From: Tildeniella nuda ZEHNDER 1965/U140
GTDB lineage: Bacteria > Cyanobacteriota > Cyanobacteriia > Leptolyngbyales > Leptolyngbyaceae
Assembly (NCBI GenBank): GCA_019358895.1
Contig: JAHHIG010000011.1
Span: forward strand, 62,001 to 126,000
Direction: 5' to 3'
DNA length: 64,000 bases
The notes under the pieces are model-generated. The model saw only the letters and a program-made list of their open reading frames with translations, was not told where the DNA came from and searched no databases. The position numbers were made by a program, and so were the translations under genes. Positions 1 to 64,000 of the stretch are shown one piece after another (position 1 is the first letter of the stretch; the number at the start of each line of letters is the position of its first letter).

Positions 1-344
1 CGAAAGCGAGAGCATTAGCAGCCGTTAACAGCGATCAGGCATCGCCGTACTGGTTTGCCATTCAAGAAGCCAGCAAGGTGCAGCGGGGACAACCTGACTA
101 CGCACAAGCAAAGCAGGAGATTGCCCTGTGGAGTCGCCAAATTATGTCGATCGCCAACCAACGGGGCAGACAGAGCAGCTTTGATGCGGCAATTGTCGCG
201 GCGCGGTTAGTCCCTCAAGACCAGCCAAGGTACGCTGAGGCTAAAGGCGCGATCGCGCGCTGGTGCCCATCCCTCAAACGTCAGCGAGTTGCTAATCCTG
301 TTCAGCGACAACAAGCAAAGACTACTTGCCGCAGCCTTAGCTGA
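1..344 (+). CDS. C-terminal end of a repeat-containing protein (partial)
   Basis: The reading frame is open from base 3 to the stop at 342-344, so this is the end of a gene that starts outside the window. The visible ~113 residues contain two copies of a roughly 40-residue unit with the pattern A-x-AR/K-x2-I-A-x-W followed by an S/A-I-A-rich stretch and a D/AARLVPxDxPxYAxAK segment. Such helical repeats occur in large cyanobacterial proteins often labelled chromosome segregation ATPase, but no ATPase motif is visible here. The last ~25 residues are basic and rich in Gln/Arg. Function is unknown; the repeat architecture is what can be seen. Confidence 0.6.
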   Translation, partial: KARALAAVNSDQASPYWFAIQEASKVQRGQPDYAQAKQEIALWSRQIMSIANQRGRQSSFDAAIVAARLVPQDQPRYAEAKGAIARWCPSLKRQRVANPVQRQQAKTTCRSLS

Positions 345-386
345 TGACTTTCGGTCATGACCGAATTGCTTGTGCTTCGACGTTCG

Positions 387-1022
387 CTAAGGTCGGTGAA
401 CGTTTTCTTGTGACTGAGCCGCGCCTGAATCCACATTGTAGTGGGGCAACAACACCGAACCACCCCACAGCAGAACAACACCAACCAACATGCCAGTCAG
501 CCAGCGCACTTGTTGTTGCAACTGCCGAATCTGACGATCGCGCTCTGTTGTTGGTGCCAAATTGCCTGCCAACGGTATATTAACCGCAGGGGCTGCTGGA
601 TCGGTCAACGGTGCGGGCAGTGGTGCAGGTGTTTCCTGAGCTTCAATCACTTTTGTCACAGTAACGGCAGGCTGTGTATCTGGCGCGTTGAAGCGGACTT
701 TGCGGTGCAGCCAGTTAGTGATCAAGCGCGGGCAGTTTTTGTATAACCAGCGCAACGCGAAAGGCTTGAAGGCTGGCTTCGACATCACCGCGATCGCCTT
801 CATCAATTGATTGAGCGGTTGAGCGCGAAACTTTTGATTAATCAGGTTGACTGAGCCAACATCATACAGGCAGTCCAGGATGAACTTAATCGTCACCGCC
901 TCCTGCCTGAGCATGTGATCTAACAAAAGCTGCACATCTCTCATGCGTTCAGCCTGTCTCTCTGCCTCTGCGGTCAATTGTCTTGACTTCGCTTCTTGTC
1001 CTGATAGTGCCAGTTTAGCCAT
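387..1022 (-). CDS. Hypothetical protein with coiled coil and C-terminal membrane helix
   Basis: About 211 residues from the ATG at 1022; a TTG at 1085 would add 21 residues. I prefer the ATG because the extra segment has no obvious family character. The N-terminal third is charged and Gln/Glu-rich, a likely coiled coil (AEAERQAERMRD). The middle is basic, with W-L-Y-K-N-C-P-R-L-I-T-N-W-L. A Pro/Ala-rich linker follows, then a short coiled coil ending in QQQVRW, and a single hydrophobic segment (LTGMLVGVVLLWGGSVLL) close to the C terminus. This suggests a tail-anchored membrane protein facing the cytoplasm. No family was recognised. It is convergent with the repeat protein to its left. Confidence 0.6.
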   Translation of the reverse strand: MAKLALSGQEAKSRQLTAEAERQAERMRDVQLLLDHMLRQEAVTIKFILDCLYDVGSVNLINQKFRAQPLNQLMKAIAVMSKPAFKPFALRWLYKNCPRLITNWLHRKVRFNAPDTQPAVTVTKVIEAQETPAPLPAPLTDPAAPAVNIPLAGNLAPTTERDRQIRQLQQQVRWLTGMLVGVVLLWGGSVLLPHYNVDSGAAQSQENVHRP

Positions 1023-1085
1023 CGCAACTTGGTTAAACCCGTGAATATATTCAAATATAGTACGCGTATCATCCCAGCATGGCAA

Positions 1086-1301
1086 AGACTATGACTATTC
1101 GCCTACTGTCTAAAGACGGTAGCGTTTTGTCCTTGTGCAATTGACGATACAGAGCTGGGTTTTGGCGCGTTGTGCGATCGATGCAGCTTCTGGGTGAACA
1201 TCTCAATGAAGCGTTTAGTTGCAGGGCTAGAGGATATCGCAACAAGAGTGGAATGTTGTCAGAGAGTTGTTAATCTGGCAACGAAGGATTGACGTTGGGC
1301 T
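1086..1301. other. Intergenic stretch without recognised gene
   Basis: Nothing coding was recognised between the membrane protein and the first mini-element. It begins a ~880-bp gene-free region that is almost entirely repeats (see the entries at 1311, 1470 and 1526). Confidence 0.6.
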
Positions 1302-1310
1302 TGTAGCGAA

Positions 1311-1448
1311 GGGAGCATGTCACTTTCGCAGATTGCCAATTTTGCCCTCATCCCCAGCCCTTCTCCCGAAGGAGAAGGGAGCAACATTCAAAGTCCCTCT
1401 CCTGCGGGAGAGGGATTTAGGGTGAGGGCGCAAAGGTGACATGCTCCC
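1311..1448 (+). mobile_element. MITE-like element, copy 1, with 9-bp target duplication
   Basis: A 138-bp element bounded by terminal inverted repeats GGGAGCATGTCAC (1311-1323) and GTGACATGCTCCC (1436-1448). It is flanked on both sides by the 9-bp direct repeat TGTAGCGAA (1302-1310 and 1449-1457), as expected for a target-site duplication. Inside are two hairpins, CCCTTCTCC/GGAGAAGGG and CCCTCTCC/GGAGAGGG, enclosed by GCCCTCA/TGAGGGC. It is too short to encode a transposase, so it would have moved in trans. Copy 2 lies at 24328-24466 in the opposite orientation. Confidence 0.8.
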
Positions 1449-1469
1449 TGTAGCGAATGCTTCGACTAC

Positions 1470-1925
1470 GCTCGACATTCTTGTCTTTGTGCTCAACATT
1501 CTTATGTCTAGGCTCAACATTCTTAGGCGATTTCCACGAAAGAAATTACCTGACGTAGTACGGTCATCTTGCCCACGTCCCAAGCGAGACGCTTGCACTA
1601 CGAAATAAATTAGGTAGATTCGTAGACTCTTTAAGAGAAATCTCCTTATGTCTAGGCTCAACATTCTTGTGTCTAGGTTCGACGTTACTTATGTTTGTGC
1701 GCGACACCTCTATGTTTCTGCTCAACATTCTTGTGTCCAGGCTCGGCGTTACTTATGTTTGTGTGCGACACCCCTATGTTTGTGCACGACATTACTTGTG
1801 TCTAGGCTCAACATCGTTGCGTTTGCATTCAACATTCTTATGTCTAGGCTCAACATTCTTGTGTTTGCGCTCAACATTCTTGTGTTTGCGCTCAACATTC
1901 TTATGTCCAGGCTCAACATACTCCA
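1470..1925. repeat. Degenerate 21-bp tandem array, interrupted
   Basis: Repeats of a 21-bp unit, typically CTCAACATTCTTGTGTCTAGG, with variants where the last part is TTTGCG or TTTGTG. Because 21 is a multiple of three, open frames with 7-residue periodicity appear on both strands (for example MLSLDIR and MLSANTR on the minus strand); I do not take these as evidence of a protein. The array is split at 1526-1645 by a palindromic element. It ends close to the 3' end of the GNAT gene. The unit shares the core GTCTA(A)GCTCAAC with the array at 58940. Confidence 0.75.
1526..1645. mobile_element. Palindromic mini-element inserted in the 21-bp array, TTA duplication
   Basis: A 120-bp segment that breaks the 21-bp periodicity. 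Its ends are imperfect inverted repeats, GGCGATTTC on the left and GAAATCTCC on the right. It is flanked by TTA on each side (1523-1525 and 1646-1648). Removing it with one TTA restores an intact array junction, CATTCTTATGTCTAGG. The interior holds a long imperfect palindrome around CGTAGTACGGTCATCTTGCC and AAGCGAGACGCTTGCACTAC. There is no coding capacity. This reads as a non-autonomous element with a 3-bp duplication. Confidence 0.65.
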
Positions 1926-1963
1926 GGTCTGCGGGTTGAGCGCAACCGAAACCAACTTCAGAG

Positions 1964-2515
1964 TCATGTTTCGGCATTGTAATCAACTTCAGGGTTGAGT
2001 TCTAAGGTCATCAAGTGCTCGTCATAGAAGCGTCCGTTTCTCGAAAAAGTTTCCTGTTCAGTGCCGTAGATGCGGAAGCCGAATGATTGATAAAGGCGGA
2101 TTGCCGCTTCTTGCTGGGTTACGACTGTTAGGTTAACCCGTCTGATTTCTGGAGCGTTTGCTGCCCAACTTAATGCTTTGCGGACGAGCGCTCTACCGCA
2201 ACCGTAGCAACGAAAAGGGGGCAGGACATAGAGACCTGCAAGGTACGCACGATGCTTCTCATTGGGTGCTGTATAGCGAGAAAGACGGATGATGCCGATG
2301 AGTTGCTCATCTTGAAATGCTCCAAAGAAGCAGCGATCGTCGCTCTCTGCAAGTCTCGCGGCAATCTCGGAGAGATTTGGCTCATCTTCAGGGAGCGAAC
2401 CGAAAGCGGGCGGCTGTTCATGAAGCGCACGCAGACGTACAGAACGATACGCCTCAGCATCGGCAGGAGTGAGCACGCGCACACTCACTGGACTGATGTT
2501 TTGCAAAGACTTCAT
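1964..2515 (-). CDS. GNAT family N-acetyltransferase
   Basis: 183 residues, the usual length for a single-domain GNAT enzyme that moves an acetyl group from acetyl-CoA to an amine; the acceptor cannot be read from sequence. The fold is visible as a beta strand with YLAGLYVLPPFRCYGCGRAL (motif A; the acetyl-CoA loop is R-C-Y-G-C-G, a variant of Q/RxxGxG/A) followed by the motif B region with R-L-Y-Q-S-F-G-F near the C terminus, whose Tyr is the usual general acid. The N-terminal RVLTPADAEAYRSVRLRAL is typical of the RimI-like group. It starts at the ATG at 2515 and is probably monocistronic. Confidence 0.8.
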   Translation of the reverse strand: MKSLQNISPVSVRVLTPADAEAYRSVRLRALHEQPPAFGSLPEDEPNLSEIAARLAESDDRCFFGAFQDEQLIGIIRLSRYTAPNEKHRAYLAGLYVLPPFRCYGCGRALVRKALSWAANAPEIRRVNLTVVTQQEAAIRLYQSFGFRIYGTEQETFSRNGRFYDEHLMTLELNPEVDYNAET

Positions 2516-2557
2516 GCCTGTTCGTCCATGGAAGTGTAGCTACGCCTGACAGAATAG

Positions 2558-4210
2558 TTATTTGCCTTGAATGACAGGCAGCAAAATCTGGGAGGGTCGA
2601 TCGCCCCCACTTTGCACCGTTACTGTAATGATTTGTTGATCAATCAAGCGCGCTTCACCCGCAGGCGCACCCGTGCCCGCATTGACTGGATAGGCAGGAA
2701 AACAAGCTGCGCTCAGACTCAAACGAATCGCGTTGCCCCTTAAAACGCAAACGCAAATTGGTTGGAGTACAACTTGTAGCGGTGTCGTAGCTTGCCCTGG
2801 AGCGACTCGAATATACCCTTGAGTCACGTTGTAAACACTACCATTGGGACATACTTCAGACAAAATGGCGCACAGGTCAAAACTGGGCATGTCAGCGGTG
2901 CAATGAACCAATAACGACACATCGCCTGCCAGATGCAAATCTTCCTCCAGTGGCTGAGACGTATAGGTAAGAATGTCTGTGCGACAGTCCAGGCTAGAGC
3001 GTTCTTGAGGTCCGGCTGGGGCTGAAGCATGACCACCCAGGGCAGGAACGGGTCGCCAGGGATCGTGGACGAGAAAGTCGGATGACGGGGTAAGGGTGAG
3101 GAGGTGAGAGGATGAGGGGGTGAGGATGCCTTCCTCACTCGTGCTGGCGAGTCCGGTGGTGGCGAGGAAGTAGGGCGTTGCATTGGCGCTGTGCCATGTG
3201 TCGAAGGAGCGCCATTGGTTGCTGCCCATCTCGAAGAGAGCGATCGCAGGCTCATCCAGTAACCCTGTATTTAAACCTTTGAGAAACTGATCGAACCAGC
3301 GAATTTGGAGACGATCGCACGGACTGGCGGCATCCACTCCAACGTCGATCGCGCCCACCTTTCGTCCCCACGGCAAATGCGCCCAGGCACCGACAAGCAA
3401 CTGCTGACGATACGCGCTTCGCGCTGCCATCTCTTTATAAAGATGCATTGTACCGCGCAGAAAGGTATCAAACCAGCCGCCAATGTGCAGCATCGGCAAA
3501 TCGACAGTTTGCAAAGAAGCCTTGGGCGACAGGCTCTCCCAGTAGTCATCTGGTTCAAAATGCTGCAACCACTCGAAATAAAACGAATCGGGATCAAACT
3601 GTTCGAGGACACTAGCGCGAGTGGGCACCGAGTCGTATACAGGTAGATTCTTTGCTGCGATCGCAAGCGCTTGATGTGCTAGACCGTCACCCTTCAATCG
3701 AGCGGTTTCAGCCGCAATTTGAATCGCCCAACTCAGATTTGCCTGCAAGCAAAAGGCTCCGCCTTCATATGCCCAGTCGGTGTAAAGGTCGTAGCCGATC
3801 ATGGCGGGACAGATGGTTTTGAGGGCGGGTGGTTTGGCAGCAGCGGCATATAGTTGAGTCATGCCCTGATACGAAAAGCCATACATTCCCACCTGTCCAC
3901 TACTGCCAGCAAGCGTTGTCGCCCAATTGACGGTATCCTCGCCATCCTCAATTTCGTGAGCGAAAAGCTTGAAACTGCCTTCTGACGTGCCACGTCCGCG
4001 TACATCCTGAATCACCACGATATAGCCGTGAGCCGCGTACCAGATGGGATGGGCGTAAACGATAGTAGATGCGATCGACCTCCCATAGGGTTGTCGCATC
4101 AGTAAAACAGGAAACTCTCCCTCACCGTCGGGACGATAGATATCTGCATCCAACCGCACTCGATCGCGCGTCAGCATGGAGGCAGTTTCTTTAGGACGAA
4201 CCTTGAGCAT
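2558..4210 (-). CDS. CocE/NonD family hydrolase (X-Pro dipeptidyl-peptidase-like)
   Basis: About 550 residues from the ATG at 4210. The frame is open 25 codons further, but that stretch is low-complexity (Ser/Cys/Leu/Pro) encoded by a GGCAGAGGGAGCAAG-type repeat, so I start at MLKVRPKE. The N-terminal alpha/beta-hydrolase domain has the nucleophile motif G-F-S-Y-Q-G, the ordered R-D-R-V-R-L-D-A-D-I-Y-R-P start and a WAHLPWGR segment that may carry the catalytic His. A C-terminal jelly-roll domain follows (HLAGDVSLLVHCTADMPSFDL). The family hydrolyses esters or acyl-prolyl peptides; substrate unknown. Residues around 360-385 carry a Ser/Thr/Leu-rich insert encoded by a purine repeat. It is last in a leftward group with the cupin and cysteine hydrolase. 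Confidence 0.85.
   Translation of the reverse strand: MLKVRPKETASMLTRDRVRLDADIYRPDGEGEFPVLLMRQPYGRSIASTIVYAHPIWYAAHGYIVVIQDVRGRGTSEGSFKLFAHEIEDGEDTVNWATTLAGSSGQVGMYGFSYQGMTQLYAAAAKPPALKTICPAMIGYDLYTDWAYEGGAFCLQANLSWAIQIAAETARLKGDGLAHQALAIAAKNLPVYDSVPTRASVLEQFDPDSFYFEWLQHFEPDDYWESLSPKASLQTVDLPMLHIGGWFDTFLRGTMHLYKEMAARSAYRQQLLVGAWAHLPWGRKVGAIDVGVDAASPCDRLQIRWFDQFLKGLNTGLLDEPAIALFEMGSNQWRSFDTWHSANATPYFLATTGLASTSEEGILTPSSSHLLTLTPSSDFLVHDPWRPVPALGGHASAPAGPQERSSLDCRTDILTYTSQPLEEDLHLAGDVSLLVHCTADMPSFDLCAILSEVCPNGSVYNVTQGYIRVAPGQATTPLQVVLQPICVCVLRGNAIRLSLSAACFPAYPVNAGTGAPAGEARLIDQQIITVTVQSGGDRPSQILLPVIQGK
3085..3135. repeat. Short purine repeat inside the CocE hydrolase gene
   Basis: GGTGAGGAGGTGAGAGGATGAGGGGG-type short repeats within the coding frame, encoding a Ser/Thr/Leu-rich stretch (LTPSSSHLLTLTPSS) between the two enzyme domains. 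The same repeat type is found between genes elsewhere in the window. Confidence 0.6.
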
Positions 4211-4323
4211 GGAGAAGAGAGGCAGAAGGCAGAAGTAAGGGGAGCAGAGGGAGCAAGGGAGGCAGAGGGAGCAAGAAGAGCTCAAAATTCCTTTTATCCC
4301 TTAGCCTTTAGCCTTTAGCCTTC

Positions 4324-4779
4324 TCAACACAACACGGGTGACGGCGTGCGACGTAACACTGCCATGTCTTCGTCATCCAGTTCAGCCGGAATGCCACTAC
4401 GGATCAGCTCGGCAAAATCCTCATTTGGCACCATGAAGCAGAGGGCATACAACCGTCCTGATCCCGTATTTTCAATCCCATGAATGCCAGTAGGAGGTAC
4501 CAGAATGCTATCACCCGCCTGTACCTTCACGGTTTTGCCATCACAGGTTGCCAGCCCTTCACCTTTGAGAACAAAAAACATTTCGACCGCCAATTGGTGA
4601 CGATTGGGTGGAGTTTTGCCACCGACATCAAAGATTTCGACACAAAGGGTCAGCGACATGTTGGCGATTTGGGGATCAAAGACGATCGCCAGCCGATTGG
4701 TATCTTTAGCGCTAATCCGAAACGCCTGATAATCTGTAGGAGACTTGACAACCGGAATCACGCAGCGTGCAGAATCCAT
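4324..4779 (-). CDS. Single-domain cupin protein
   Basis: 151 residues forming one conserved-barrel cupin domain. Cupin motif 1 is partly kept (N-R-H-Q-L-A-V-E-M-F-F-V-L-K-G-E-G, with a His and a Glu able to bind metal) and motif 2 is P-P-T-G-I-H-G-I-E-N-T with its metal-ligand His. GDSILVPPTGIH is a clear family signature. Cupins of this size can be sugar or amino-acid isomerases, dioxygenases or ligand sensors, and the sequence does not decide. It lies between the cysteine hydrolase (67 bp upstream) and the CocE hydrolase (113 bp downstream) on the same strand, suggesting a shared small-molecule degradation role. Confidence 0.8.
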   Translation of the reverse strand: MDSARCVIPVVKSPTDYQAFRISAKDTNRLAIVFDPQIANMSLTLCVEIFDVGGKTPPNRHQLAVEMFFVLKGEGLATCDGKTVKVQAGDSILVPPTGIHGIENTGSGRLYALCFMVPNEDFAELIRSGIPAELDDEDMAVLRRTPSPVLC

Positions 4780-4846
4780 ATGGGTATTGCTCCAGAGGAA
4801 TGGGGAGTTTTGAGTTTTGAGTTGATTGTAGTTCCTGTTTCCGCTC

Positions 4847-5647
4847 TTACCTTTTGCCCTCTGCCTCCTGCCCTCTGCCTTCCTTTATCGCAGTCAAGAG
4901 TGCATGAGAATCCGTCACGAAACCAAAGCACTGATTAACGTTGTAGAGTGTGGCTTGCCAGCAATAGTCAGGGGATGTGGTGGCGCTACAGTCTGTTAGC
5001 AAGAGGCAATCGTAGCCCAGAAAATTGGCATCTTGTAGGGTTGCCATCACGCATTGGTCAGCGTTCACGCCAGCAAAAAGAAGCGTCGTCTTGCCCAAAT
5101 TTTTGAGAATGCTGTCGAGCGGTGTGTCCCAAAAGCCGCTCATACGGTACTTATCAACCTGAATATCTTCTGGCTTCTGCTCCAGTTCGTCTACAACAGC
5201 GGCTGCCCAGCTATCTTTAGTCAACACAGGCGCATCATTGGCAGGAAGCCGATCGCCCAGTCCCACCCCATCACCAGTGGGATTGTAGACGTGACGCGAG
5301 GCAGCACTGACGTTGAGCAAGTCGGGACGGTTGCCCCAGTTGACCCATACGATCGGCACTTGCACAGACCGCAGAACAGGCAGCAAGCCTTGCAGCGGCG
5401 CGATCGGCGTGCTTGCTGGACTCACATCGACCCCAATGTGCGCTAACCAACCATCAGGATGGCAAAAATCGTTCTGCATATCAACGATCAGAAGTGCGGC
5501 TTTCGCCAAATCCAGCCGCAGCATTTTGGTTGCGGTGGTGAGCGTGATGAGATGAGGCGGAAGAGGTGAACGGGTGATGTCTGCGATCGTGGCATTGACC
5601 AACCAGGCGTTGGGCGGCACTCCTAAAGTCCGAAGCGGTGATGTCAT
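4847..5647 (-). CDS. Isochorismatase-like cysteine hydrolase, RutB/ureidoacrylate-hydrolase-like
   Basis: About 266 residues from the ATG at 5647; the upstream extension is unlikely to be coding. The catalytic triad of the isochorismatase/nicotinamidase fold is visible: Asp in LLIVDMQNDF, Lys in VDKYRMSGFWDTPLD and Cys in GVNADQCVMATLQDA. The VDKYRxSGFxxTPLDS block followed by the Cys loop is reminiscent of RutB-type ureidoacrylate or carbamoyl-amide hydrolases, so an amide substrate is likely; that is inference. The last residues (GRGQEAEGKR) are encoded by a CCTCTGCCTCCTGCC short repeat, so the original C terminus may have been replaced. It is first of three leftward genes with a cupin and a CocE hydrolase. 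Confidence 0.8.
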   Translation of the reverse strand: MTSPLRTLGVPPNAWLVNATIADITRSPLPPHLITLTTATKMLRLDLAKAALLIVDMQNDFCHPDGWLAHIGVDVSPASTPIAPLQGLLPVLRSVQVPIVWVNWGNRPDLLNVSAASRHVYNPTGDGVGLGDRLPANDAPVLTKDSWAAAVVDELEQKPEDIQVDKYRMSGFWDTPLDSILKNLGKTTLLFAGVNADQCVMATLQDANFLGYDCLLLTDCSATTSPDYCWQATLYNVNQCFGFVTDSHALLTAIKEGRGQEAEGKR

Positions 5648-5715
5648 TCCGTGCAAGAACGTTACAACTAGTCTTAGTATGAGGGGTTGAAGGCGACAAG
5701 ACTGTATTGCAGGCA

Positions 5716-5742
5716 ATAAAAAAGGGGGCTAAAACACCCCCA
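5716..5742 (-). terminator. Rho-independent terminator of the DUF1517 gene
   Basis: Read on the minus strand, the stem GGGGG (5741-5737) pairs with CCCCC (5728-5724) across an 8-nt loop and is followed by a run of six T. It lies about 55 bp beyond the DUF1517 stop codon. Confidence 0.75.
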
Positions 5743-5794
5743 ATGTAAATCATTTTTCCTATGGAGCGATCGCATCAATGCGATCTAAACCGCT

Positions 5795-6763
5795 TTAAAC
5801 AAGCTTCAAGTCGGGATACTGAACGACAACATCTTCGTTCGTCAGGACATCACCTTCCGCTTGCGGTGTCCAGAGCACTTCCAGCGCCAGGAGGCGATCG
5901 CTCGACACGCCACCCAATTGTTGCAGTGCCTGCCGCAAGTCATCTGAACTATTCACTTTTGGTAGTTCTAGCTTGCCTTGAGTACCGACTAGCAGCGTCA
6001 CGATGATATATTCACCAGGAGCAGCCTGCGCTAAAGCGCCACCCTTTTCAGCCACAGCGAGGTTGCTGCTTGACGCTTGCTTAAGCTGACTGTTGACATT
6101 AGAAAGCGTTTCGCCACTGAACTTACTGCGCTCAGCGATCAGCAGACGGTTGAACTGAGACTCTGCTGCTTCTAACCGCGTTTGCTGAACAGTAGAACCC
6201 GCGTAGACCCAGTATTCTGGGTGACGCAACAGCGCCAGCGTTGATTCTTGCAGCACTTCAGACAAGCCAGCCGTAGAGCTAGTGTCAGCTTTTTGAGCGA
6301 TCGCATTCAGGTCAGCCTGTAGCTCTCTCGCTTCTGCTAGCAGACCCACTTGAAGCTTGGCAACTGAAATAGTGGGGTTGTCGGCGCTGTAACCCACGCT
6401 ATCGTCGGAACGGTTTCTGCGGAAGCTTTGTACTAGAAAGTTCGCTATGGCTAGAAAAATCAGGATGCTGAACAAGCCACCAGTCCCCCCGCCAATGCTA
6501 AAGAAGGGGAACAGGAAGGGCAAGCCCAAGCCACCGCCTGGATAATAGCCTCCACCATACCCACCACCATACCCACCACCAGGTGCGTAGGTGCGCGGTG
6601 CAGAGTACGTGCGGCTTGGTGCGCGGAAAGAGCCGCCACCCATCCGACCGCCACTTGCGGCTAGTGCGCCATCAGCATGACCAAATGACAGTGCAATGAC
6701 TAAGCCGATCGTCATGAGCACCTTCACCCATGACTTGATTAATGAACGTAATGTTTTTTGCAT
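5795..6763 (-). CDS. DUF1517 family membrane protein
   Basis: 322 residues from the ATG at 6763; 19 codons upstream are open but the signal-like segment begins at MQKTLRSLIKSW. A hydrophobic N-terminal segment ending ALAA resembles a signal peptide or thylakoid-transfer signal. A Gly/Tyr/Ser-rich stretch (residues ~40-85, repeated GGGY) is next, then a second hydrophobic segment (FSILIFLAIANFLVQSF) and a soluble C-terminal domain of ~190 residues with the family block EYIIVTLLVGTQGKL. From family knowledge, the plant member FLAP1 acts in acclimation to fluctuating light; a photosynthesis-related role here is inference. It has its own terminator and appears monocistronic. Confidence 0.85.
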   Translation of the reverse strand: MQKTLRSLIKSWVKVLMTIGLVIALSFGHADGALAASGGRMGGGSFRAPSRTYSAPRTYAPGGGYGGGYGGGYYPGGGLGLPFLFPFFSIGGGTGGLFSILIFLAIANFLVQSFRRNRSDDSVGYSADNPTISVAKLQVGLLAEARELQADLNAIAQKADTSSTAGLSEVLQESTLALLRHPEYWVYAGSTVQQTRLEAAESQFNRLLIAERSKFSGETLSNVNSQLKQASSSNLAVAEKGGALAQAAPGEYIIVTLLVGTQGKLELPKVNSSDDLRQALQQLGGVSSDRLLALEVLWTPQAEGDVLTNEDVVVQYPDLKLV

Positions 6764-7049
6764 AAACAGCCTACCCAGACGCTTGCTAAATGACAGTGAA
6801 ATGTCGGCTCCCTGTTCCATTTTGCCTGAAACTTCGCAGCGATTGACTAAAAACGAAAGCTACTGGTACGAACATACGAGCCGAATCAAGCGATCCTAAA
6901 TATCGACTCTCTGTTAAGAGTTGTTACTTTAGATCTCCCTACTACTGTATCGCCTTCACACACCCTTGGAAATCAATTGAAGGGCGTAATCATGGGTAGA
7001 AAGCCGTACGATCGCATTCGTTTATCTAGCCCTTTAGGGAAGAGCCAGT

Positions 7050-7412
7050 ATGAAGAACCTTGCTCCAGCCATCTTCCGCCAACGCTTGTTGATTGAAGGC
7101 TTTTATACAGTAGATGTTACACAAACACTGCTGAAAGACTATTTACAAGGTGTAGCGGCTCATCTCAACCTACGTGCTTACGGTGAACCCGTCATTTTTT
7201 CACCCGCAAGCGGTATGGGCAAAGCTGAAAACCAGGGCTTTGATGCCTTTCTGCCACTCATTGATTCGGGCATCTCAGCCTACATTTGGAGCGGTCACAA
7301 GTTTCTTTCGATCGTGATCTATACCTGCAAGGGTTTTGATGAACAGGCAGCGATCGCCTACACCCAAAGTTTTTTCGTAGTAACTGACGAAGTTGTCTAT
7401 CAGTCTTTCTAG
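7050..7412 (+). CDS. S-adenosylmethionine decarboxylase-like protein lacking the canonical processing site
   Basis: 120 residues, the length of a bacterial SpeD/SpeH proenzyme. The fold is recognisable: an N-terminal IEGFYTVDVTQTLLKDYL strand-helix, a central IDSGISAYIWSGHKFLSIVIYTC block matching the family block LSESHxSIHTxPE...DxxTC, and a C-terminal helix. Active SpeD self-cleaves at Glu-Ser to form a pyruvoyl group and needs the His that follows. Here the site reads Asp-Ser-Gly-Ile-Ser, so the Ser is kept but Glu is Asp and His is Gly. It may therefore be inactive, or act by other means. It sits just upstream of the high-light-inducible gene on the same strand (~100 bp to the candidate RpaB site), but no shared operon is shown. 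Confidence 0.65.
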   Translation: MKNLAPAIFRQRLLIEGFYTVDVTQTLLKDYLQGVAAHLNLRAYGEPVIFSPASGMGKAENQGFDAFLPLIDSGISAYIWSGHKFLSIVIYTCKGFDEQAAIAYTQSFFVVTDEVVYQSF

Positions 7413-7508
7413 CACCGTTCTCTTTGTTGTGGCACTTCAGTTCCACGAGCGTCAAGCAATTTGGCTGAGGCGATTAGGTGCATTGTCTCAAGCAGCCGCT
7501 ACAATAAG

Positions 7509-7526
7509 AATGTAAACATTTGTAAT
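7509..7526 (-). promoter_or_regulatory. Candidate HLR1 (RpaB) site upstream of the high-light-inducible gene
   Basis: On the minus strand this reads ATTACAAA-TG-TTTACATT. The HLR1 consensus is two direct copies of (G/T)TTACA(T/A)(T/A) two bases apart; one copy matches perfectly and the other differs only at its first base. It lies ~97 bp upstream of the hli start codon. From established work, RpaB binds HLR1 at hli and other light-responsive promoters. Confidence 0.6.
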
Positions 7527-7622
7527 CTTCCGTCAGATAGATCTTTGCGGCTAGCCAATAACTATCTCTATGCTGTCAAAGCCACCCAAGTTACATTTAG
7601 CCTTATTGAGAGCAACTGCCCC

Positions 7623-7793
7623 ATGACTCAACTTAAACCAACTGTCACCCCCAAACTAGAAGAGCCGAAGTTTGGCTTTAGCGAATATGCTGAACGGCTG
7701 AACGGTCGTGCTGCCATGATTGGTTTTGCCCTCACCCTAATTATTGAGTATGTCACCGGACAAGGTGTACTGGAGTGGTTAGGCTTAGGCTAA
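7623..7793 (+). CDS. High-light-inducible protein (CAB/ELIP/HLIP superfamily)
   Basis: 56 residues from the ATG at 7623; the frame is open further upstream but the family length and the [19 protein letters not shown] start favour this codon. It has the one-helix HLIP signature [21 protein letters not shown], where ExxNGRxAM binds chlorophyll, followed by the hydrophobic helix [10 protein letters not shown] and a short GVLEWLGLG tail. These proteins sit in the thylakoid membrane, bind chlorophyll and carotenoid, and protect photosystems or assembly intermediates under excess light. A candidate HLR1 site upstream and a strong terminator downstream make it a single-gene unit. Confidence 0.9.
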
Positions 7794-7843
7794 TGGCTCA
7801 ACCTTCGATCGCTCCAGCGGTCGTTTTATAGATTTAAGCAGAA

Positions 7844-7882
7844 CCGTGGAGACAAGTAATCTGACTGTCTCCACGGTTTTTA
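7844..7882 (+). terminator. Rho-independent terminator of the high-light-inducible gene
   Basis: An 11-bp perfect stem, CCGTGGAGACA (7844-7854) with TGTCTCCACGG (7866-7876), followed by TTTTTA. It is about 50 bp past the stop codon. Confidence 0.9.
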
Positions 7883-8164
7883 GGTTCTAAGGTGAATTAC
7901 CTGATCGTGAAGAAGGCAGAGCGTTGCTACGCACCAGCGCCTTGTTCCTGCATGTCTACCTCCAGTCTTGCTACGCGCTCTTCTACCGCCATACGTCTAC
8001 CTTAAGCTGTTCGTACCCTAACTTATGATGACGCTAGCGACACTAAGACCTAGCCGTTCTGCGATGTTCATTTCTTGATCTTAGGTTGAGTAGATCTTGT
8101 GTCAGGTATGTCAGATTGAGCGGTCGTTACCATTGTCATGAGGTCTGACGTTGAGGAGTCCCAC
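7883..8164. other. Gene-free stretch with possible coding relics
   Basis: No intact gene. On the minus strand short fragments look like former coding sequence, such as MNIAERLGLSVASV near 8072-8031, similar to the helix at the end of Rpn-type or transposase-like proteins, and MAVEERVARLEVDMQEQ near 7993-7943, coiled-coil-like. These are separated by stops and frame changes. I regard the region as decayed accessory DNA. Confidence 0.3.
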
Positions 8165-8331
8165 TAATATCCGCATTTGAGGCAAGACAGCATCACTTTA
8201 TTCGATCCGATCATGCCGCCAGCAAGTCCTACGGGTTCAAGTAGTACAGCACCGATCGCGGTTTTACCGACTCCAAACCCCTTTTTTGCTCCTGTGATCT
8301 AAGTAGAGGTGCAATTCGGGCATCTAATCTG
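8165..8331 (-). pseudogene. Decayed zinc-ribbon membrane-type protein gene
   Basis: Minus-strand translation gives Cys-Pro-Asn-Cys, then an in-frame TAG, then KKGFGVGKTAIGAVLLEP, a Gly-rich hydrophobic stretch (GLAGGMIGSNK), and Cys-Leu-Lys-Cys-Gly-Tyr followed by a second TAG and Trp. This matches the plan of small bacterial proteins with a split zinc ribbon (CxNC ... GxxGxxIGSNK ... CxxCG) around a glycine-rich hydrophobic loop. The first stop falls between the two Cys pairs, no start codon is evident just upstream, and the second stop comes just before the usual post-ribbon Trp. It is therefore called broken. Confidence 0.55.
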
Positions 8332-8544
8332 CTCCTCGTTCTGGCTCGCTCCATGCTGGCAAGTCTTCGCCCGTCACCCGCCCATAGATAGCCAAGCTCC
8401 TAACCGCTGCAACTCCTAGTCTTTTCCTTTGCGCAAATACCAAAGAGGGTTAGGGAATGCAAGTCACGATAAGATGAAAGGCTCAGGCACGATCGCATTC
8501 TTGCCGCGCTGTCAGCCTTCTACTACATTCCCCTTCGCAAGTCC
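8332..8544. other. Intergenic upstream of ilvH
   Basis: No gene recognised. It presumably carries the ilvH promoter; I cannot single out a convincing -10/-35 pair. Confidence 0.4.
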
Positions 8545-9063
8545 ATGAAGCACACCCTCTCTGTTTTGGTTGAAGACGAAGCGGGGGTTCTGTCCCGCAT
8601 TGCTGGTTTGTTTGCCCGTCGTGGGTTTAATATCGAAAGTTTAGCCGTCGGACCTGCCGAGCAGATGGGCGTTTCGCGCATTACGATGGTGGTGCCGGGG
8701 GACGATGGCAGCATTGAGCAGTTGACCAAGCAGCTTTATAAACTCATCAGTGTGCTAAAAGTGCAGGATATTACCGAAGTGCCCTGCGTCGAGCGTGAAT
8801 TGATGCTGATGAAGGTCAACGCCAGCAGTACCAGCCGCTCCGAGATTGTAGAACTGGCGCAAATCTTTCGGGCGCGGGTGGTAGACGTAGCCGAAGACTC
8901 TGTGACGCTGGAAGTAGTGGGTGATCCCGGTAAGATGGTGGCGATCGTCCAGGTGCTCAACAAATTTGGCATCCGCGAAATCGCCCGCACAGGCAAAATT
9001 GCTCTCCCGCGCGAGTCTGGCGTGAATACGGAGTATCTGAAGTCGTTGGAAGCGAAAGTCTGA
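8545..9063 (+). CDS. ilvH: Acetolactate synthase small (regulatory) subunit
   Basis: 172 residues, full length for the family. An N-terminal ACT domain (residues ~3-75: [34 protein letters not shown]) binds valine and gives feedback control. The C-terminal ALS_ss_C domain follows ([31 protein letters not shown], ending [15 protein letters not shown]). It activates the catalytic subunit IlvB in the first shared step of valine, leucine and isoleucine synthesis, in the cytoplasm. IlvB is not in this window, which is common in cyanobacteria. The ATG at 8545 begins directly at the conserved [11 protein letters not shown]. No operon partner is seen on this strand. Confidence 0.95.
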
Positions 9064-9106
9064 GGAGTTTTTAGTTGTTGGTTTGAGGAGTTTTTAGTTG
9101 TCAGTT
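9061..9106. repeat. Two direct copies of a 23-bp unit after ilvH
   Basis: TGAGGAGTTTTTAGTTGT followed by TGGTT (9061-9083) and again followed by CAGTT (9084-9106). The first copy overlaps the ilvH stop codon. The remaining ~330 bp to the era stop hold no recognised gene. Confidence 0.7.
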
Positions 9107-9438
9107 TGGGACTGAATCTGGTTTTAGTGATTGGTTGGGGACTAAATTGCGATCGTGGTAGATTCACAAGGATTGCTGATTGGCGTGCTCGAATTGAAGC
9201 CAATGCTTCAGAGCGATGAGGGGCAATGGCGGTGCTCAATGAGTCCAAGAAGAGAGTGACGCAAGTGTTTCTATCGTACTGATCTTGCCTTCGGGTTGTG
9301 TCTACCAGCAGCCCCAACACTGCTTTGGTGCAGACAGTACAGAGGTGATCGGTAGAGTTTAAGCTTGTCTGCCGCCGCACAACTTTGCCGCCAGGTGCAA
9401 TTACGGCTTAAAGTGTGGTTACCCGGAGGTTCGCCCTT

Positions 9439-10515
9439 TTACTCTTCAACCCGATATCCCAATTCAGCGAGACGAGCACTCGACTGTCGCCATTTGGGTT
9501 GCACTTTGACAAACAGTTCAAGATACACTTTGCCCGCCACCAATTTTTGAATTTGCTGTCGTGCTGCTGAGCCGATCGCCTTCAGCATCTCTCCCCCTTT
9601 CCCAATAAGAATGCCTTTCTGGGACGATCGCTCAATATAAATCGTTGCCAGGATACGGGTAATGGTTGGTTCTTCTTCAACGCGATCGATGCCGATCGCG
9701 GTTGAGTGCGGCACTTCCTCTCGCGTCAGCAGCAGCACCTGCTCTCGAATCAACTCGCCCATGATGAAGCGTTCTGGCTGGTCTGTTACTAAATCAGGCG
9801 GATAGTAGTAGGGACCTGGCTCCAAGTGCTGAATGAGCTGTTGCTGTAATGCCTCTAAGCCTTCTCCTGTCAGTGCAGAGAACTTGGCGATTTCCCATGC
9901 TTGACTGGCGGCGAGTTCCTGGTAGGTGCGATCGAAGCGGTGAGGAGAGAGGGATGAGGAGAGAGGGGTGAGGAGAGAGGGGCTAATCAATTCTGTCGGT
10001 TCGACTTTTGGCTCGTGTTCACCTACCTCTAGATTCTGATCATCTGCTTCCGCGTCCTCCTCGGCACCCTTGCTCTCCTGCTGTTGATCTGCCTTGTTAA
10101 TGCCCAAAATGATCGGCGTTTGGCAGTGGGTGAGTAGATTGGCAATAAAGCGATCGCCCCCACCTGCTGCGACCGATCCATCCACAACAAACAGCAAAAC
10201 GTCCACTGACTGAATGGCAACCTGAGCATTTTTGACCAGCACTTTGCCGAGTTGGTGGTGAGGTTTGTGAATACCCGGCGTATCGACAAAAATAAGCTGG
10301 GCGGTCGGTGTCGTCAGAATGCCCCGCAATCGGTTGCGTGTGGTTTGCGCGACGGGGGAGGTAATGGCGATCTTTTGACCCACCAGGTAGTTCATCAAGG
10401 TCGATTTGCCGACATTCGGGCGACCAATAATGCCGACAAAGCCCGATCGAAACCCAGGTGGCGAAGCGGGAATGAGACCTAATCCCGCTCCATCATAGTC
10501 ATTCAGCTCACTCAT
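9439..10515 (-). CDS. era: GTPase Era with a repeat-derived insertion
   Basis: 358 residues, longer than the usual ~300. The GTPase motifs are clear: G1 GRPNVGKS (31-38), the TTRNR switch, G3 DTPG, G4 NKAD and G5 SALTGEG. A C-terminal KH domain carries IYIERSSQKGILIGKGGEML. Era binds the 3' end of 16S rRNA and helps assemble the 30S subunit. The extra length sits between G4 and G5: an acidic stretch (GAEEDAEADDQ) and a Ser/Pro/Leu tract (ISPSLLTPLSSSLSPH) encoded by a GAGGAGAGAGGGGT short repeat. This lies on the surface of the G domain near the base-recognition side and is apparently tolerated. It is divergent from surE. Confidence 0.93.
   Translation of the reverse strand: MSELNDYDGAGLGLIPASPPGFRSGFVGIIGRPNVGKSTLMNYLVGQKIAITSPVAQTTRNRLRGILTTPTAQLIFVDTPGIHKPHHQLGKVLVKNAQVAIQSVDVLLFVVDGSVAAGGGDRFIANLLTHCQTPIILGINKADQQQESKGAEEDAEADDQNLEVGEHEPKVEPTELISPSLLTPLSSSLSPHRFDRTYQELAASQAWEIAKFSALTGEGLEALQQQLIQHLEPGPYYYPPDLVTDQPERFIMGELIREQVLLLTREEVPHSTAIGIDRVEEEPTITRILATIYIERSSQKGILIGKGGEMLKAIGSAARQQIQKLVAGKVYLELFVKVQPKWRQSSARLAELGYRVEE
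9936..9984. repeat. Short purine repeat inside era
   Basis: Three copies of a GTGAGGAGAGAGGG(G/A)-type unit inside the reading frame of era, between the G4 and G5 motifs. Confidence 0.7.
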
Positions 10516-10631
10516 GCAGTCCCCAACCTGTACCTTGTTATTAAACGTGCGATCGCTCCCCTCTTAATCACTTTAGTTTACGCACTAGCATTTACTCAGC
10601 CGTACGCCAAACTCAACCTCTTTCTACCTGC

Positions 10632-11318
10632 ATGACTTTAGTTTTGACCAATGACGATGGCATTGACGCGCCAGGCATACGATCGCTGCTTAAAGCCGTG
10701 AGCCAATTGAATGGCAACGCGATCATTGTTGCACCTCAGGCACCTCACTCTGGCTGTGGACATCAAGTGACAACGACAAAACCGATCCATGTACAGCAGC
10801 GATCGACCGTGGAATATGCGATCGGTGGTACCCCCGCCGACTGTGTTCGCATCGCGCTCAACCACTGCGTCTCCGATGCTCACTGGGTACTCTCTGGTAT
10901 TAATGCTGGTGGCAATTTAGGGTCAGACGTTTACATTTCTGGAACCGTAGCGGCAGTGCGAGAAGCAGCACTATATCGCATTCCTGGTGTAGCGATCTCT
11001 CAGTATCGGCAAGGTGGGCGGGCGATCGATTGGGCGATCGCAGCCCAGCTCACGACCCACGTTTTGCAGGCTCTTTTCGCCCGTGATTGGGAGCCGGGAA
11101 CCTATTGGAACGTCAACCTTCCCCATTTGGACGCGAGCGAACCCATACCAGACATTGTTTTTTGTCAGCCCTGCACACAGCCGCTACCCGGAAATTATCG
11201 GATTGAGGGTGATTACTTCTACTATGCGGGGGAGTATGCCAAGAGACAAAGGGATACGGGTAGTGATGTAGATGTTTGCTTTTCTGGTCACATCGCCATC
11301 ACCCGTATCACACTCTAA
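10632..11318 (+). CDS. surE: 5'/3'-nucleotidase SurE
   Basis: 228 residues. The N terminus MTLVLTNDDGIDAPGIRSL contains the family metal-binding Asp-Asp pair; APQAPHSGCGHQVT, GTPADCV and SGINAGGNLGSDVYISGTVAAVREA are all diagnostic. SurE is a metal-dependent phosphatase acting on nucleoside monophosphates. The C-terminal part is a little shorter than in 250-270-residue homologues but still has the tail with GDYFYYAGEY. It is divergent from era with ~116 bp between starts, and the next gene downstream runs toward it. Confidence 0.93.
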   Translation: MTLVLTNDDGIDAPGIRSLLKAVSQLNGNAIIVAPQAPHSGCGHQVTTTKPIHVQQRSTVEYAIGGTPADCVRIALNHCVSDAHWVLSGINAGGNLGSDVYISGTVAAVREAALYRIPGVAISQYRQGGRAIDWAIAAQLTTHVLQALFARDWEPGTYWNVNLPHLDASEPIPDIVFCQPCTQPLPGNYRIEGDYFYYAGEYAKRQRDTGSDVDVCFSGHIAITRITL

Positions 11319-11348
11319 CGCAAAGGTGCTTGCAGCCAGATGCCCTGG

Positions 11349-12110
11349 TTAGCCTTCCAGTAAGTTTCGGTAAATTTTTTGCACCAGCCGCGTGTACTCG
11401 CCAAGATCGGCAATAAAGCGACGAATTTGCTCATGAGCTTCCAAAGAGCGATCGACGCTGAAAGGAAGAGCATTGAGTTCCCCTTCATAAAGTGCAATTT
11501 CTCCTTCCCATGTAATGATGTGCACCTGTAAAAAAGCGACAAGCTGACGATATCTTTCTAATTCCTCTTCATTTAAATTGATTGGACTTGCTAGAATTCT
11601 ATTCGACTGAGCATCAATCAAGCTTTCGATTTTCAGCACCAGATCTCGGAAAACAGACAGGTGATCTTTGACAAGGGAAACATTCGCTAACGCTGCTGAA
11701 TGATTGAGCGTTTCACTGAGATAATTGATGCGTTCTTCAATCCGTAGAAAGCAATCTTCCCCACCTTCCAGAAGCAAACTCAAACAGTATGCTTGAACTA
11801 GCTGAACATACTGTGTTACTTGGCTACTGTAAACGCAAAGGCTATCGTATATTAGAGCAATCTGCGGCGGTACTGAAGCAGCCTGCTTCAGTATGACGTG
11901 GTAATCGCGGATGCTCGCTCTAAATGAGTTAATATGCTCGAGCCATAATTCCAACCACTGCTCTGGGTCAGAGACAAATTCTCTAAGACGTGGAGACTTT
12001 TCTAGCGCCTCTTCAAGTAGGTTGATGGTTTCTTCAAGGACATTAACAACGGATTTAAGGTTACGAATATTTTTACGGCTTTCTAAAAAAAAACTCTCGG
12101 TATTAAACAT
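11349..12110 (-). CDS. Hypothetical all-helical protein
   Basis: 253 residues, rich in Glu, Leu and Ile, with long amphipathic stretches (NLKSVVNVLEETINLLEEALEK; IEERINYLSETLNHSAALANVS). I see no signal peptide, membrane segment, metal-binding or catalytic motif. Its helical pattern could be a coiled-coil bundle. It converges on surE with a 30-bp gap, and a helical unknown at 12555 lies upstream on the same strand. No family was recognised. Confidence 0.6.
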   Translation of the reverse strand: MFNTESFFLESRKNIRNLKSVVNVLEETINLLEEALEKSPRLREFVSDPEQWLELWLEHINSFRASIRDYHVILKQAASVPPQIALIYDSLCVYSSQVTQYVQLVQAYCLSLLLEGGEDCFLRIEERINYLSETLNHSAALANVSLVKDHLSVFRDLVLKIESLIDAQSNRILASPINLNEEELERYRQLVAFLQVHIITWEGEIALYEGELNALPFSVDRSLEAHEQIRRFIADLGEYTRLVQKIYRNLLEG

Positions 12111-12252
12111 CGGTTAGTCAATGCACAGTTTATACAGTTGCCCTTTGCACTACAAGACGAAGACCCGCAATGTAGAAACTTCGTCTCTCAAAAGGCACTT
12201 GCGCTAAGTAAGTTATTGGGCGTAATCAAACCAAAGATGAATTTGCGGGTGG

Positions 12253-12331
12253 AGAGGGTGGAACCCCCTTCGGCTTGAGCGCTCAGGTCGAAAGCTACCT
12301 GGTGGCAGCGCCCTCAAACCCCTACCTCACA
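12253..12331 (+). repeat. Dispersed repeat with GAGCGCTC core, copy 1
   Basis: GGGTGGAACCCCCTTCGGCT, TGAGCGCTCAGGTCGAAAGCT and a CAGCGCCCTCAAACCCC end. Its reverse complement recurs with few changes at 43684-43755. The rest of this ~440-bp gap (12111-12554) holds no recognised gene. Confidence 0.7.
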
Positions 12332-12554
12332 ACTAATTGTGGCTACCTACTTAATAGCACGGGTGGAGACCTAAGGTTCCGCTCCAATCAGCTTCAGCAG
12401 GATTTTCCGAAGAATTGGTCTCAATGAAATCCACGAAGTAATGCTACAACGACATCAAACGGATACACGTGAGCGAAATCACTGATTAGTGATGATCGAT
12501 ACAACCAGGTTGTCAACCAAAATTGCTGTTAAGTGAGAGGCTAACCCGGTAGAG

Positions 12555-12923
12555 CTACTTTGAGCCTATTATGGGAGTCTCTTTTTGAAGCTGTGATTTC
12601 AGCTTGTAAACCTCTTTCTGCGTCTCTACAGCCAAGTCTTGAAGCTGCTTGAGTGTTGAATCTAGACTGCTGTAGCTGTGCTTGTTGGAGGGCAATGGCT
12701 GGCGTAGAGTTGAAAAGGGCTGACACAGCGTTCTGTTCATGCGCTCTTTATCTGAACCAAGAATGTCTGAAACGGTCGCATCAACTTCATTGCAAAGACG
12801 ATCGATCTGCGTGAACCATTGCGCGATCGGTCTAATTTGAATGTCTAAACGTGTTTCGATTTGCACAAGGCTCTGGTCAATTTTGCTATAACGGGGATTG
12901 AAGTCATCTAAACGTTTTTTCAT
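12555..12923 (-). CDS. Hypothetical coiled-coil protein
   Basis: 122 residues from the ATG at 12923 (MKKRLDDFNPRYSKIDQ); a TTG 24 bases upstream is less likely. It has heptad-like spacing in QIETRLDIQIRPIAQWFTQIDRLCNEVDATVSDIL and again in LKQLQDLAVETQKEVYKLKSQLQ. No signal peptide, membrane segment or catalytic motif is visible and no family was recognised. A structural role or a partner for the helical protein at 11349 is possible but unsupported. Confidence 0.45.
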   Translation of the reverse strand: MKKRLDDFNPRYSKIDQSLVQIETRLDIQIRPIAQWFTQIDRLCNEVDATVSDILGSDKERMNRTLCQPFSTLRQPLPSNKHSYSSLDSTLKQLQDLAVETQKEVYKLKSQLQKETPIIGSK

Positions 12924-13693
12924 ACTGCTATTGCCTATAAAGCTCAAATCTTACTGATTCTAAAACGCTAAATGCTCACGTACTGAGCATCATGTTAAAT
13001 AACTGAGAGTGTTTGCACTCATAAACATAGACTTGACAGTGTTTAGTGATCAAATCACAATCAAATCTATAAGAGCTTTAAGGCAAACAAATACTGGTGT
13101 AGTTATGATCACGAACAACTCGACATGTGTCAATAAACTTACTTTCAGTCACACTATAACTCAAAGCGAACAATCAATTATTAATTATTAAGTTTTACAT
13201 ATGAAGTGATCAAGAACGTTGATACTCTTTGCCAAAGCAACAAGAGCTATAGCAGTCCCAGATTCAGTGGTGAGCGGAACTTAATGATGGATCGGTCAGC
13301 TTTTCTCTGTCTGCTGACCGCTGACGGCTAAGAGCTGCTATCAAGAAGCTTCTCACAACTCACATAGGATCGCTCTATGTGTATCACTAATTAACGCGAT
13401 GTTGATCAATGTACGGCATGAAACAACAAAGACTGATGTCGTTTAGTAGCAAGTGTATCAATAGCCTGAGTGTAATGGCTAAGCAGAAACCTGAACCGAC
13501 TCAGAAGAGCTACTTGATAATGCTTGAAAAACGACTGAGCAGAGGTATGCAAAGATACTTTAACGACTTAAATATCCATACCCGTTTACTTAATTTCTGT
13601 GTCCACTCATTCTCCACATTAGTTGCGGTTAGAACTAACTCGTTACGCTAAATTGTTAGGCTGATAGAGTGTTCGCAAAAACGTTGGAAGCAA
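12924..13693. other. AT-richer gap upstream of truB
   Basis: About 770 bp with lower G+C than its neighbours. Two short frames are open (13009-13191 and 13409-13651) but show no family features, and the first has an unusual Thr/Asn/Ile composition. A GTCTGCTGACCGCTGACGGC short repeat lies near 13308. I see no gene I can support. Confidence 0.4.
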
Positions 13694-14668
13694 ATGGACG
13701 GGTTTCTTAATCTCAACAAACCGATAGGGTTTACCTCTCACGACTGCGTTGCAAAAGTACGGCAGTTGCTACAGATGAAGCGGGTTGGTCATGCTGGCAC
13801 TCTTGACCCTGCTGCAACCGGGGTATTGCCGATCGCCCTCGGCAAAGCGACCCGTCTGCTGCAATTTTTGCGTCAGGATAAAGCGTATCAGGCAACCGTG
13901 CGGCTAGGGGTTAGCACAAACACCGACGATCTAGAAGGTGAAACGCTGCTTGCCCAACCTGTTGTCGGACTTGAGTTGGAGACAGTAAAAGCAGCGCTCC
14001 AACAGTTTCAGGGCACGATTCAACAAGTGCCGCCTAACTACAGCGCGATTCAGGTACAGGGCAAGCGGCTATACGATCTGGCGCGCGCAGGCGAACCAAT
14101 CGTGGTCAAGTCTCGCGAGGTTAACGTATACAGCCTTGAAGTACTGAACTGGCGATCGGGCGCTTTTCCTGAATTGGAGCTGGCGATCGCGTGTGGTCCT
14201 GGCACATATATTCGGTCGATCGCGCGTGACCTGGGCAACGTCTTGAAAACAGGTGGAACCTTGGCAGCCCTGACACGCACAGCAAGCAGCGGCTTTGAGT
14301 TGGCAGAAAGCCTGACCTTTGAAGCTTTGGCAGAACAGATAGAACAAGGTGATTTTCAGCCGATCGCTCCAGAGGTCGCCTTGTCTCATCTCAGTAAAAT
14401 TTCGTTATCGGCAGCGATCGCCCGACGCTGGTGTCAGGGGCAGCGCATTGCGATTTATCCTACGGGTGACGATCGGTGGGAAGGGTTGGAAGACGCGGAA
14501 ACAGGCATCTACAAGGATGCAGACAGCACCCAGGTTTATGCCGTTGACCCACTTCAGCGATCGCTCTGCGTCTATCACGAAGATGGGCAATTTCTGGGCG
14601 TTGGCAAACCAACTGATACTGAAATGGGAATCATCTTGTTAGCTCAAATGGTCTTTGAGAGTGGTTAG
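13694..14668 (+). CDS. truB: tRNA pseudouridine(55) synthase TruB
   Basis: 324 residues, within the normal range. MDGFLNLNKPIGFTSHDCV is the family start, and the catalytic Asp38 lies in HAGTLDPAATGVLP. Further family blocks are KAYQATVRLGVSTNTDDLEG, PPNYSAIQVQGKRLYDLAR and GTYIRSIARDLG. The C terminus has the extra PUA-like region (FLGVGKPTD). It isomerises uridine 55 of the tRNA T-loop and also acts as a tRNA chaperone. It is preceded by a gene-poor AT-rich stretch and followed by the convergent Rpn gene. Confidence 0.95.
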   Translation: MDGFLNLNKPIGFTSHDCVAKVRQLLQMKRVGHAGTLDPAATGVLPIALGKATRLLQFLRQDKAYQATVRLGVSTNTDDLEGETLLAQPVVGLELETVKAALQQFQGTIQQVPPNYSAIQVQGKRLYDLARAGEPIVVKSREVNVYSLEVLNWRSGAFPELELAIACGPGTYIRSIARDLGNVLKTGGTLAALTRTASSGFELAESLTFEALAEQIEQGDFQPIAPEVALSHLSKISLSAAIARRWCQGQRIAIYPTGDDRWEGLEDAETGIYKDADSTQVYAVDPLQRSLCVYHEDGQFLGVGKPTDTEMGIILLAQMVFESG

Positions 14669-14796
14669 TGACTTGCATGAAAATCGCAGCGCGATCCCTA
14701 GTTGTACAGAAATAACAGCATGGTCTGTAGCCGTCAGCGAAAAGCTGATAGCTGATAGCTGATCCAAAAGTGTGCCGTTATTTTTTAAGCAAGCTC

Positions 14797-15762
14797 TTAG
14801 GTCTGATGACTTTCTAACCAAGCTTCTAGCTCAGCCAGGGTGGAGACATTTAGCAAGGCGATTGCCAGTGCTTCTAGTTGAGTCAGGTTTAACTGAGAGA
14901 GGCGGTCGTGCAAGCTATCCGGTAATCGCCCCACTCGTTGCTCAAGGAGAAGGACAACGAGCGATCGGCGCTCCTCTTGCCGTCCTTCTTGCCGTCCTTG
15001 TTGAATGCCTCGCTCAAAGCCGATTTCTTCAACGCTCGTAATGTAGGGCACTTTACGTTCCTCCTCGTAAGCCTTCAGCTCTAACCAAAACGCCTGTTTC
15101 AACCCTTCTGGCAAGATCATAACCCAGTCAATGAACTTGAACAGGTGCAGTACATCCCGACGACTATACCCAGCCTCATACAAGCGCCGAATTAAGCTGA
15201 GTTTCCACTCCTTGCGACTACTCGAATTGCGCTTCGTTTCCTGTGCCTTCAAATGTGCCATGACGACTGTGGCAAAGGGATTTGGGTTGGCTTCTAACCC
15301 CTGCCATTGCGCTTGATAGTCCAGCAGCTTGACAGTGTCGAATTGAAACGATAAGTGAGTGCCGGGGTAGCTAAACTCGTAGCGGTTCGGTCGCCAACCA
15401 GCGTTGCTGTCACACAAAATCGCTAAACTGACGGCAGGCTGACGAAAGCGATCGAAAATGCGCAGGGCATACACAAACATCCGTTCAGCGAAATCTGCTT
15501 CGGGTTTTGCCTGTACTTCGACGTGCAGCAGCAGAAACAGTGCTTTACCCCGCTTGCGCCAGACCTTGACCAAAAGATCCGCATAGCGTTTGCCAATGGC
15601 AGTATCCGGGGCAATCTGCTGGAATTCTTTGTCCAAAAACTCAGGCGGCTTTTGCCAGTCGATCGCGCGATGCAATGCAGGGAAGAAAAACGCGATCGCC
15701 TCTGGAAAATAGTGACGCAAAATCTCTTTCCAGGGAGAATCCTGGTCTGTACGAGCTGCCAT
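14797..15762 (-). CDS. Rpn-family recombination-promoting nuclease / putative transposase with DUF4351
   Basis: 321 residues. The N-terminal ~200 residues are a PD-(D/E)xK-type domain: Asp in KRYADLLVKV, then FLLLHVEVQAKPE carrying the Glu-x-Gln of the active site, and the later FERMxxYALRIFD block. A basic QGRQEGRQEE linker leads to a C-terminal DUF4351 (LLEQRVGRLPDSLHDRLSQL, ALAIALLNVSTLAELEAWL). E. coli Rpn proteins are nucleases that raise RecA-independent recombination. Cyanobacteria carry many copies, and the cell role is unknown. It is followed upstream by uma2 16 bp away on the same strand, so the two may be cotranscribed. Confidence 0.85.
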   Translation of the reverse strand: MAARTDQDSPWKEILRHYFPEAIAFFFPALHRAIDWQKPPEFLDKEFQQIAPDTAIGKRYADLLVKVWRKRGKALFLLLHVEVQAKPEADFAERMFVYALRIFDRFRQPAVSLAILCDSNAGWRPNRYEFSYPGTHLSFQFDTVKLLDYQAQWQGLEANPNPFATVVMAHLKAQETKRNSSSRKEWKLSLIRRLYEAGYSRRDVLHLFKFIDWVMILPEGLKQAFWLELKAYEEERKVPYITSVEEIGFERGIQQGRQEGRQEERRSLVVLLLEQRVGRLPDSLHDRLSQLNLTQLEALAIALLNVSTLAELEAWLESHQT

Positions 15763-15777
15763 GCGGACTCACCCAAT

Positions 15778-16344
15778 CTACGACGAGGAGCGATCGGATA
15801 ATGGTTTTGATGGTTGTAGCCAAGCAAAGACTTGATCAACTGTTAAAACGAGTGGGATGTCTTGCAGGACAGGTAAGCGATCGCCATTGCTCAAGAGCGT
15901 CAGGCGGCGATCGGGTAACAGTACCATAACAATACGTTCGGTTGAATCGATCAGCCATCCAAGCTGTGTTCCTTCTTCCAAACAGGCTTGAATTTTGGCA
16001 ATCAATTTCGTGGTGCTTTGTTCAGGAGACAGAATTTCAATGATCCAATCGGGTGCGCCTGAAATGGGACTATTTTCAGACGGAACGCGATTGCGATGAA
16101 TCACGGTGATATCAGGTACGACAGAGTTGTTGCTCAATGTGCAGCGCAGTTCTGGAAACGCTTCATAGGGTGAATCGACCTGATCGATCGCAGCCGTCAA
16201 GCGCTTCTGCAAGATGCTGTGATGAGCAGTGGGCATTGGTTTTTGGTGAACGTGTCCCGCCACAAACTCCCAAGCTGGCGATTCTTCAATCTGCGGCAGC
16301 TTGAGAAAGTCTTGCAGTGTGAGGCGTTGCGTTGTGGTAGTCAT
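15778..16344 (-). CDS. Uma2 family endonuclease-like protein
   Basis: 188 residues, standard for Uma2 (DUF820). The PD-(D/E)xK core is seen as VVPDITVIHRNR followed by APDWIIEILSPEQSTTKL, with the later IQACLEEGTQLGWLIDSTER. The start MTTTTQRLTLQDFLKLPQI is typical. The substrate and biological role of this hugely amplified cyanobacterial family are not established. The first 57 bases plus 31 bases upstream have a degraded duplicate at 16877-16963. It overlaps nothing and is likely cotranscribed with the downstream Rpn gene. Confidence 0.85.
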   Translation of the reverse strand: MTTTTQRLTLQDFLKLPQIEESPAWEFVAGHVHQKPMPTAHHSILQKRLTAAIDQVDSPYEAFPELRCTLSNNSVVPDITVIHRNRVPSENSPISGAPDWIIEILSPEQSTTKLIAKIQACLEEGTQLGWLIDSTERIVMVLLPDRRLTLLSNGDRLPVLQDIPLVLTVDQVFAWLQPSKPLSDRSSS

Positions 16345-16380
16345 ACACGATCGTGGCTATAGTAGCCGAAGAGATATAAG

Positions 16381-16990
<610 letters not shown>

Positions 16991-17893
16991 TCAATTGCCA
17001 AACCTGAAATAATCAACCTGAATTAGATCAGGCACAGACACAACCTCTTGTTCATTTCCATCAGCATCATGACCCGTAATTGAAACGAACCCAGGATTTT
17101 GAGCGCGATAGCGATTTCCACGCTTTAAGGGAAAGGCACCTAACAAGTAACTAGCGTTAATAGCAGGATCAAAAGCATCATTTTCGATCAGGAAACGTTC
17201 GGCAAACTCCCAAATATCACCCATTGCCTTAGCACTGACCTGCCGACGACGTGACCCAAAAAAGACTGTTTGCCTTGCTTCTGGGTAAAGTTGAGGGGAG
17301 GGAGACAAGAGATAGCGTTGAATTGGTAAACCATACTCGCTTATTTCTTCAGTAACGTCACCCTCCAGTCCCCAGAAATACTCAACAACCTTTCCGTTCT
17401 CAAACAAGATGTACTCAATCGAGCCAGTAGTATCGCTTACGCTCAGGTCAATTACAGGCTTCCCTAATGCCTTAGAAAGTTGAGCTTCAGTAGGTGCTGG
17501 CGATATTGCTACACGATCGGGTTCTATGATTTCGTCATGAACCATTATTGACCAGGGATGTCCAACAAGCTGAAACGCAAATCTAAAATAACCTGACACC
17601 TTAATTTCAGAACCAAGTACATCACGTCGTACTTCGAGTGCCCTGTTTGCAAGTACATTTGTGAGCATCTCTAGTGGAGCCTTGACCAACACAACCCTAT
17701 CATTGCGGTCAATTGTCTCAATGCCCCGCCTTTCAGACCACGGACGCGTAAACTGCTTTGCTGCATCAGACTGTTGCTGCTGGTTCATGCTACCTCCTTC
17801 TACTGCTTGTGATGCAGCTAGTTTTGATGAGAAAATAGTACAGCCGATACAAAGAAGGAACACTATAACCGTTTTTCGGAACTCTATTTTCAT
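16991..17893 (-). CDS. Hypothetical protein, possible signal peptide
   Basis: About 300 residues from the ATG at 17893, which gives a hydrophobic N-terminal segment (VIVFLLCIGCTIFSS) like a signal peptide or lipoprotein signal. A second start at 17788 is preceded by a perfect AAGGAGGT Shine-Dalgarno sequence 5 bases away and would give a 265-residue cytoplasmic protein; the sequence does not settle which is used. The body has conserved-looking blocks (KPVIDLSVSDTTGSIEYIL, GLPIQRYLLSPSPQLYPEARQ, ISPAPTEAQL) but no recognised domain. It lies between brnTA and the transketolase-like gene. Confidence 0.6.
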   Translation of the reverse strand: MKIEFRKTVIVFLLCIGCTIFSSKLAASQAVEGGSMNQQQQSDAAKQFTRPWSERRGIETIDRNDRVVLVKAPLEMLTNVLANRALEVRRDVLGSEIKVSGYFRFAFQLVGHPWSIMVHDEIIEPDRVAISPAPTEAQLSKALGKPVIDLSVSDTTGSIEYILFENGKVVEYFWGLEGDVTEEISEYGLPIQRYLLSPSPQLYPEARQTVFFGSRRRQVSAKAMGDIWEFAERFLIENDAFDPAINASYLLGAFPLKRGNRYRAQNPGFVSITGHDADGNEQEVVSVPDLIQVDYFRFGN

Positions 17894-17949
17894 TCCATGC
17901 ACATCCAGTAGTAGCTTTGCAAACTGGGTAATGAAGAATCTCAACATTA

Positions 17950-18001
17950 CAAATAACAATGGACTGAGGGCTGGGTGGTTAACCGCAACGCTCAGTCCAT
18001 T
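17950..18001 (-). terminator. Hairpin after the transketolase-like gene
   Basis: Minus strand: AATGGACTGAG (18001-17991) pairs with CTCAGTCCATT (17968-17958) across a 22-nt loop and is followed by GTTATTTGT. The stem is strong but the T tract weak, so this is a probable terminator. Confidence 0.5.
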
Positions 18002-18037
18002 AGTGTGTAGAGACTAAACTGAAATTAGTGGTTTCAG

Positions 18038-19951
18038 TTAGCCAACCAGTTCTTTGACTTTGGCGATGATGCTGTCGGGGTCGAGTCCTTGATGGGGATA
18101 CTGTTCCCACAGACCGCCGGAGCCTTCTTTGTGAGTGCCGAGGTGGGCGTATTTGGGGGTCAAGCCGCGCTCTAGCAGCCAGGTGCCGAAGCGACTGCCC
18201 AAGCCTGTTTTGCGGTTGAATGCCTCAACGACGAGGACAAAGGGGGTTGCACCGATTTTGGCGATCGCTGCTTCATCCACCACATTCAACGTCGGCTTGT
18301 TGATCAAACCAACGTCGATGCCTTCCTGCTTCAGGCGATGCACGGCATCCAGAGCGCGATACAAGCCATCACCAAAGCTAACGATGTAGCCAGCGGTGCC
18401 TTCGCGTACCACTTCATCTTTGCCAGGAACGAAGGTATAACCCTCACCGTGAAGATCATTGCCGTTGGCATCAAGAATGTTGGGTGTTTTGGAGCGCGTG
18501 GAGAAGATGAAACGCAGTCCTGGGTCGTTAAACACGCCTGAGACAACCGCTTTCATCTGACCCGCATCGGCAGGGAAGTAGAGGCGAGTTTCGTAGCCAT
18601 CGTCCAGCCCGTTGTCAGCAAAGAAGTTGTTGATGCCGAAGTGGCAGGTGTTGTCTGCCATATCGTCAATGCCGGAGTGGGAGAAGTGGCAGAGCAGGTT
18701 GGAGTAGTTTAACCGCGCCATCGTGATTTCAGAGATGCACATCTCCAAAAAAGCAGCGAAGGTAGCGAAGATGCCCTGCTTGCCTTTTTCCATGCCAAAG
18801 CCAGCCGCAGCGGAAATATTACCCCGCTCCATGATACCGGAGGGGATGAAGACTTCAGGATGGGCATCGTGAATCTTTTTCAGACCGCAAGAGCCTTCCA
18901 GGTCGCTGTCGATGACGATGACGTTTGCCTTGCGATCGGCTTCACTCATGCCATCCAACACCGCATTCACGGCATCGCCAAACACGTTGCGGTTAGAGTC
19001 CCATGTGTCGCCTGCACCGATAAATTTGTAGGGATTTTTGGGCGTTTCGATCGCTTTCAAAAAGTCCACTGCTGCTGTTAAACCGCGTTTTTCCAGATAC
19101 GCGATCGCCAGCTTCACCGAAATCACGTCATGCCCGTGAGTCGAGCCTTCTAGACCTTCGATGCCAACGGACATGGGACGTTTGTTGACGACTGCGATCG
19201 GTCCCGGTGTGGAGATAGCTTCCACAATGCGCGCGTACAGATCGTCCAGATCTTCGCCATTGCCTTCCAGTACCTTGAGTCCGTGACCTGCCAGAGTTTT
19301 TGCCACGGTAAAGCCTGGGAGGTATTTGGAGGGATGTCCCGCGATCGTCACGTCATTGTCGTCAATGATCAGCTTGACGTTGAGGTGTTGCGCGACCGCT
19401 AACCGTGCCGCTTCCGCATCGTTGCCTTCTTGCTGAGAGCCATCCGAACCGAGGCAGAAAACCGTCTTGCCGGGGTTTGCCATTGCCACACCATTTACGT
19501 AGGGCCACATATGACCCAAGCGACCGGAGCTAAATTTCACGCCGGGAGTCAAGCCCAGTTCTGGATGTCCCGGCAGGTGGGAGTTTGCTTCCCGGTAGTG
19601 GGTCAACTGTTCCGCAGGCAAATCGCCATGCAGGGTTGCCATGAGGTACTGGGTTGCCACACGGTGCCCTGCTTCGTCAAAGAAGATTGGCACGAATTGA
19701 TCAGGAGCGCTCCGGAACAGGGCATCAAGAATCATGACTTCGGGCACGGTGTCGTAAGGTCCGCCCGTATGACCGCCCACACCTCTTGCGGCACCCGTTG
19801 CAGTGAAGAAGATAATGGCATCCCGGCAAAGCTGGATGTTTGCCTTGAGGGTTTCGCGCTGCTCGTCGGTCAGGGTTTTGTTGGCAGGGTCTAGCGTTAC
19901 GGGCTTATAAGCACCGAGGTCGATCGGAAAGCGAGTGGTCGTTGCTGTCAT
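18038..19951 (-). CDS. Divergent transketolase-like TPP enzyme
   Basis: 637 residues with the three transketolase domains. The TPP-binding part reads FCLGSDGSQQEGNDAEAARLA with the GDG-like GSDG and the later IIDDNDVTIAG. The pyrimidine domain follows (IVIDSDLEGSCGLKK, ERGNISAAAGFGMEKGKQGIFATFAAFLEM) and then a C-terminal domain. The usual transketolase start motif NSGHPGLPMG is replaced by G-V-G-G-H-T-G-G-P-Y-D, so sugar-phosphate handling may differ. A canonical transketolase gene often follows fabF in cyanobacteria; this one takes that place. Whether it serves the Calvin cycle or another ketol transfer is open. The fabF stop is 73 bp upstream. Confidence 0.8.
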   Translation of the reverse strand: MTATTTRFPIDLGAYKPVTLDPANKTLTDEQRETLKANIQLCRDAIIFFTATGAARGVGGHTGGPYDTVPEVMILDALFRSAPDQFVPIFFDEAGHRVATQYLMATLHGDLPAEQLTHYREANSHLPGHPELGLTPGVKFSSGRLGHMWPYVNGVAMANPGKTVFCLGSDGSQQEGNDAEAARLAVAQHLNVKLIIDDNDVTIAGHPSKYLPGFTVAKTLAGHGLKVLEGNGEDLDDLYARIVEAISTPGPIAVVNKRPMSVGIEGLEGSTHGHDVISVKLAIAYLEKRGLTAAVDFLKAIETPKNPYKFIGAGDTWDSNRNVFGDAVNAVLDGMSEADRKANVIVIDSDLEGSCGLKKIHDAHPEVFIPSGIMERGNISAAAGFGMEKGKQGIFATFAAFLEMCISEITMARLNYSNLLCHFSHSGIDDMADNTCHFGINNFFADNGLDDGYETRLYFPADAGQMKAVVSGVFNDPGLRFIFSTRSKTPNILDANGNDLHGEGYTFVPGKDEVVREGTAGYIVSFGDGLYRALDAVHRLKQEGIDVGLINKPTLNVVDEAAIAKIGATPFVLVVEAFNRKTGLGSRFGTWLLERGLTPKYAHLGTHKEGSGGLWEQYPHQGLDPDSIIAKVKELVG

Positions 19952-20024
19952 GATTTAGATCCTGAATAGGGCAGTGAGGCAAGCGGGCGCAAAGCTCTGA
20001 AAGGTGAAACAGTCGAACCAAAGA

Positions 20025-21275
20025 CTATCGATACTTCTTAAATGCCAGCGTAACGTTATGTCCACCGAAACCAAAGGAATTGGACAGCGCTACGTCTACT
20101 ATCTGTTCGCGGCTGTGATGGGGCACGTAGTCCAGGTCACAATCAGGATCGGGATTGTCGAGATTGATGGTAGGGGGAACGCGATCGTTTGCCACTGCCA
20201 TGACAGCCGCGACCGCTTCAATGCCACCCGAACCACCCAATAAGTGTCCCGTCATCGACTTCGTAGAGCTAACAGTAATCTTGTAAGCATGATCGCCCAA
20301 TGCCTTCTTCATCGCCGCTGTTTCGGTCGAATCATTCGCTGGCGTACTGGTGCCGTGAGCGTTGATGTAGCTGACTTGATCAGGCATGAGATGAGCATCT
20401 TTCAACGCTAAGGAAATGGCTCTTGCGGCACCCTCGCCTCCGGGCACAGGAGACGTGATGTGATAAGCATCGCAGGTCGCGCCGTAGCCAACAATTTCGG
20501 CATAGATACGGGCACCCCGCGCTAAAGCATGTTCTAGCTCCTCAATGATCAGAATGCCGCTGCCTTCGCCTAACACAAAGCCATCGCGGTTCTTATCGAA
20601 CGGGCGACTCGCATGAGCAGGATCATCGTTACGTGTGGACATGGCTTTACAGGCGGCAAAGCCAGCAACAGAGAGCGGCGTTACTGCTGCCTCTGTGCCG
20701 CCGCAAATCATCGCTTGGGCATAGCCGTTTTGGACGAGTCGAAAGGCATCCCCGATCGCGTTTGATCCGGCGGCACACGCGGTTACGGAACAAGAGTTTG
20801 GACCTTTCGCGCCTGTGTGAATGGCGGTTAAACCTGCTGCCATGTTGGCAATCATCATAGGAATCATGAAGGGGCTACAGCGATCGGGACCCTTCGTGAG
20901 GTAAATTTCCTGCTGGTCTTCCAGCACCTTTAGCCCACCAATGCCCGTGCCGATCAAAACGCCCACCTGTTCTGCATTCAAATCGTTGATGACAAATTTG
21001 GCATCGGCGATCGCTTGCTTACTGGCAGATACGCCAAACTGGGCGAACCGATCCATCCGCTTTGCTTCCTTACGATCCATATAAGCGTGCGGATCAAATC
21101 CTTTCACCTCACCTGCCATGCGACAGTCATGCCGAGCAGCATCAAAGAGGGTAATGGGACCAATCCCATTACGTCCGCTCAATAGCCCTTGCCAATAGTC
21201 AGTCAGGGTATTTCCAATTGGGGTAATCGCGCCGAGTCCTGTGACGACAACGCGCTTACGATCGATAGTTGTCAT
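20025..21275 (-). CDS. fabF: Beta-ketoacyl-ACP synthase II
   Basis: 416 residues from the ATG at 21275 (MTTIDRKRVVVTGLGAITPIG); a TTG seven codons upstream is unlikely. The catalytic Cys is in SVTACAAGSNAIGDAF, the two His are in NAHGTSTPANDSTE and TKSMTGHLLGGSGGIEA, and the conserved C-terminal NSFGFGGHN is present. It condenses malonyl-ACP with the growing acyl chain in fatty-acid elongation. It lies 165 bp downstream of acpP on the same strand, its natural partner, and upstream of the transketolase-like gene. Confidence 0.95.
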   Translation of the reverse strand: MTTIDRKRVVVTGLGAITPIGNTLTDYWQGLLSGRNGIGPITLFDAARHDCRMAGEVKGFDPHAYMDRKEAKRMDRFAQFGVSASKQAIADAKFVINDLNAEQVGVLIGTGIGGLKVLEDQQEIYLTKGPDRCSPFMIPMMIANMAAGLTAIHTGAKGPNSCSVTACAAGSNAIGDAFRLVQNGYAQAMICGGTEAAVTPLSVAGFAACKAMSTRNDDPAHASRPFDKNRDGFVLGEGSGILIIEELEHALARGARIYAEIVGYGATCDAYHITSPVPGGEGAARAISLALKDAHLMPDQVSYINAHGTSTPANDSTETAAMKKALGDHAYKITVSSTKSMTGHLLGGSGGIEAVAAVMAVANDRVPPTINLDNPDPDCDLDYVPHHSREQIVDVALSNSFGFGGHNVTLAFKKYR

Positions 21276-21320
21276 GGCTTCAACGTTACGGGTCAATGCC
21301 CAGAATGCAGAACAGAAGAA

Positions 21321-21376
21321 CAGTTTTCAGTAAACAGGCTTCAGTTTCAGTGAACAGGCTTCAGTTTTCAGTCAAT
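21321..21376. repeat. Short direct repeats between acpP and fabF
   Basis: Two copies of CAGT(A/G)AACAGGCTTCAGTTT in tandem with a partial third, within the 165-bp acpP-fabF spacer. They resemble the short tandem repeats found between other genes here. Confidence 0.6.
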
Positions 21377-21440
21377 CGCTCAGTGACTCTGACGAATCAA
21401 TGCTCAAGAAGAAAGCTTGACTGCTCACTGTTCACTGTTT

Positions 21441-21692
21441 CTAAGCCGATGCCGCCACCTTACTGTTGATGTAGTCTACAGCTGACTGTACAGTGGCGAT
21501 TTCTTCCGCCGCTTCGTCAGGAATTTCGACATCAAATTCTTCTTCTAGTGCCATTACTAGCTCAACGGTATCCAAAGAATCGGCTCCTAGATCGTTAGCA
21601 AAGCTGGCTTGAGGCGTTACTTCACTGGCTTCAACGCCGAGCTGTTCAGCCACAATTTTCTGGACTTTCTCGAAAATTTCTGTCTCGGTCAT
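21441..21692 (-). CDS. acpP: Acyl carrier protein
   Basis: 83 residues from the ATG at 21692, preceded by GAGGAAG seven bases away, which decides this start over one four codons upstream. The acidic four-helix protein carries the phosphopantetheine-attachment Ser in [30 protein letters not shown] and the C-terminal [10 protein letters not shown] are family-typical. It carries acyl chains as thioesters through fatty-acid synthesis. It is the first gene of the acpP-fabF-transketolase-like group. Confidence 0.97.
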
Positions 21693-21704
21693 AAACTTCC
21701 TCAA

Positions 21705-22110
21705 TCAATGCGGCGGCAGTGGTTATGCTGTAAAACCTGTCTGACTGCCTGTCATGGGGCAATACAAGCGTTTTGACACTCGTTTTGCTCATGCAGGCGA
21801 TGACAAACATTCCCTGATCTTATCTGAAAGCGCGATCGTCCGAATCATTAACAGACGCTTTCCTAACCGATCGCTTAACAATGCGTACAGGACACAGGGT
21901 ACAGGAAGACGGAAGGAAGCGGGTGTAAATGCCCCATTCGTGGGCAGTATTGGCTTTTGCGGGAGCAAGGCTGAAGCCTGGAGTGCTGTTCTTCCAGAAA
22001 AAGGGGATGATAAGGAAGCAATTGCTCAAGCTTTGGTCAGAGGTGACTAGAGAGGCTGGCAAGAGCCGCTCCTGATTCTCGATCGTCTGTACCCCGTACC
22101 TTAACGAATC
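21705..22110. other. Divergent promoter region between acpP and the HdrB-like gene
   Basis: About 400 bp between divergent genes. A 98-codon frame (21754-22050, plus strand) is open but shows no family features and contains GCGATCG-rich DNA, so I do not call it a gene. Promoters for both flanking genes must lie here. Confidence 0.4.
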
Positions 22111-23034
22111 ATGTCGCTGTCCACTGTATCATCGCCCACGCTCAAATACGCCTACTTCCCAGGCTGTGTTGCTCAGGGAGCCTGTCGAGAATTGTATCAA
22201 TCAACGCAAGCACTGACGCAAGCGCTAGGCATTGAGCTGATCGAATTAAAAAAGGCATCCTGCTGTGGCTCTGGCACGTTCAAGGAAGATTCCCAGTTTC
22301 TCGAAGACACGGTTAATGCTCGCAATATTGCGCTGGCAGAATCGCTGAACCTGCCGTTGCTTACCCATTGCAGCACGTGTCAGGGCGTGATCGGTCATGT
22401 GGACGAGCGGCTCAAAGAACGTCAGACAAGCGATCCTGCCTATGTCGATCGCATTAACGGCTTACTTCATCAAGAAGGCTGTTCACCGTACAAGGGCAGT
22501 ACGGATGTCAAGCACCTGCTCTGGGCGATCGTCGGCGACTATGGCTTGGATGCGCTGGCTCAAAAAGTCACTCGCAAACTCTCTGGACTAAAATGCGCTG
22601 CCTTCTACGGCTGCTACCTACTGCGTGCCCAGGATCATCTCCCCTACGATGATCCCTACAATCCACAGTCGATGGAGAACGTGTTTCGGGCGATCGGAGC
22701 CACACCCGTTGACTACCGGGGACGCACTCAATGCTGCGGTTGGCCCCTCTCTAGCTACGCCACTGAGCAGTCGTTCAAGATGGCGGGAATGCACATTCAA
22801 GAAGCGATTGCGCAAGGTGCTGATTGCATCGTCACGCCCTGCCCGTTGTGTCACCTTAATCTCGATTCTCGTCAACCTGAAGTCGAAAAAGTGATTGGGC
22901 AAAAACTAGGGCTTCCTGTGCTGCATTTGCCTCAACTCATTTCGTTGGCGCTGGGTATTGATCCAAAGCAGTTGGGACTCGATCGGCACATTGTTTCAAC
23001 GCGATCGGTCTTAGAGCGACTAGGAATGAATTAA
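22111..23034 (+). CDS. HdrB/SdhE-like CCG-domain iron-sulfur protein
   Basis: 307 residues with two CCG domains. First: YFPGCVAQGACRELY, KKASCCGSGTFKE and HCSTCQGVIG. Second: YGCYLLRAQDHLPYDDP, RTQCCGWPLSSYA and TPCPLCHLNLDSRQ. In heterodisulfide reductase HdrB these Cys hold unusual 4Fe-4S clusters that cleave disulfides; related proteins serve as membrane-side subunits of class E succinate dehydrogenases. In cyanobacteria such proteins are annotated as HdrB family, and an electron-transfer role with succinate dehydrogenase is a reasonable inference. No SdhA/B neighbour is present. The second domain keeps all its cysteines, so it is likely active. Confidence 0.85.
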   Translation: MSLSTVSSPTLKYAYFPGCVAQGACRELYQSTQALTQALGIELIELKKASCCGSGTFKEDSQFLEDTVNARNIALAESLNLPLLTHCSTCQGVIGHVDERLKERQTSDPAYVDRINGLLHQEGCSPYKGSTDVKHLLWAIVGDYGLDALAQKVTRKLSGLKCAAFYGCYLLRAQDHLPYDDPYNPQSMENVFRAIGATPVDYRGRTQCCGWPLSSYATEQSFKMAGMHIQEAIAQGADCIVTPCPLCHLNLDSRQPEVEKVIGQKLGLPVLHLPQLISLALGIDPKQLGLDRHIVSTRSVLERLGMN

Positions 23035-23084
23035 TCTATCAGCGGTCAGCGGTCAGCAGTCAAGAAAAAGCTGATAGCTACTTT

Positions 23085-24023
23085 TCAGCTTTCTAACTGT
23101 TTTTGCCATGCTAGTTTGGCGGCACCTACAATGCCTGCCTGGTTGCCTAATTCTGCCCGCAGCAGTTGCAGACCAGGGCGAGAGCTAGGCAACACGCGCT
23201 GTTCAATTTCTGCTTGCATCGCAGGAAAAAACAGATCAGCACTGGCGCTGACACCGCCACCAATGACGATCGCTTCTGGTGTAAGCACATACATCAGGCT
23301 GGCGAGTCCAGCACCCAAATCGCGCCCATACGCTTGCCAGAATGCAAGAGCTTCAGCATCACCCGTTGCAGCAAGAGCGCTGAGCGCATCTGGTTCCAGC
23401 CCAGTGCGTCGCCGAATTGCCTGCACCGAAGCGTACTGCTCCAGAGACCCACGATTGCCGCTCTTGCAAGGGGGACCGTCAGGGTTCAGCGTAATCAAGC
23501 CTAGTTCGCCAGCAGAGCCGTGATGCCCTGTAAACAGCTTGCCCTCAAGAATGATCGCGCCACCTACGCCAGTGCCCAGCGTCAGCAAAATCAGGTTCCG
23601 ATACCAGCGTCCCGCACCTAGCCATGCTTCGCCCAAACCCGCGCAGTTGGCATCGTTGGCAAGCACAGTCGGACGATCGGTCTTGGCTTCGAGCCAGTCT
23701 GCCAATGGAATGTCGTGCCAGCCTTCGAGATTGATGGCAACACGCGCAATCCGTCCGGTAGCATCCGTAGGACCGGGTGTACCCACGCCGATCGCGCCTG
23801 CCTGTTGGTCTGGGTCGATCTGGGCGATTGCCTCTACCATTGCAATCAAAACGGCATCAGGAGCGGCAGGCTGTGGTGTGGGCACAGTGAGCGCCTGCAA
23901 GCAGCTACCATCCTGGTTAAAGCGCCCCAATTTGATAGCGCTGCCACCCAGATCAATGCCCAAAACCTGTCCTAGCGTCTGAGGGTGTAGGTTCATTTCA
24001 GCAGCAACAGCATCTATACCCAT
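23085..24023 (-). CDS. ROK family sugar kinase (glucokinase-like)
   Basis: 312 residues. The phosphate-1 motif is GIDLGGSAIKLGRFNQDG, followed by GVGTPGP, LANDANCAGLGEAWLGAG (catalytic Asp in NDAN) and TLGTGVGGAIILEGKLFTGHHGSAGELGLI (ROK signature with His). The usual ROK zinc site CxCGxxGCxE is reduced to CKSGNRGSLE, so only one Cys remains and zinc is probably not bound. ROK enzymes phosphorylate glucose or related sugars; glucokinase is the best guess. It converges on the HdrB-like gene, with short CAGCGGTCAGC repeats in the gap. Confidence 0.85.
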   Translation of the reverse strand: MGIDAVAAEMNLHPQTLGQVLGIDLGGSAIKLGRFNQDGSCLQALTVPTPQPAAPDAVLIAMVEAIAQIDPDQQAGAIGVGTPGPTDATGRIARVAINLEGWHDIPLADWLEAKTDRPTVLANDANCAGLGEAWLGAGRWYRNLILLTLGTGVGGAIILEGKLFTGHHGSAGELGLITLNPDGPPCKSGNRGSLEQYASVQAIRRRTGLEPDALSALAATGDAEALAFWQAYGRDLGAGLASLMYVLTPEAIVIGGGVSASADLFFPAMQAEIEQRVLPSSRPGLQLLRAELGNQAGIVGAAKLAWQKQLES

Positions 24024-24327
24024 AAGAGTCCACGAAGTTTTGAAGAGCGAAGATGTTCAAGTGGCATTAGCTATCAGCGGTCAGCTATCAGCTTTGGATT
24101 AACTGAGAGCTTGCACCGTTTCCAATAACCGCCCTCGAATGCATTTGAGGCTAATCACTCAAACCCATTGAAATGGATTTAGAGATGATCAATGAATCGG
24201 TTTAGTCCGTTCTAACGGACTTTCCCCATCAGCCTGCAATTTGTTTCACGGCATTTGTTACAAGTGGTGCAAGATGCTCAGTTAACTGCTGACCGCTGAC
24301 CGCTGACGGCTCAATGATTGAGAACTG
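24024..24327. other. Gene-free stretch with short repeats
   Basis: Contains GGTCAGCTATCAGC and CTGACCGCTGACCGCTGACGG short repeats, an imperfect GTTAG/GTCCGTTCTAACGGACTTT hairpin near 24210-24232, and then the second mini-element. No gene was recognised. Confidence 0.5.
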
Positions 24328-24466
24328 GGGAGCATGTCATCTTTGCGCCCTCACCCTAAATCCCTCTCCCCAGGGAGAGGGACTTTGCATCCTTGCTCCC
24401 TTCTCCTGGGGGAGAAGGGTTGGGGATGAGGGCAGAATCTAGCACTTGCGAAAGTGACATGCTCCC
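24328..24466 (-). mobile_element. MITE-like element, copy 2, with 9-bp target duplication
   Basis: 139 bp bounded by GGGAGCATGTCA (24328-24339) and TGACATGCTCCC (24455-24466), flanked by direct repeats TGAGAACTG (24319-24327 and 24467-24475). The interior matches copy 1 at 1311 in reverse orientation: ends with CTTTGCG-type and TTTCGC-type extensions are swapped. Two internal hairpins are kept with changed loops. The different 9-bp flanks of the two copies show independent insertions. Confidence 0.8.
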
Positions 24467-24626
24467 TGAGAACTGCCATATAGCAACTAAGTAGGCGCTA
24501 CCAGCTAGTCAGCAATTCTAAAGGAATTTAGGAAGGTTTTGAATTCGTGGGCAGCTTTTTGATCACTCGCTTGCTTCTGGTCAAGGGTTGTTTGAGGCAT
24601 TTCACCGTCTTTAAACTGCTTTTGCG

Positions 24627-27600
24627 CTAATGCCGTGATGGTTGCGGCATGAATTGCCCAATCGCTTGCTGATAAAAGATTTCAAGTGCGTCGATGCAAG
24701 CGGTATCGTCATACAGGTCAGCATGGCGATCGCGCATTTGTGCCACTACCTGCTGCCTCCAGGCTGGATCGTGTCCCAAGCGAACGGCGATTTTAACGTA
24801 CTCTGCCTCGGTTTGGGCGATCGTTTCGGTCATGCCCAGCGCGGTTAAAATGCCGTAAGAGTGACGACCCCGCATCAAGTCACCGGGACAGGTCACGATC
24901 GGCAGATCGCAAGCGATCGCTTCCAGAGTTGTATGCCCACCTGACCAGCTAACGCTATCCAAGAAAATGTCCGATCGCTGGTTTAAGTCCCAATAATCTG
25001 CCTGCACTTGAGGCGGCAACATGACGCAGTGTTGCTCACTGTCCAAACCAAAGTCAGCGAATGCTTGTTGCAGGCGCTGTTTGAATTGGTCTTGCACATA
25101 AACACTGGTGGGACGAGCGATAAACACAAATTGGGCTTGTGGAATTTGTTGGGCGATCGCCGCAAAAAGATAGTCATGCTGCGGCAATAGTTTGCACAAC
25201 AATTGGCAGGCTAAATACACCACAGCGTCCTCGCGTAGCCCAAAGTCAGCCCGTGTTTTGGTGGGTGCTGTGATGGCTGGCTTGGCATAGGAAATGCCAA
25301 TTTTGGGCAACCGAATTAAGGTTTCTGAGTAATGATTTTGAGCCGCTTCTGGCTCCATTAATGCGCTCGATAAAAAGTAGTCAACTGTTGGCAACCCAGA
25401 GGTGACTGGATGTGCCCAGGTGGTGCATTGAACGGGTGCCAATCGCAGACCTGCTAACTGAGTCATCAGTCCCTGCATACCAAGATCAAAGAAGACGAGA
25501 ATGTGTAATTTATTTGCAGTAATTTGTTCACAAATCGCCTCTAAGTGTGGAGGCATTTGATAGAAAGCATCACTATACTTACGGTATTCTTGTGTTAGTG
25601 AGTCATAGCAATCTCTCATGTTGTAGCTGTAAAGCTCAAATCTGGCAGAGTTATGATGACGCAGCCAGCCAATCATCAATTTGCCAACCGTGTGTTCCCA
25701 CATGCAGCCAGAAACATAGCCAATGCGAATTTTTTCACCTGCCTGGAGCGGCATTAATGACAATGGCTGGCTCCATTGGGGATAGTTCGCAGCCATAATC
25801 TTGCACACAAATTCCCCGTACTGTTTTTGCAGGTTCAGATCGTTATGTCCTTGATACGACAGTAAAAAGTTAGTACTCTGCCCAATGCCTTCCAGCGCGG
25901 TTTTGTACTGTTCGATCGTCACTAATTCTGTCTGCTTGACTAACGTATTGAGTGTCTGAGTATAACGCTGTCGATGCCATGAAATTGCTTCAGGCGTTTG
26001 ATAAATAAGGGGGAGTAACCGCTGATTTTCAAGCTTAAAGCCATAGTGATCGGGAAATAAATGGATGCCGTCCGTTGCTGCTTGAACTGCTTCTTTCAGC
26101 CTGCCTACATTATGCAGATCGAGTATTAAAGAAAGATAGAAATTTGGTTCTTGAGGAAAGTGGGTTATTCCCTGACGATCGACCTCGATCGCTGCATCTA
26201 GCTGGTCAAGCTTTCGATAACAGGTTGCTAAAGATTGGTAAACGCTAATATCTCTTTCGCTAGTGGCGATCGCCTGATAGTGTTCCAGCGCCGCCTGATA
26301 GTTTTGCTGTTGATAAAACCGATCGCCCAAAAAGAGTGCTGCTTGCGTGGGATCGTGTTTTAACGTATGAGCAAACGATACATTTTCCAGTGCCGCCACG
26401 TCTTGAGGCTTGTGTTGAAGCGCTGTTTGGTAGGCAGCGATCGCGTCATCAAACTGATGTTGTGCGAGTAGCGCATTGCCTAAATTGATGTAAGACCCAG
26501 CATGGTTAGATTTAGTGGCGATCGCCTGCTGGTAGTGCAGCGCTGCCTGGTGTGCATCGCCATGTTCAAGGATCAAGTTCCCCAGGTTGTTGTAGGCATC
26601 AGTCAAAGTGCTGTCCAGCGCGATCGCCTGCTGGTAAGCGTGTGCAGCCGCTATAATGTCGCCTATTTTTTCGAGCACTAACCCCAGGCTGTAGTGGTAG
26701 TCTGCGATCGCAGGGTTGAGCGCGATCGCCTGAGTGCTTGCCTTCAACGCCTCACCGTAGCGCCCCATCAGGTAATACGTCATCCCCAAGCCGTGCCAGC
26801 TCTCTGCTCGCTGGTCATCCTGCTGCAAAATTGCCACAAACATCTGCGCTGCTTCTGCCCACTGTCCCAACTGGCGTAGCCTCGAAGCGTCTGCTTGGAG
26901 TGCTTTGAGAGCATCGCTTGGATGCGGTGTAACGGTAACGGAGAGTCGCTGCATTGCCTGAATAAATCCAGGTTTGCTTGCTTTTTGCAACGTTGACCAG
27001 TCGTAGTGGTGGTTGGCTTGCACATCCCAGCTTAAAACTTGCAGCCCGTTCCAGAAGGTAGGATAGCCGTTGTCAGGCGTGGGCAAGTCGAGAATGAGCT
27101 GGCATTGCGGGTGAGCGGCGATAAAGTCCCAATTTGCTTGCTGAACGGGTGCCCAGTTGCTGTCGTCTACGATGATGAGGGCACGATCGGCAAGAAACGG
27201 TTTGACCAGCAGCAAGCCCATGAGCTGCGATCGATAATCGTGAGCACCATCGTAGAGATAGACACCAATGCGATCGCTGGTTTCAAGGGCGCGCAAATCA
27301 GCAAAAAATGACTCAAAATCTTGGTCACAGAAGAAAACCTGCTCTTCCAAGCCGAACGCTGCCAGGTTTTGCATCAGTTTCGACTGGTTTTCGTTGGCAA
27401 CATCGAATTCCGAGAAGTTGTCGATCGCGTATGCCATGCGATCGGGATGGTTGAGCAATGCCCCAGTCAGCGTTGCTCCCTGAAAACACCCAACTTCGCA
27501 GTAGACTTCACCTGGTTCCATACAGGCAACCGCAAAGTTTAACAGTTGCAGTACATTCCCAGTAGTCATGCCCTGAATCTGCTGAAGCACCGCCTGAAAG

Positions 27601-27683
27601 TGTTCTATCCTGGGCTGTACCGATTCGTTCCCCCAATGGTGATACAGGTTCGGTAACTGTTGCATAAACCGTTGATAGTCCAT
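24627..27683 (-). CDS. Methyltransferase-TPR-O-GlcNAc-transferase-like (SPINDLY type) fusion
   Basis: About 1018 residues from the ATG at 27683; an upstream ATG at 27767 adds 28 residues. Domains in order: a methyltransferase-24-like Rossmann domain (~45-230) with EVGCFQGATLTGALL and YLYDGAHDYRSQ, then IIVDDSN; about ten TPR units (~270-570; AWHGLGMTYYLMGRYGEALK, AYNNLGNLILEHGDAHQAAL); and a GT41-type catalytic region (~630-1010) with KIRIGYVSGCMWEHTVGKL and TPGDLMRGRHSYGILTALGM-like ending. GT41 enzymes add GlcNAc or fucose to Ser/Thr of proteins. The fusion suggests glycosylation of a methylated or sugar-modified surface protein; that is inference. It probably stands alone. Confidence 0.85.
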   Translation of the reverse strand: MDYQRFMQQLPNLYHHWGNESVQPRIEHFQAVLQQIQGMTTGNVLQLLNFAVACMEPGEVYCEVGCFQGATLTGALLNHPDRMAYAIDNFSEFDVANENQSKLMQNLAAFGLEEQVFFCDQDFESFFADLRALETSDRIGVYLYDGAHDYRSQLMGLLLVKPFLADRALIIVDDSNWAPVQQANWDFIAAHPQCQLILDLPTPDNGYPTFWNGLQVLSWDVQANHHYDWSTLQKASKPGFIQAMQRLSVTVTPHPSDALKALQADASRLRQLGQWAEAAQMFVAILQQDDQRAESWHGLGMTYYLMGRYGEALKASTQAIALNPAIADYHYSLGLVLEKIGDIIAAAHAYQQAIALDSTLTDAYNNLGNLILEHGDAHQAALHYQQAIATKSNHAGSYINLGNALLAQHQFDDAIAAYQTALQHKPQDVAALENVSFAHTLKHDPTQAALFLGDRFYQQQNYQAALEHYQAIATSERDISVYQSLATCYRKLDQLDAAIEVDRQGITHFPQEPNFYLSLILDLHNVGRLKEAVQAATDGIHLFPDHYGFKLENQRLLPLIYQTPEAISWHRQRYTQTLNTLVKQTELVTIEQYKTALEGIGQSTNFLLSYQGHNDLNLQKQYGEFVCKIMAANYPQWSQPLSLMPLQAGEKIRIGYVSGCMWEHTVGKLMIGWLRHHNSARFELYSYNMRDCYDSLTQEYRKYSDAFYQMPPHLEAICEQITANKLHILVFFDLGMQGLMTQLAGLRLAPVQCTTWAHPVTSGLPTVDYFLSSALMEPEAAQNHYSETLIRLPKIGISYAKPAITAPTKTRADFGLREDAVVYLACQLLCKLLPQHDYLFAAIAQQIPQAQFVFIARPTSVYVQDQFKQRLQQAFADFGLDSEQHCVMLPPQVQADYWDLNQRSDIFLDSVSWSGGHTTLEAIACDLPIVTCPGDLMRGRHSYGILTALGMTETIAQTEAEYVKIAVRLGHDPAWRQQVVAQMRDRHADLYDDTACIDALEIFYQQAIGQFMPQPSRH

Positions 27684-27861
27684 CGGCTCAGTCCTATTTG
27701 ACGTTGCTAGTGTGCCCGTTTTGCGGCGGTCTGCATCGGCTTCTGGCTCAGGCAAACGCGACAGCATAGCGGTAATGCTTTCCTAGATTCAGGTGCATAT
27801 CTAGAAAATTAGTTGCTTTCGCTGCGGCTATTGTTGCCATTTTTTAATGCACAAGGCAATA

Positions 27862-28003
27862 TATAGCGGTTCCCATTAGAGTGCGGTACAAGGGCTGAGG
27901 TTTTAAGGCAGAAGGCAGAGGGCAGAGGGCAGAAGTTCAAGAGCACGTCGGCTTTCCTTCTGCCTCTTTGCGACTGTATTTCACTGGATTAAGAACCGCT
28001 ATA
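27862..28003. mobile_element. Terminal-inverted-repeat element with internal short repeats
   Basis: Ends are TATAGCGGTTC (27862-27872) and GAACCGCTATA (27993-28003); the inverted repeats extend imperfectly to ~22 bp (CATTAGAGTG versus TTAATCCAGTG). TA at each tip fits a Tc1/IS630-type target. The interior contains GGCAGAAGGCAGAGGGCAG short repeats. No coding capacity. Confidence 0.5.
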
Positions 28004-28057
28004 GTAAGCCATGTTAACTTGTTGAACTTGCTCAAGGTTGCTCAGCTTTCTTAAACA

Positions 28058-28558
28058 ATGACCTACTCGATCGCGCAGCTCAACCAGATGCATCAGGCTG
28101 ACTTTGTGGCAGCGCTGGGAGATGTCTTTGAAGCGACCCCTGCGATCGCGCAGGAAGCCTGGGCACAACGTCCCTTTACAGACTTGACCGACTTGCAGCA
28201 GGCAATGAGTGATGTCGTCAATGTGATGACTGAGGCGGAACAGTTAGCACTCATTCAAGCGCATCCTGATTTGGGCAGTAAGGCAAAAATGGCAGATGCG
28301 TCTGTGCAAGAACAAGCGGGTGTCGGGCTGGATCGTCTGACTCCAGAAGAATACGATCGCTTTCATGCCATGAACCAGGCATACAAAGCGAAATTTGGCT
28401 TTCCTTTTATTGTGGCGGTCAAAAACCATACCAAAGCCAGCATCCTGGAAGCGTTCGATCGTCGCCTGCACAACACACCGTCAGCAGAAGTGAAACAAGC
28501 GTTAGCCGAGATTGGTCAGATTGCCAACTTTCGCCTCGCTGCGTTGGTTACATCCTGA
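28058..28558 (+). CDS. uraD: 2-oxo-4-hydroxy-4-carboxy-5-ureidoimidazoline decarboxylase
   Basis: 166 residues, the length of the single-domain enzyme. The family blocks are IAQEAWAQRPFTDLTDL, LIQAHPDLG with the catalytic His, MADASVQEQAG and FGFPFIVAVKNHTK. The enzyme decarboxylates OHCU, made from urate via 5-hydroxyisourate, to S-allantoin, so it places urate degradation in this organism. puuE, the next step (allantoin to allantoate), lies 1 kb downstream on the same strand, with a Uma2 gene on the other strand between. No uricase or hydroxyisourate hydrolase is seen in the window. Confidence 0.93.
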   Translation: MTYSIAQLNQMHQADFVAALGDVFEATPAIAQEAWAQRPFTDLTDLQQAMSDVVNVMTEAEQLALIQAHPDLGSKAKMADASVQEQAGVGLDRLTPEEYDRFHAMNQAYKAKFGFPFIVAVKNHTKASILEAFDRRLHNTPSAEVKQALAEIGQIANFRLAALVTS

Positions 28559-28620
28559 GAGCTGGTTAAAAATAACGGTACCTGTCTGAATCAGCGATCA
28601 GCGATCAGCTATCAGCTATC

Positions 28621-28665
28621 AGCCGTCAGCCATTAACGGTTGGCTACCGTTAATGGCTGACGGCT
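28621..28665. repeat. 20-bp perfect inverted repeat, convergent-gene hairpin
   Basis: AGCCGTCAGCCATTAACGGT (28621-28640) and its exact complement (28646-28665) around a 5-nt loop. It follows GATCAGCTATCAGC short repeats after uraD and lies between convergent genes. There is no T tract, so it is a cruciform-capable repeat that could also block transcription. Confidence 0.7.
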
Positions 28666-28681
28666 GACGGTTACTAATCGA

Positions 28682-28718
28682 CCAAAAGAAAAGACCCAGC
28701 AGCCCCCTGCCAGGTCTT
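28682..28718 (-). terminator. Rho-independent terminator of uma2 (28875)
   Basis: Minus strand: AAGACCTGGCAG and CTGCTGGGTCTT form a 12-bp stem (two G-U pairs) over a GGGG loop and are followed by TTCTTTT. It lies ~157 bp beyond the uma2 stop. Confidence 0.7.
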
Positions 28719-28874
28719 AGACCTGATGTACATGAAGTACCTGATCTAGGGTTCAAGATACCGTCTGGGCACGATCGCGCTCTTCCTGTAGTCAGGTGAT
28801 TTTGAACTCACCCTATTGGGCTAAGTAGGGGCTAAAGACTCTAGCCGTAGAAGCGTTCTGTGTTTGCTCTGAGA

Positions 28875-29417
28875 TCAGTCGAACTCTGGCGACCACAAAT
28901 CAAGCACTTGAACCTCCCAGCCCGGAAGCAGATCAGGCACGGTCAACGTGTCGCCATCATGCAGTGTTATCGGTGCTTCCGTCGATCGCCGCATCTCTAC
29001 CCACCGTTGCTCTGGATTGATGAGAATGCCAACGCGCGTACCTGCCTGCAAAAACGCATCAATTTTATCTCTTAGCTTTGTCAGGCTATCGCTAGGCGAC
29101 TTCACTTCCACCATTAAATCAGGAGCCAGCTCAGCAAAGCTGCGGGGACTTTTACGCAACCGCTCAGCTTGCACAAACGAGACATCAGGCGCACGGGTAT
29201 CAGAGTTTGGTAGGGTAAACCCGGCGCTAGAACCTGTAATCCGCCCTAAGCGGCGATCGTCCACCCAATTAAACATCTTGGCTGCCATTCTTGTCGCAAC
29301 CTCGTCGGACTCGTAGCCGGATGGACTCATGACAATAATTTCTCCATCGACTAACTCCAGACGATGGTCAGGGATTTGTTCTTGTAGTTTCTCCAGGTCT
29401 TTAACGGTGAGAGCCAT
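28875..29417 (-). CDS. Uma2 family endonuclease-like protein
   Basis: 180 residues. The PD-(D/E)xK core reads TRAPDVSFVQAERL and APDLMVEVKSPSDSLTKL, followed by DAFLQAGTRVGILINPEQR. The start region MALTVKDLEKLQEQIPDHRLELVDGE is typical of the family. This is a different branch from the Uma2 at 15778, as the two share little beyond the core. It sits alone between uraD and puuE on the opposite strand, which looks like an insertion into an old purine-catabolism pair. The biological function of the family is unknown. Confidence 0.85.
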   Translation of the reverse strand: MALTVKDLEKLQEQIPDHRLELVDGEIIVMSPSGYESDEVATRMAAKMFNWVDDRRLGRITGSSAGFTLPNSDTRAPDVSFVQAERLRKSPRSFAELAPDLMVEVKSPSDSLTKLRDKIDAFLQAGTRVGILINPEQRWVEMRRSTEAPITLHDGDTLTVPDLLPGWEVQVLDLWSPEFD

Positions 29418-29602
29418 AGTGCCTCTGGGAAAACGTGCGTTACTTCAATCTTGCCATTATCTTCACGACAGAAGAAGATAATCTGAATCGAATGTTGCTA
29501 AGGCTGGTTGCTGCAAGGCTTACAGCCTTTTAGCGATCGCGGCGATCGCCGTCAAAGCGTATTCACTGCACAGCAGTTGTTCATCTATTCTCAAAGAACT
29601 CC

Positions 29603-30508
29603 ATGCCAGAACACTATCCACGCGACATGGTGGGCTACGGTCGCCATACTCCCGACCCAAAATGGCACCAGCAGGCACGGGTTGCGGTGCAGTTTGTCAT
29701 CAACTACGAAGAAGGCGGCGAAACCTGCATTCTGCATGGTGATGATGCCTCGGAAACCTTTCTGTCGGAGATTGTAGGAGCGGTGCCGCTTCACGGTATT
29801 CGCCACATGAATATGGAGTCGTGCTACGAATACGGGAGTCGATCGGGCTTTTGGCGGCTGCACCGGATGTTCACGCAGCGCGGCATTCCCGTCACGGTCT
29901 ATGGGGTTGCAATGGCGCTGGAGCGAAACCCCGAAGCGGTTGCTGCGATGCTCGAAGCAGATTGGGAAATCGCCAGCCACGGCTATCGCTGGATTGACTA
30001 CAAGTACTTTGGCGAAGCTGCCGAACGGGAGCATTTACAGAAAGCGATCGCGCTTCACACCCAGGTAACGGGCGATCGTCCCCTCGGTTGGTATACGGGC
30101 AGAACCAGCCCTCACACGCGCCGTCTCGTTGTCGAAGACGGTAATTTTCTCTACGATGCCGACAGTTACGGCGATGATTTGCCCTATTGGGTGCACGACT
30201 ATGGCAAGCCCCATCTCGTTATTCCCTACACGCTGGACAACAATGATATGCGCTTTGCCAGCATCCAGGGCTTCAACTCTGGCGATCAGTTTTTTGCCTA
30301 CCTGCGCGATGCGTTTGATGTTCTTTATGCTGAAGGCGACGCGGCACCGAAGATGATGAGCGTCGGGCTACACTGTCGGCTGGTAGGTCGTCCGGGTCGC
30401 GCTGCCTCGTTAGCCAGGTTTTTGGATTATGTGCAGCAGCACGATCGCGTCTGGCTTTGTCGTCGGATCGACATTGCCCGCCATTGGCATGAGCACCACA
30501 AACCCTGA
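29603..30508 (+). CDS. puuE: Allantoinase PuuE (polysaccharide-deacetylase fold)
   Basis: 301 residues, the usual length. VAVQFVINYEEGGETCILHGD, then YEYGSRSGFWRLHRMF, GYRWIDY (with SHGYRWID matching the metal-site SHG) and GWYTGRTSPHTRRLVVE are the family sequence. The fold is that of NodB deacetylases but the substrate is allantoin, which is opened to allantoate without a second metal. Together with uraD it builds a urate-to-allantoate route. The last helices end WLCRRIDIARHWHEHHKP, as in homologues. It is not adjacent to any visible allantoate hydrolase. Confidence 0.93.
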   Translation: MPEHYPRDMVGYGRHTPDPKWHQQARVAVQFVINYEEGGETCILHGDDASETFLSEIVGAVPLHGIRHMNMESCYEYGSRSGFWRLHRMFTQRGIPVTVYGVAMALERNPEAVAAMLEADWEIASHGYRWIDYKYFGEAAEREHLQKAIALHTQVTGDRPLGWYTGRTSPHTRRLVVEDGNFLYDADSYGDDLPYWVHDYGKPHLVIPYTLDNNDMRFASIQGFNSGDQFFAYLRDAFDVLYAEGDAAPKMMSVGLHCRLVGRPGRAASLARFLDYVQQHDRVWLCRRIDIARHWHEHHKP

Positions 30509-30580
30509 AGAAAGGTGAATTATTTGAGCGCTTTTGAGCTTAGATAGTCTGAGCACTATTTTTTAACGGATCTATTTGTG

Positions 30581-31195
30581 ATGAAGTTTAAGTACGGTTC
30601 AGCGTTGATGGCAGCCCTGGTAATCTCGTTTGCGACGGTGCTACCAGCGTTAGCAGCCACAGGAACGATTCAGGGATCTGGTCGTGTGAATATACGAGCA
30701 ACGCCTTCCACAAGTGCTCCTGTGCGGCACTATGGGTTAGGCGGCGATCGGGTCACTATTCTCAACCAAACCAATGCACCAGACGGCTACCGCTGGTACT
30801 TTGTCGAGTTTCCCAATTCTGGTGCGCGTGGCTGGATTCGGGGCGACTTACTGCGCGTGGGTGGCACCCCTGGTGGCACGTCTACCCAGCGAGTCTCGTT
30901 TGCACCGGGCACCTCCGCCTCAACGGTCGGGGGCAGGGTGCAAGGCGCGCAGTCCCGTGACTATCTGCTGAATGCTAGAGCTGGTCAAACGCTCAGCATC
31001 AGCACGGTCGGCACCAGCTCCTTTTTACAGTTGCAGGTGTTTGCCCCTAACGGCAGCAACCTCTACACAGGCGGCAGAAACTGGTCGAGCGTCTTGCGCC
31101 AAAGTGGAGACTATCGGGTGCGTGCGCGGTTGGTGCCTGAGGAGCAGAAGCCGGGTGCGGCGGCAGAATATAGCCTTACGATCGGTGTGCGTTAG
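30581..31195 (+). CDS. Secreted SH3-domain protein
   Basis: 204 residues from the ATG at 30581 (a GTG one codon earlier is also possible). A signal peptide (MKFKYGSALMAALVISFATVLPALA) points to export. A bacterial SH3 domain follows (residues ~30-95: GRVNIRATPSTSAPVRHYG, RWYFVEFPNSGARGWIRGDLL), then a C-terminal domain (~110-205) similar to pre-peptidase/PPC-like domains (GRVQGAQSRDYLLNARAGQTLSIS, SNLYTGGRNWSSVLRQSGDYRV). SH3 domains of this kind often bind peptidoglycan. The likely place is the periplasm or cell wall; its partner is unknown. Confidence 0.8.
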   Translation: MKFKYGSALMAALVISFATVLPALAATGTIQGSGRVNIRATPSTSAPVRHYGLGGDRVTILNQTNAPDGYRWYFVEFPNSGARGWIRGDLLRVGGTPGGTSTQRVSFAPGTSASTVGGRVQGAQSRDYLLNARAGQTLSISTVGTSSFLQLQVFAPNGSNLYTGGRNWSSVLRQSGDYRVRARLVPEEQKPGAAAEYSLTIGVR

Positions 31196-31570
31196 TAGTA
31201 GGGAGGGCGCTATAGCCCCTCTAAGGAATTTTTCCTTGAAAGACTGACTGTAGGATGGGTTAGCGACAGCGTAACCCATGCTGCTTAAGGGATTGATGCG
31301 TTGCAGCTTCGCCTAACACAGCCTACGTCTCTGTGCTTCATTTGAGTAAACACCTCTACAGGTGCCCAGTCAGGTACACAAGTAGAAGATACAGTTCTGT
31401 AAAGTGTTCATAAAGTTTCTGTAAAAAGGAAAACTCGTAACCCACTGATAACCTGGTCGTAACCCATCTGTTATTAACGATCCAGTAGTGTAAATTCTTG
31501 GCTGGAATGGCGCAGGCAGGGACAACTTGTCTAGAAGGCGTTTACAGCTACCAAGAATACTTGAGGATTT
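31196..31570. other. Intergenic with common repeat and operator-like repeats
   Basis: Holds TAGGATGGGTTAGCGACAGCG (near 31252) of the dispersed cyanobacterial TAGGNTGGGTTAG type, then two triplets of direct heptamers (next entry) upstream of the metallophosphoesterase. No gene. Confidence 0.4.
31397..31475 (+). promoter_or_regulatory. Two triplets of direct heptamers at 11-bp spacing (PhoB/OmpR-family operator-like)
   Basis: CTGTAAA at 31397, TCATAAA at 31408 and CTGTAAA at 31419, exactly 11 bp apart; then CGTAACC at 31436, GATAACC at 31447 and CGTAACC at 31458, again 11 bp apart. Direct 7-8-bp repeats at 11-bp spacing are the layout of PhoB/SphR (Pho box) and other OmpR-family sites. The cyanobacterial Pho-box consensus PyTTAAPyPy(T/A) fits only partly. 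They lie ~100-170 bp upstream of a secreted phosphoesterase gene. Confidence 0.5.
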
Positions 31571-32716
31571 ATGATGACAAGGCTTGGCTACTTGGGGTTT
31601 CAACGCGTCACCACTGCGCGGTTGCTACGTAAAGTATGTTTACTGGCGCTGACTGTACCTTTCCTGACCAGTGCTGCGATCGGCTTAGCGACTGCCAGCG
31701 AACGAGAGAACGAAAAAGAGAATAGCAACCGTTCCTACGCGATCGGACTTTGGGGCGATCTACCTTACTCAGACACGCAGGCACAAACCGGGGTACCGAA
31801 CCTCATCGCCGACATGAACGCGCAAAGCCTGTCCTTCACAGTTCACAATGGCGACTTGAAGGCGGGCAACGCCACCGCTGGCTCGGTCACACCGACGACC
31901 TGTAGCGACGACCTCTACACGCAATCACTCGGCTACTTTAACGCTCTGAAGGCACCTGCAATCTTTACACCGGGCGATAACGATTGGACAGACTGCGATC
32001 GTCCCGCAAACGGTGGCTTTAACTCACTCGAACGCCTTAACTACGAGCGGCAGATCTTTTTCAGCACGCCCTACTCGCTCGGCAAGCGCCGCCTCAAACA
32101 AGAAGTCCAGGCGGCTCCATATGTTGAAAACCGCCGCTGGACGATCGGCAGAGTCACCTATGCGACCCTCAATGTCCAGGGTTCGTGCAACAACCTGTGT
32201 GATATTGCACCTGACCAAGAGGAGTACGCAGCGCGAAACGCAGCCAATATTGCCTGGTTGCAAGAGACTTTTAAGGTCGCCAAGGCGCGCAACTCGGTAG
32301 CGGTGATGTTGATCGCTCAAGCCAATCCAGGGTGGGATAATAGCGACCCTACTAGAGCACCGACGCGTGATCCGAGAACGCTCGTGGAAAATGGTAAGGA
32401 TGCGAACGGTGTCCCCTTTCCTGATGGCTTCAAGGACTATTTAGTTGCCTTGCGCGAAGAAGTCATCGCGTTCCGCAAGCCAGTTGCCTACGTGCATGGC
32501 GATTCGCACTACTACCGCCTTGATAAGCCCTTGCAGGATGCTCAAGGCAGACGGCTTGAGAACTTCACTCGCGTTGAGACCTTTGGCAACAGTGCGGCAA
32601 ATGGTAACAATGACGTGCAGTGGCTTAAGGTGACGGTCAACCCTCGTAGCCGAGAGGTGTTTTCCTATCAGCCGCAAATCGTTCCTAGCAATCGAGTCGC
32701 GGTTCCGGCTCCGTAA
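31571..32716 (+). CDS. Secreted calcineurin-like metallophosphoesterase
   Basis: 381 residues with an N-terminal hydrophobic segment (LLRKVCLLALTVPFLTSAAIGLA) acting as signal or anchor. The metallophosphoesterase motifs appear in order: GLWGDLPYS (GD), SFTVHNGDLKAG (NGD), IFTPGDNDWTDC (GDND, His replaced by Asp) and AYVHGDSHYYR (GDSH). Two Cys pairs suggest disulfides, consistent with export. It probably releases phosphate from an organic ester. An ATG at 31571 and one at 31574 are both possible. Operator-like repeats upstream hint at phosphate-responsive control. Confidence 0.85.
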   Translation: MMTRLGYLGFQRVTTARLLRKVCLLALTVPFLTSAAIGLATASERENEKENSNRSYAIGLWGDLPYSDTQAQTGVPNLIADMNAQSLSFTVHNGDLKAGNATAGSVTPTTCSDDLYTQSLGYFNALKAPAIFTPGDNDWTDCDRPANGGFNSLERLNYERQIFFSTPYSLGKRRLKQEVQAAPYVENRRWTIGRVTYATLNVQGSCNNLCDIAPDQEEYAARNAANIAWLQETFKVAKARNSVAVMLIAQANPGWDNSDPTRAPTRDPRTLVENGKDANGVPFPDGFKDYLVALREEVIAFRKPVAYVHGDSHYYRLDKPLQDAQGRRLENFTRVETFGNSAANGNNDVQWLKVTVNPRSREVFSYQPQIVPSNRVAVPAP

Positions 32717-32717
32717 C

Positions 32718-32872
32718 ACCAAATCCAAAAATAGGTGCTACAGATCAATCGAGTCGCCCTCACCGTAAATCCCTCTCCCCAAGGGCGAGGGGCTTTGAAT
32801 TTAGCCCTTCTCCCTGGGAAGAAGGGTTGGGATGAGGGCAAAGAATCTGTAACGTTTGTCATTTGATTTGGT
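32718..32872. mobile_element. Palindromic element with ACCAAATC ends
   Basis: ACCAAATC at 32718-32725 and GATTTGGT at 32865-32872 enclose TACAGAT/ATCTGTA inner arms and the core GCCCTCACC ... GGGATGAGGGC with its two hairpins (CCCTCTCCCC/GCGAGGGG, CCCTTCTCCC/GGGAAGAAGGG). The core matches that of the 1311 and 24328 elements but the ends differ. The rest of this gap (to 33035) has nothing recognised. Confidence 0.5.
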
Positions 32873-33035
32873 ATAACATCACACTCTAATCAGCGATGTT
32901 TGGCAATGGCTCCTCCTGTGTCTCTTGAGGCGCGGGAGGAGTGTTTCAAGGCGATCGCTAATAAGCGTGGGGGACAACAAGAACCCCAATGGTACGTTTG
33001 GGCATGTGTTTTGGGTCTTCGAGTAAAGGCTTCGA

Positions 33036-35303
33036 TTAATGCCGTCTGAAGTGCATGATGATTTGCTGGAAGTCATCAGCATTGTTGCACGGAACCTCAT
33101 GAACAAAAGCCAGTCCACGAAGTGCAAAGAGGTAGACTATCTCTTGCCGTGTGTACTCATTGACCCATCCACGCGAACGGCGGATCGGCAGAACGGAGGA
33201 CTTAGTAGCATCGCTTAACACGCAACAATATGAGATCAGCAGGTTACGCGTACCCTGAGCCAGTTTGTCGGCAACAGCGTGGGTGTGATGTAAATATTCA
33301 AAGACACCAAGCAGCACAATAAAGTCAAACACCTGATCGGGAAGCGGATCATTGTCGAGGTCAAGTCGGATCGTACCAGGAGCGATCGGCTCAAGATCCG
33401 CTCCCAGGTAACCGCAGGATTGTGCAACCAGATCCCGAAACTGCCCGCCCCCGACACCAATTTCAAAGAGGCTTACACCTGGCGGAATGAATGTAGCTGC
33501 CAGAGCGGCTCGGCTACCCCAGGCTGACTTGTAGCTTTGCGGGTTCCCCCAGCGTTCCCTGTCTGGCACCCCAGCAGCCGCCAAATTCATCAGGCGCTTT
33601 GGCTGAGCGAGATAGCTAGAGAGACTCTGTTGATCTGGAAGGGGCAATATATGTGACGGAGCGATCGGAGCGATCGGTTCGGGGTTGGGCAACCGCCACG
33701 TCTTCGCCTTTGCTAAAAGCACGTCGAGGAGACGCAGTTTGATATTAACGACATCGACCAGTGCTCCGTGCCAATCAACATCGGCAGCTTGGTCAAACGT
33801 GAAGACGCGGAGCAGGCGCTCAAGAGACGAAAAACGCTCCCTATCAGAGGCGTGCATCTGGTCGCTATTCAATGGATAAAATACGACCACCGGAATGCCC
33901 ATAGCGATCGCTGGTAGGGCACAGTGCAATAGCGTAGTGACAATCAACCGCGCCCGATCGCGGTAGGTGCTGAGGAGCGATGTCGCCAGATTCATGTTGT
34001 GGCTGAAATCATGGCAACCGGAGTAATGGTTGATAAAGGTGTACGGTCCGACTTCAGTTGGTATGCACTGGCGGATACGCTCATCACGAGAGACGACAAA
34101 CACCTCGGTTTGGTCTTGCGGCTTAGCCAAGCGTCTTGGCAACGACAGCGTTAAGCAGTGAGACACGAACGATCGCACACCGTGCTTTGCTAACAGTGCC
34201 TGTGTATACACATCTCGGCAGCCGATCGGTGCATAGTTTTTGTAGTGTTCGATTGCTGCTGCTCCTACCAGCGATGGTGACTGGAACAAACGGATGTGAA
34301 AGCCGAGGTAAAGCGGGTCTAGCGCTGCGTGAGGGGGCCATGCAGCCGGGTTGGTCTTGAACCAGCCATTCAAAATAATCGGAATCTTGCCAACAGCATT
34401 GTCCAGATCAGCCCGTGAAGCGATCTCGTTGTCTCGGTCAATGAACACCGACGGTGTTTGACCAAGCCGTTTTAGCAGTGCGTGAGATGCCAGGATTTGC
34501 ATATGGTCGCCCAAATTTTCGGTAGCGACAGAGATTGATCCGAACGTTGGCACCTCAGCGAGATCCTCTTGATCAGAGGTTGTGTGTGAAGCGACAGGCT
34601 GATGTCGATCCAATACCTTGTGTAGTAAGCAGTCAGGGCGATATTGAGTGTCATCTAAGCGATACGTTAACTTGAAAAGTGGTGTTGACCAATCGATCTC
34701 GTGTTCAACCTCGTGTGCCGATCGATACAACCGTCCGTTTGCTTGCAGAGCGTGCGGACCCTGTGCGCTAAGGCGCGGTACTTTCTCCCACGCTGCCTTG
34801 AAAGCAGCATCACAGGTAACAAGTTCAGAAAATAGATGGTGAAACCAGAAATAGTCGGTTGAAGTGTCGATTGAGTCCCAGTATTGTGCCGTTGCCGCAG
34901 CCCAAGTCTGAATTAGCGGGTTGAAAGGATCGCCAACCAAGAACCAGCTTGAGAGCAGCCGATCGGGTGCTGGCTTTTCAAAGGCGAAGAATCCTGTCGC
35001 GGCGGCTTCGCTAACCCAATCGTCGAGGGGGATATTGCACAACGTGGTCGCATCAACCCACACACCACCATACTCGTGCAGAAGCAGTATGCGAATAATA
35101 TCTGACAGAGAAGCATGGGTTACCTGCTGCTGCTGAAGGTCAACGATTTCATTGATGTCAATGTAATGCCTCAGCGTTTTGGCATTTAAGATACGCAAAT
35201 CCCACCCTGGGTTGAGATCGCTCCAGCTACCGAGGCATCGTTGTACAACATTGGGAGCCTTTTCGATGCCTTGCAGCCAGCAAGCCCAAATAATTTTTCT
35301 CAA
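33036..35303 (-). CDS. Three-domain surface-polysaccharide protein: glycosyltransferase, pyruvyltransferase-like, methyltransferase
   Basis: 755 residues from a TTG at 35303 with GAGG five bases upstream; no near ATG exists. Domain 1 (~1-230): KIIWACWLQGIEKAP and LLLHEYGGVWVDATT, a capsular/GT32-like sugar transferase with its GG-x-W-x-D. Domain 2 (~245-490): GSISVATENLGDHMQILASHALL, PIILNGWF, NYAPIGCRDVYTQALLAKHGV, FVSHCLTLSLPRR and ARLIVTTLLHCALPAIAMGIPVVVF, a polysaccharide pyruvyltransferase-like domain. Domain 3 (~580-755): SLFEIGVGGGQFRDLV, LDLDNDPLPDQVFDFIVLLGVFEYLHH, an S-adenosylmethionine-dependent methyltransferase. It probably decorates an exported glycan. No other polysaccharide gene lies near. 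Confidence 0.8.
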   Translation of the reverse strand: MRKIIWACWLQGIEKAPNVVQRCLGSWSDLNPGWDLRILNAKTLRHYIDINEIVDLQQQQVTHASLSDIIRILLLHEYGGVWVDATTLCNIPLDDWVSEAAATGFFAFEKPAPDRLLSSWFLVGDPFNPLIQTWAAATAQYWDSIDTSTDYFWFHHLFSELVTCDAAFKAAWEKVPRLSAQGPHALQANGRLYRSAHEVEHEIDWSTPLFKLTYRLDDTQYRPDCLLHKVLDRHQPVASHTTSDQEDLAEVPTFGSISVATENLGDHMQILASHALLKRLGQTPSVFIDRDNEIASRADLDNAVGKIPIILNGWFKTNPAAWPPHAALDPLYLGFHIRLFQSPSLVGAAAIEHYKNYAPIGCRDVYTQALLAKHGVRSFVSHCLTLSLPRRLAKPQDQTEVFVVSRDERIRQCIPTEVGPYTFINHYSGCHDFSHNMNLATSLLSTYRDRARLIVTTLLHCALPAIAMGIPVVVFYPLNSDQMHASDRERFSSLERLLRVFTFDQAADVDWHGALVDVVNIKLRLLDVLLAKAKTWRLPNPEPIAPIAPSHILPLPDQQSLSSYLAQPKRLMNLAAAGVPDRERWGNPQSYKSAWGSRAALAATFIPPGVSLFEIGVGGGQFRDLVAQSCGYLGADLEPIAPGTIRLDLDNDPLPDQVFDFIVLLGVFEYLHHTHAVADKLAQGTRNLLISYCCVLSDATKSSVLPIRRSRGWVNEYTRQEIVYLFALRGLAFVHEVPCNNADDFQQIIMHFRRH

Positions 35304-35339
35304 TCTAACCTCACTGCGGCAACCCTAAACGCGATGAAT

Positions 35340-35364
35340 GATAACACCTTCCCCTTAAAAGGTG
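35340..35364 (-). terminator. Weak terminator after the 35448 gene
   Basis: Minus strand CACCTT/AAGGTG stem over TTAAGGGG followed by TTATCATT. The tail is weak. Confidence 0.35.
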
Positions 35365-35447
35365 ATTGAGTAATGGTAGATGGTGCTCCTTTGCCGTCCT
35401 ACCGTCCTCAAGCCAACATTCGGTAAGGGCGCGATCGGACTGCCAGA

Positions 35448-35702
35448 CTATCGAAAGTCCTTGATATGCTCGATATAAACAGTAACGTTGGTTGGTTGTT
35501 GCCCTACTGGGTACAAATGCCATCGCACTTCTTTCACCCAATAAATTGATGCGTTAATCACCACAGTGTCACCAACGCGAGGGACATGCTCCAAACGAAA
35601 CATCTCTGGATCACCGTGCTTCACACCCAAAAAGATAGCCGAAATCATGGTAATGCTAAACGGGTAAGGATGGCTGAAATCTCCTTGCAGCCTGAAGTTC
35701 AT
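35448..35702 (-). CDS. Small hypothetical protein
   Basis: 84 residues from the ATG at 35702; a TTG at 35792 would give 114. VGDTVVINASIYWVKEVRWHLYPVGQQP resembles beta-rich small proteins that contain an RVGDxVxxxxxxYxVxEVRWH motif of unknown role. No signal peptide, membrane segment or known domain. It lies upstream of the three-domain polysaccharide gene on the same strand (~140 bp away), so joint expression is possible. Confidence 0.5.
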   Translation of the reverse strand: MNFRLQGDFSHPYPFSITMISAIFLGVKHGDPEMFRLEHVPRVGDTVVINASIYWVKEVRWHLYPVGQQPTNVTVYIEHIKDFR

Positions 35703-35792
35703 TGATTGACTAACCCGTGGAACGATGCAAGTATCTGCCGCAGAAGTTACCGTGCCGATTATTTCGTCAACGGCTTGGCTGCGTAGCTGCAA

Positions 35793-36286
35793 ATGTATGA
35801 AAAAAGCCAGGGTACTTCCAGTCTACAAGGTTAGTTGTATGCTCTGAAAGCCTTGCATACAAGAAGTCATGCCTCTCCTTACCTAAATAGAACCACCTAA
35901 ATCTGAGCAAGCAACAAGCAACAAACCTTCCGTCTTGGGCGCTTTCTAGAAACGAAATGCTCAAGCAACACCAATCTACCCTAAAGCAATACAGCTCACT
36001 CTGATGCGCGATCGATTACTTCGGAAAACCCACCCTAGACTACGGTTTGCCGAAGCAGAAGAAGGCACTAAGACACAGTTCTCAGTCGGTAACTACAACT
36101 GTGCTCTGGCGGTTTGCCCCAATGTTGTAACGCTCTGGCTGCCTTACATTAGATTCATTGGCGCTAACAGCAAAGCAACTGATTAAGTCATCGCTTTACT
36201 AACAGCATCGCCAGCTTTTTCTACCACTCTCTCAACTTTAGATGTTACAACGCTACAGATTTTCGCCTCGCGCAACACAGCGCCTT
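35793..36286. other. Intergenic upstream of hsp20
   Basis: No gene recognised. A 60-codon frame (36004-36186) has no family features. It presumably carries the hsp20 promoter; no CIRCE-like inverted repeat was found. Confidence 0.4.
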
Positions 36287-36330
36287 ATTCCTCAAACCCC
36301 ATCACTTTTAAGAGGTAATCCCGCTATGTC
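36287..36330 (+). promoter_or_regulatory. Possible RNA-thermometer hairpin masking the hsp20 ribosome-binding site
   Basis: ATTCCTC (36287-36293) can pair with GAGGTAAT (36312-36319), one bulged base, an 18-nt loop, so that AGAGG, the likely Shine-Dalgarno sequence, is held in a short stem ahead of the ATG at 36326. Synechocystis hsp17 has a similar short hairpin. No folding was computed. Confidence 0.3.
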
Positions 36331-36868
36331 ACTCATTCGTTGGCAACCCTGGCAAGAAGTCGAAACTTTAAGCCGTCAACTCGATCAATTGTTTGCTGAT
36401 CTGCCCCCCGTCAGTCGTACTGCTTCCCCTGTTGCCAAAACCTGGACACCCGCGATCGAACTCAAAGCGATCGACGATGCCTTTGTGCTTCGCGCTGAAC
36501 TCCCCGGCATTGATGCCAAAGACTTGGACATTCAAGTGACCCGCGAAGGCGTTTCTATCGCTGGTGAGTATCGTGCAGAAACCCAGCACGAAGACGGCAA
36601 GTTCTTCCGGTCTGAGTTTCGCTACGGCAGTTTCCGTCGTGTCGTTCCCTTACCCGTCGCTATTCAAAACGACCAGGTTAAAGCCGATTTCACCGATGGT
36701 ATTTTGACACTGACCTTGCCTAAAGTGGTGAGCGATCGTCCTACAGTCGTCAAAGTCAACCTGACTGAAGCAGCCGCTGAACCAGCGCTAGAAGCTGCTT
36801 CTAAGGATGCTCCTAATGCAAGCAGCACCGCTCAAACTGATGACCTTTGGTCGGAAAAAGCAGCGTAA
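36326..36868 (+). CDS. Small heat-shock protein Hsp20
   Basis: 180 residues from the ATG at 36326 (MSLIRWQPWQEVETLSRQLDQLF), the family start; 28 codons upstream are open but not coding-like. The alpha-crystallin domain (~40-145) shows WTPAIELKAIDDAFVLRAELPGI, VTREGVSIAGEYRAE, FRSEFRYGSFRRVVPLP and the C-terminal GILTLTLPKV with an I/L-x-I/L-like anchor. It oligomerises and holds unfolding proteins for DnaK; dnaK lies 300 bp downstream on the same strand. The tail (KDAPNASSTAQTDDLWSEKAA) is long and polar. Confidence 0.92.
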   Translation: MSLIRWQPWQEVETLSRQLDQLFADLPPVSRTASPVAKTWTPAIELKAIDDAFVLRAELPGIDAKDLDIQVTREGVSIAGEYRAETQHEDGKFFRSEFRYGSFRRVVPLPVAIQNDQVKADFTDGILTLTLPKVVSDRPTVVKVNLTEAAAEPALEAASKDAPNASSTAQTDDLWSEKAA

Positions 36869-37182
36869 GAAACGTTAAAGGCTGAAGGCTGAAGGCTAAG
36901 AATTTTTAGTCTTTAGCTTACTCCTTCGGAGAAGCAAGCTACATCCTTTATATTTTTCTTCTCCAACCGTCCAACCGTAGGTTCGGTAAACACGCCTTCA
37001 TTAGAGCATCAATCGCAATCAGTATAGAAGGAGTAGGAAGGCGCATTGTGCGTCATTCGGTGGCATCGGTAGCATCCTTGCTGACCGCTCGACTCTGAAC
37101 CATCGCGCTTACCTGCTCTGGCTGACTGGCTAACGCCACCCCCTGTAATTATTTTCGTACATTTGATGGAGCCGAAGCACTC
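36869..37182. other. hsp20-dnaK spacer with short repeats and a hairpin
   Basis: GGCTGAAGGCTGAAGGC short repeats follow hsp20. TAGCTTACTCC (36914-36924) and GGAGAAGCAAGCTA (36928-36941) form a hairpin followed by T-rich TATATTTTTCTT, a possible hsp20 terminator. No CIRCE element precedes dnaK. Confidence 0.4.
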
Positions 37183-39096
37183 ATGGCAAAAGTTGTTGGA
37201 ATTGACTTAGGTACAACCAACTCGTGCGTCGCGGTGATGGAGGGTGGTAAGCCCACTGTCATTGCCAACGCCGAGGGCTTTCGTACCACCCCTTCTGTAG
37301 TCGCGTTCGCTAAGAATGGCGATCGTCTCGTTGGGCAGATCGCCAAGCGTCAGGCGGTGATGAACCCCGAAAACACCTTCTATTCGGTGAAGCGGTTTAT
37401 CGGTCGTCGCTATGACGAAATCACGCACGAAGCAACCGAAGTTGCTTACAAAGTTTTGAACGTTAACAATAACGTCAAGCTAGATTGCCCCGCTGCTAGC
37501 AAGCAATATGCACCCGAAGAAATCTCCGCGCAAGTGTTGCGGAAACTGGTCGAAGATGCCAGCAAGTACCTGGGTGAAACAGTGACGCAGGCAGTGATCA
37601 CTGTACCCGCTTACTTCAACGACTCGCAGCGTCAGGCAACCAAAGACGCAGGTAAAATTGCAGGCGTGGAAGTGCTGCGGATTATCAACGAGCCAACCGC
37701 TGCCTCCTTGGCGTATGGCTTGGATAAAAAAAGTAACGAAACGATCATCGTCTTTGACTTAGGTGGCGGTACGTTTGACGTATCCATCCTGGAAGTGGGC
37801 GATGGGGTCTTTGAAGTGCTATCGACCTCTGGCGACACCCACTTGGGCGGCGATGACTTCGACAAGAAGATCGTGGATTACCTGGCAGAAGAGTTCCGTA
37901 AGGCAGAAGGTATCGACCTGCGGAAAGACAAGCAGGCACTGCAACGCCTGACCGAAGCAGCAGAAAAGGCAAAGATCGAACTCTCCAGCGTCACTCAAGC
38001 GGAAGTAAACCTACCCTTCATCACCGCGACTCAGGACGGTCCCAAGCACCTGGACACCACGCTGACTCGCCAGAAGTTTGAAGAACTCTGCGCTGATCTG
38101 ATCGATCGCTGCCGTATCCCCGTTGAGAATGCCCTGCGTGATGCCAAACTTGACAAAGGCAGCATTGAAGAAGTCGTGCTGGTCGGTGGTTCCACCCGGA
38201 TTCCTGCTGTGCAAGACCTGGTGAAGCGCGTTCTCGGCAAAGAGCCAAATCAGACTGTAAACCCCGATGAAGTGGTTGCTGTCGGTGCTGCTGTACAAGC
38301 AGGTGTACTGTCTGGTGAAGTCAAAGACATTCTGTTGTTGGATGTTACTCCACTGTCTCTGGGTGTGGAAACCTTGGGCGGCGTGATGACCAAAATCATC
38401 CCACGCAACACGACCATTCCTACCAAGAAGTCGGAAGTCTTCTCAACAGCAGTAGATGGTCAGAGCAATGTGGAAATCCACATTCTCCAGGGTGAGCGCG
38501 AAATGGCGAACGACAACAAAGATTTGGGTGTCTTCCGTCTTGATGGCATTCCCTCTGCGCCTCGTGGTGTACCGCAAATCGAAGTCACTTTTGACATTGA
38601 CGCGAACGGTATCCTCAACGTCACTGCTAAGGATAAGGGCACGGGCAAGGAGCAGTCGATCAGCATTACAGGTGCCTCGACCTTGCCGAAAGACGATGTG
38701 GAGCGCATGGTACGCGAAGCTGAGCAAAACGCCACGGCTGACAAAGAGCGGCGTGAGAAAATCGACCTGAAAAATCAGGCAGACTCGCTGACCTACCAGG
38801 CTGAGAAGCAAATCAATGAACTGGGCGACAAAGTACCCGAAGCGGACAAGACCAAAGTTGAAGGACTCATCAAGGATCTGCGTGATGCGATCGCCAAAGA
38901 AGACTTCGACCAAATCAAGACACTGACGGGCGAACTACAACAGTCGCTCTACAGCATCAGCAGCAACCTCTATCAGCAAGCAGGTGGCGATGCAGGTGCT
39001 CCTCCTCCGGGTGGTCCTGATATGGGTGGTCCGACCCCTCCCTCCAGTGGTGCAGACGATGACGTAATCGACGCTGACTTCACTGAATCTAAGTAG
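37183..39096 (+). CDS. dnaK: Molecular chaperone DnaK
   Basis: 637 residues, standard length. The ATPase domain has [22 protein letters not shown]-type [28 protein letters not shown] and [13 protein letters not shown]. The substrate domain starts after [19 protein letters not shown] and ends in a Gly/Pro-rich tail with DDDVIDADF, the usual C-terminal EEVD-like acidic end of bacterial DnaK. It folds nascent and stress-damaged proteins with DnaJ and GrpE, neither present here. Cyanobacteria carry several dnaK genes; this one is of the general type. A terminator follows. Confidence 0.97.
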
Positions 39097-39141
39097 GTTT
39101 AGTGGCGATCGTTGCTAAGTTGACCGCTCCTTAACATCCAG

Positions 39142-39181
39142 GCTGATCGAGAACGCAAACGCTAATCGATCAGCTTTTTTG
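39142..39181 (+). terminator. Rho-independent terminator of dnaK
   Basis: GCTGATCGA (39142-39150) pairs with TCGATCAGC (39166-39174) over a 15-nt loop and is followed by six T. Confidence 0.85.
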
Positions 39182-39189
39182 TGAGAACC

Positions 39190-39222
39190 AGATCCCCGAC
39201 TTCTTCAAGAAGTCGGGGATCT
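39190..39222. repeat. Dispersed palindrome between convergent genes
   Basis: AGATCCCCGACTTCTT and CAAGAAGTCGGGGATCT form a near-perfect 33-bp palindrome, a repeat type seen often in cyanobacterial intergenic DNA. It lies directly at the end of fghA and may also stop leftward transcription. Confidence 0.65.
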
Positions 39223-39224
39223 CC

Positions 39225-40073
39225 CTAACGCCACAGAATCTCCGCGTGATGGCGAATGTGGTCTTCGATAAAGGTGGAGATGAAATAGTAGCTATGGTCA
39301 TAGCCGTCTTGCATTCGTAGCGTTAGCGGTTGTCCTGCCTTAGCGCACGCTTGCTCAAACACTTCTGGCATCAGTTGCTTTTCGAGAAACGTATCTGCCA
39401 TGCCCTGATCGATCAGGATAGGATGCTGGAGTTGAGTGGTGAGAACAAGTTCGCTGGCATCGTACGATCGCCACGCCTCCTGATTAACTCCAAGGTAATT
39501 AGTAAACGCCTTTTGTCCCCAGGGCACACGTATGGGCGCGACGATCGGCGCAAACGCAGACACCGATCGATACTGCTCTGGATTTCGTAGCGCACAGACT
39601 AACGCACCATGTCCGCCCATCGAATGCCCAAAGATCCCTTGTCGATCGGCTCTAACGGGAAAATTTGCCGCAACCAATGCAGGTAACTCTTGCGTGACGT
39701 AGCTATACATTTGGTAGTGCGATCGCCACGCCTCCTCTGTTGCATCGACATAGAATCCAGCTCCGGTGCCAAAATCCCAGTCGTCATCTTCGCCCGGAAT
39801 GCCAGCACCACGCGGACTGGTATCCGGTGCGACAAGAATCACGTTGTACTTTGCCGCGAACGGTTGTGCGCCTGCTTTCGTCATGAAGTTCTCTTCCGTA
39901 CAGGTCAACCCCGACAGAAAATACAGCACAGGTAGGGGTTCAGACTGCGATCGGGGTGGCAAGTAGACCGCGAACTTCATCGTCCCATTGCAGGCAGATG
40001 ACGGATGGCTATAGAAACCAACGGTGCCGCCAAAGCAGCGAAATTGATTTACAAGGCTAGGTGGTTGAGACAT
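39225..40073 (-). CDS. fghA: S-formylglutathione hydrolase
   Basis: 282 residues. The esterase-D fold is clear: VLYFLSGLTCTEENFMTKAGAQ, LVAPDTSPRG with GIPGEDDDWDFG, the nucleophile Ser in FGHSMGGHGAL, Asp in IDQGMADTFLE and His in DGYDHSYYFISTFI. It hydrolyses S-formylglutathione to formate and glutathione in formaldehyde detoxification. The partner, glutathione-dependent formaldehyde dehydrogenase, is not in this window. It runs toward dnaK and shares the terminator region with it. Confidence 0.93.
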   Translation of the reverse strand: MSQPPSLVNQFRCFGGTVGFYSHPSSACNGTMKFAVYLPPRSQSEPLPVLYFLSGLTCTEENFMTKAGAQPFAAKYNVILVAPDTSPRGAGIPGEDDDWDFGTGAGFYVDATEEAWRSHYQMYSYVTQELPALVAANFPVRADRQGIFGHSMGGHGALVCALRNPEQYRSVSAFAPIVAPIRVPWGQKAFTNYLGVNQEAWRSYDASELVLTTQLQHPILIDQGMADTFLEKQLMPEVFEQACAKAGQPLTLRMQDGYDHSYYFISTFIEDHIRHHAEILWR

Positions 40074-40206
40074 AGTTCAATCAAGTACCGACTACTGGTA
40101 GTTTCAGGTCACTTGATCGCAATTTACACCAAACCAGGCTCCTCGACGACCAATACACTCTCTCCGTTTGACTCTACAAACTGTTCCACAGCAAACCCAC
40201 AGCAAC

Positions 40207-40246
40207 AATAAAGCCCACTTTTGCTGCAGGTGAGTAAAGTGGGCTT
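40207..40246 (-). terminator. Rho-independent terminator of the 40267 small gene
   Basis: Minus strand AAGCCCACTTT (40246-40236) pairs with AAAGTGGGCTT (40221-40211) over a 14-nt loop, followed by TATTGTTG. It lies ~20 bp past the stop. Confidence 0.65.
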
Positions 40247-40266
40247 GTTCTGCTGGTTAAAGTTTC

Positions 40267-40446
40267 CTACGGTAGCTGATAACGCCAGTTGACGGCACGT
40301 GGTTGAAGTGTCGGGCGGCGTAGGCTTGGAGTTGGGCTATAGATCATTCCTGGAATTTGATGTCTCCAGTTGATTGCACGAGGAGACGCAAGTTTAGCGG
40401 GGGCAGGCGTGTACTCAAATTTTTGTGCGCCATAGATCAAGTTCAT
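40267..40446 (-). CDS. Small DUF4278-like protein with internal repeat
   Basis: 59 residues from the ATG at 40446 (MNLIYGAQKFEYTP). The pattern, a short Y-G-x-x-F/Y-E-Y start and two copies of PRA(I/V)NWR(H/Y)Q(I/L)P, resembles cyanobacterial DUF4278 proteins (which have x-YRGxxY starts and similar aromatic repeats), though the match is weak. Its dedicated terminator and clean start support a real small gene. Function unknown. Confidence 0.5.
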   Translation of the reverse strand: MNLIYGAQKFEYTPAPAKLASPRAINWRHQIPGMIYSPTPSLRRPTLQPRAVNWRYQLP

Positions 40447-40836
40447 ATGATTCACCGTATGTGTGGGGCATTTGTCTCTGAAAACCTAATAATCAATATA
40501 GCCGCCCGTTGTGAGGATTCATTGACAAAACGCGCAATTTGATTTCCAAGCCTGGAAAATTAACGCCAAAAAGTAGCGAGAATTGCAGTAATTCAATCAA
40601 ACTCTCAGGTGAAAAGAAAGGTTAACCGATGCGGAGACGGAAAGTAGAGGATCACCGATCGTGGTGAGCAGGTAGAAAGCTAAGTCAATAGAAGGCATTG
40701 GCATCAAAACTTACGGCTCCTATGACTTCATAGCCTCAAGCTCCTCAGTCATCCCATTCTTGATCCCATTCACACCGATCCTCTACGTGTCACCTGTGTT
40801 ACCATCTGTTAAACTCTTGTTTCAACAGAATCACAC
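40447..40836. other. Intergenic before the HNH gene
   Basis: About 390 bp between divergent genes. No gene recognised. Confidence 0.4.
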
Positions 40837-41334
40837 ATGGGCAAGGTTCTGGTGCTGAATGCGTCCTACGAACCGCTCAACATTACGAGCTGGCGCAGGG
40901 CAGTGGTTTTGCTAATTAAAGGCAAAGCAGAGCAGGTTGAACACAACGGCAAGTACATCTATTCTGACTTTCCTCTGCCAACAGTGATTCGGCTGCGTCA
41001 CTATGTCCGCGTTCCCTACAAAGAAATTCCGCTGACCCGCCGCAACCTCCTCCATCGCGATAGTCATTCCTGCCAGTACTGTGGCTACACGGGCGATGAT
41101 CTCACACTGGATCATGTCATACCTCGATCGCGTGGTGGTGGCGATTCCTGGGAAAATATTGTCACTGCCTGTGTGCGTTGCAATGTCAAGAAAGGCAATC
41201 GCACACCCAAAGAAGCCAACATGCTGCTTCAATTTGCACCCCGCAAACCCTACAGCGGTCTTTATTTTGAAGTCACCAAACATCTTAAGAATGGAGTGAA
41301 TCAAGAGTGGCGTAAATACGTGATTGGTATTTAA
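40837..41334 (+). CDS. HNH endonuclease
   Basis: 165 residues. The C-terminal HNH domain reads CQYCGYTGDDLTLDHVIPRSRGGGDSWENIVTACVRCN: two CxxC zinc pairs, the catalytic Asp-His and the later Asn. The N-terminal part (VLVLNASYEPLNITSWRRAVVLLIKGKAEQVE) is the conserved extension of the HNH proteins common to all cyanobacteria. The family's natural substrate and cell role are unclear; it is widespread enough to be chromosomal rather than mobile. No restriction or phage partner is near. The ATG at 40837 matches the family start MGKVLVLNASYEPLN. Confidence 0.9.
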   Translation: MGKVLVLNASYEPLNITSWRRAVVLLIKGKAEQVEHNGKYIYSDFPLPTVIRLRHYVRVPYKEIPLTRRNLLHRDSHSCQYCGYTGDDLTLDHVIPRSRGGGDSWENIVTACVRCNVKKGNRTPKEANMLLQFAPRKPYSGLYFEVTKHLKNGVNQEWRKYVIGI

Positions 41335-41435
41335 GCGTTTGTACTGGGAGCAGAGCGAATGCTGAGCTGGAAAACACTCTAGTAACCAGTCGTGAATTTG
41401 CAGTCATTCACCATCGGTCACAAGCCCGCTCAATC

Positions 41436-41466
41436 TGCCAGACGATCGTCTGGCAGACGATCGTCT
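41436..41466. repeat. Overlapping GACGATCGTC palindromes
   Basis: TGCCAGACGATCGTCTGGCA (41436-41455), a perfect palindrome, followed by a second AGACGATCGTCT sharing its last A. It may act as a hairpin after the HNH gene. Confidence 0.6.
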
Positions 41467-41614
41467 ATAGAAGCAGAAATATAGCGTTTGGCTTATGACG
41501 TTTAGCGTTTTTTTTGCGAAGATCGAAGTAGTCTCGATCGCTTTACTCCCTCTGCTTGTGAGAGTGGTAAGACGATCGCACAGAAGCTCAGCTTCATCCA
41601 CCTTTTAACCAAAC

Positions 41615-42913
41615 ATGCACGATTCGCCTCCTTCCCTTGACAATCTGGTGATGCTCACAGAAGCACACCCGCTCACGGTCGCTGCAATGCCGAACGGGGT
41701 TGAGCAGATTGCCTCACCACCAACCGTAATATCCCCTCAGCAGCCACTGCCACAACAGTCAGTGCAGCCCTTTGGCTACGATATTCCTCGTTCTTCCGAG
41801 CAAATTCATAAGGTAGAAGCCTTTCGGCAGACGTTGGAGCGGCACCGAGGCGATCGACACCTGCTGGTACTTCAGGATTTTCCTGACCCTGATGCGCTTT
41901 CGTCTGCCTGGACTTACAAGCTCATCGCTCAGAAGTACGACATCCAGTGCGACATGGTTTACGCAGGCACTCTCAGTCACCAAGAAAACATTGCGCTGGT
42001 CAAGCTAACCAACTTGCCTGTGCAGCGCCAAACACCGCAAACCCTGAAAAGCCGGGATCTATCAAAATATCAGGGCTGCGCTCTTTTAGACAATCAGGGA
42101 ACCACCAGCCAACTGTTACCGTCTGTGTTGCAGGCTGGCATTCCTATTACGGTTGTTATTGATCATCACAGTATGCAGGGAGACATCAACGCCGAGTTTG
42201 TGGATATTCGTCCCTACACTCGCGCTACCGCAACCATCCTGACGCAGTATCTCCAGGCTGGGTTGCTCAAGCTTGACAGCAACACCAGCGAGCATGTGAA
42301 GTGTGCAACGGCGCTGATGCACGGCTTACGATCGGATACGAACGCGTTAAGACAGGCTGGGGAAGAGGATTTTCTGGCTGCTGCCTACTTGAGCCGTTTT
42401 TATGACGCTCAGTTGCTCAATGCCGTCCTGCAATCATCCCGATCGCGCCAGGTCATGGATGTCATTGAGCGAGCGCTCAAAAATCGCATTGTGCAAAACA
42501 ACTTTTCGATCGCGGGTGTCGGTTATCTGCGCTACGACGATCGGGATGCGATTCCCCAGGCAGCGGACTTTCTCGTGACCGAAGAAAACGTCCACACGGC
42601 AGTTGTCTACGGCATTGTTCACGATGAAGACGAAGAATTGGAGGTCGTCATTGGCTCCTTACGCACCAACAAGCTAACGCTAGACCCTGATGAATTTATC
42701 AAAGAATCGTTCGGGCAGGATGCTCAAGGGCGTTTCTTCGGGGGCGGTCGATCGCAGGCAGGCGGCTTTGAAATTCCCCTCGGCTTCCTCTCCGGTTTTA
42801 CTGAAAGCTCTGAATACGCCAAGATGAAATGGGGTGTCTTCGATGCTCAAGTGAAACAAAAGCTGCTGCGATTGGTTAACCCAGACCAGCACTATCCCAA
42901 TGGGGTGAGTTAA
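41615..42913 (+). CDS. DHH family phosphoesterase (NrnA-like)
   Basis: 432 residues. DHH domain: LVLQDFPDPDALSSAW (DPDA metal site), ALLDNQG (Asp), ITVVIDHHSMQGD (the DHH motif) and CATALMHGLRSDTNAL. DHHA1 domain: FFGGGRSQAGGFEIPLGFLSG (GGG-x2-x-AGG) at ~370-395. This layout is that of NrnA-type oligoribonuclease/pAp phosphatases, which degrade nano-RNA or 3'-phosphoadenosine 5'-phosphate. The N-terminal ~70 residues are long and low in conservation, so translation may start later (e.g. at MLTEAHPLT or the next Met). No operon partner is evident. Confidence 0.85.
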   Translation: MHDSPPSLDNLVMLTEAHPLTVAAMPNGVEQIASPPTVISPQQPLPQQSVQPFGYDIPRSSEQIHKVEAFRQTLERHRGDRHLLVLQDFPDPDALSSAWTYKLIAQKYDIQCDMVYAGTLSHQENIALVKLTNLPVQRQTPQTLKSRDLSKYQGCALLDNQGTTSQLLPSVLQAGIPITVVIDHHSMQGDINAEFVDIRPYTRATATILTQYLQAGLLKLDSNTSEHVKCATALMHGLRSDTNALRQAGEEDFLAAAYLSRFYDAQLLNAVLQSSRSRQVMDVIERALKNRIVQNNFSIAGVGYLRYDDRDAIPQAADFLVTEENVHTAVVYGIVHDEDEELEVVIGSLRTNKLTLDPDEFIKESFGQDAQGRFFGGGRSQAGGFEIPLGFLSGFTESSEYAKMKWGVFDAQVKQKLLRLVNPDQHYPNGVS

Positions 42914-43072
42914 GCAGAAAAGAAAGGATGAACGATAAAGGCTAAAGGATAAAAACTATGCCTGTTGTCTGTTGCAGATGACCCGCTTTACATGCCTTTG
43001 CCACTTGAGAAACAAGATTTTATAGCAGTTTGAGCCATTTTCTTAGCCTTCATCCTTTATCCTTTAGCTTTT

Positions 43073-43570
43073 ATGTCATCCATTGATCTTTATCTCATTC
43101 GTCATGGCATTGCTGGGGAGCATGGCAGCTATGCCAACGATGATGAGCGTCCACTCACTGCTGAAGGCAAGCAAAAGACACGACAGGTTGCACAACGCCT
43201 TCATGCATTGACGTTACGGTTTGACTTGATTCTGACCAGTCCACTGGTACGGGCGCGGCAGACAGCAGACATTTTGCTGGAGGCAATGTTATCACAGACG
43301 GTGCAAGTGTCTTCGCATCTCGCTCCTGGTGGCAAGCTGGAGGAATGGCTAGAGTGGTTGCAGGATGGGCGATCGCCAGACGCTACTACCCTTGCTTTAG
43401 TTGGGCACGAACCGAATCTAAGCACCTGGGCAGAAACGCTCGTGTGGGGTGAAGCAAGAGGTGCTTTGAGCCTGAAAAAAGCGGGTGTCATTGGGTTGGC
43501 GTTACCTGAGCAGTCTCTTGTGGGCAACAGCACTTTATTTTGGCTGACCCCGCCCCGTTTTTTACGGTAA
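43073..43570 (+). CDS. sixA: Phosphohistidine phosphatase SixA
   Basis: 165 residues. Histidine-phosphatase motifs: YLIRHGIAGEHGS (RHG), SPLVRARQTADIL, and GHEPNLSTWA with the second catalytic His. The short form is typical of SixA, which removes phosphate from phosphohistidines of signal proteins in E. coli; in cyanobacteria the substrate is not established. It stands alone between the DHH gene and a short-repeat stretch. Confidence 0.85.
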   Translation: MSSIDLYLIRHGIAGEHGSYANDDERPLTAEGKQKTRQVAQRLHALTLRFDLILTSPLVRARQTADILLEAMLSQTVQVSSHLAPGGKLEEWLEWLQDGRSPDATTLALVGHEPNLSTWAETLVWGEARGALSLKKAGVIGLALPEQSLVGNSTLFWLTPPRFLR

Positions 43571-43683
43571 GTCCGGCTTCTACTGTAAGACGGTAGAGCA
43601 AACCAAGCCAGCAATTGATGGCACTCGAAGAAGACCGTGTTCTGAAAATATAGCTGTCGCCAAGACGCTAGGACATTGGGATC
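43571..43683. other. Intergenic after sixA
   Basis: No gene recognised; the remaining gap to 44012 contains the repeat at 43684 and CTCCCCTTACTCCTCTTCCC short repeats. Confidence 0.4.
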
Positions 43684-43755
43684 AAAAGGGGGTGGAGGCG
43701 TTGCCCCCAGCCAGCTTTCGACCTGAGCGCTCAAGCCAAAGGGGGTTTCACCCCT
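43684..43755 (-). repeat. Dispersed repeat with GAGCGCTC core, copy 2
   Basis: Reverse complement of the 12253 repeat: AGCTTTCGACCTGAGCGCTC and flanking AAGCCAAAGGGGGTTTCACCC match the first copy with a few substitutions. Neither copy has coding capacity. Confidence 0.7.
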
Positions 43756-44012
43756 GCATTCCGTCCTAACAAATATGGCTGCGGCTATAAAAGAGTCAAA
43801 GCAGCAAGGTGGTGCGGCAGGGCATTAAGTGAGGAGTGAGAAGTGAATTTTGCCTTCTGACCTCTCTCCCCTTACTCCTCTTCCCTCACCTCTACCTCAC
43901 CGGACATCGTCACCTCATCGGTTCGGTTCCACGACTCCACTTTGAGCAATAATCTAGATACCGTCATAGTAGGAGTTATGAGGAGGGGTATCCTAACGGC
44001 GGGTATCCCTAA

Positions 44013-45680
44013 GTGGAAGTGAACTTTGTGCCTAAGTGGTTACTGCCAACGTTAAGTGAAATTCTGGCGCTGAACGATCCGACCTGGATGGGTCAGTTTG
44101 AGCCGTTACCGTCTCGATCGAGCGAAACGGAGTCGCTTGGACACTACCGCTCAAACCGCTCGGCACTACAGCGAGTAAGGGCAGAGCGTGAGTGGACTGG
44201 GGCGATCGCCGCTCTTAACATCCTGCTGCAAAAAGCTGTAGTCATGGCGGAAGCGACCGACCCACAACAAGCGACACATGGGTTTGTTCTGTCAGGTCCG
44301 CTGCCAGTCCTTAGCGACCCTGCATTAATCTGCAATTTTGCGACCTGGTCACTGACCGCCAACCCGTTACACGTTGCCGCATGGCTACCGCTACAACTGC
44401 TCCCCGCGATCGAAAAAACAGTCGTGACAGGCTTAGACGCAACCACTTCAGATCCAACGGCTTCAGATGCAACCGTTTCAGAGAAACCAATCACGTCTGC
44501 TTTACCCCTACTGCCTGGTGACCCCTTGGCAGCAGAGCAATTCTGCCTGGTATTAACGCCTCAATTCAGCCTGGTCTTGGTCTTAGGAGAATCGCTACAG
44601 AGCGCGCCTTCGTTTATGTTTTCGTTTGTACCAGAAGTGGTACAGCAAGCGTGGAACGCGATTCGCCCCCGTATTTTGCTCATGAATGCTGACCAGATCG
44701 AACAGTTGGATGCCTTAGCGGAGCAATTTGTACCTGTAGCACCTGACTACGCAACGGTGATGCAATTCAGTCGTTTGATGCTGGCACATCTGCCAGAACC
44801 GCTGGAAGAAATACGTCCTGAAAAAGCTGACGGTCAGCACAATATCGCGTCTAAGCAAGAAGTGGTAAAGCACGGTCAAGCATCGCCAAAGCGCAGAGAC
44901 GCGACAACGCAAGCTCTGATTGACTCAACACCGTATCCTCCGCTGCCTTCGCCTCACCCTACCACTCCAGATGTTGAACTCTTACAGGCACTTGCCCACG
45001 AGATTCGCACACCTCTCACGACCATTCGTACCCTCACGCGATCGCTGCTCAAGCGTACGGATCTCCCTCCCGATGCGTTGAAGCGTCTGAGCATTATCGA
45101 TCGTGAATGCAGCGAACAAATCGATCGCTTTGGCTTAATCTTTCGGGCTGTTGAACTACAAACGTCGCCCGCTCACCACGACAAGATGTCGCTGACACGC
45201 ACATCGCTGGCGCAGATGTTCCAGCAAAGCATTCCCCGTTGGCAGCAGCAGGCGAGCCAGCGACAGCTCACTCTAGATGTTGTGCTTCCACCCCAGATGC
45301 CGACTGTTGTTAGCGATCCGACGATGCTAGACCAGGTCCTTACCAGCCTTATTGAACGCTTCACACGTAGCCTTCCGGGCGGTAGTCATATTCAAGTCGA
45401 AGTGATGCTGGCGGGCGATCAACTTAAGGTGCAGCTCCAATCCGAGCCAGATGCAGCGGTTGCCGCTCGACAGCATCACCGACCCCTGCTGCGATCGCTC
45501 GGACAGCTACTCATGTTTCAACCAGAGACGGGCAGCCTTAGCCTTAATCTCGCTGTGACAAAAAGCCTCTTTCAAGCATTGGGTGGCAAGCTCGTCGTGC
45601 GCGATCGACCGCAGCAAGGCGAGGTGATGACGGTATTTTTACCGCTAGAAGCAAGCAGTATAGAAATGCTGGATGTGTGA
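44013..45680 (+). CDS. Histidine-kinase-like protein with degenerate ATPase domain
   Basis: 555 residues from the GTG at 44013. A ~300-residue N-terminal sensor-like region without recognised motif (no membrane helix seen) is followed by a Pro/Ser-rich linker, then the dimerisation H-box QALAHEIRTPLTTIRT (His ~329). The C-terminal HATPase region is kept in outline (DPTMLDQVLTSLIERFTR, GSLSLNLAVTKSLFQALGGK) but lacks the N-box Asn (LIERFTR) and the G-rich DxGxG and GxGLGL motifs. Autophosphorylation is therefore doubtful. It could be a phosphoacceptor or signalling scaffold, or still bind nucleotide unusually. No response regulator lies next to it. Confidence 0.8.
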   Translation: MEVNFVPKWLLPTLSEILALNDPTWMGQFEPLPSRSSETESLGHYRSNRSALQRVRAEREWTGAIAALNILLQKAVVMAEATDPQQATHGFVLSGPLPVLSDPALICNFATWSLTANPLHVAAWLPLQLLPAIEKTVVTGLDATTSDPTASDATVSEKPITSALPLLPGDPLAAEQFCLVLTPQFSLVLVLGESLQSAPSFMFSFVPEVVQQAWNAIRPRILLMNADQIEQLDALAEQFVPVAPDYATVMQFSRLMLAHLPEPLEEIRPEKADGQHNIASKQEVVKHGQASPKRRDATTQALIDSTPYPPLPSPHPTTPDVELLQALAHEIRTPLTTIRTLTRSLLKRTDLPPDALKRLSIIDRECSEQIDRFGLIFRAVELQTSPAHHDKMSLTRTSLAQMFQQSIPRWQQQASQRQLTLDVVLPPQMPTVVSDPTMLDQVLTSLIERFTRSLPGGSHIQVEVMLAGDQLKVQLQSEPDAAVAARQHHRPLLRSLGQLLMFQPETGSLSLNLAVTKSLFQALGGKLVVRDRPQQGEVMTVFLPLEASSIEMLDV

Positions 45681-46005
45681 CGCGATCGCTTTAACCAAGA
45701 CCCCCAACTGTTTAAGAAAGTAGGGTCTTTAGAGGATGTTTGAAAAGTCCAATTCTTTGTAGCGTTGGCGGCTGGAGTCGCGGTTTTAATTGCCAGATTA
45801 CTTTGAAGACAACCTCTTAGGATTGCTGGAGAAGAATGATTAAGCATTTGAAGGTCATCTAAAACCTATTCGATGACTAAAGTATTCGACGACTAAAACG
45901 CGACTGCGAAAATGCCTGGATTGAGGTTCTGATTTCACTCCAACAGTCTCTCAAAGTGACTGGTTACGGCAGTTTTTTATCATTGGTCGTATCTGCTTAT
46001 CAACA
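45681..46005. other. Gap between convergent genes
   Basis: AAGACCC/GGGTCTT hairpin near 45697-45732 after the kinase, then no gene until csbD. The hairpin has no T tract. Confidence 0.4.
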
Positions 46006-46039
46006 AAAAGTCTAGGCAATCTGTTGCTGCCTAGACTTT
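46006..46039 (-). terminator. Rho-independent terminator of the csbD-like gene
   Basis: Minus strand AAAGTCTAGGCA (46039-46028) pairs with TGCCTAGACTTT (46018-46007), followed by TTGTTGAT. It lies ~36 bp past the stop. Confidence 0.75.
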
Positions 46040-46074
46040 CAGTTAATAAGCCTGAACGATGATTACGTCATGCT

Positions 46075-46257
46075 CTAGTCAATGACTTTCTTAACGTTAT
46101 CTTTCACATCTTCGACGGTATGCCGACCTTCCGCTTCTGCTTGCTTTGCCTGCCCTTCAGCTTTGGTTTGAGGATCGCCAGTGACATCGCCAACTGCTTC
46201 TTGAATTTTGCCTTCAATGTTTTTAGCAGTTGCCTTAACTCTATCTTCTAGACTCAT
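46075..46257 (-). CDS. CsbD family stress protein
   Basis: 60 residues from the ATG at 46257, preceded by AAGGAG six bases away, which decides this start. MSLEDRVKATAKNIEGKIQEAVGDVTGDPQTKAEGQAKQAEAEG is the family sequence: a small, charged, Ala/Glu/Lys-rich helical protein with the KNxEGKxQExxG unit. CsbD proteins are induced by general stress; their molecular activity is unknown. It has its own terminator. Confidence 0.9.
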   Translation of the reverse strand: MSLEDRVKATAKNIEGKIQEAVGDVTGDPQTKAEGQAKQAEAEGRHTVEDVKDNVKKVID

Positions 46258-46464
46258 GATGATCTCCTTGGTTAATGTTAGAAAAATGCCGTTGGCTTCA
46301 GGAGACTGTGTTGTTCGCCTCACTATCTCAGCACACTAATAATTTACCAGGGGTGACTGGTTCTACTGTCCCTCTCTGGAGATAAATAAACATCATTCAG
46401 ACAAACCGAAAGAGAGAGCATCGGAGATTGCATCCCGCTACTGTAGCTTTTTAACCAGGCAACA

Positions 46465-47142
46465 TTAACGCAATGCCAACGGAGAGTTTAGCGTCAACGT
46501 GAGGTCAGTATTGGGGTTAACTACCACTACATCCGCTCGTTTTTTGCCAAAGATCAACCCGCCTAAAGCACCCGCTCCGCCCCCAATCAAGATTTTGCCA
46601 AGAGTGATGCGTTTTTTGCCTGTGACTCCAGAAATGATTGTGGCAGCACCAGCACCGATCGCAGCCCCCTTCAAAACCGCATCTGTATTCGTGCCAGGAA
46701 CAATCTCCTGTGTTTTGGTCACAACCTCAGATGTCGCATCAATTGGCACCACTGTTCCGTCCGTCAAGGTGATCTCTTGACCATAAAACTGGGAGCCACC
46801 ATCTACAGGTCTGAGTTCGCCTCTAATCTGGCTACCCGATCGCACCAGGATTTCACCAGAAGAAGAACGAATATTTCTAGCAAGCAGCAGCGTTAGAGGG
46901 CTGGTTTCGGTGGGCGAGACCACGACCTTTTCAGCGCCATCGTAGCGAATCGGCAGCCTTGTGCCCGCTGGAATCTCAACCCGACGGGGAGACTGTTGCG
47001 AAGGAAAGAGCTGCGCCACGGTATAAGGAGCCGGGTTAGCAGTGGCGCTAGTGGCGATCGTCAGCGGTGCGATCGCGCTTGAACCCATACCCAAAGCAAG
47101 TACAAGAGCCGTCTTAGACTGCCATCGACTAAAGTTAACCAT
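46465..47142 (-). CDS. Exported protein with TrbI-like fold and glycine zipper
   Basis: 225 residues. An N-terminal signal peptide (TALVLALGMGSSAIAPLTIATSATA) precedes a beta-rich domain (RRVEIPAGTRLPIRYDGAEKVVVSPTETSPLTLLLARNI, GSQIRGELRPVDGGSQFYGQEITLTDGTVVPID) that resembles the TrbI/VirB10-type conjugation proteins' outer region. A Gly-rich stretch (GAAIGAGAATIISGV, LIGGGAGALGGLIFG) looks like a glycine zipper that may insert in membrane. Not part of a conjugation cluster here, so the likeness may be structural. It probably acts in the periplasm or outer membrane. Confidence 0.7.
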   Translation of the reverse strand: MVNFSRWQSKTALVLALGMGSSAIAPLTIATSATANPAPYTVAQLFPSQQSPRRVEIPAGTRLPIRYDGAEKVVVSPTETSPLTLLLARNIRSSSGEILVRSGSQIRGELRPVDGGSQFYGQEITLTDGTVVPIDATSEVVTKTQEIVPGTNTDAVLKGAAIGAGAATIISGVTGKKRITLGKILIGGGAGALGGLIFGKKRADVVVVNPNTDLTLTLNSPLALR

Positions 47143-47303
47143 AAGGGATCACCCCAAAATATGTGTGCCGGATGCTTTCTAGACTCGGTGAGAAATTAAA
47201 AGGTTCCAGAGGGGAGTGGGGAGTAGGGAGTAGGGAGTGGGGAGTGGGGAGTGAAGTAGAAGATGTAAGGTTTGTGATATCCACTTTAGCCTTTAGCCTC
47301 CTT

Positions 47304-47846
47304 CTACCGTCCCTTCAGCCGTCTCAGCAGCCAGTCAAGCCGAGTTTCCGCCAGAGCCACGTTGTCTTTTGCATCCCGCGTCAGGTCATCTCTCGTCAGG
47401 TCGGTCATTTCAAACTGGTTGTTGCTGCCATAGCCGAGTTGATTGACGGTTACACGCAGTCGATTGGAAAGAAAAATAGCGAGCGCGCGATAAAACCGGG
47501 AAGCAAAGCCGACATCTTGACGAAGTTTGGTCGCAAGCTGTTCTCTTGGGAGAGAGAGGACGAGTGATAGTTGGGTCGCAGTAACGGTTGCAGAGGGCGG
47601 ACGCGTGTCGATGAACGACATTTCGCCAACGACATCACCACTGGTCAGTTTGGCAATTTCACGATCGCCCATTGCCGCAACTGAAACGCTTAGCGTCCCT
47701 TCCAGCAAAATATAGAGAGTGTCGATCGGTTGCCCTTCGTGAATCAGCACTGTTCCGGCAAGAACGTCTTGTCGAACGGCTGTTTCAATTACCCAGTCAA
47801 TGTCATCGTCATCCAGTTCGCCCAGGATGAACAGAACTTTCTTCAT
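47304..47846 (-). CDS. Cyclic-nucleotide-binding-domain protein without DNA-binding domain
   Basis: 180 residues. The cNMP domain spans ~15-130: VLAGTVLIHEGQPIDTLYILLEGTL, then GDVVGEMSFIDTRPPSATVTATQ, the phosphate-binding cassette. In true cAMP receptors this cassette has Arg just before Ser/Thr-Ala; here the Arg is displaced (TRPPSA), so nucleotide binding is uncertain. No helix-turn-helix follows; the last ~50 residues are helical and acidic/basic (TDLTRDDLTRDAKDNVALAE). It may sense a ligand or bind a partner protein. Confidence 0.75.
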   Translation of the reverse strand: MKKVLFILGELDDDDIDWVIETAVRQDVLAGTVLIHEGQPIDTLYILLEGTLSVSVAAMGDREIAKLTSGDVVGEMSFIDTRPPSATVTATQLSLVLSLPREQLATKLRQDVGFASRFYRALAIFLSNRLRVTVNQLGYGSNNQFEMTDLTRDDLTRDAKDNVALAETRLDWLLRRLKGR

Positions 47847-48036
47847 GCGTTTGCGCTCTGCCTCATGCTACCAGGATAGTCTGTTCGTCCGGAGACACCC
47901 TGATCTGTTTACCGTTGTACTCGAAGATGAGACTGGCTGGATCGGCGCTAACGCAAAATTCTTAAGAAGCTTGCTCAAGGCTAGATTTATCTGTAAGTAA
48001 ACTTCATAAAGCGGTACTATTCACCATGCAAGTCAA

Positions 48037-48822
48037 TCACCGCAAGAATGCTTGTACAGCTTGTGCAAATGCTGCTGCGTCCTCAAGATGGATGGCGTGA
48101 CCGCAGCCAGGAATGACGTGTAGTTGAGCCGCTGAGCAGACAGCAGTCATCGCTTGATTAAGTGTGCAAAACTTGCGATCGTCCCCTCCCACCAGTAGTA
48201 AAAGCGGTTGCGCGTGCCGTTGCAGCGGTTCCCAAAGTGAGGGTTGCAAGCCTGTACTCAGAAAGCGCAGTGCTTTTGCTAGCTCCGACGGACGATTGCG
48301 CGATCGCTGCTCTTGGATTTGAAGAAAAGCAGAATGGTGTCGCAACGTCTGAAATAACGGTTGGCTGTACCAATCGGACAGAAAGGAGGAAAAATCGGCT
48401 TCAAGCTGCTCTGCCAGGTTGCGATCGTGCTGTAGTCGTGCCCTCCGTTCCGCCTCGGTTCGCAAACCAGGGGACGCGGACTCTAGCACCACTTTAGGAA
48501 AACGTTGGGGAAAGTGCAGTGCCAGATAGAGTGCCAAGCGCCCACCCATTGAGTAGCCGACGAGAAAGCAGCGAGAAAGCTGCAATTCATCCAGCCAGGA
48601 CACGATCGCGCTGGCAGTTTGAGGCATGGTGTAGAGATCAGCTTCACCGTTCACCACCGTCTGCCCATGACCAGGCAAATCAACGGCGAGACAGCAAAAT
48701 TGGTTGACCAGGTGGGCGATCGCCCTGTCAAAATCGGCACCACTGCCCAGAAAACCATGCAAAAATAGCACCACTGGCAACTCACGACTGCCGTGAGAAA
48801 CATAATGAAACTGATACCCCAT
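48037..48822 (-). CDS. menH: 2-succinyl-6-hydroxy-2,4-cyclohexadiene-1-carboxylate synthase
   Basis: 261 residues, an alpha/beta hydrolase. Motifs: VVLFLHGFLGSGADF (oxyanion loop HGFxG), LAVDLPGHGQT, nucleophile Ser in LVGYSMGGRLALYLAL and His in VIPGCGHAIHLED with Asp in LVGGDDRKF. MenH removes pyruvate to form SHCHC in menaquinone/phylloquinone synthesis; phylloquinone is the photosystem I quinone in cyanobacteria. GYSMGGR and GFLGSGADF are MenH-like rather than general esterase. No other men gene is in the window. It is divergent from the P450 gene. Confidence 0.85.
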   Translation of the reverse strand: MGYQFHYVSHGSRELPVVLFLHGFLGSGADFDRAIAHLVNQFCCLAVDLPGHGQTVVNGEADLYTMPQTASAIVSWLDELQLSRCFLVGYSMGGRLALYLALHFPQRFPKVVLESASPGLRTEAERRARLQHDRNLAEQLEADFSSFLSDWYSQPLFQTLRHHSAFLQIQEQRSRNRPSELAKALRFLSTGLQPSLWEPLQRHAQPLLLLVGGDDRKFCTLNQAMTAVCSAAQLHVIPGCGHAIHLEDAAAFAQAVQAFLR

Positions 48823-48874
48823 TATTCGTTCTTACCTTTAGCCTTTAGTCCTTAGCCTCTTACCTTCGATCGCG

Positions 48875-50260
48875 ATGAGTTTGATCCACCTACCAGAGGG
48901 TTCGTCTACGCCCTCACTCCTGCAAACGCTGGCGCTGGTTTCAGACCCGATCGGTTTTTTGGATCGCTGCGCCCAGCGCTATGGTGATACGTTTACGACG
49001 CGTGTGTTGGGTTGGCAGTCGCCACCTGTCGTCTTTTTTGGCGATCCAGCCGCGATCGCGCAGATTTTTACGGCTCCCAGTGGTCGGTTTGAGTTGGGCA
49101 AAGTAACCCACGTGTTTCGACCGCTTACAGGCGATCGGTCTCTTATTATGCTGGATGGCGATCGACACCAGCGGCAACGGCAGCTTTTGATGCCACCGCT
49201 ACATGGCGATCGAATGCGAACCTACGGTCAACTCATCTGTGACATTACCCGCCAGGTCATAGCCGACTGGACGCTGCATCAACCGTTCTCCATTCGAGTC
49301 TCCACGTCCGAAATCTCCCTTCAGGTGATCTTGCGCGTTGTCTTCGGCATGACTCCGGGGAGTCGGTATCAGCAGCTCAAGCAACTGCTGCATTCCCTAT
49401 TAGAATCCATTACCTCGTCCCTTTACTCCAGTCAATTTTTCTTCCCGTTGTTGCAGCAAAATTTGGGGCGTTGGAGTCCGTGGGGCGCGTTTTTGCGACA
49501 GCAGCAGCAAATTGATGCGCTGGTCTATGCCGAAATTCAAGAGCGTCGGGCAAAGTTTGATCCATCCCGTGAGGATGTGCTGACGCTGCTGCTATCTGCC
49601 CGTGATGAAGTGGGGCAAGGAATGACCGATGAGGAATTGCGCGATCAGTTGATGACGCTGTTACTGTTAGGGCACGAAACGACCGCATCAGCTCTGTCAT
49701 GGGCATTTTATTGGGTGCATGAAGAGCGATCGGTGCTAGAGCAACTGCGGCACGAGCTAGAAACAGTGGGCACCGAAGCAGACCCCGATCGCCTGGCACA
49801 ACTGCCCTACCTCACTGCCGTTTGCAAAGAGTCGCTGCGGATTTACCCGATCGCCCTGATTTCCCAACCGCGCAAGGTTAAAGAAGCGATAGAAATTGGG
49901 AACCACACCTTCAACCCTGGCACAATTCTGATTCCTTGCATCTATCTGGCACATCGTCGCGCTCAAACTTATCCCAACCCAGAGCAGTTTCAGCCAGACC
50001 GTTTTCTCCACCAAAAATTTTCTCCCTCCGAGTTTATGCCCTTTGGCGGCGGGGCACGGAGTTGCATTGGTGCGGCATTTTCGCTGTATGAGATGAAGCT
50101 AGTGCTGGCAACCGTTCTGTCCTGCTATGACCTGGTGGCGACAACGCAGGGAACCGTTAAACCATCACGGCGCGGCATTACCTTTGTCCCGTCTCAAAAT
50201 TTTCGGCTCAGCGCGATCGCCCAACGCAGCCATATCAGTATGGTAAAAGCTGGCGTTTGA
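48875..50260 (+). CDS. Cytochrome P450, CYP110-like
   Basis: 461 residues. The I-helix oxygen motif LLLGHETTASALSW, the K-helix KESLRIYP (ExxR), the PERF-like QFQPDRFLHQ and the heme loop FMPFGGGARSCIGAAFSLYEMK with Cys at ~397 are all intact, so it should bind heme. Cyanobacterial CYP110 members hydroxylate fatty acids, alkanes or terpenes; the start MSLIHLPEGSSTPSLLQTLALVSDPIGFL fits that group. Divergent from menH with 50 bp between, containing CCTTTAGCCTTTAGTCC short repeats. No redox partner or terpene synthase is adjacent, so substrate is unknown. Confidence 0.9.
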   Translation: MSLIHLPEGSSTPSLLQTLALVSDPIGFLDRCAQRYGDTFTTRVLGWQSPPVVFFGDPAAIAQIFTAPSGRFELGKVTHVFRPLTGDRSLIMLDGDRHQRQRQLLMPPLHGDRMRTYGQLICDITRQVIADWTLHQPFSIRVSTSEISLQVILRVVFGMTPGSRYQQLKQLLHSLLESITSSLYSSQFFFPLLQQNLGRWSPWGAFLRQQQQIDALVYAEIQERRAKFDPSREDVLTLLLSARDEVGQGMTDEELRDQLMTLLLLGHETTASALSWAFYWVHEERSVLEQLRHELETVGTEADPDRLAQLPYLTAVCKESLRIYPIALISQPRKVKEAIEIGNHTFNPGTILIPCIYLAHRRAQTYPNPEQFQPDRFLHQKFSPSEFMPFGGGARSCIGAAFSLYEMKLVLATVLSCYDLVATTQGTVKPSRRGITFVPSQNFRLSAIAQRSHISMVKAGV

Positions 50261-50314
50261 AGTACAGTCTGCGTAGCGATCGACCGATTGACTCAATCAG
50301 TTAAGGTCGATTGG

Positions 50315-50737
50315 CTAATCCTCTGGATCGCCGATCATGTTGGGGCTAATCAGCGTGATGTCAAATTCATCGGGAGGCACTGTCATAATCGCGTCTCGTT
50401 TCAGCAAATAATAGATCGCACGCACTTGCGGTCCAAAGACAACCTCATCCTCATTTTGCAGATCGTGCGCTTGAAGCTTGCGCCCATTCACTAGCAGACC
50501 ATTGGCGCTGGACTTGCCTTTAAGATTACCGTCCACGATGCGGTAATAGTAGGTGCCATTATCGTTAAGAAGCTGTACCAGTGTGGCATGACGGCGTGAA
50601 ACAAATTGAGAAACGAGGCGAATATCGCATTTTGGGTCTCTGCCGATCGAATAGACGGGACCATCCAGGACAAATTCGCGCCGTCCTTTGTCGTCTTCAA
50701 TAATCAGCAAATGGTTTTGATGCGGTTCTGAAGGCAT
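50315..50737 (-). CDS. FHA-domain protein, tandem copy 1
   Basis: 140 residues. A forkhead-associated phosphothreonine-binding domain is clear: VYSIGRDPKCDIRL (GR-x-P), VSRRHATLVQL (SRRHA), SSANGLLVNGRKLQ (NG). The C terminus ends with the shared EVVFGPQVRAIYYL and DEFDITLISPNM. It lacks any partner domain such as a kinase. It pairs with the 51023 paralogue (same start MxSEPHQxHLLI and same end region), showing a tandem duplication. The fixed relation to each other and divergent C termini suggest differing partners. Role unknown, likely a phosphorylation-dependent binding protein. Confidence 0.88.
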   Translation of the reverse strand: MPSEPHQNHLLIIEDDKGRREFVLDGPVYSIGRDPKCDIRLVSQFVSRRHATLVQLLNDNGTYYYRIVDGNLKGKSSANGLLVNGRKLQAHDLQNEDEVVFGPQVRAIYYLLKRDAIMTVPPDEFDITLISPNMIGDPED

Positions 50738-51022
50738 TGAACAATACGTGACGTGATTGAGTCGAAGTGGTGGTTGAGTCGGATCACTGACCGTTAAGCA
50801 AATTCACTCTACTTCCAGCCAGCTTAGTCGATGCAAGGCGATAATCAGCAGTTCGTAACAAACTTGACAGACCTGATTTTGCCATCATAACGTCTGCAGT
50901 AAAACTCATGACAAGCAGCCGCCAATCAGAGTATGCCCCAATTGTCAAGCAAAAGACTAAACGCGTTTAGTCTAGCCTCTACGAAGGTTTCATCAAGGCT
51001 TGCTATTGCCTATGCCCAGCAA

Positions 51023-51544
51023 TCAGTCGGGGAGGCGCTTGCGTCTTAACTTCAAGAGGGATCGACGTGGCTGTTGCCTCTGCAAAGAAGCGGGTAAGTT
51101 CAGCGATCGGCGCTTCTGCCTGCTTGCATCAGTGTCACTGATCATCCCTGGGCTAATCAACGTAATGTCAAATTCGTCACAGGGCACAGTGACAACGGCA
51201 TCACGCTGACACAGATAGTAAATAGCGCGTACTTGCGGTCCAAAGACAACCTCGTCTTCATTTTGCAAGTTGTGCTTGCGAAGACGATACCCATTCACTA
51301 GAAACCCGTTTGAGCTTCGTCTGCCTTCCAAATCGCCGTCAACAATGCGGTAGCTGAAAGTGCCATCGCCATTTGGCAAACGCAACAAAGTAGCATGGCG
51401 GCGGGAGACAAACAAAGACTCCAGGCAAATATCGCAGGTTGGATCTCTGCCGATCGCGTACTCGGACTCTTCCAGCACGACGCTGCGCCGTCCATTATCG
51501 TCTTCAACGATCAGCAAGTGGCTTTGGTGAGGTTCTGAGGACAT
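51023..51544 (-). CDS. FHA-domain protein, tandem copy 2 with basic tail
   Basis: 173 residues, paralogue of the 50315 gene: YAIGRDPTCDICL, FVSRRHATLLRL and SSNGFLVNGYRLRK hold the FHA phosphothreonine-binding residues. The shared ending DEFDITLISPGM is followed by an extra ~38-residue Arg/Lys/Gln-rich tail (RQKRRSLNLPASLQRQQPRR) that copy 1 lacks. The tail might bind membrane or nucleic acid, or be a late addition. Divergence between the copies is greatest in the tail and loops. Confidence 0.88.
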   Translation of the reverse strand: MSSEPHQSHLLIVEDDNGRRSVVLEESEYAIGRDPTCDICLESLFVSRRHATLLRLPNGDGTFSYRIVDGDLEGRRSSNGFLVNGYRLRKHNLQNEDEVVFGPQVRAIYYLCQRDAVVTVPCDEFDITLISPGMISDTDASRQKRRSLNLPASLQRQQPRRSLLKLRRKRLPD

Positions 51545-51616
51545 GAGACCCTAGAAAGCTGTTGGTTTACTTGATACAGACAATGCAGACACAAGCTTTA
51601 CCGAGGCTACAACAAA

Positions 51617-54292
51617 CTACCTGGCGGTTCCAGGTCGCTTCAATGCAGGAAAGGTGAGATACAGCAACAGGGAATTGGTCACGACACTAACGGAACTAAA
51701 TGCCATCATAGCGCCTGCCGCCGCCGGACTGAGCAAAAAATTAGCCGTTGGCAATAACAATCCCGCTGCCAGAGGGATACCCAAAATATTGTAAACGAAC
51801 GCCCAGAAAAGGTTCTGACGGATTTTGTTGAACGTTGCCTTGCTCAACCGCATGGACTCCACCACATCAGTCAGCCGATCGCGCATGAGGATAATGCCTG
51901 CCGTTTCCACAGCGACATCAGTGCCAGAGTGCATGGCAATCCCAACATCTGCTTGAGCCAGGGCTGGCGAGTCGTTGATGCCATCGCCAACCATCGCAAT
52001 CTTGTGCCCCTGCGCTTGCAGTTGAGCGATCGCCTGTGCTTTGCCATCAGGTAGCCTGTTCGCCAGAATGTTCTCTGGCTCGAGTTGCAGCGGTTGAGTG
52101 ATCGCAGCGGCTGTCTCAGGTCGATCGCCCGTCAGCAGCATGACCTTAAGACCCATCTGCTTCAAGGCGGCAATGGCTTCGACAGCATCCAGTCGAAGGG
52201 TATCTGTCACCGCGATTAGCCCTACCAGACGACCATTCACGGCTACATACACAACTGTCTTGCCAACGTCAAGTAAGTCTTGCATTCCTGCCGCATCGTT
52301 AGCCAACACACCGTTCTGTGCCAGCCACTCTTGAGTGCCGATCGCAACGGATACCGTCTCCGTAGCTGCCTCTGTTGGCACGGTCACGATCGCTGCAACA
52401 CCCAACCCTGGTGCGGTAACAAAGTCTCTCGCAGGCAATAACGAAAGCGCTTCCTGCTGTGCCTGCTGCTGAATTGCGATCGCCAGCGGATGGCGTGTGC
52501 CGCTCTCGACGCTGGCAGCCAGTTGGAGGAGGAGTGAGGGGGTGAGGGAGGAAGGGAGGGGGTGAGGGGGTGAGGGGGTGAGGGGGTGATGAGCGATTTC
52601 GAGTTGATCCTGACCGCTGACTGCTGACCGCTGACCGCTGACCGCTGACCCATCGCTTTCAAGCAAAATACAGTCTGTCACAACGGGCTTACCTGTAGTG
52701 AGCGTACCCGTTTTGTCAAAAATAATCGTGTCTAGCTGGTGGACGCGCTCTAAGATATCGCCACCGCGAATGAGTAATCCCCGTTCTGCACCAATGCCGG
52801 AGCCAACGAGAATGGCGGTAGGTGTAGCAAGACCAAGGGCGCAAGGGCAAGCCACGACGAGAACCGCGATCGCGAGTTTGAGGCTGAGAACTAAGGGTGA
52901 GGAGTGAGGGGTGAGGGGTGAGGAGTGAGCCATTGTGTGCCCAGCGCTCATTGCCCAGTGCCCAGTCTGCATCAGAGCGTCGCCCCAAAGGTGACTGCCG
53001 ATGAAGTACCAGAACAGGAAGGTAAGCGCCGCGATCGCCATCACTCCATAAGTGAAGTAGCCAGCGACGGTATCTGCCAGGTTTTGAATGGGTGCCTTGC
53101 GGGTTTGAGCGGCTTCTACCAGGGCAATAATTTGTGCCAGCGTGGTTTCGTTGCCAGTACGGGTCGCACGGAGGGCGATCGTGCCCGTCTGGTTCAACGT
53201 TCCTGCTGTGACCAAATCTCCAGGCTGCTTCAAAACGGGCAGCGGCTCACCCGTTAGCATCGACTCGTCCACAGTCGTTTGCCCGATCACCACTTCGCCA
53301 TCAACGGGAATTTTGTCTCCTGGCAACACTTGCAGCCATTCGCCTAAACGGACGCGATCGGCAGGAATTTCGATGCAGTCTGAGGTGTGGGGTGTGGGGT
53401 GTGGGGTGTGGGGTGTGGGGTGTGGGGTGTGGGGCTTGTGAACGTTCTCCCCCTGCTCCCCCTGCTCCCCCCTCACCTTCATCAACCGCGCCACGGTTGG
53501 TTGGAGCGCTAGCAACGTTTGAAACGCGCTGGCAGCACGATTTTTCGCTTGCTGTTCCAGGGTGCGACCGAGCAAGATGAAGCCAACGAGCATGACAGGT
53601 TCATCAAAGAAGCACTCCCAACCCAATTGCGGCACGAGTAAGGCGATCAGGCTGGTGAGGTAGGCAGTCAGCGTCCCCATGCTGACCAGCGTATTCATGT
53701 TAGGGGCGTTGCGTCGCAGTCCGCGCCAGCCATCAACGAGCATCGATCGCCCCGGTACCAAAAGTGCAACCGTTGCCAGACCGCAGTGGAACCAAATGTT
53801 CGTTAAACCCAGGCTCGTTAGACCGGGAACACTGAATCCACTCATCTGGTCGAGGTGTCCGATGCCAGAGAGAAGGAGGAGCAGTGTTGCGATCGCCAAC
53901 CGCCAAAGCTGACGCTGCGCCTCTACACGCCGCAGTGTTTGAAGATCCAGGCGATCGCTTGTTTGTGAGTCCACCTCATCAAGATCACGCGCAGACAAGC
54001 GAAGCTGAGCCGGAAAGCCTGCTTCGGTTAATGCCGCTGCTAAAACCGATGGTTCGAGGGTGTCGCTCTCATACTCAACGGTTGCCACTTCTGTTGCCAG
54101 GTTTACCGTTGCCGTCACGACTCCTTGACACTGTTTCAATGCCTGCTCGACGGTTCGCACGCAGCCAGCGCATTGCATCCCAGTGACATCAAGGGTGGCA
54201 TTTTCTAGAGTGGGTGCAGCGATCGCTTGGGTTGGGCGATCGATCGCTGACAGGGTTAGTTTCGTAGCGTCTAAAACCAATGGGACTTCCAC
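51617..54292 (-). CDS. Copper-transporting P1B-type ATPase with repeat-derived insertions
   Basis: 891 residues versus the usual ~750. Order: HMA domain (~33-95, [17 protein letters not shown] with CxxC), membrane helices with [12 protein letters not shown] (Cys-Pro-Cys, copper path), phosphorylation motif DKTGTLTTG (~522), [10 protein letters not shown] and [19 protein letters not shown]. This is the PacS/CtaA type that moves Cu(I) across the plasma or thylakoid membrane. Extra length comes from four low-complexity inserts, at ~279-303 (PHTPHPTPH repeat), ~450-466, ~546-561 ([13 protein letters not shown]) and ~567-587 ([12 protein letters not shown]), all encoded by short tandem repeats and all in frame. 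Whether they are kept in the mature protein's fold is unknown. Confidence 0.93.
52530..52655. repeat. Short tandem repeats inside the copper ATPase gene
   Basis: GTGAGGGGGTGAGGGGGTGA runs and then CTGACCGCTGACTGCTGACC heptamer-type repeats, all in the coding frame, in the region between the phosphorylation site and the nucleotide-binding part. Confidence 0.75.
52890..52930. repeat. Short tandem repeat inside the copper ATPase gene, second tract
   Basis: GTGAGGAGTGAGGGGTGAGG, encoding Ser/Pro/His-rich residues ([12 protein letters not shown]) between two membrane helices ahead of the CPC motif. Confidence 0.75.
53384..53480. repeat. GTGTGGG tandem repeats inside the copper ATPase gene, third tract
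   Basis: Six or more copies of GTGTGGGGT-type units plus a CCCCCTGCTCCCCCTGCTCC tract, encoding PHTPHPTPH and EQGEQGE-like runs in the actuator-side loop. Confidence 0.8.
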
Positions 54293-54393
54293 AAGGATCT
54301 ACAGGGTTCTTTCTTGAGAGTAGATGAAGTGGAAGGTGATTGGTCAAAAAACATCAACTTTCTTTAAGCCAACTGACGCATTTTGACCAAACC

Positions 54394-54450
54394 CTCGGAG
54401 GTTTAAGCGACTGGCTTGGTGACGATGCCTGGTTAAAACCTCCGAGGTTT
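54394..54450. repeat. CTCGGAGGTTT inverted repeat
   Basis: CTCGGAGGTTT (54394-54404) and AAACCTCCGAG (54436-54446), with AAACCTCCGAGGTTT itself palindromic. It lies between the 54478 membrane-protein gene and the ATPase on the same strand and may act as a terminator for the former. Confidence 0.6.
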
Positions 54451-54477
54451 GCATAGGTTCTAGATTGTCATCAGCCT

Positions 54478-55134
54478 CTAAAGATCAGAGCTAGTAGACG
54501 GTAAGCCGACAATATCCGCGTAGGCTGCCGCGATCGCGCCCACCGAAAGTGGAATGGTGACCAGCAAGCCAACCCCTAAAAGCAAAGCACCAGCAAAGTT
54601 GATTAATACCAGGACAAACGCAAAGCCGAAGAAGGAAAACCAATTTTTGGAAATCAGCTTGCGGCTAAACTCCATTGCATCCCAGAAGTTCATCTTTTTT
54701 TCGAGCACCAGCGGCAGTGCAAAGGTGTAGGCAACCGCCAGATAAATGCCAGGAATAATCAACAGCAGGAAACCCAGACCGATCAGCACTCCAGAAACCA
54801 GGCTTACCAGAAACAACGGCAGGTAATTGTTAAAGCCTCTAAAGAAATCACCAAACGCTGTTTCGCGGTGACGCAATACTTTGAATGCAACAATCAAAAA
54901 GCCTGCGTTCAGAGGACCAGAGATTAAGAGACTAATCAGCGAGCCAACGGGAGAGGCAGATTCATTGATTTTTGCCAGTGCGATGTTGATGAGAAATAAG
55001 ACGATCGTAAAGCCAACAAAGCCGCCAGCATTCTTTTTGAAGGTTTCCCAACCGCTGCCAACGTACTCTCCAATCTTGACTGTGTAGCTTTTTTGAAGCA
55101 GACCTTCCAGACTATTTGATCCGTAGCTCTCCAT
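54478..55134 (-). CDS. Polytopic membrane protein, DUF975-like
   Basis: 218 residues from the ATG at 55134, preceded by GGAGAT eight bases away, which decides this start. Five or six hydrophobic segments are seen (GGFVGFTIVLFLINIAL, SLISLLISGPLNAGFLIVAF, YLPLFLVSLVSGVLIGLGFLLLIIPGIYLAVAYTFAL, FFGFAFVLVLINFAGALLLGVGLLV). The LGFLLLIIPGIYLAV and ALPLVLEKKMNFWDAMEFSRKL blocks are typical of the DUF975/glycerophosphodiester-phosphodiesterase membrane-domain-like group. No enzyme residues are seen; function unknown. It lies upstream of the copper ATPase. Confidence 0.75.
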   Translation of the reverse strand: MESYGSNSLEGLLQKSYTVKIGEYVGSGWETFKKNAGGFVGFTIVLFLINIALAKINESASPVGSLISLLISGPLNAGFLIVAFKVLRHRETAFGDFFRGFNNYLPLFLVSLVSGVLIGLGFLLLIIPGIYLAVAYTFALPLVLEKKMNFWDAMEFSRKLISKNWFSFFGFAFVLVLINFAGALLLGVGLLVTIPLSVGAIAAAYADIVGLPSTSSDL

Positions 55135-55748
55135 TGCTGATATCTCCAAAATGTACAAGTGATGCTCTTTTTCAACCAACACTAAAAATAGCTTTTAGAA
55201 TGTTGTACACGTCAGTTTCCAAGCAAGCTAACGCAAACTAGCTTAAATCCATCATTAATTTACTCGTCGAAATTGTTAAATGGAGGAATTCCCAGAAAAC
55301 TTAACTCAATTAATGTTCGTCAGAAACAACTTTTAGAGACAACTGATGTCGAAGGCAGCTCTCAAGCTAGTGAAAGGCAGGAGCGTGTCCTGTCGTCACT
55401 GAGATGGAGCTTTCAGGGGTTGTGATGGTTACCGCTGTCGCTTAACACATCCTACAAAAGCTGAGATGGAGTGATTCGATCGCCTCTTTTGTCGATCGCA
55501 GCTATTGTCACGCCATAACAAGCTTGAACAGTAGTTCAGCACCTGCAAGGAGCAATCAGGACAATCCACTCAGTATTGAGTGCCAAATGGACTAACGGTT
55601 GCAACATCAGCGGCACCAGGTGAGCCAGATGACGCAAGTTGAGCCATCTGCGCCTGCTGGATGCACTTAGTAATCACCCATTGCTGACGTAACCAACAGT
55701 AGAATGCCTGTAGTTAACAAAAGTTTATCTTTACCTCAAATTTTGTGG
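55135..55748. other. Gap of ~615 bp with a possible short coding relic
   Basis: GCTGTCGCTTAACACATCCT of the dispersed type near 55434. On the minus strand 55713-55570 is open for 47 codons (ending WVITKCIQQAQMAQLASSGS... TVSPFGTQY) without a clear start and with coding-like composition; it could be the relic or end of a small protein. Nothing else recognised. Confidence 0.3.
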
Positions 55749-57263
55749 CTACTGTGAGCTGCTGCCCAACACATACAGGCTCAGCAATGTGCCACTGTTC
55801 CATAAGCTGTGTAGCAGCATGGACGAGAGAAGATTGCGCGATCGCGAGTAGACAAAGCCCAGCACCATCCCCAATACCATGAGTGGCAACACTTCTGAAA
55901 GGCTGAGGTGTGCCAGGGCAAAAATAAAGCTGCTGAGGGTAATTGCGCCCCAAACGGGCATGTAGCGGGTCAGAGAAGGCAGCAAAAAGCCACGAAACAG
56001 AATTTCTTCAAAAATGGGCGCGGCGATCGCGGCGGTCACGCAAAAGATCGCAAAAGCGACCTGATCTTTACCTTCCAGGGCGATCGGCAAGATGGGATTG
56101 CTGCCGCCTTGCCCCTGCCAAATTTTTTGGTTCAGCAACGAGATCAAAATCACCAGTGGCAGCGCTGCGAAATAGCCACCGATGCCCCACAGCACCCATC
56201 TGCTCCGCAGCTTGACCTGAAACCAGCCCTCGGGAAGCGGTAAGAATGCTCTGATCGAAACGTACAGCACCATCAAGCCACCAGCAGCCAGCAGCAAGTA
56301 GTTCGCCAGGATGTAGAAGGCTCTGGCACGTTCACTTAACCCGGCAGGGTTAAAGCCCGATGCCTGCTGCAATATGCCCAGCACCAGCGGCAGTAGAATT
56401 TGTCCGACCAGGAAAAAGCCGAAAATTAAGACCTGCCAGACGATTTCCCCATCCCAGGGCACTGTCCAGGGTGCGATGCTCTCTGGTGCAAGGAGGGATT
56501 GCTTACGGCGCACTACCCACTGACCGGCGAGGAAGAGCAGGATGATCACACCAATAAAGCCACTAACGGTAGGAATGCCGCCCACGATCGCCAGATTGGT
56601 TAATGCCCGTTCTGCCGTCTCCTGTTGTGCTGCCCGCAGTTCTGTCAGCGCCTCTGGTCGTTGTTGGAGTTGGTAAAGCTTGACGAGCGATCGATAGCGA
56701 AACCAGCTATCCAGATTTTGCTTCAGTGACGGTTCTGCATCAGGCAAGAGTTGTGGGGGATCGCTCCAGAGTCCTACCAGCACACCAGCCGTTTTGCTTA
56801 AGGGTTCCAGACTGGCGTTACCGTCGGTTTGCTGAATGGCATCTGCCCATTTTTTTTGTGCGTTGGCAACCTGCCCCTGCTCCACCTGAAGGACACCCAG
56901 CCTTAGATCGAGTTCAGTCCTCAAGCGCTCTAGTGTCGGCACCGATGCCTTTAGTGAAGGATCGGCAGTCGGCGAGGCAAGCAACACCTGAGTCCGTTCC
57001 AGATTTTTTTGTGTAGCCTGCCGCAGCTCTTCGTACTGCTTCGTCGCACCCTTGACGGGTTCACCGCCAATGATCCCCTTCCGAACTGACACCAAACCTG
57101 GATCATCGCCCTGCCATTCCGTTGCCTGTAGCACCAGGTTGGTTTGGTACAGCTCTAGCCGACTCTGGAACTGGGGTTGACTCCAGCTTGCCAGCAAATC
57201 TTGACCGATGAGGGCGATCGCCAAGATCGTCAAGATCACCAACACTACCCGCTTAATGGTCAT
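55749..57263 (-). CDS. CPBP family intramembrane protease
   Basis: 504 residues from the ATG at 57263 (MTIKRVVLVILTILAIALIG). An N-terminal helix precedes a ~170-residue soluble, helical domain without recognised motif, then a multi-helix membrane part ending in the CPBP core: APIFEEILFRGFLLPSL (EExxxR), FALAHLSLSEVLPL (FxxxH) and LLSSMLLHSLWNSGTL (HxxxN). These residues bind the metal in Rce1/CPBP proteases. Cyanobacterial and bacterial CPBP proteins process membrane or bacteriocin-type substrates; the target here is unknown. The long N-terminal domain is seen in cyanobacterial members. Confidence 0.88.
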   Translation of the reverse strand: MTIKRVVLVILTILAIALIGQDLLASWSQPQFQSRLELYQTNLVLQATEWQGDDPGLVSVRKGIIGGEPVKGATKQYEELRQATQKNLERTQVLLASPTADPSLKASVPTLERLRTELDLRLGVLQVEQGQVANAQKKWADAIQQTDGNASLEPLSKTAGVLVGLWSDPPQLLPDAEPSLKQNLDSWFRYRSLVKLYQLQQRPEALTELRAAQQETAERALTNLAIVGGIPTVSGFIGVIILLFLAGQWVVRRKQSLLAPESIAPWTVPWDGEIVWQVLIFGFFLVGQILLPLVLGILQQASGFNPAGLSERARAFYILANYLLLAAGGLMVLYVSIRAFLPLPEGWFQVKLRSRWVLWGIGGYFAALPLVILISLLNQKIWQGQGGSNPILPIALEGKDQVAFAIFCVTAAIAAPIFEEILFRGFLLPSLTRYMPVWGAITLSSFIFALAHLSLSEVLPLMVLGMVLGFVYSRSRNLLSSMLLHSLWNSGTLLSLYVLGSSSQ

Positions 57264-57443
57264 GAACTCTCCAAACATAGCTATCAGCCGTCAGCTATCA
57301 GCCAGCAGCTACAGCACGACTAGAACCACTGCACTGTAAACAAGAATCATAGATCCCGTAGAACGATTGTCGCTTAGATAGGGCAAAGGCTGTGCGCCAG
57401 ACGGGGTAAAATTCTTCAGGAGCACTCACTGGAGGACAAACCT

Positions 57444-58796
57444 CTGACTACCCGCATCATCCTCGTCCGCCACGGCGAGAGTAGCTTTAACGTTGAACGA
57501 CGAGTGCAGGGTCACGGCGACAAATCTACCCTCACCGAAACTGGGCAACTGTCTGCCGATCGCGTGGGCATCGCCCTGAGCGATCTTGCCTTTGATGCGG
57601 TGTATTGCAGTCCGCTACGACGGGCAAAGGATACTGCCGATCGCATTTTGGTTCGCTTGAAGCAACCACCTGCAAAACCCCTGCAAACCACGGACAACCT
57701 GAAGGAAATCAACCTGACCGCGTGGGAAGGCAGACTGTTTAAGGACATTGCCGAGCAAGACCCAGAGGGCTACCGTGACTGGCAAACCCAGCCGCACAAG
57801 CTCAAGATGCCCATGTCTGAAGTGGCTGGAGCGGCGGACTATTACCCGGTGCCAGCGCTGTTTGAGCAAGCCGCTACCTTTTGGCGAGAAATTCTACCGC
57901 ATCATGTAGGGCAAACTGTTCTGTTGGTTGCCCACAGCGGCATTAATCGGGCGTTGATTAGCACCGCGATCGGGCTGTCGAGCGATCGCTACCAGTCGGT
58001 GCATCAGTCCAACTGCGGCATCAGCGTTTTGAACTTTGCAGGCGGCTTTGGGGAAGCGGTACAAATCGAGTCGCTCAACCTGACTGCTCATTTGGACGAG
58101 CCGTTACCAAAGCCTAGAAAAGGACAGCAGGGAGCGCGCTTTCTGCTGGTGCGTCACGGCGAAACGGATTGGAATCGTGAAAAGCGGTTTCAGGGTCAAA
58201 TCGACGTACCGCTGAACGAAAATGGACGCGCACAGTCGCTACAGGCGGCTGAGTTTCTCAAAGCGATCCCCATTCATTACGCCGTCACTAGCCCGATGCT
58301 GCGTCCGAAAGAAACTGCTGAGATTATTCTCCAACACCATCCCAATGTGCCGTTGGCGTTGGAGGACAACCTGAAAGAGATCAGCCATGGGCTTTGGGAA
58401 GGCAAGCTAGAAGCAGAGATTGAAGCGGGGTATCCCGGTACGCTGCACCAATGGCAACGATCGCCCGAAACGGTGCAGATGCCTGATGGCGAAAACCTCC
58501 AACAAGTATGGGATCGTGCGATCGCAGCGTGGGACAGCATTGTGCAAACCGCTGCCAGCCGCCCCGACCCAGGAACCACTCTGGTCGTTGCCCACGACGC
58601 AGTGAATAAGGCAATTCTCTGCTATGTCCTCGGTCTTGGAGCAGAGCATTTCTGGAACTTCAAGCAGGGCAACGGAGCCGTGAGCGTCATCGACTATGCC
58701 CAAACGTCTGCTATCCAGCCTGTTCTGATGGCGATGAATATTACCGTTCACCTGTCGGGCAGTATTTTCGACAAGACGGCGGCGGGGGCGCTTTAA
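57444..58796 (+). CDS. Tandem histidine phosphatase with apparent CTG start
   Basis: About 450 residues. The frame reads L-T-T-R-I-I-L-V-R-H-G-E-S-S-F-N from a CTG at 57444, preceded by GGAGG eight bases away; no ATG, GTG or TTG lies in frame between that point and the GTG at 57504, which would cut out the first catalytic RHG. Domain 1 (~1-210): RHGESSFN, SPLRRAKDTADR, VAHSGINRAL. Domain 2 (~225-440): LLVRHGETDWN, SPMLRPKETAEI, VAHDAVNKAIL. Plant 2-carboxyarabinitol-1-phosphate phosphatase is a related two-domain protein; the substrate here is unknown. It is divergent from the CPBP gene. Confidence 0.85.
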   Translation: MTTRIILVRHGESSFNVERRVQGHGDKSTLTETGQLSADRVGIALSDLAFDAVYCSPLRRAKDTADRILVRLKQPPAKPLQTTDNLKEINLTAWEGRLFKDIAEQDPEGYRDWQTQPHKLKMPMSEVAGAADYYPVPALFEQAATFWREILPHHVGQTVLLVAHSGINRALISTAIGLSSDRYQSVHQSNCGISVLNFAGGFGEAVQIESLNLTAHLDEPLPKPRKGQQGARFLLVRHGETDWNREKRFQGQIDVPLNENGRAQSLQAAEFLKAIPIHYAVTSPMLRPKETAEIILQHHPNVPLALEDNLKEISHGLWEGKLEAEIEAGYPGTLHQWQRSPETVQMPDGENLQQVWDRAIAAWDSIVQTAASRPDPGTTLVVAHDAVNKAILCYVLGLGAEHFWNFKQGNGAVSVIDYAQTSAIQPVLMAMNITVHLSGSIFDKTAAGAL

Positions 58797-58875
58797 GAGA
58801 GGAGGCGGAGGGCAGAAGGCGGAGGGCAGAAGGCAGAGGGCAGAAGGCGGAGGGCAGAAGGCAGAAGCTAATACA
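58797..58875. repeat. GGCAGAAGGCGGAG short tandem repeats
   Basis: Mixed 7- to 8-bp units (GGCAGAAG, GGCGGAGG) after the phosphatase gene. The same repeat type occurs at 4220, 27904 and within genes. Confidence 0.75.
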
Positions 58876-58939
58876 CCTCACACCTCACACCTCACTTCCG
58901 CGAAGAGGTAGAGGGCAGAAAGTAAAAGATAAAGGTACT

Positions 58940-59420
58940 CTCTCCAAGCTTGGCTGTCCGACCTCTAAGCTCAACTGTCCAAGTCTAAAGCTCACTCGTC
59001 TGAGTCTAAAGCTCACTCGTCTGAGTCTAAAGCTCACTCGTCTGAGTCTAAAGCTCAAGCTTTCGAGCTTCAAGCACGACTGCCCGACTTCAAAGCTCAC
59101 TCGTCCGACTTCAAAGCTCACTCGTCCGACTTCAAAGCTCAACTGTCCAAGTCTAAAGCTCAGCCGTCTGACTTCAAAGCTCAACCGTCTAAGTCTAAAG
59201 CTCAACTGTCCGACTTCAAAGCTCACTCGTCCGACTTCAAAGCTCAACTGTCTGAGTCTAAAGCTCACTCGTCCGACTTCAAAGCTCAACTGTCTGAGTC
59301 TAAAGCTCACTCGCCTGACTTCAAAGCTCAACTGTCCAAGTCTAAAGCTCACTCGTCTGAGTCTAAAGCTCAAGCTTTCGAGCTTCAGGCACGACTGCCC
59401 AACCTCTAGGTTCGCCTTTC
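58940..59420. repeat. 21-bp tandem array abutting the dihydroorotase-like gene
   Basis: More than 20 units of TCTAAAGCTCACTCGTCTGAG and variants. Each unit mixes two choices at two places: CTCACTCGTC or CTCAACTGTC, and TGAGTCTAAAG or CGACTTCAAAG. A longer variant with AAGCTTTCGAGCTTCA appears twice (59057 and 59372). The array ends ~100 bp before the ATG at 59517. A 204-codon minus-strand frame runs through it as heptads like VSFRLRR and LSFEVGQ, but a 21-bp period keeps frames open by itself. Confidence 0.8.
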
Positions 59421-59516
59421 CAACGTTGAAGCGCGATCGTTCAAGCGCAGACCTCCAACTCTCGTCCGCAAACCTCAATCCTCCAGGTTCAACACTCAAT
59501 CTTTGGCGACGTATCT

Positions 59517-60878
59517 ATGTCCAGCGAACTGCTTCAACAGGTACGAGTGATCGATCCCAGTTCCGATACCGATCGCATTGCGGATGTGCTGATTGTCGAT
59601 GGCGTGATCAGCGCGATCGAGGACGCAATTTCTGACTATCCCAGCGAAACCGCCGTGCAGAATGGTCAGGGGTTGGTTCTCGGTACTGGCTTAGTTGACC
59701 TTTACAGTCATTCTGGCGAACCGGGTTTTGAGGAACGCGAAACCCTAACCTCGCTTCTGCAAGCTGCGAGTGCTGGCGGGTTTACGCGGATCGCCATTTT
59801 GCCCGACACCAAGCCTGCGATCGATAATCCGAGTAGCGTTGCGTGGTTGCAAGGTGAGGGGAGAGGAGCAGGGGAAGCAAAGGAAGCAAGGGAGGCAGGG
59901 GAAGAGCGGTTACAAGCTTCATACCCCACTCCCCACTCCCTATTCCCCACTCCCCACCTCTACTGCTGGGGTGCCTTAACTCTGGGCGTTCAAGGACAAC
60001 AGATGACAGAGTTGGGTGAACTAGCGGCAACTGACATCGTTGGGTTTGCGGATGGTCGATCGCTCACCAGTCTTTTGCTCGTTCGTCGCCTGCTGGAATA
60101 CCTGAAGCCGATCGCAAAACCGATCGCGCTTTGGGCAGCCGATCCAACCTTGAGCGGTAACGGAGTGATGCGTGAAGGACAAGCATCGTTACAGCTTGGC
60201 TTGCCGGGGATTCCTGCGATCGCGGAGACTGCAGCTCTGTCAGCACTGTTGGAATGCGTCGAGGCGATCGGCACGCCCGTTCATTTGATGCGACTTTCTA
60301 CCGCCCGTGGTGTGACGCTGATTCAGGCTGCAAAGGCGCGTGGACTGCCAATTACTGCCAGCACGACCTGGATGCATCTTCTGTTGAACAGTGAGGCGAT
60401 CGACAGCTATGACCCCAATCTTCATATCGCGCCGCCGTTAGGCAACCCTGATGATCAAGAGGCGCTGGTGCAAGCGGTTAAGGACGGCATCATCGACGCG
60501 ATCGCCATTGACCATACACCTTACACCTATGAAGAAAAGACGGTAGCGTTTGCGGAGGCACCGACTGGCGCGATCGGTCTAGAACTGGCATTGCCCTTAC
60601 TCTGGCAGTCGTTAGTCGAAACCGAACGCTGGACAGCTCTGGACTTGTGGCGCAGTCTCAGCAGTCGTCCAGCCTTGTGTTTGCAGCAACAACCCGCCAC
60701 GATCGCACCTGGTCAACCTGCGGAACTCACGCTCTTTGACCCACAGCAAGTTTGGACAGTGGAGGCGCGATCGCTCAAATCTCTCTCAGCTAATACGCCC
60801 TGGCTCCGCAAAGAGATGACTGGGCGAGTGGTGAGAACGTGGGTCGGAAAGTCTAAAGTCTACGCGACGTGCAACTAA
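59517..60878 (+). CDS. Dihydroorotase-like protein with altered metal ligands
   Basis: 453 residues. The fold of class I dihydroorotase is kept (VLGTGLVDLYSHSGEPGFEERE, IAIDHTPYTYEEK, GLELALPLLW), but the first metal motif HxH is Tyr-Ser-His, the carboxylated Lys region (GxKIFxG) is VGFADGRSL, and the ExCPHYL block is STTWMHLLL. Catalysis is unlikely; by family knowledge, inactive dihydroorotase paralogues (PyrC') help assemble aspartate transcarbamoylase in some bacteria. Residues ~115-145 are an Ala/Glu/Gly and Pro/His/Tyr insert from short repeats. The 21-bp array lies directly upstream. The active paralogue is at 61830. Confidence 0.85.
   Translation: MSSELLQQVRVIDPSSDTDRIADVLIVDGVISAIEDAISDYPSETAVQNGQGLVLGTGLVDLYSHSGEPGFEERETLTSLLQAASAGGFTRIAILPDTKPAIDNPSSVAWLQGEGRGAGEAKEAREAGEERLQASYPTPHSLFPTPHLYCWGALTLGVQGQQMTELGELAATDIVGFADGRSLTSLLLVRRLLEYLKPIAKPIALWAADPTLSGNGVMREGQASLQLGLPGIPAIAETAALSALLECVEAIGTPVHLMRLSTARGVTLIQAAKARGLPITASTTWMHLLLNSEAIDSYDPNLHIAPPLGNPDDQEALVQAVKDGIIDAIAIDHTPYTYEEKTVAFAEAPTGAIGLELALPLLWQSLVETERWTALDLWRSLSSRPALCLQQQPATIAPGQPAELTLFDPQQVWTVEARSLKSLSANTPWLRKEMTGRVVRTWVGKSKVYATCN
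59850..59965. repeat. Short repeats inside the dihydroorotase-like gene
   Basis: GAGGGGAGAGGAGCAGGGGA and CCCCACTCCCCACTCCC tracts in the coding frame, in opposite purine sense, so the insert may have arisen as an imperfect inverted pair. Confidence 0.7.
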
Positions 60879-60880
60879 AT

Positions 60881-60972
60881 TTGCCCTCATCCCCACCCTT
60901 CTCCCCAGGGAGAAGGGCTTTCGGACTTTCCCGGTTCCCTCTCCTTCTGGGAGAGGGCTAGGGTGAGGGCGA
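60881..60972. repeat. Palindromic core repeat after the dihydroorotase-like gene
   Basis: GCCCTCATCCCC ... GGTGAGGGC enclosing CCCTTCTCCC/GGGAGAAGGG and CCCTCTCC/GGGAGAGGG-type hairpins, as in the 1311 and 24328 elements, but with different flanks (GTGCAACTAAAT and ATTAGTGCAG). It begins at the gene's stop codon. Confidence 0.65.
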
Positions 60973-61041
60973 TTAGTGCAGTTCATCCCAGAATTCAGCA
61001 ACGCCAACGGTTTATCCCTTATCCTTCATCCTTTAGTCTTT

Positions 61042-61632
61042 CTACTTGTAGTTCGGCTCTGGTGTGATTTCGCCCAGGCGGTTCATGGGCCAAAAGCGGA
61101 CGATCGCCCGACCAATGATGTGACCGCGTGGCACAAAGCCCCAATAATGACTGTCGTAGCTATTGTTGCGGTTGTCGCCCAGCACTAAATAGGAGTCTTG
61201 CGGCACCGTCACAGGACCATACTGGTATTGAGGATTCTCGGCAATGTAGTTTTCTTGCAGCGGCTTGTCGTTAATGAAAACGCGTCCACCTTTCACTTCA
61301 ACCTTGTCACCAGGCAAACCGATGACGCGCTTGATAAACGCATCATGGAAATTTTGCTTCTCTAGCGTATCGGTCGGCGAAAACACAACGACATCGCCTC
61401 GTTCTGGGGCTTTGAAGTGGTAGCCCAATTTGTCTACAATCAGGCGATCGTTGATTTGCAGCGTGGGGAGCATTGAGCCTGACGGAATATACCGAGCTTC
61501 TGCAACGAACGTCCGAATGCCAAACGCTAACACCGCACTCAGACCAATGGTTTTGAGTCCCTCCAGCCAGGGATTCTCAGACGCTTTCTGAGGTGGCTTT
61601 TCGTCCGATACTTTGCCTTGTACTCGTGTCAT
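61042..61632 (-). CDS. lepB: Signal peptidase I
   Basis: 196 residues. One membrane helix near the N terminus ([18 protein letters not shown]), catalytic Ser53 in [11 protein letters not shown], and Lys101 in [31 protein letters not shown] and [18 protein letters not shown] are the remaining family boxes. It cleaves signal peptides of exported proteins at the outer face of the plasma or thylakoid membrane. It sits between the two dihydroorotase-family genes, on the other strand. Cyanobacteria usually have two lepB genes; this is a full-length one. The ATG at 61632 gives a short charged cytoplasmic start. Confidence 0.96.
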
Positions 61633-61829
61633 AGAGAGTCAAATGTAGAATAATCGCAGGCTTGAGCAAGAAAGGTGACTGAACGATTGTGCTGTCGAAC
61701 TAAAGCAGCAACGCATCACAATATAAATGCAACTGTAAACCATCTCGTCAGTTTATTTCGGAATTTCGCTCATGATGAAAGTGCTTCTCTTCTTAAACGA
61801 CTTACCGTAAACCAGTGATTAGTATTCGT

Positions 61830-63161
61830 ATGGTAGCCAATTCTACTCTCATCATCCGTCGCGCTTGTATATTGCTGCCCGACGGCGACTTTATGACAGG
61901 GGATGTCCAGCTAGTTGACGGCACGATCGCCCAAATAGCCGAAACGTTGCCCTTTACGTCCTCAGAGGATGCCACTACTGAGGTTGACGCAAGCGGTTTG
62001 ACTTTGTTGCCGGGAGTAATTGACCCCCAGGTGCATTTCCGCGAACCGGGTCTGGAATATAAGGAAGATCTGTTCACAGCGAGTTGTGCATGTGCAAAAG
62101 GTGGCGTAACGTCTTTTCTCGAAATGCCCAATACGAAGCCACTGACGACTACGCAGGCAACCCTAGACAGCAAACTGCAACTCGCGGCTCAGAAAGCTTT
62201 GGTGAACTACGGCTTTTTTATTGGCGCAACGGCAGAAGTACTGCCAGATCTGTTGCAGGCAAATCCGACTCCGGGCATCAAGATCTTTATGGGGTCAATG
62301 CACGGTCCCTTGCTAAATGATCAGGAAGAAGGACTGGAAAAGATTTTTGCGTATGGCGATCGCCTCATTGCTGTCCATGCCGAAAACCAGGCGCGCATTA
62401 TGGCACGCCGACAGCAGTTTACAGGTAGAACCGATCCAGCCGTTCACTCGCAAATTCAGGACAACGAGGCAGCGTTACAAGCAACCCAGCTTGCACTCAA
62501 GCTGTCTAAAAAATATCAGCGGCGACTCCACATCCTGCACATGTCTACCGCCGAAGAAGCCGATTTGTTGCGACACGATAAACCCACCTGGGTGACAGCA
62601 GAAGTCACACCACAACATCTGTTGCTGAACACTAGCGCCTACGAAACGATCGGTACCCTGGCGCAAATGAATCCACCACTGCGATCGCCCCACGACAACA
62701 ATGTGCTCTGGCAAGCACTCCTTGATGGCGTAATCGACTTTATTGCGACCGATCACGCGCCACACACGCTCGAAGAGAAGGCACAAACCTACCCCAACTC
62801 GCCCTCTGGAATGCCTGGAGTAGAAACGTCGTTGCCGTTGATGCTGACGCAGGCGATGCAGGGACGCTGCACCGTGGCTCAAGTCGCTCACTGGATGTCT
62901 ACGGCAGTCGCCAAAGCGTATCGGATTCCAAAGAAGGGCGCGATCGCTCCTGGCTATGATGCTGATCTAGTGTTGGTTGACCTGGATACCTATCGTCCTG
63001 TGTTGCGCGAGGAGCTACAAACCAAGTGCAAGTGGAGTCCGTTTGAGGGCTGGAGTCTGACAGGCTTTCCTGTAGTGACGATCGTAGGTGGGCAAGTGGT
63101 GTTCGATCGCGGCACCATCAATCCAACCGTGCGTGGCAAAGCGCTCAGCTTTGACGCTTGA
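61830..63161 (+). CDS. pyrC: Dihydroorotase
   Basis: 443 residues from the ATG at 61830; a GTG at 61815 is also in frame. Class I type: LPGVIDPQVHFREPGLEYKEDL (one His of the HxH pair is Gln, as often in this branch), GIKIFMGSMHGP with the carboxylated Lys, AVHAENQARI, ILHMSTAEEADLL, EVTPQHLLL, and FIATDHAPHTLEEK with the metal-binding Asp. It closes carbamoyl aspartate to dihydroorotate in pyrimidine synthesis. It is the catalytically plausible partner to the altered copy 1 kb away. Confidence 0.93.
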   Translation: MVANSTLIIRRACILLPDGDFMTGDVQLVDGTIAQIAETLPFTSSEDATTEVDASGLTLLPGVIDPQVHFREPGLEYKEDLFTASCACAKGGVTSFLEMPNTKPLTTTQATLDSKLQLAAQKALVNYGFFIGATAEVLPDLLQANPTPGIKIFMGSMHGPLLNDQEEGLEKIFAYGDRLIAVHAENQARIMARRQQFTGRTDPAVHSQIQDNEAALQATQLALKLSKKYQRRLHILHMSTAEEADLLRHDKPTWVTAEVTPQHLLLNTSAYETIGTLAQMNPPLRSPHDNNVLWQALLDGVIDFIATDHAPHTLEEKAQTYPNSPSGMPGVETSLPLMLTQAMQGRCTVAQVAHWMSTAVAKAYRIPKKGAIAPGYDADLVLVDLDTYRPVLREELQTKCKWSPFEGWSLTGFPVVTIVGGQVVFDRGTINPTVRGKALSFDA

Positions 63162-63457
63162 GCGTTGCAAAAAGCGATCGTGAGGTGCTTAGTCTTGTCT
63201 GCCACTAAGCTATCCGTTACTGTCTAGGTAGATTGTCTTGAGCGTAACGGCGATCGCACTACTTCACCCACCTAACACTATTGCTAACACGATCGCAGAC
63301 GATTTGAACGGTAAGAGGTGAGAGGGCGATCGCCCAACATTCGTGTTCAAAAAAATCTGATGTTGGATTTTCTGATTTCAAATCGATTCATTAAGAGTGG
63401 CGATCGAACTTCAGATGCTAGACTCGGAGAAATAAGCGGCTCAAGCGTTCATCAAAG
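63162..63457. other. Intergenic before the DUF433 gene
   Basis: About 295 bp with several GCGATCG sites. No gene recognised. Confidence 0.4.
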
Positions 63458-63742
63458 ATGTTCACAACGACTGACATTGGCACATTGATCACTCGCTCTA
63501 GAGAAAGCGGTAATAGTCGCCCGATGATTGCAGGAACGAAAACCTCGGTTCGTCGTGTCGTTGTTCTCTATAAGCAAGGTGCAGGTGCAGAGGAGATTGC
63601 TCGTCGCATGAATCATTTGAGTCTCGCTCAGGTTTATGCGGCATTGGCGTATTACCACGCTAACCGAGATGAAATCGAAGCAGATTTAGCTGAGGAAGAA
63701 TCTGAATATTCGAGGCTGGCAGCATTTCACAGTAACAAGTAA
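63458..63742 (+). CDS. DUF433 domain antitoxin-like protein
   Basis: 94 residues. ITRSRESGNSRPMIAGTKTSVRRVVVLYKQGAGAEEIARRMNHLSLAQVYAALAYYHANRDEIEADL is the DUF433 pattern (I-x-G-T-R/K-x-x-V, then a helix-turn-helix-like AEEIA, then LxxAQVYAALAYYxxH). Such proteins sit upstream of DUF5615 PIN-like genes and are viewed as VapB45-type antitoxins. The start at 63458 begins at MFTTTDIGTLIT. The partner starts 22 bp later on the same strand. Confidence 0.88.
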   Translation: MFTTTDIGTLITRSRESGNSRPMIAGTKTSVRRVVVLYKQGAGAEEIARRMNHLSLAQVYAALAYYHANRDEIEADLAEEESEYSRLAAFHSNK

Positions 63743-63763
63743 CAATGGTTAGCCGATTCGGAG

Positions 63764-64000
63764 ATGAGTAAAATACGTCTTTACATTGATGAAGACTCAA
63801 TGGATGAAGATTTTGTACAGGCTCTGAGGTCGCGCAACGTAGATGTACTGACCGTTGCGGATGCTGGAATGCTTCACAAGTCAGATGAAGAGCAGCTAGC
63901 TTGGGCGACTGAAAATAAGCGGGTTACCTTCAGCTTTAACACGCGGGATTTCTATCGCTTGCATACTAATTTGATTGAACATCGACAAAATCGAGTTCAC
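63764..64000 (+). CDS. DUF5615 PIN-like toxin candidate (cut by window end)
   Basis: The first 79 residues are visible: MSKIRLYIDEDSMDEDFVQA has the PIN-domain acidic start (IRLYIDED), then LTVADAGMLHKSDEEQLAWA and VTFSFNTRDFYRLH, the second acidic motif (TRDF). DUF5615 proteins are PIN-like nucleases paired with DUF433 proteins. The conserved shape up to RDF is complete; the end lies outside the window, so length and last acidic residue cannot be checked. Confidence 0.85.
   Translation, partial: MSKIRLYIDEDSMDEDFVQALRSRNVDVLTVADAGMLHKSDEEQLAWATENKRVTFSFNTRDFYRLHTNLIEHRQNRVH

Follow-up and report, generated by a model that had tools for sequence, protein, structure and literature searches.

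The window that we analysed, a stretch of 64,000 nucleotides from Tildeniella nuda ZEHNDER 1965/U140, carries two plus-strand genes separated by 720 bp from the stop codon of the first to the ATG of the second. The upstream gene (57504..58796, +) belongs to the histidine phosphatase superfamily (Pfam His_Phos_1, 316 bits, two matched stretches). The downstream gene (59517..60878, +) is amidohydrolase/dihydroorotase-like; its Amidohydro_1 match of 22.8 bits lies under the Pfam cut-off of 25, and its relatives were found by protein similarity (Stenomitos frigidus ULC18, 86%; Leptolyngbya sp. FACHB-321 and Stenomitos rutilans, 81% each). Between the two genes, purine-rich heptamer and 14-mer repeats detected by TRF (58803..58867, +) directly precede a 21-bp tandem array (58943..59420), delimited by repeat-unit analysis and TRF, whose GAGCTT strand lies on minus. 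A reading made from the sequence alone (the sequence-only reading) had placed this array at 58940-59420, ending about 100 bp before an ATG; TRF and the unit spacing confirm it as real, and we measured 97 bp from its end at 59420 to the ATG at 59517.

The dihydroorotase-like gene itself contains, at 59853-59957, an in-frame variable loop made of a purine-rich and then a pyrimidine-rich heptamer stretch. Fischerella and Nostoc relatives (L058-L060, L115-L117, L133, L136) have loops of this kind, with other sequences, at the equivalent position, and the loop is absent in L122 and L128. A second amidohydrolase gene (61815-63161; Amidohydro_1, 80 bits) lies 0.9 kb past the first, with a signal peptidase gene on the opposite strand between them.

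The array comprises about 20 clear units, and up to 24 if degenerate ones are included (58931-59434); TRF called 20 copies at 58954-59373 and scored periods of 42 and 105 as well. As these copy numbers rest on draft assemblies, they are possibly too low. Unit starts from 58968 to 59367 are spaced by 21 bp, with a single step of 42 at a variant unit. As previously described, the units vary at two places, with either TCTAA or TTCAA at one and either ACTGTC or CTCGTC at the other, in mixed arrangement, and the variant unit CAAGCTTTCGAGCTTCA indeed recurs after 315 bp, i.e. 15 units (59056..59072 and 59371..59387, both +); it had been called longer, and in fact it stays in the 21-bp register and has the length of the other units. 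The self-identity of the array reaches 0.80 at lag 315, compared with 0.55-0.73 at all 17 other multiples of 21 up to 378, which points to a multi-unit duplication within the array. The units follow each other head to tail without spacers, which rules out a CRISPR array.

Is the array of consequence for the gene that follows it? The sequence-only reading had suggested that copy number could affect expression of that gene, and indeed the array ends close to the ATG and parts two genes whose stop and ATG lie only 5 bp apart in G034, a member of the same genus. A search at E<=1e-40 detected the downstream gene in 6 of the 7 genomes of the genus (none in G039), and the array is present at this junction in the source genome only (1/6). 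The junction holds six AAAACTC copies in G036; in G035, G037 and G038 it contains various heptamers, of which one to three are CTCAAAACTC-like and lie on the array-matching strand. Since the array is missing at the junction in five relatives, the downstream gene does not need it. Moreover, a scan of 58750-59560 revealed no site resembling a promoter or terminator, and folding of the array RNA gave z-scores of only -1.07 and -1.19 for the two strands, i.e. no folding signal. It is thus very unlikely that the array acts as a regulatory element whose copy number tunes the dihydroorotase-like gene: the suggestion is not supported, nothing that we observed shows the array controlling this gene, and most likely the array has little or no function for its neighbour.

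A second 21-bp array of the window (array 1) had been reported as one block at 1470-1925. It exists, spanning 1464-1930, and is not continuous: TRF resolves it into 1466-1525 and 1645-1919, with about 120 bp of non-repeat sequence in between. The two arrays were also said to share a core, a claim that we could not uphold. In ungapped circular alignments of two consensus units of each array, the best identities were 9-11 of 21, at the level of shuffled sequences (p = 0.25, 0.27, 0.53 and 0.86), and the arrays did not find each other by blastn in the source genome at E<=10; we therefore rejected their relatedness. A genome search for further arrays, as had been advised, yielded 10 more sites for the array before the dihydroorotase-like gene (array 2) and none for array 1. 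At the thresholds used, array 1 and its interrupting stretch each occur only once in the source genome, and the stretch, being a lone copy, was dismissed as a dispersed element.

The genome contains other arrays of this size. In a TRF sample of 464 kb (400 kb of the source genome on a grid plus the window), all seven arrays with a period of at least 20 and at least 4 copies have a period of 21 or a multiple of it. Same-size families in the source genome are the family of array 2, hereafter the GAGCTT family, array 1, L071, L079 and L021, with 42/63-bp forms in L088 and L089; their unrelatedness was tested (ungapped) for arrays 1 and 2 and judged from the consensuses for the others. Arrays with other units on a 21-bp lattice were seen at L071 3028-3218, L079 1811-2204, L089 2528-2773, L021 2556-2811 and L284 6105-6351. 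An internal 7-bp signal is present in array 2 (0.35 vs 0.22) and not in array 1 (0.27 and 0.25 vs 0.25); it is likewise absent in L071, L088 and L284, the last from another family of the phylum, and weak in L079, L089 and L021. Thus, a heptamer origin does not explain the 21-bp size generally, and we rejected it as a general cause.

The GAGCTT family (GAGCTTnGAnnTCGGA...) is scattered across the 6.08-Mb genome of this Stenomitos-type cyanobacterium, mostly at gene junctions, with at least 11 arrays found by blastn and a two-unit pattern, one of which (C8) is situated no more than about 200 bp from a contig end. When up to one mismatch is allowed, the pattern occurs in 6 of the 7 genomes of the genus, G037 having no match at all, and in a single one of the 35 other genomes from the family, while the reversed pattern gave 0 matches in all 42. 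When no mismatch is allowed, a sample of 386 genomes from the phylum yields the source genome alone (0/385 others); the reversed control matched once, in G165.

What is the unit made of? Over 24 arrays (11 from the source genome and 13 from relatives, some of them mutually orthologous), identity peaks at lag 21 (0.75); lags 7 and 14 follow with 0.46, and all remaining lags below 21 give 0.17-0.29. This pattern shows that the unit consists of three diverged heptamers, mostly starting with GA, and can be written as GAGCTTn-GAACTCG-GAnnnTC. Heptamers of cyanobacteria are known as short tandemly repeated repetitive (STRR) sequences, a name and class originating with Calothrix. In contrast to these, the amplified unit here is 21 bp and not 7, and the heptamers within it are only about 46% alike; given the lag-7 and lag-21 identities, the array is derived-looking rather than itself an STRR run. 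PMC4692102, which deals with G-rich heptamers of Xanthomonas and Nostoc, describes heptamers that keep their junctions while varying in sequence, as the arrays do here, and whose G-rich strand prefers the non-coding strand upstream of genes or the coding strand downstream.

One heptamer, GAGTTTT, was picked beforehand because it abuts arrays. It fits the units in register at 0.54, compared with 0.09-0.30 in the six other registers, and is the best of its 105 permutations and ahead of 18 TRF heptamers from the 464-kb sample. When 121-bp windows spanning the 5' edge and taking in the first unit were scanned, the heptamer appeared on the array's own strand in 8 of 24 arrays and on the opposite strand in none (0/24). 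These eight represent six sites once orthologues are merged (L004, L028/L031, L030, L032, L039, L054/L056). At least two copies are found at this edge in 7/24 arrays, compared with 0.14% of random windows drawn from the source-genome sample, genes included. At the 3' edge, the counts are 1/24 (same strand) and 2/24 (opposite strand). Only one of the 11 source-genome arrays (L004) has an edge GAGTTTT, the array in the window having none. The consensus heptamer GAGCTTG fits the units better (0.65), as it must, so that descent from GAGTTTT itself can only be inferred. By TRF at score 50, no GAGTTTT array appeared in the source-genome sample; a 17-base GAGTTTT-type run has 57 matches at <=1 mismatch in that genome.

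Heptamer runs and arrays are found joined, or as alternatives, at orthologous junctions of sister species. At the junction of a MraW-family methylase and an O-methyltransferase, 4 of 7 genomes carry arrays, with 6 (G034), 8 (G036), 13 (G035) and 13 (G038) in-register units, and those of G034 and G036 are directly joined to AAAACTC runs; G000, the source genome, and G039 have no array, and G037 has a different upstream sequence. At the C30 junction, arrays of 13 units in G000 and 12 in G038 (2/7) correspond to an AAAACTC run in place of the array in G034. In the stretch compared, G035, G036, G037 and G039 have no array there; G036 and G039 may have other neighbours. Altogether, five or six sites bear same-strand arrays in at least two species. 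Site and strand are kept among orthologous arrays; units and copy number are not, as the unit order is not shared between orthologues and the mean identity of 0.62-0.75 is near the 0.64 found between non-orthologous arrays. Within arrays, the mean identity is 0.71. Slippage or unequal exchange, already proposed in the sequence-only reading, is supported by this higher identity within than between arrays, by the 315-bp duplication and by the unit counts at the MraW-family junction. Sister species in which one junction holds a heptamer run, an array or both would allow the birth of a bacterial higher-order repeat to be followed.

The arrays also show a strand bias. After merging of orthologues, the co-directional junctions that carry an array have the GAG strand antisense at 11 sites (window, L098, L100, L102, L104, L105, L109, L113, L114, L199, L202) and sense at two (L099, L112), with a two-sided binomial value of 0.022, or 0.057 if the doubtful sense case L204 is added. 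Gene calls for this count came from a custom hexamer scorer and not from annotation, and the count covers neither divergent sites (L095, L097/L196, the second L196 array, L198, L200, L203, L205) nor convergent (L103, L195), contig-end (L096) and in-gene (L101) ones. We speculate that avoidance of ribosome-binding-like sites may be one cause of the bias: GGAG, GAGG or AGGA ahead of a start codon is present on the GAG strand of 5 of the 11 source-genome arrays (42 instances), on the other strand of one (3 instances), and on neither strand of the window array. Inheritance of the bias from GAGTTTT runs was rejected, since these runs are split 6 to 5 over 11 co-directional sites (30 loci of the 57 matches; 22 sites examined, of which 10 in short predicted frames and one convergent were dropped). 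In intergenic regions, a purine run precedes a pyrimidine run in 6 cases to 2, numbers too few to uphold such an order.

Do the arrays encode a protein? An open frame of 204 codons runs through the window array on the minus strand (58885..59499). It starts with TTG, has no Pfam match and is not considered a gene. A heptad-repeat protein in the minus-strand frame LSFEVGR / SSFELGV would agree with this frame being stop-free in 9 of the 11 source-genome arrays, with the top share of synonymous differences in one frame of the other strand (0.39, a raw share without a null), and with the C31 array (G000, L101 3802-6333), which lies inside an 843-aa frame and has counterparts with frames through similar linkers in G038 and G035. 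Over the 24 arrays, however, no frame falls clearly below the stop-count null from column shuffles: the minus-strand SFELG frame contains stops in 9 of 24 arrays, 34 in total compared with a shuffled mean of 37.6 (fraction as low, 0.06). The third-position excess is alike in 24 intergenic arrays (median 1.36) and four linker arrays (1.10-1.49; p 0.80), the 7-bp substructure is not a codon multiple, and the C31 counterpart has one stop in G037 and consists of two separate frames with no array between them in G039. As neither a kept-open frame nor a codon-phase constraint was seen, we rejected the heptad protein, which we regard as extremely improbable. The earlier caution that the period alone keeps frames open proved apt: open frames are uninformative here.

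As far as the accessible text of PMC8161180 (Subirana and Messeguer) goes, bacteria, Cyanobacteria included, possess a class of repeats of constant size (20-21 nt), mostly non-coding and in species-specific families. The array is a member of this class: it shares with it the 21-nt unit, the several unrelated same-size families per genome, the confinement to close relatives and the seldom conserved array length, and it is non-coding in its intergenic copies, the in-frame C31 array being the exception. It differs in that its unit is a heptamer trimer in the GAGTTTT register, an architecture not mentioned in that part of the source. The same text proposes nucleoid or small-RNA roles for constant-size repeats. 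Since 21 bp corresponds to two helical turns, a putative protein could assemble along one face of an array, with a nucleoid or insulator role. The uniform period of the sampled arrays despite several unrelated sequences, the antisense strand at 11 of 13 clear sites and the retention of site and strand in some relatives despite unit turnover would fit such functional DNA, and the latter two could indeed reflect function. Its presence is nevertheless patchy, with arrays in one of six genomes at the window junction, in four of seven at the MraW-family junction and in two of seven at C30, and one member of the genus has no pattern match at all. Moreover, we know of no protein that binds these arrays, and we consider this explanation unlikely. 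Still somewhat less likely is a constraint on the 21 bp as such, in which a putative protein would read spacing and not sequence, so that several unrelated strand-biased satellites would be kept at co-directional junctions, the GAGCTT family having reached the lattice by heptamer trimerisation.

We consider it probable that the family is a non-coding, genus-specific and largely neutral satellite. A GAGTTTT heptamer run would have diverged, and a block of three heptamers would then have become the new repeat unit. The resulting 21-bp arrays may have been copied to other gene junctions, plausibly via homology to GAGTTTT runs already present there; slippage and unequal exchange would homogenise them one locus at a time. 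They would be retained at sites that tolerate an insertion, for the most part junctions of co-directional genes, where the GAG strand is antisense. Eukaryotic higher-order repeats such as alpha satellite likewise arise when a block of diverged monomers is re-amplified and locally homogenised. The arrays described here resemble them in both respects; unlike alpha satellite, they are bacterial, a few hundred bp long and located at gene junctions, with no centromere, and thus represent an analogue and not a member. This reading joins heptamer runs and constant-size 21-nt repeats, which we found described only apart in the portions of the literature searched. While the size class is already published, the heptamer-trimer architecture and the use of an array as a protein linker are new.

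This linker is encoded by the C31 array, which contributes about 140 residues with a high content of Ser, Glu, Leu and Pro and joins two glycosyltransferase-9 matches in the single 843-aa frame. No match to this frame was found in G034 and G036 at E<=1e-30, and linkers of this type differ strongly between species (L101, L262, L263, L264). Here, satellite DNA serves as a protein linker between glycosyltransferase parts that another species encodes in two separate frames. Near the C31 array, a 114-bp direct duplication with 98% matches is present (L022 2605-2831).
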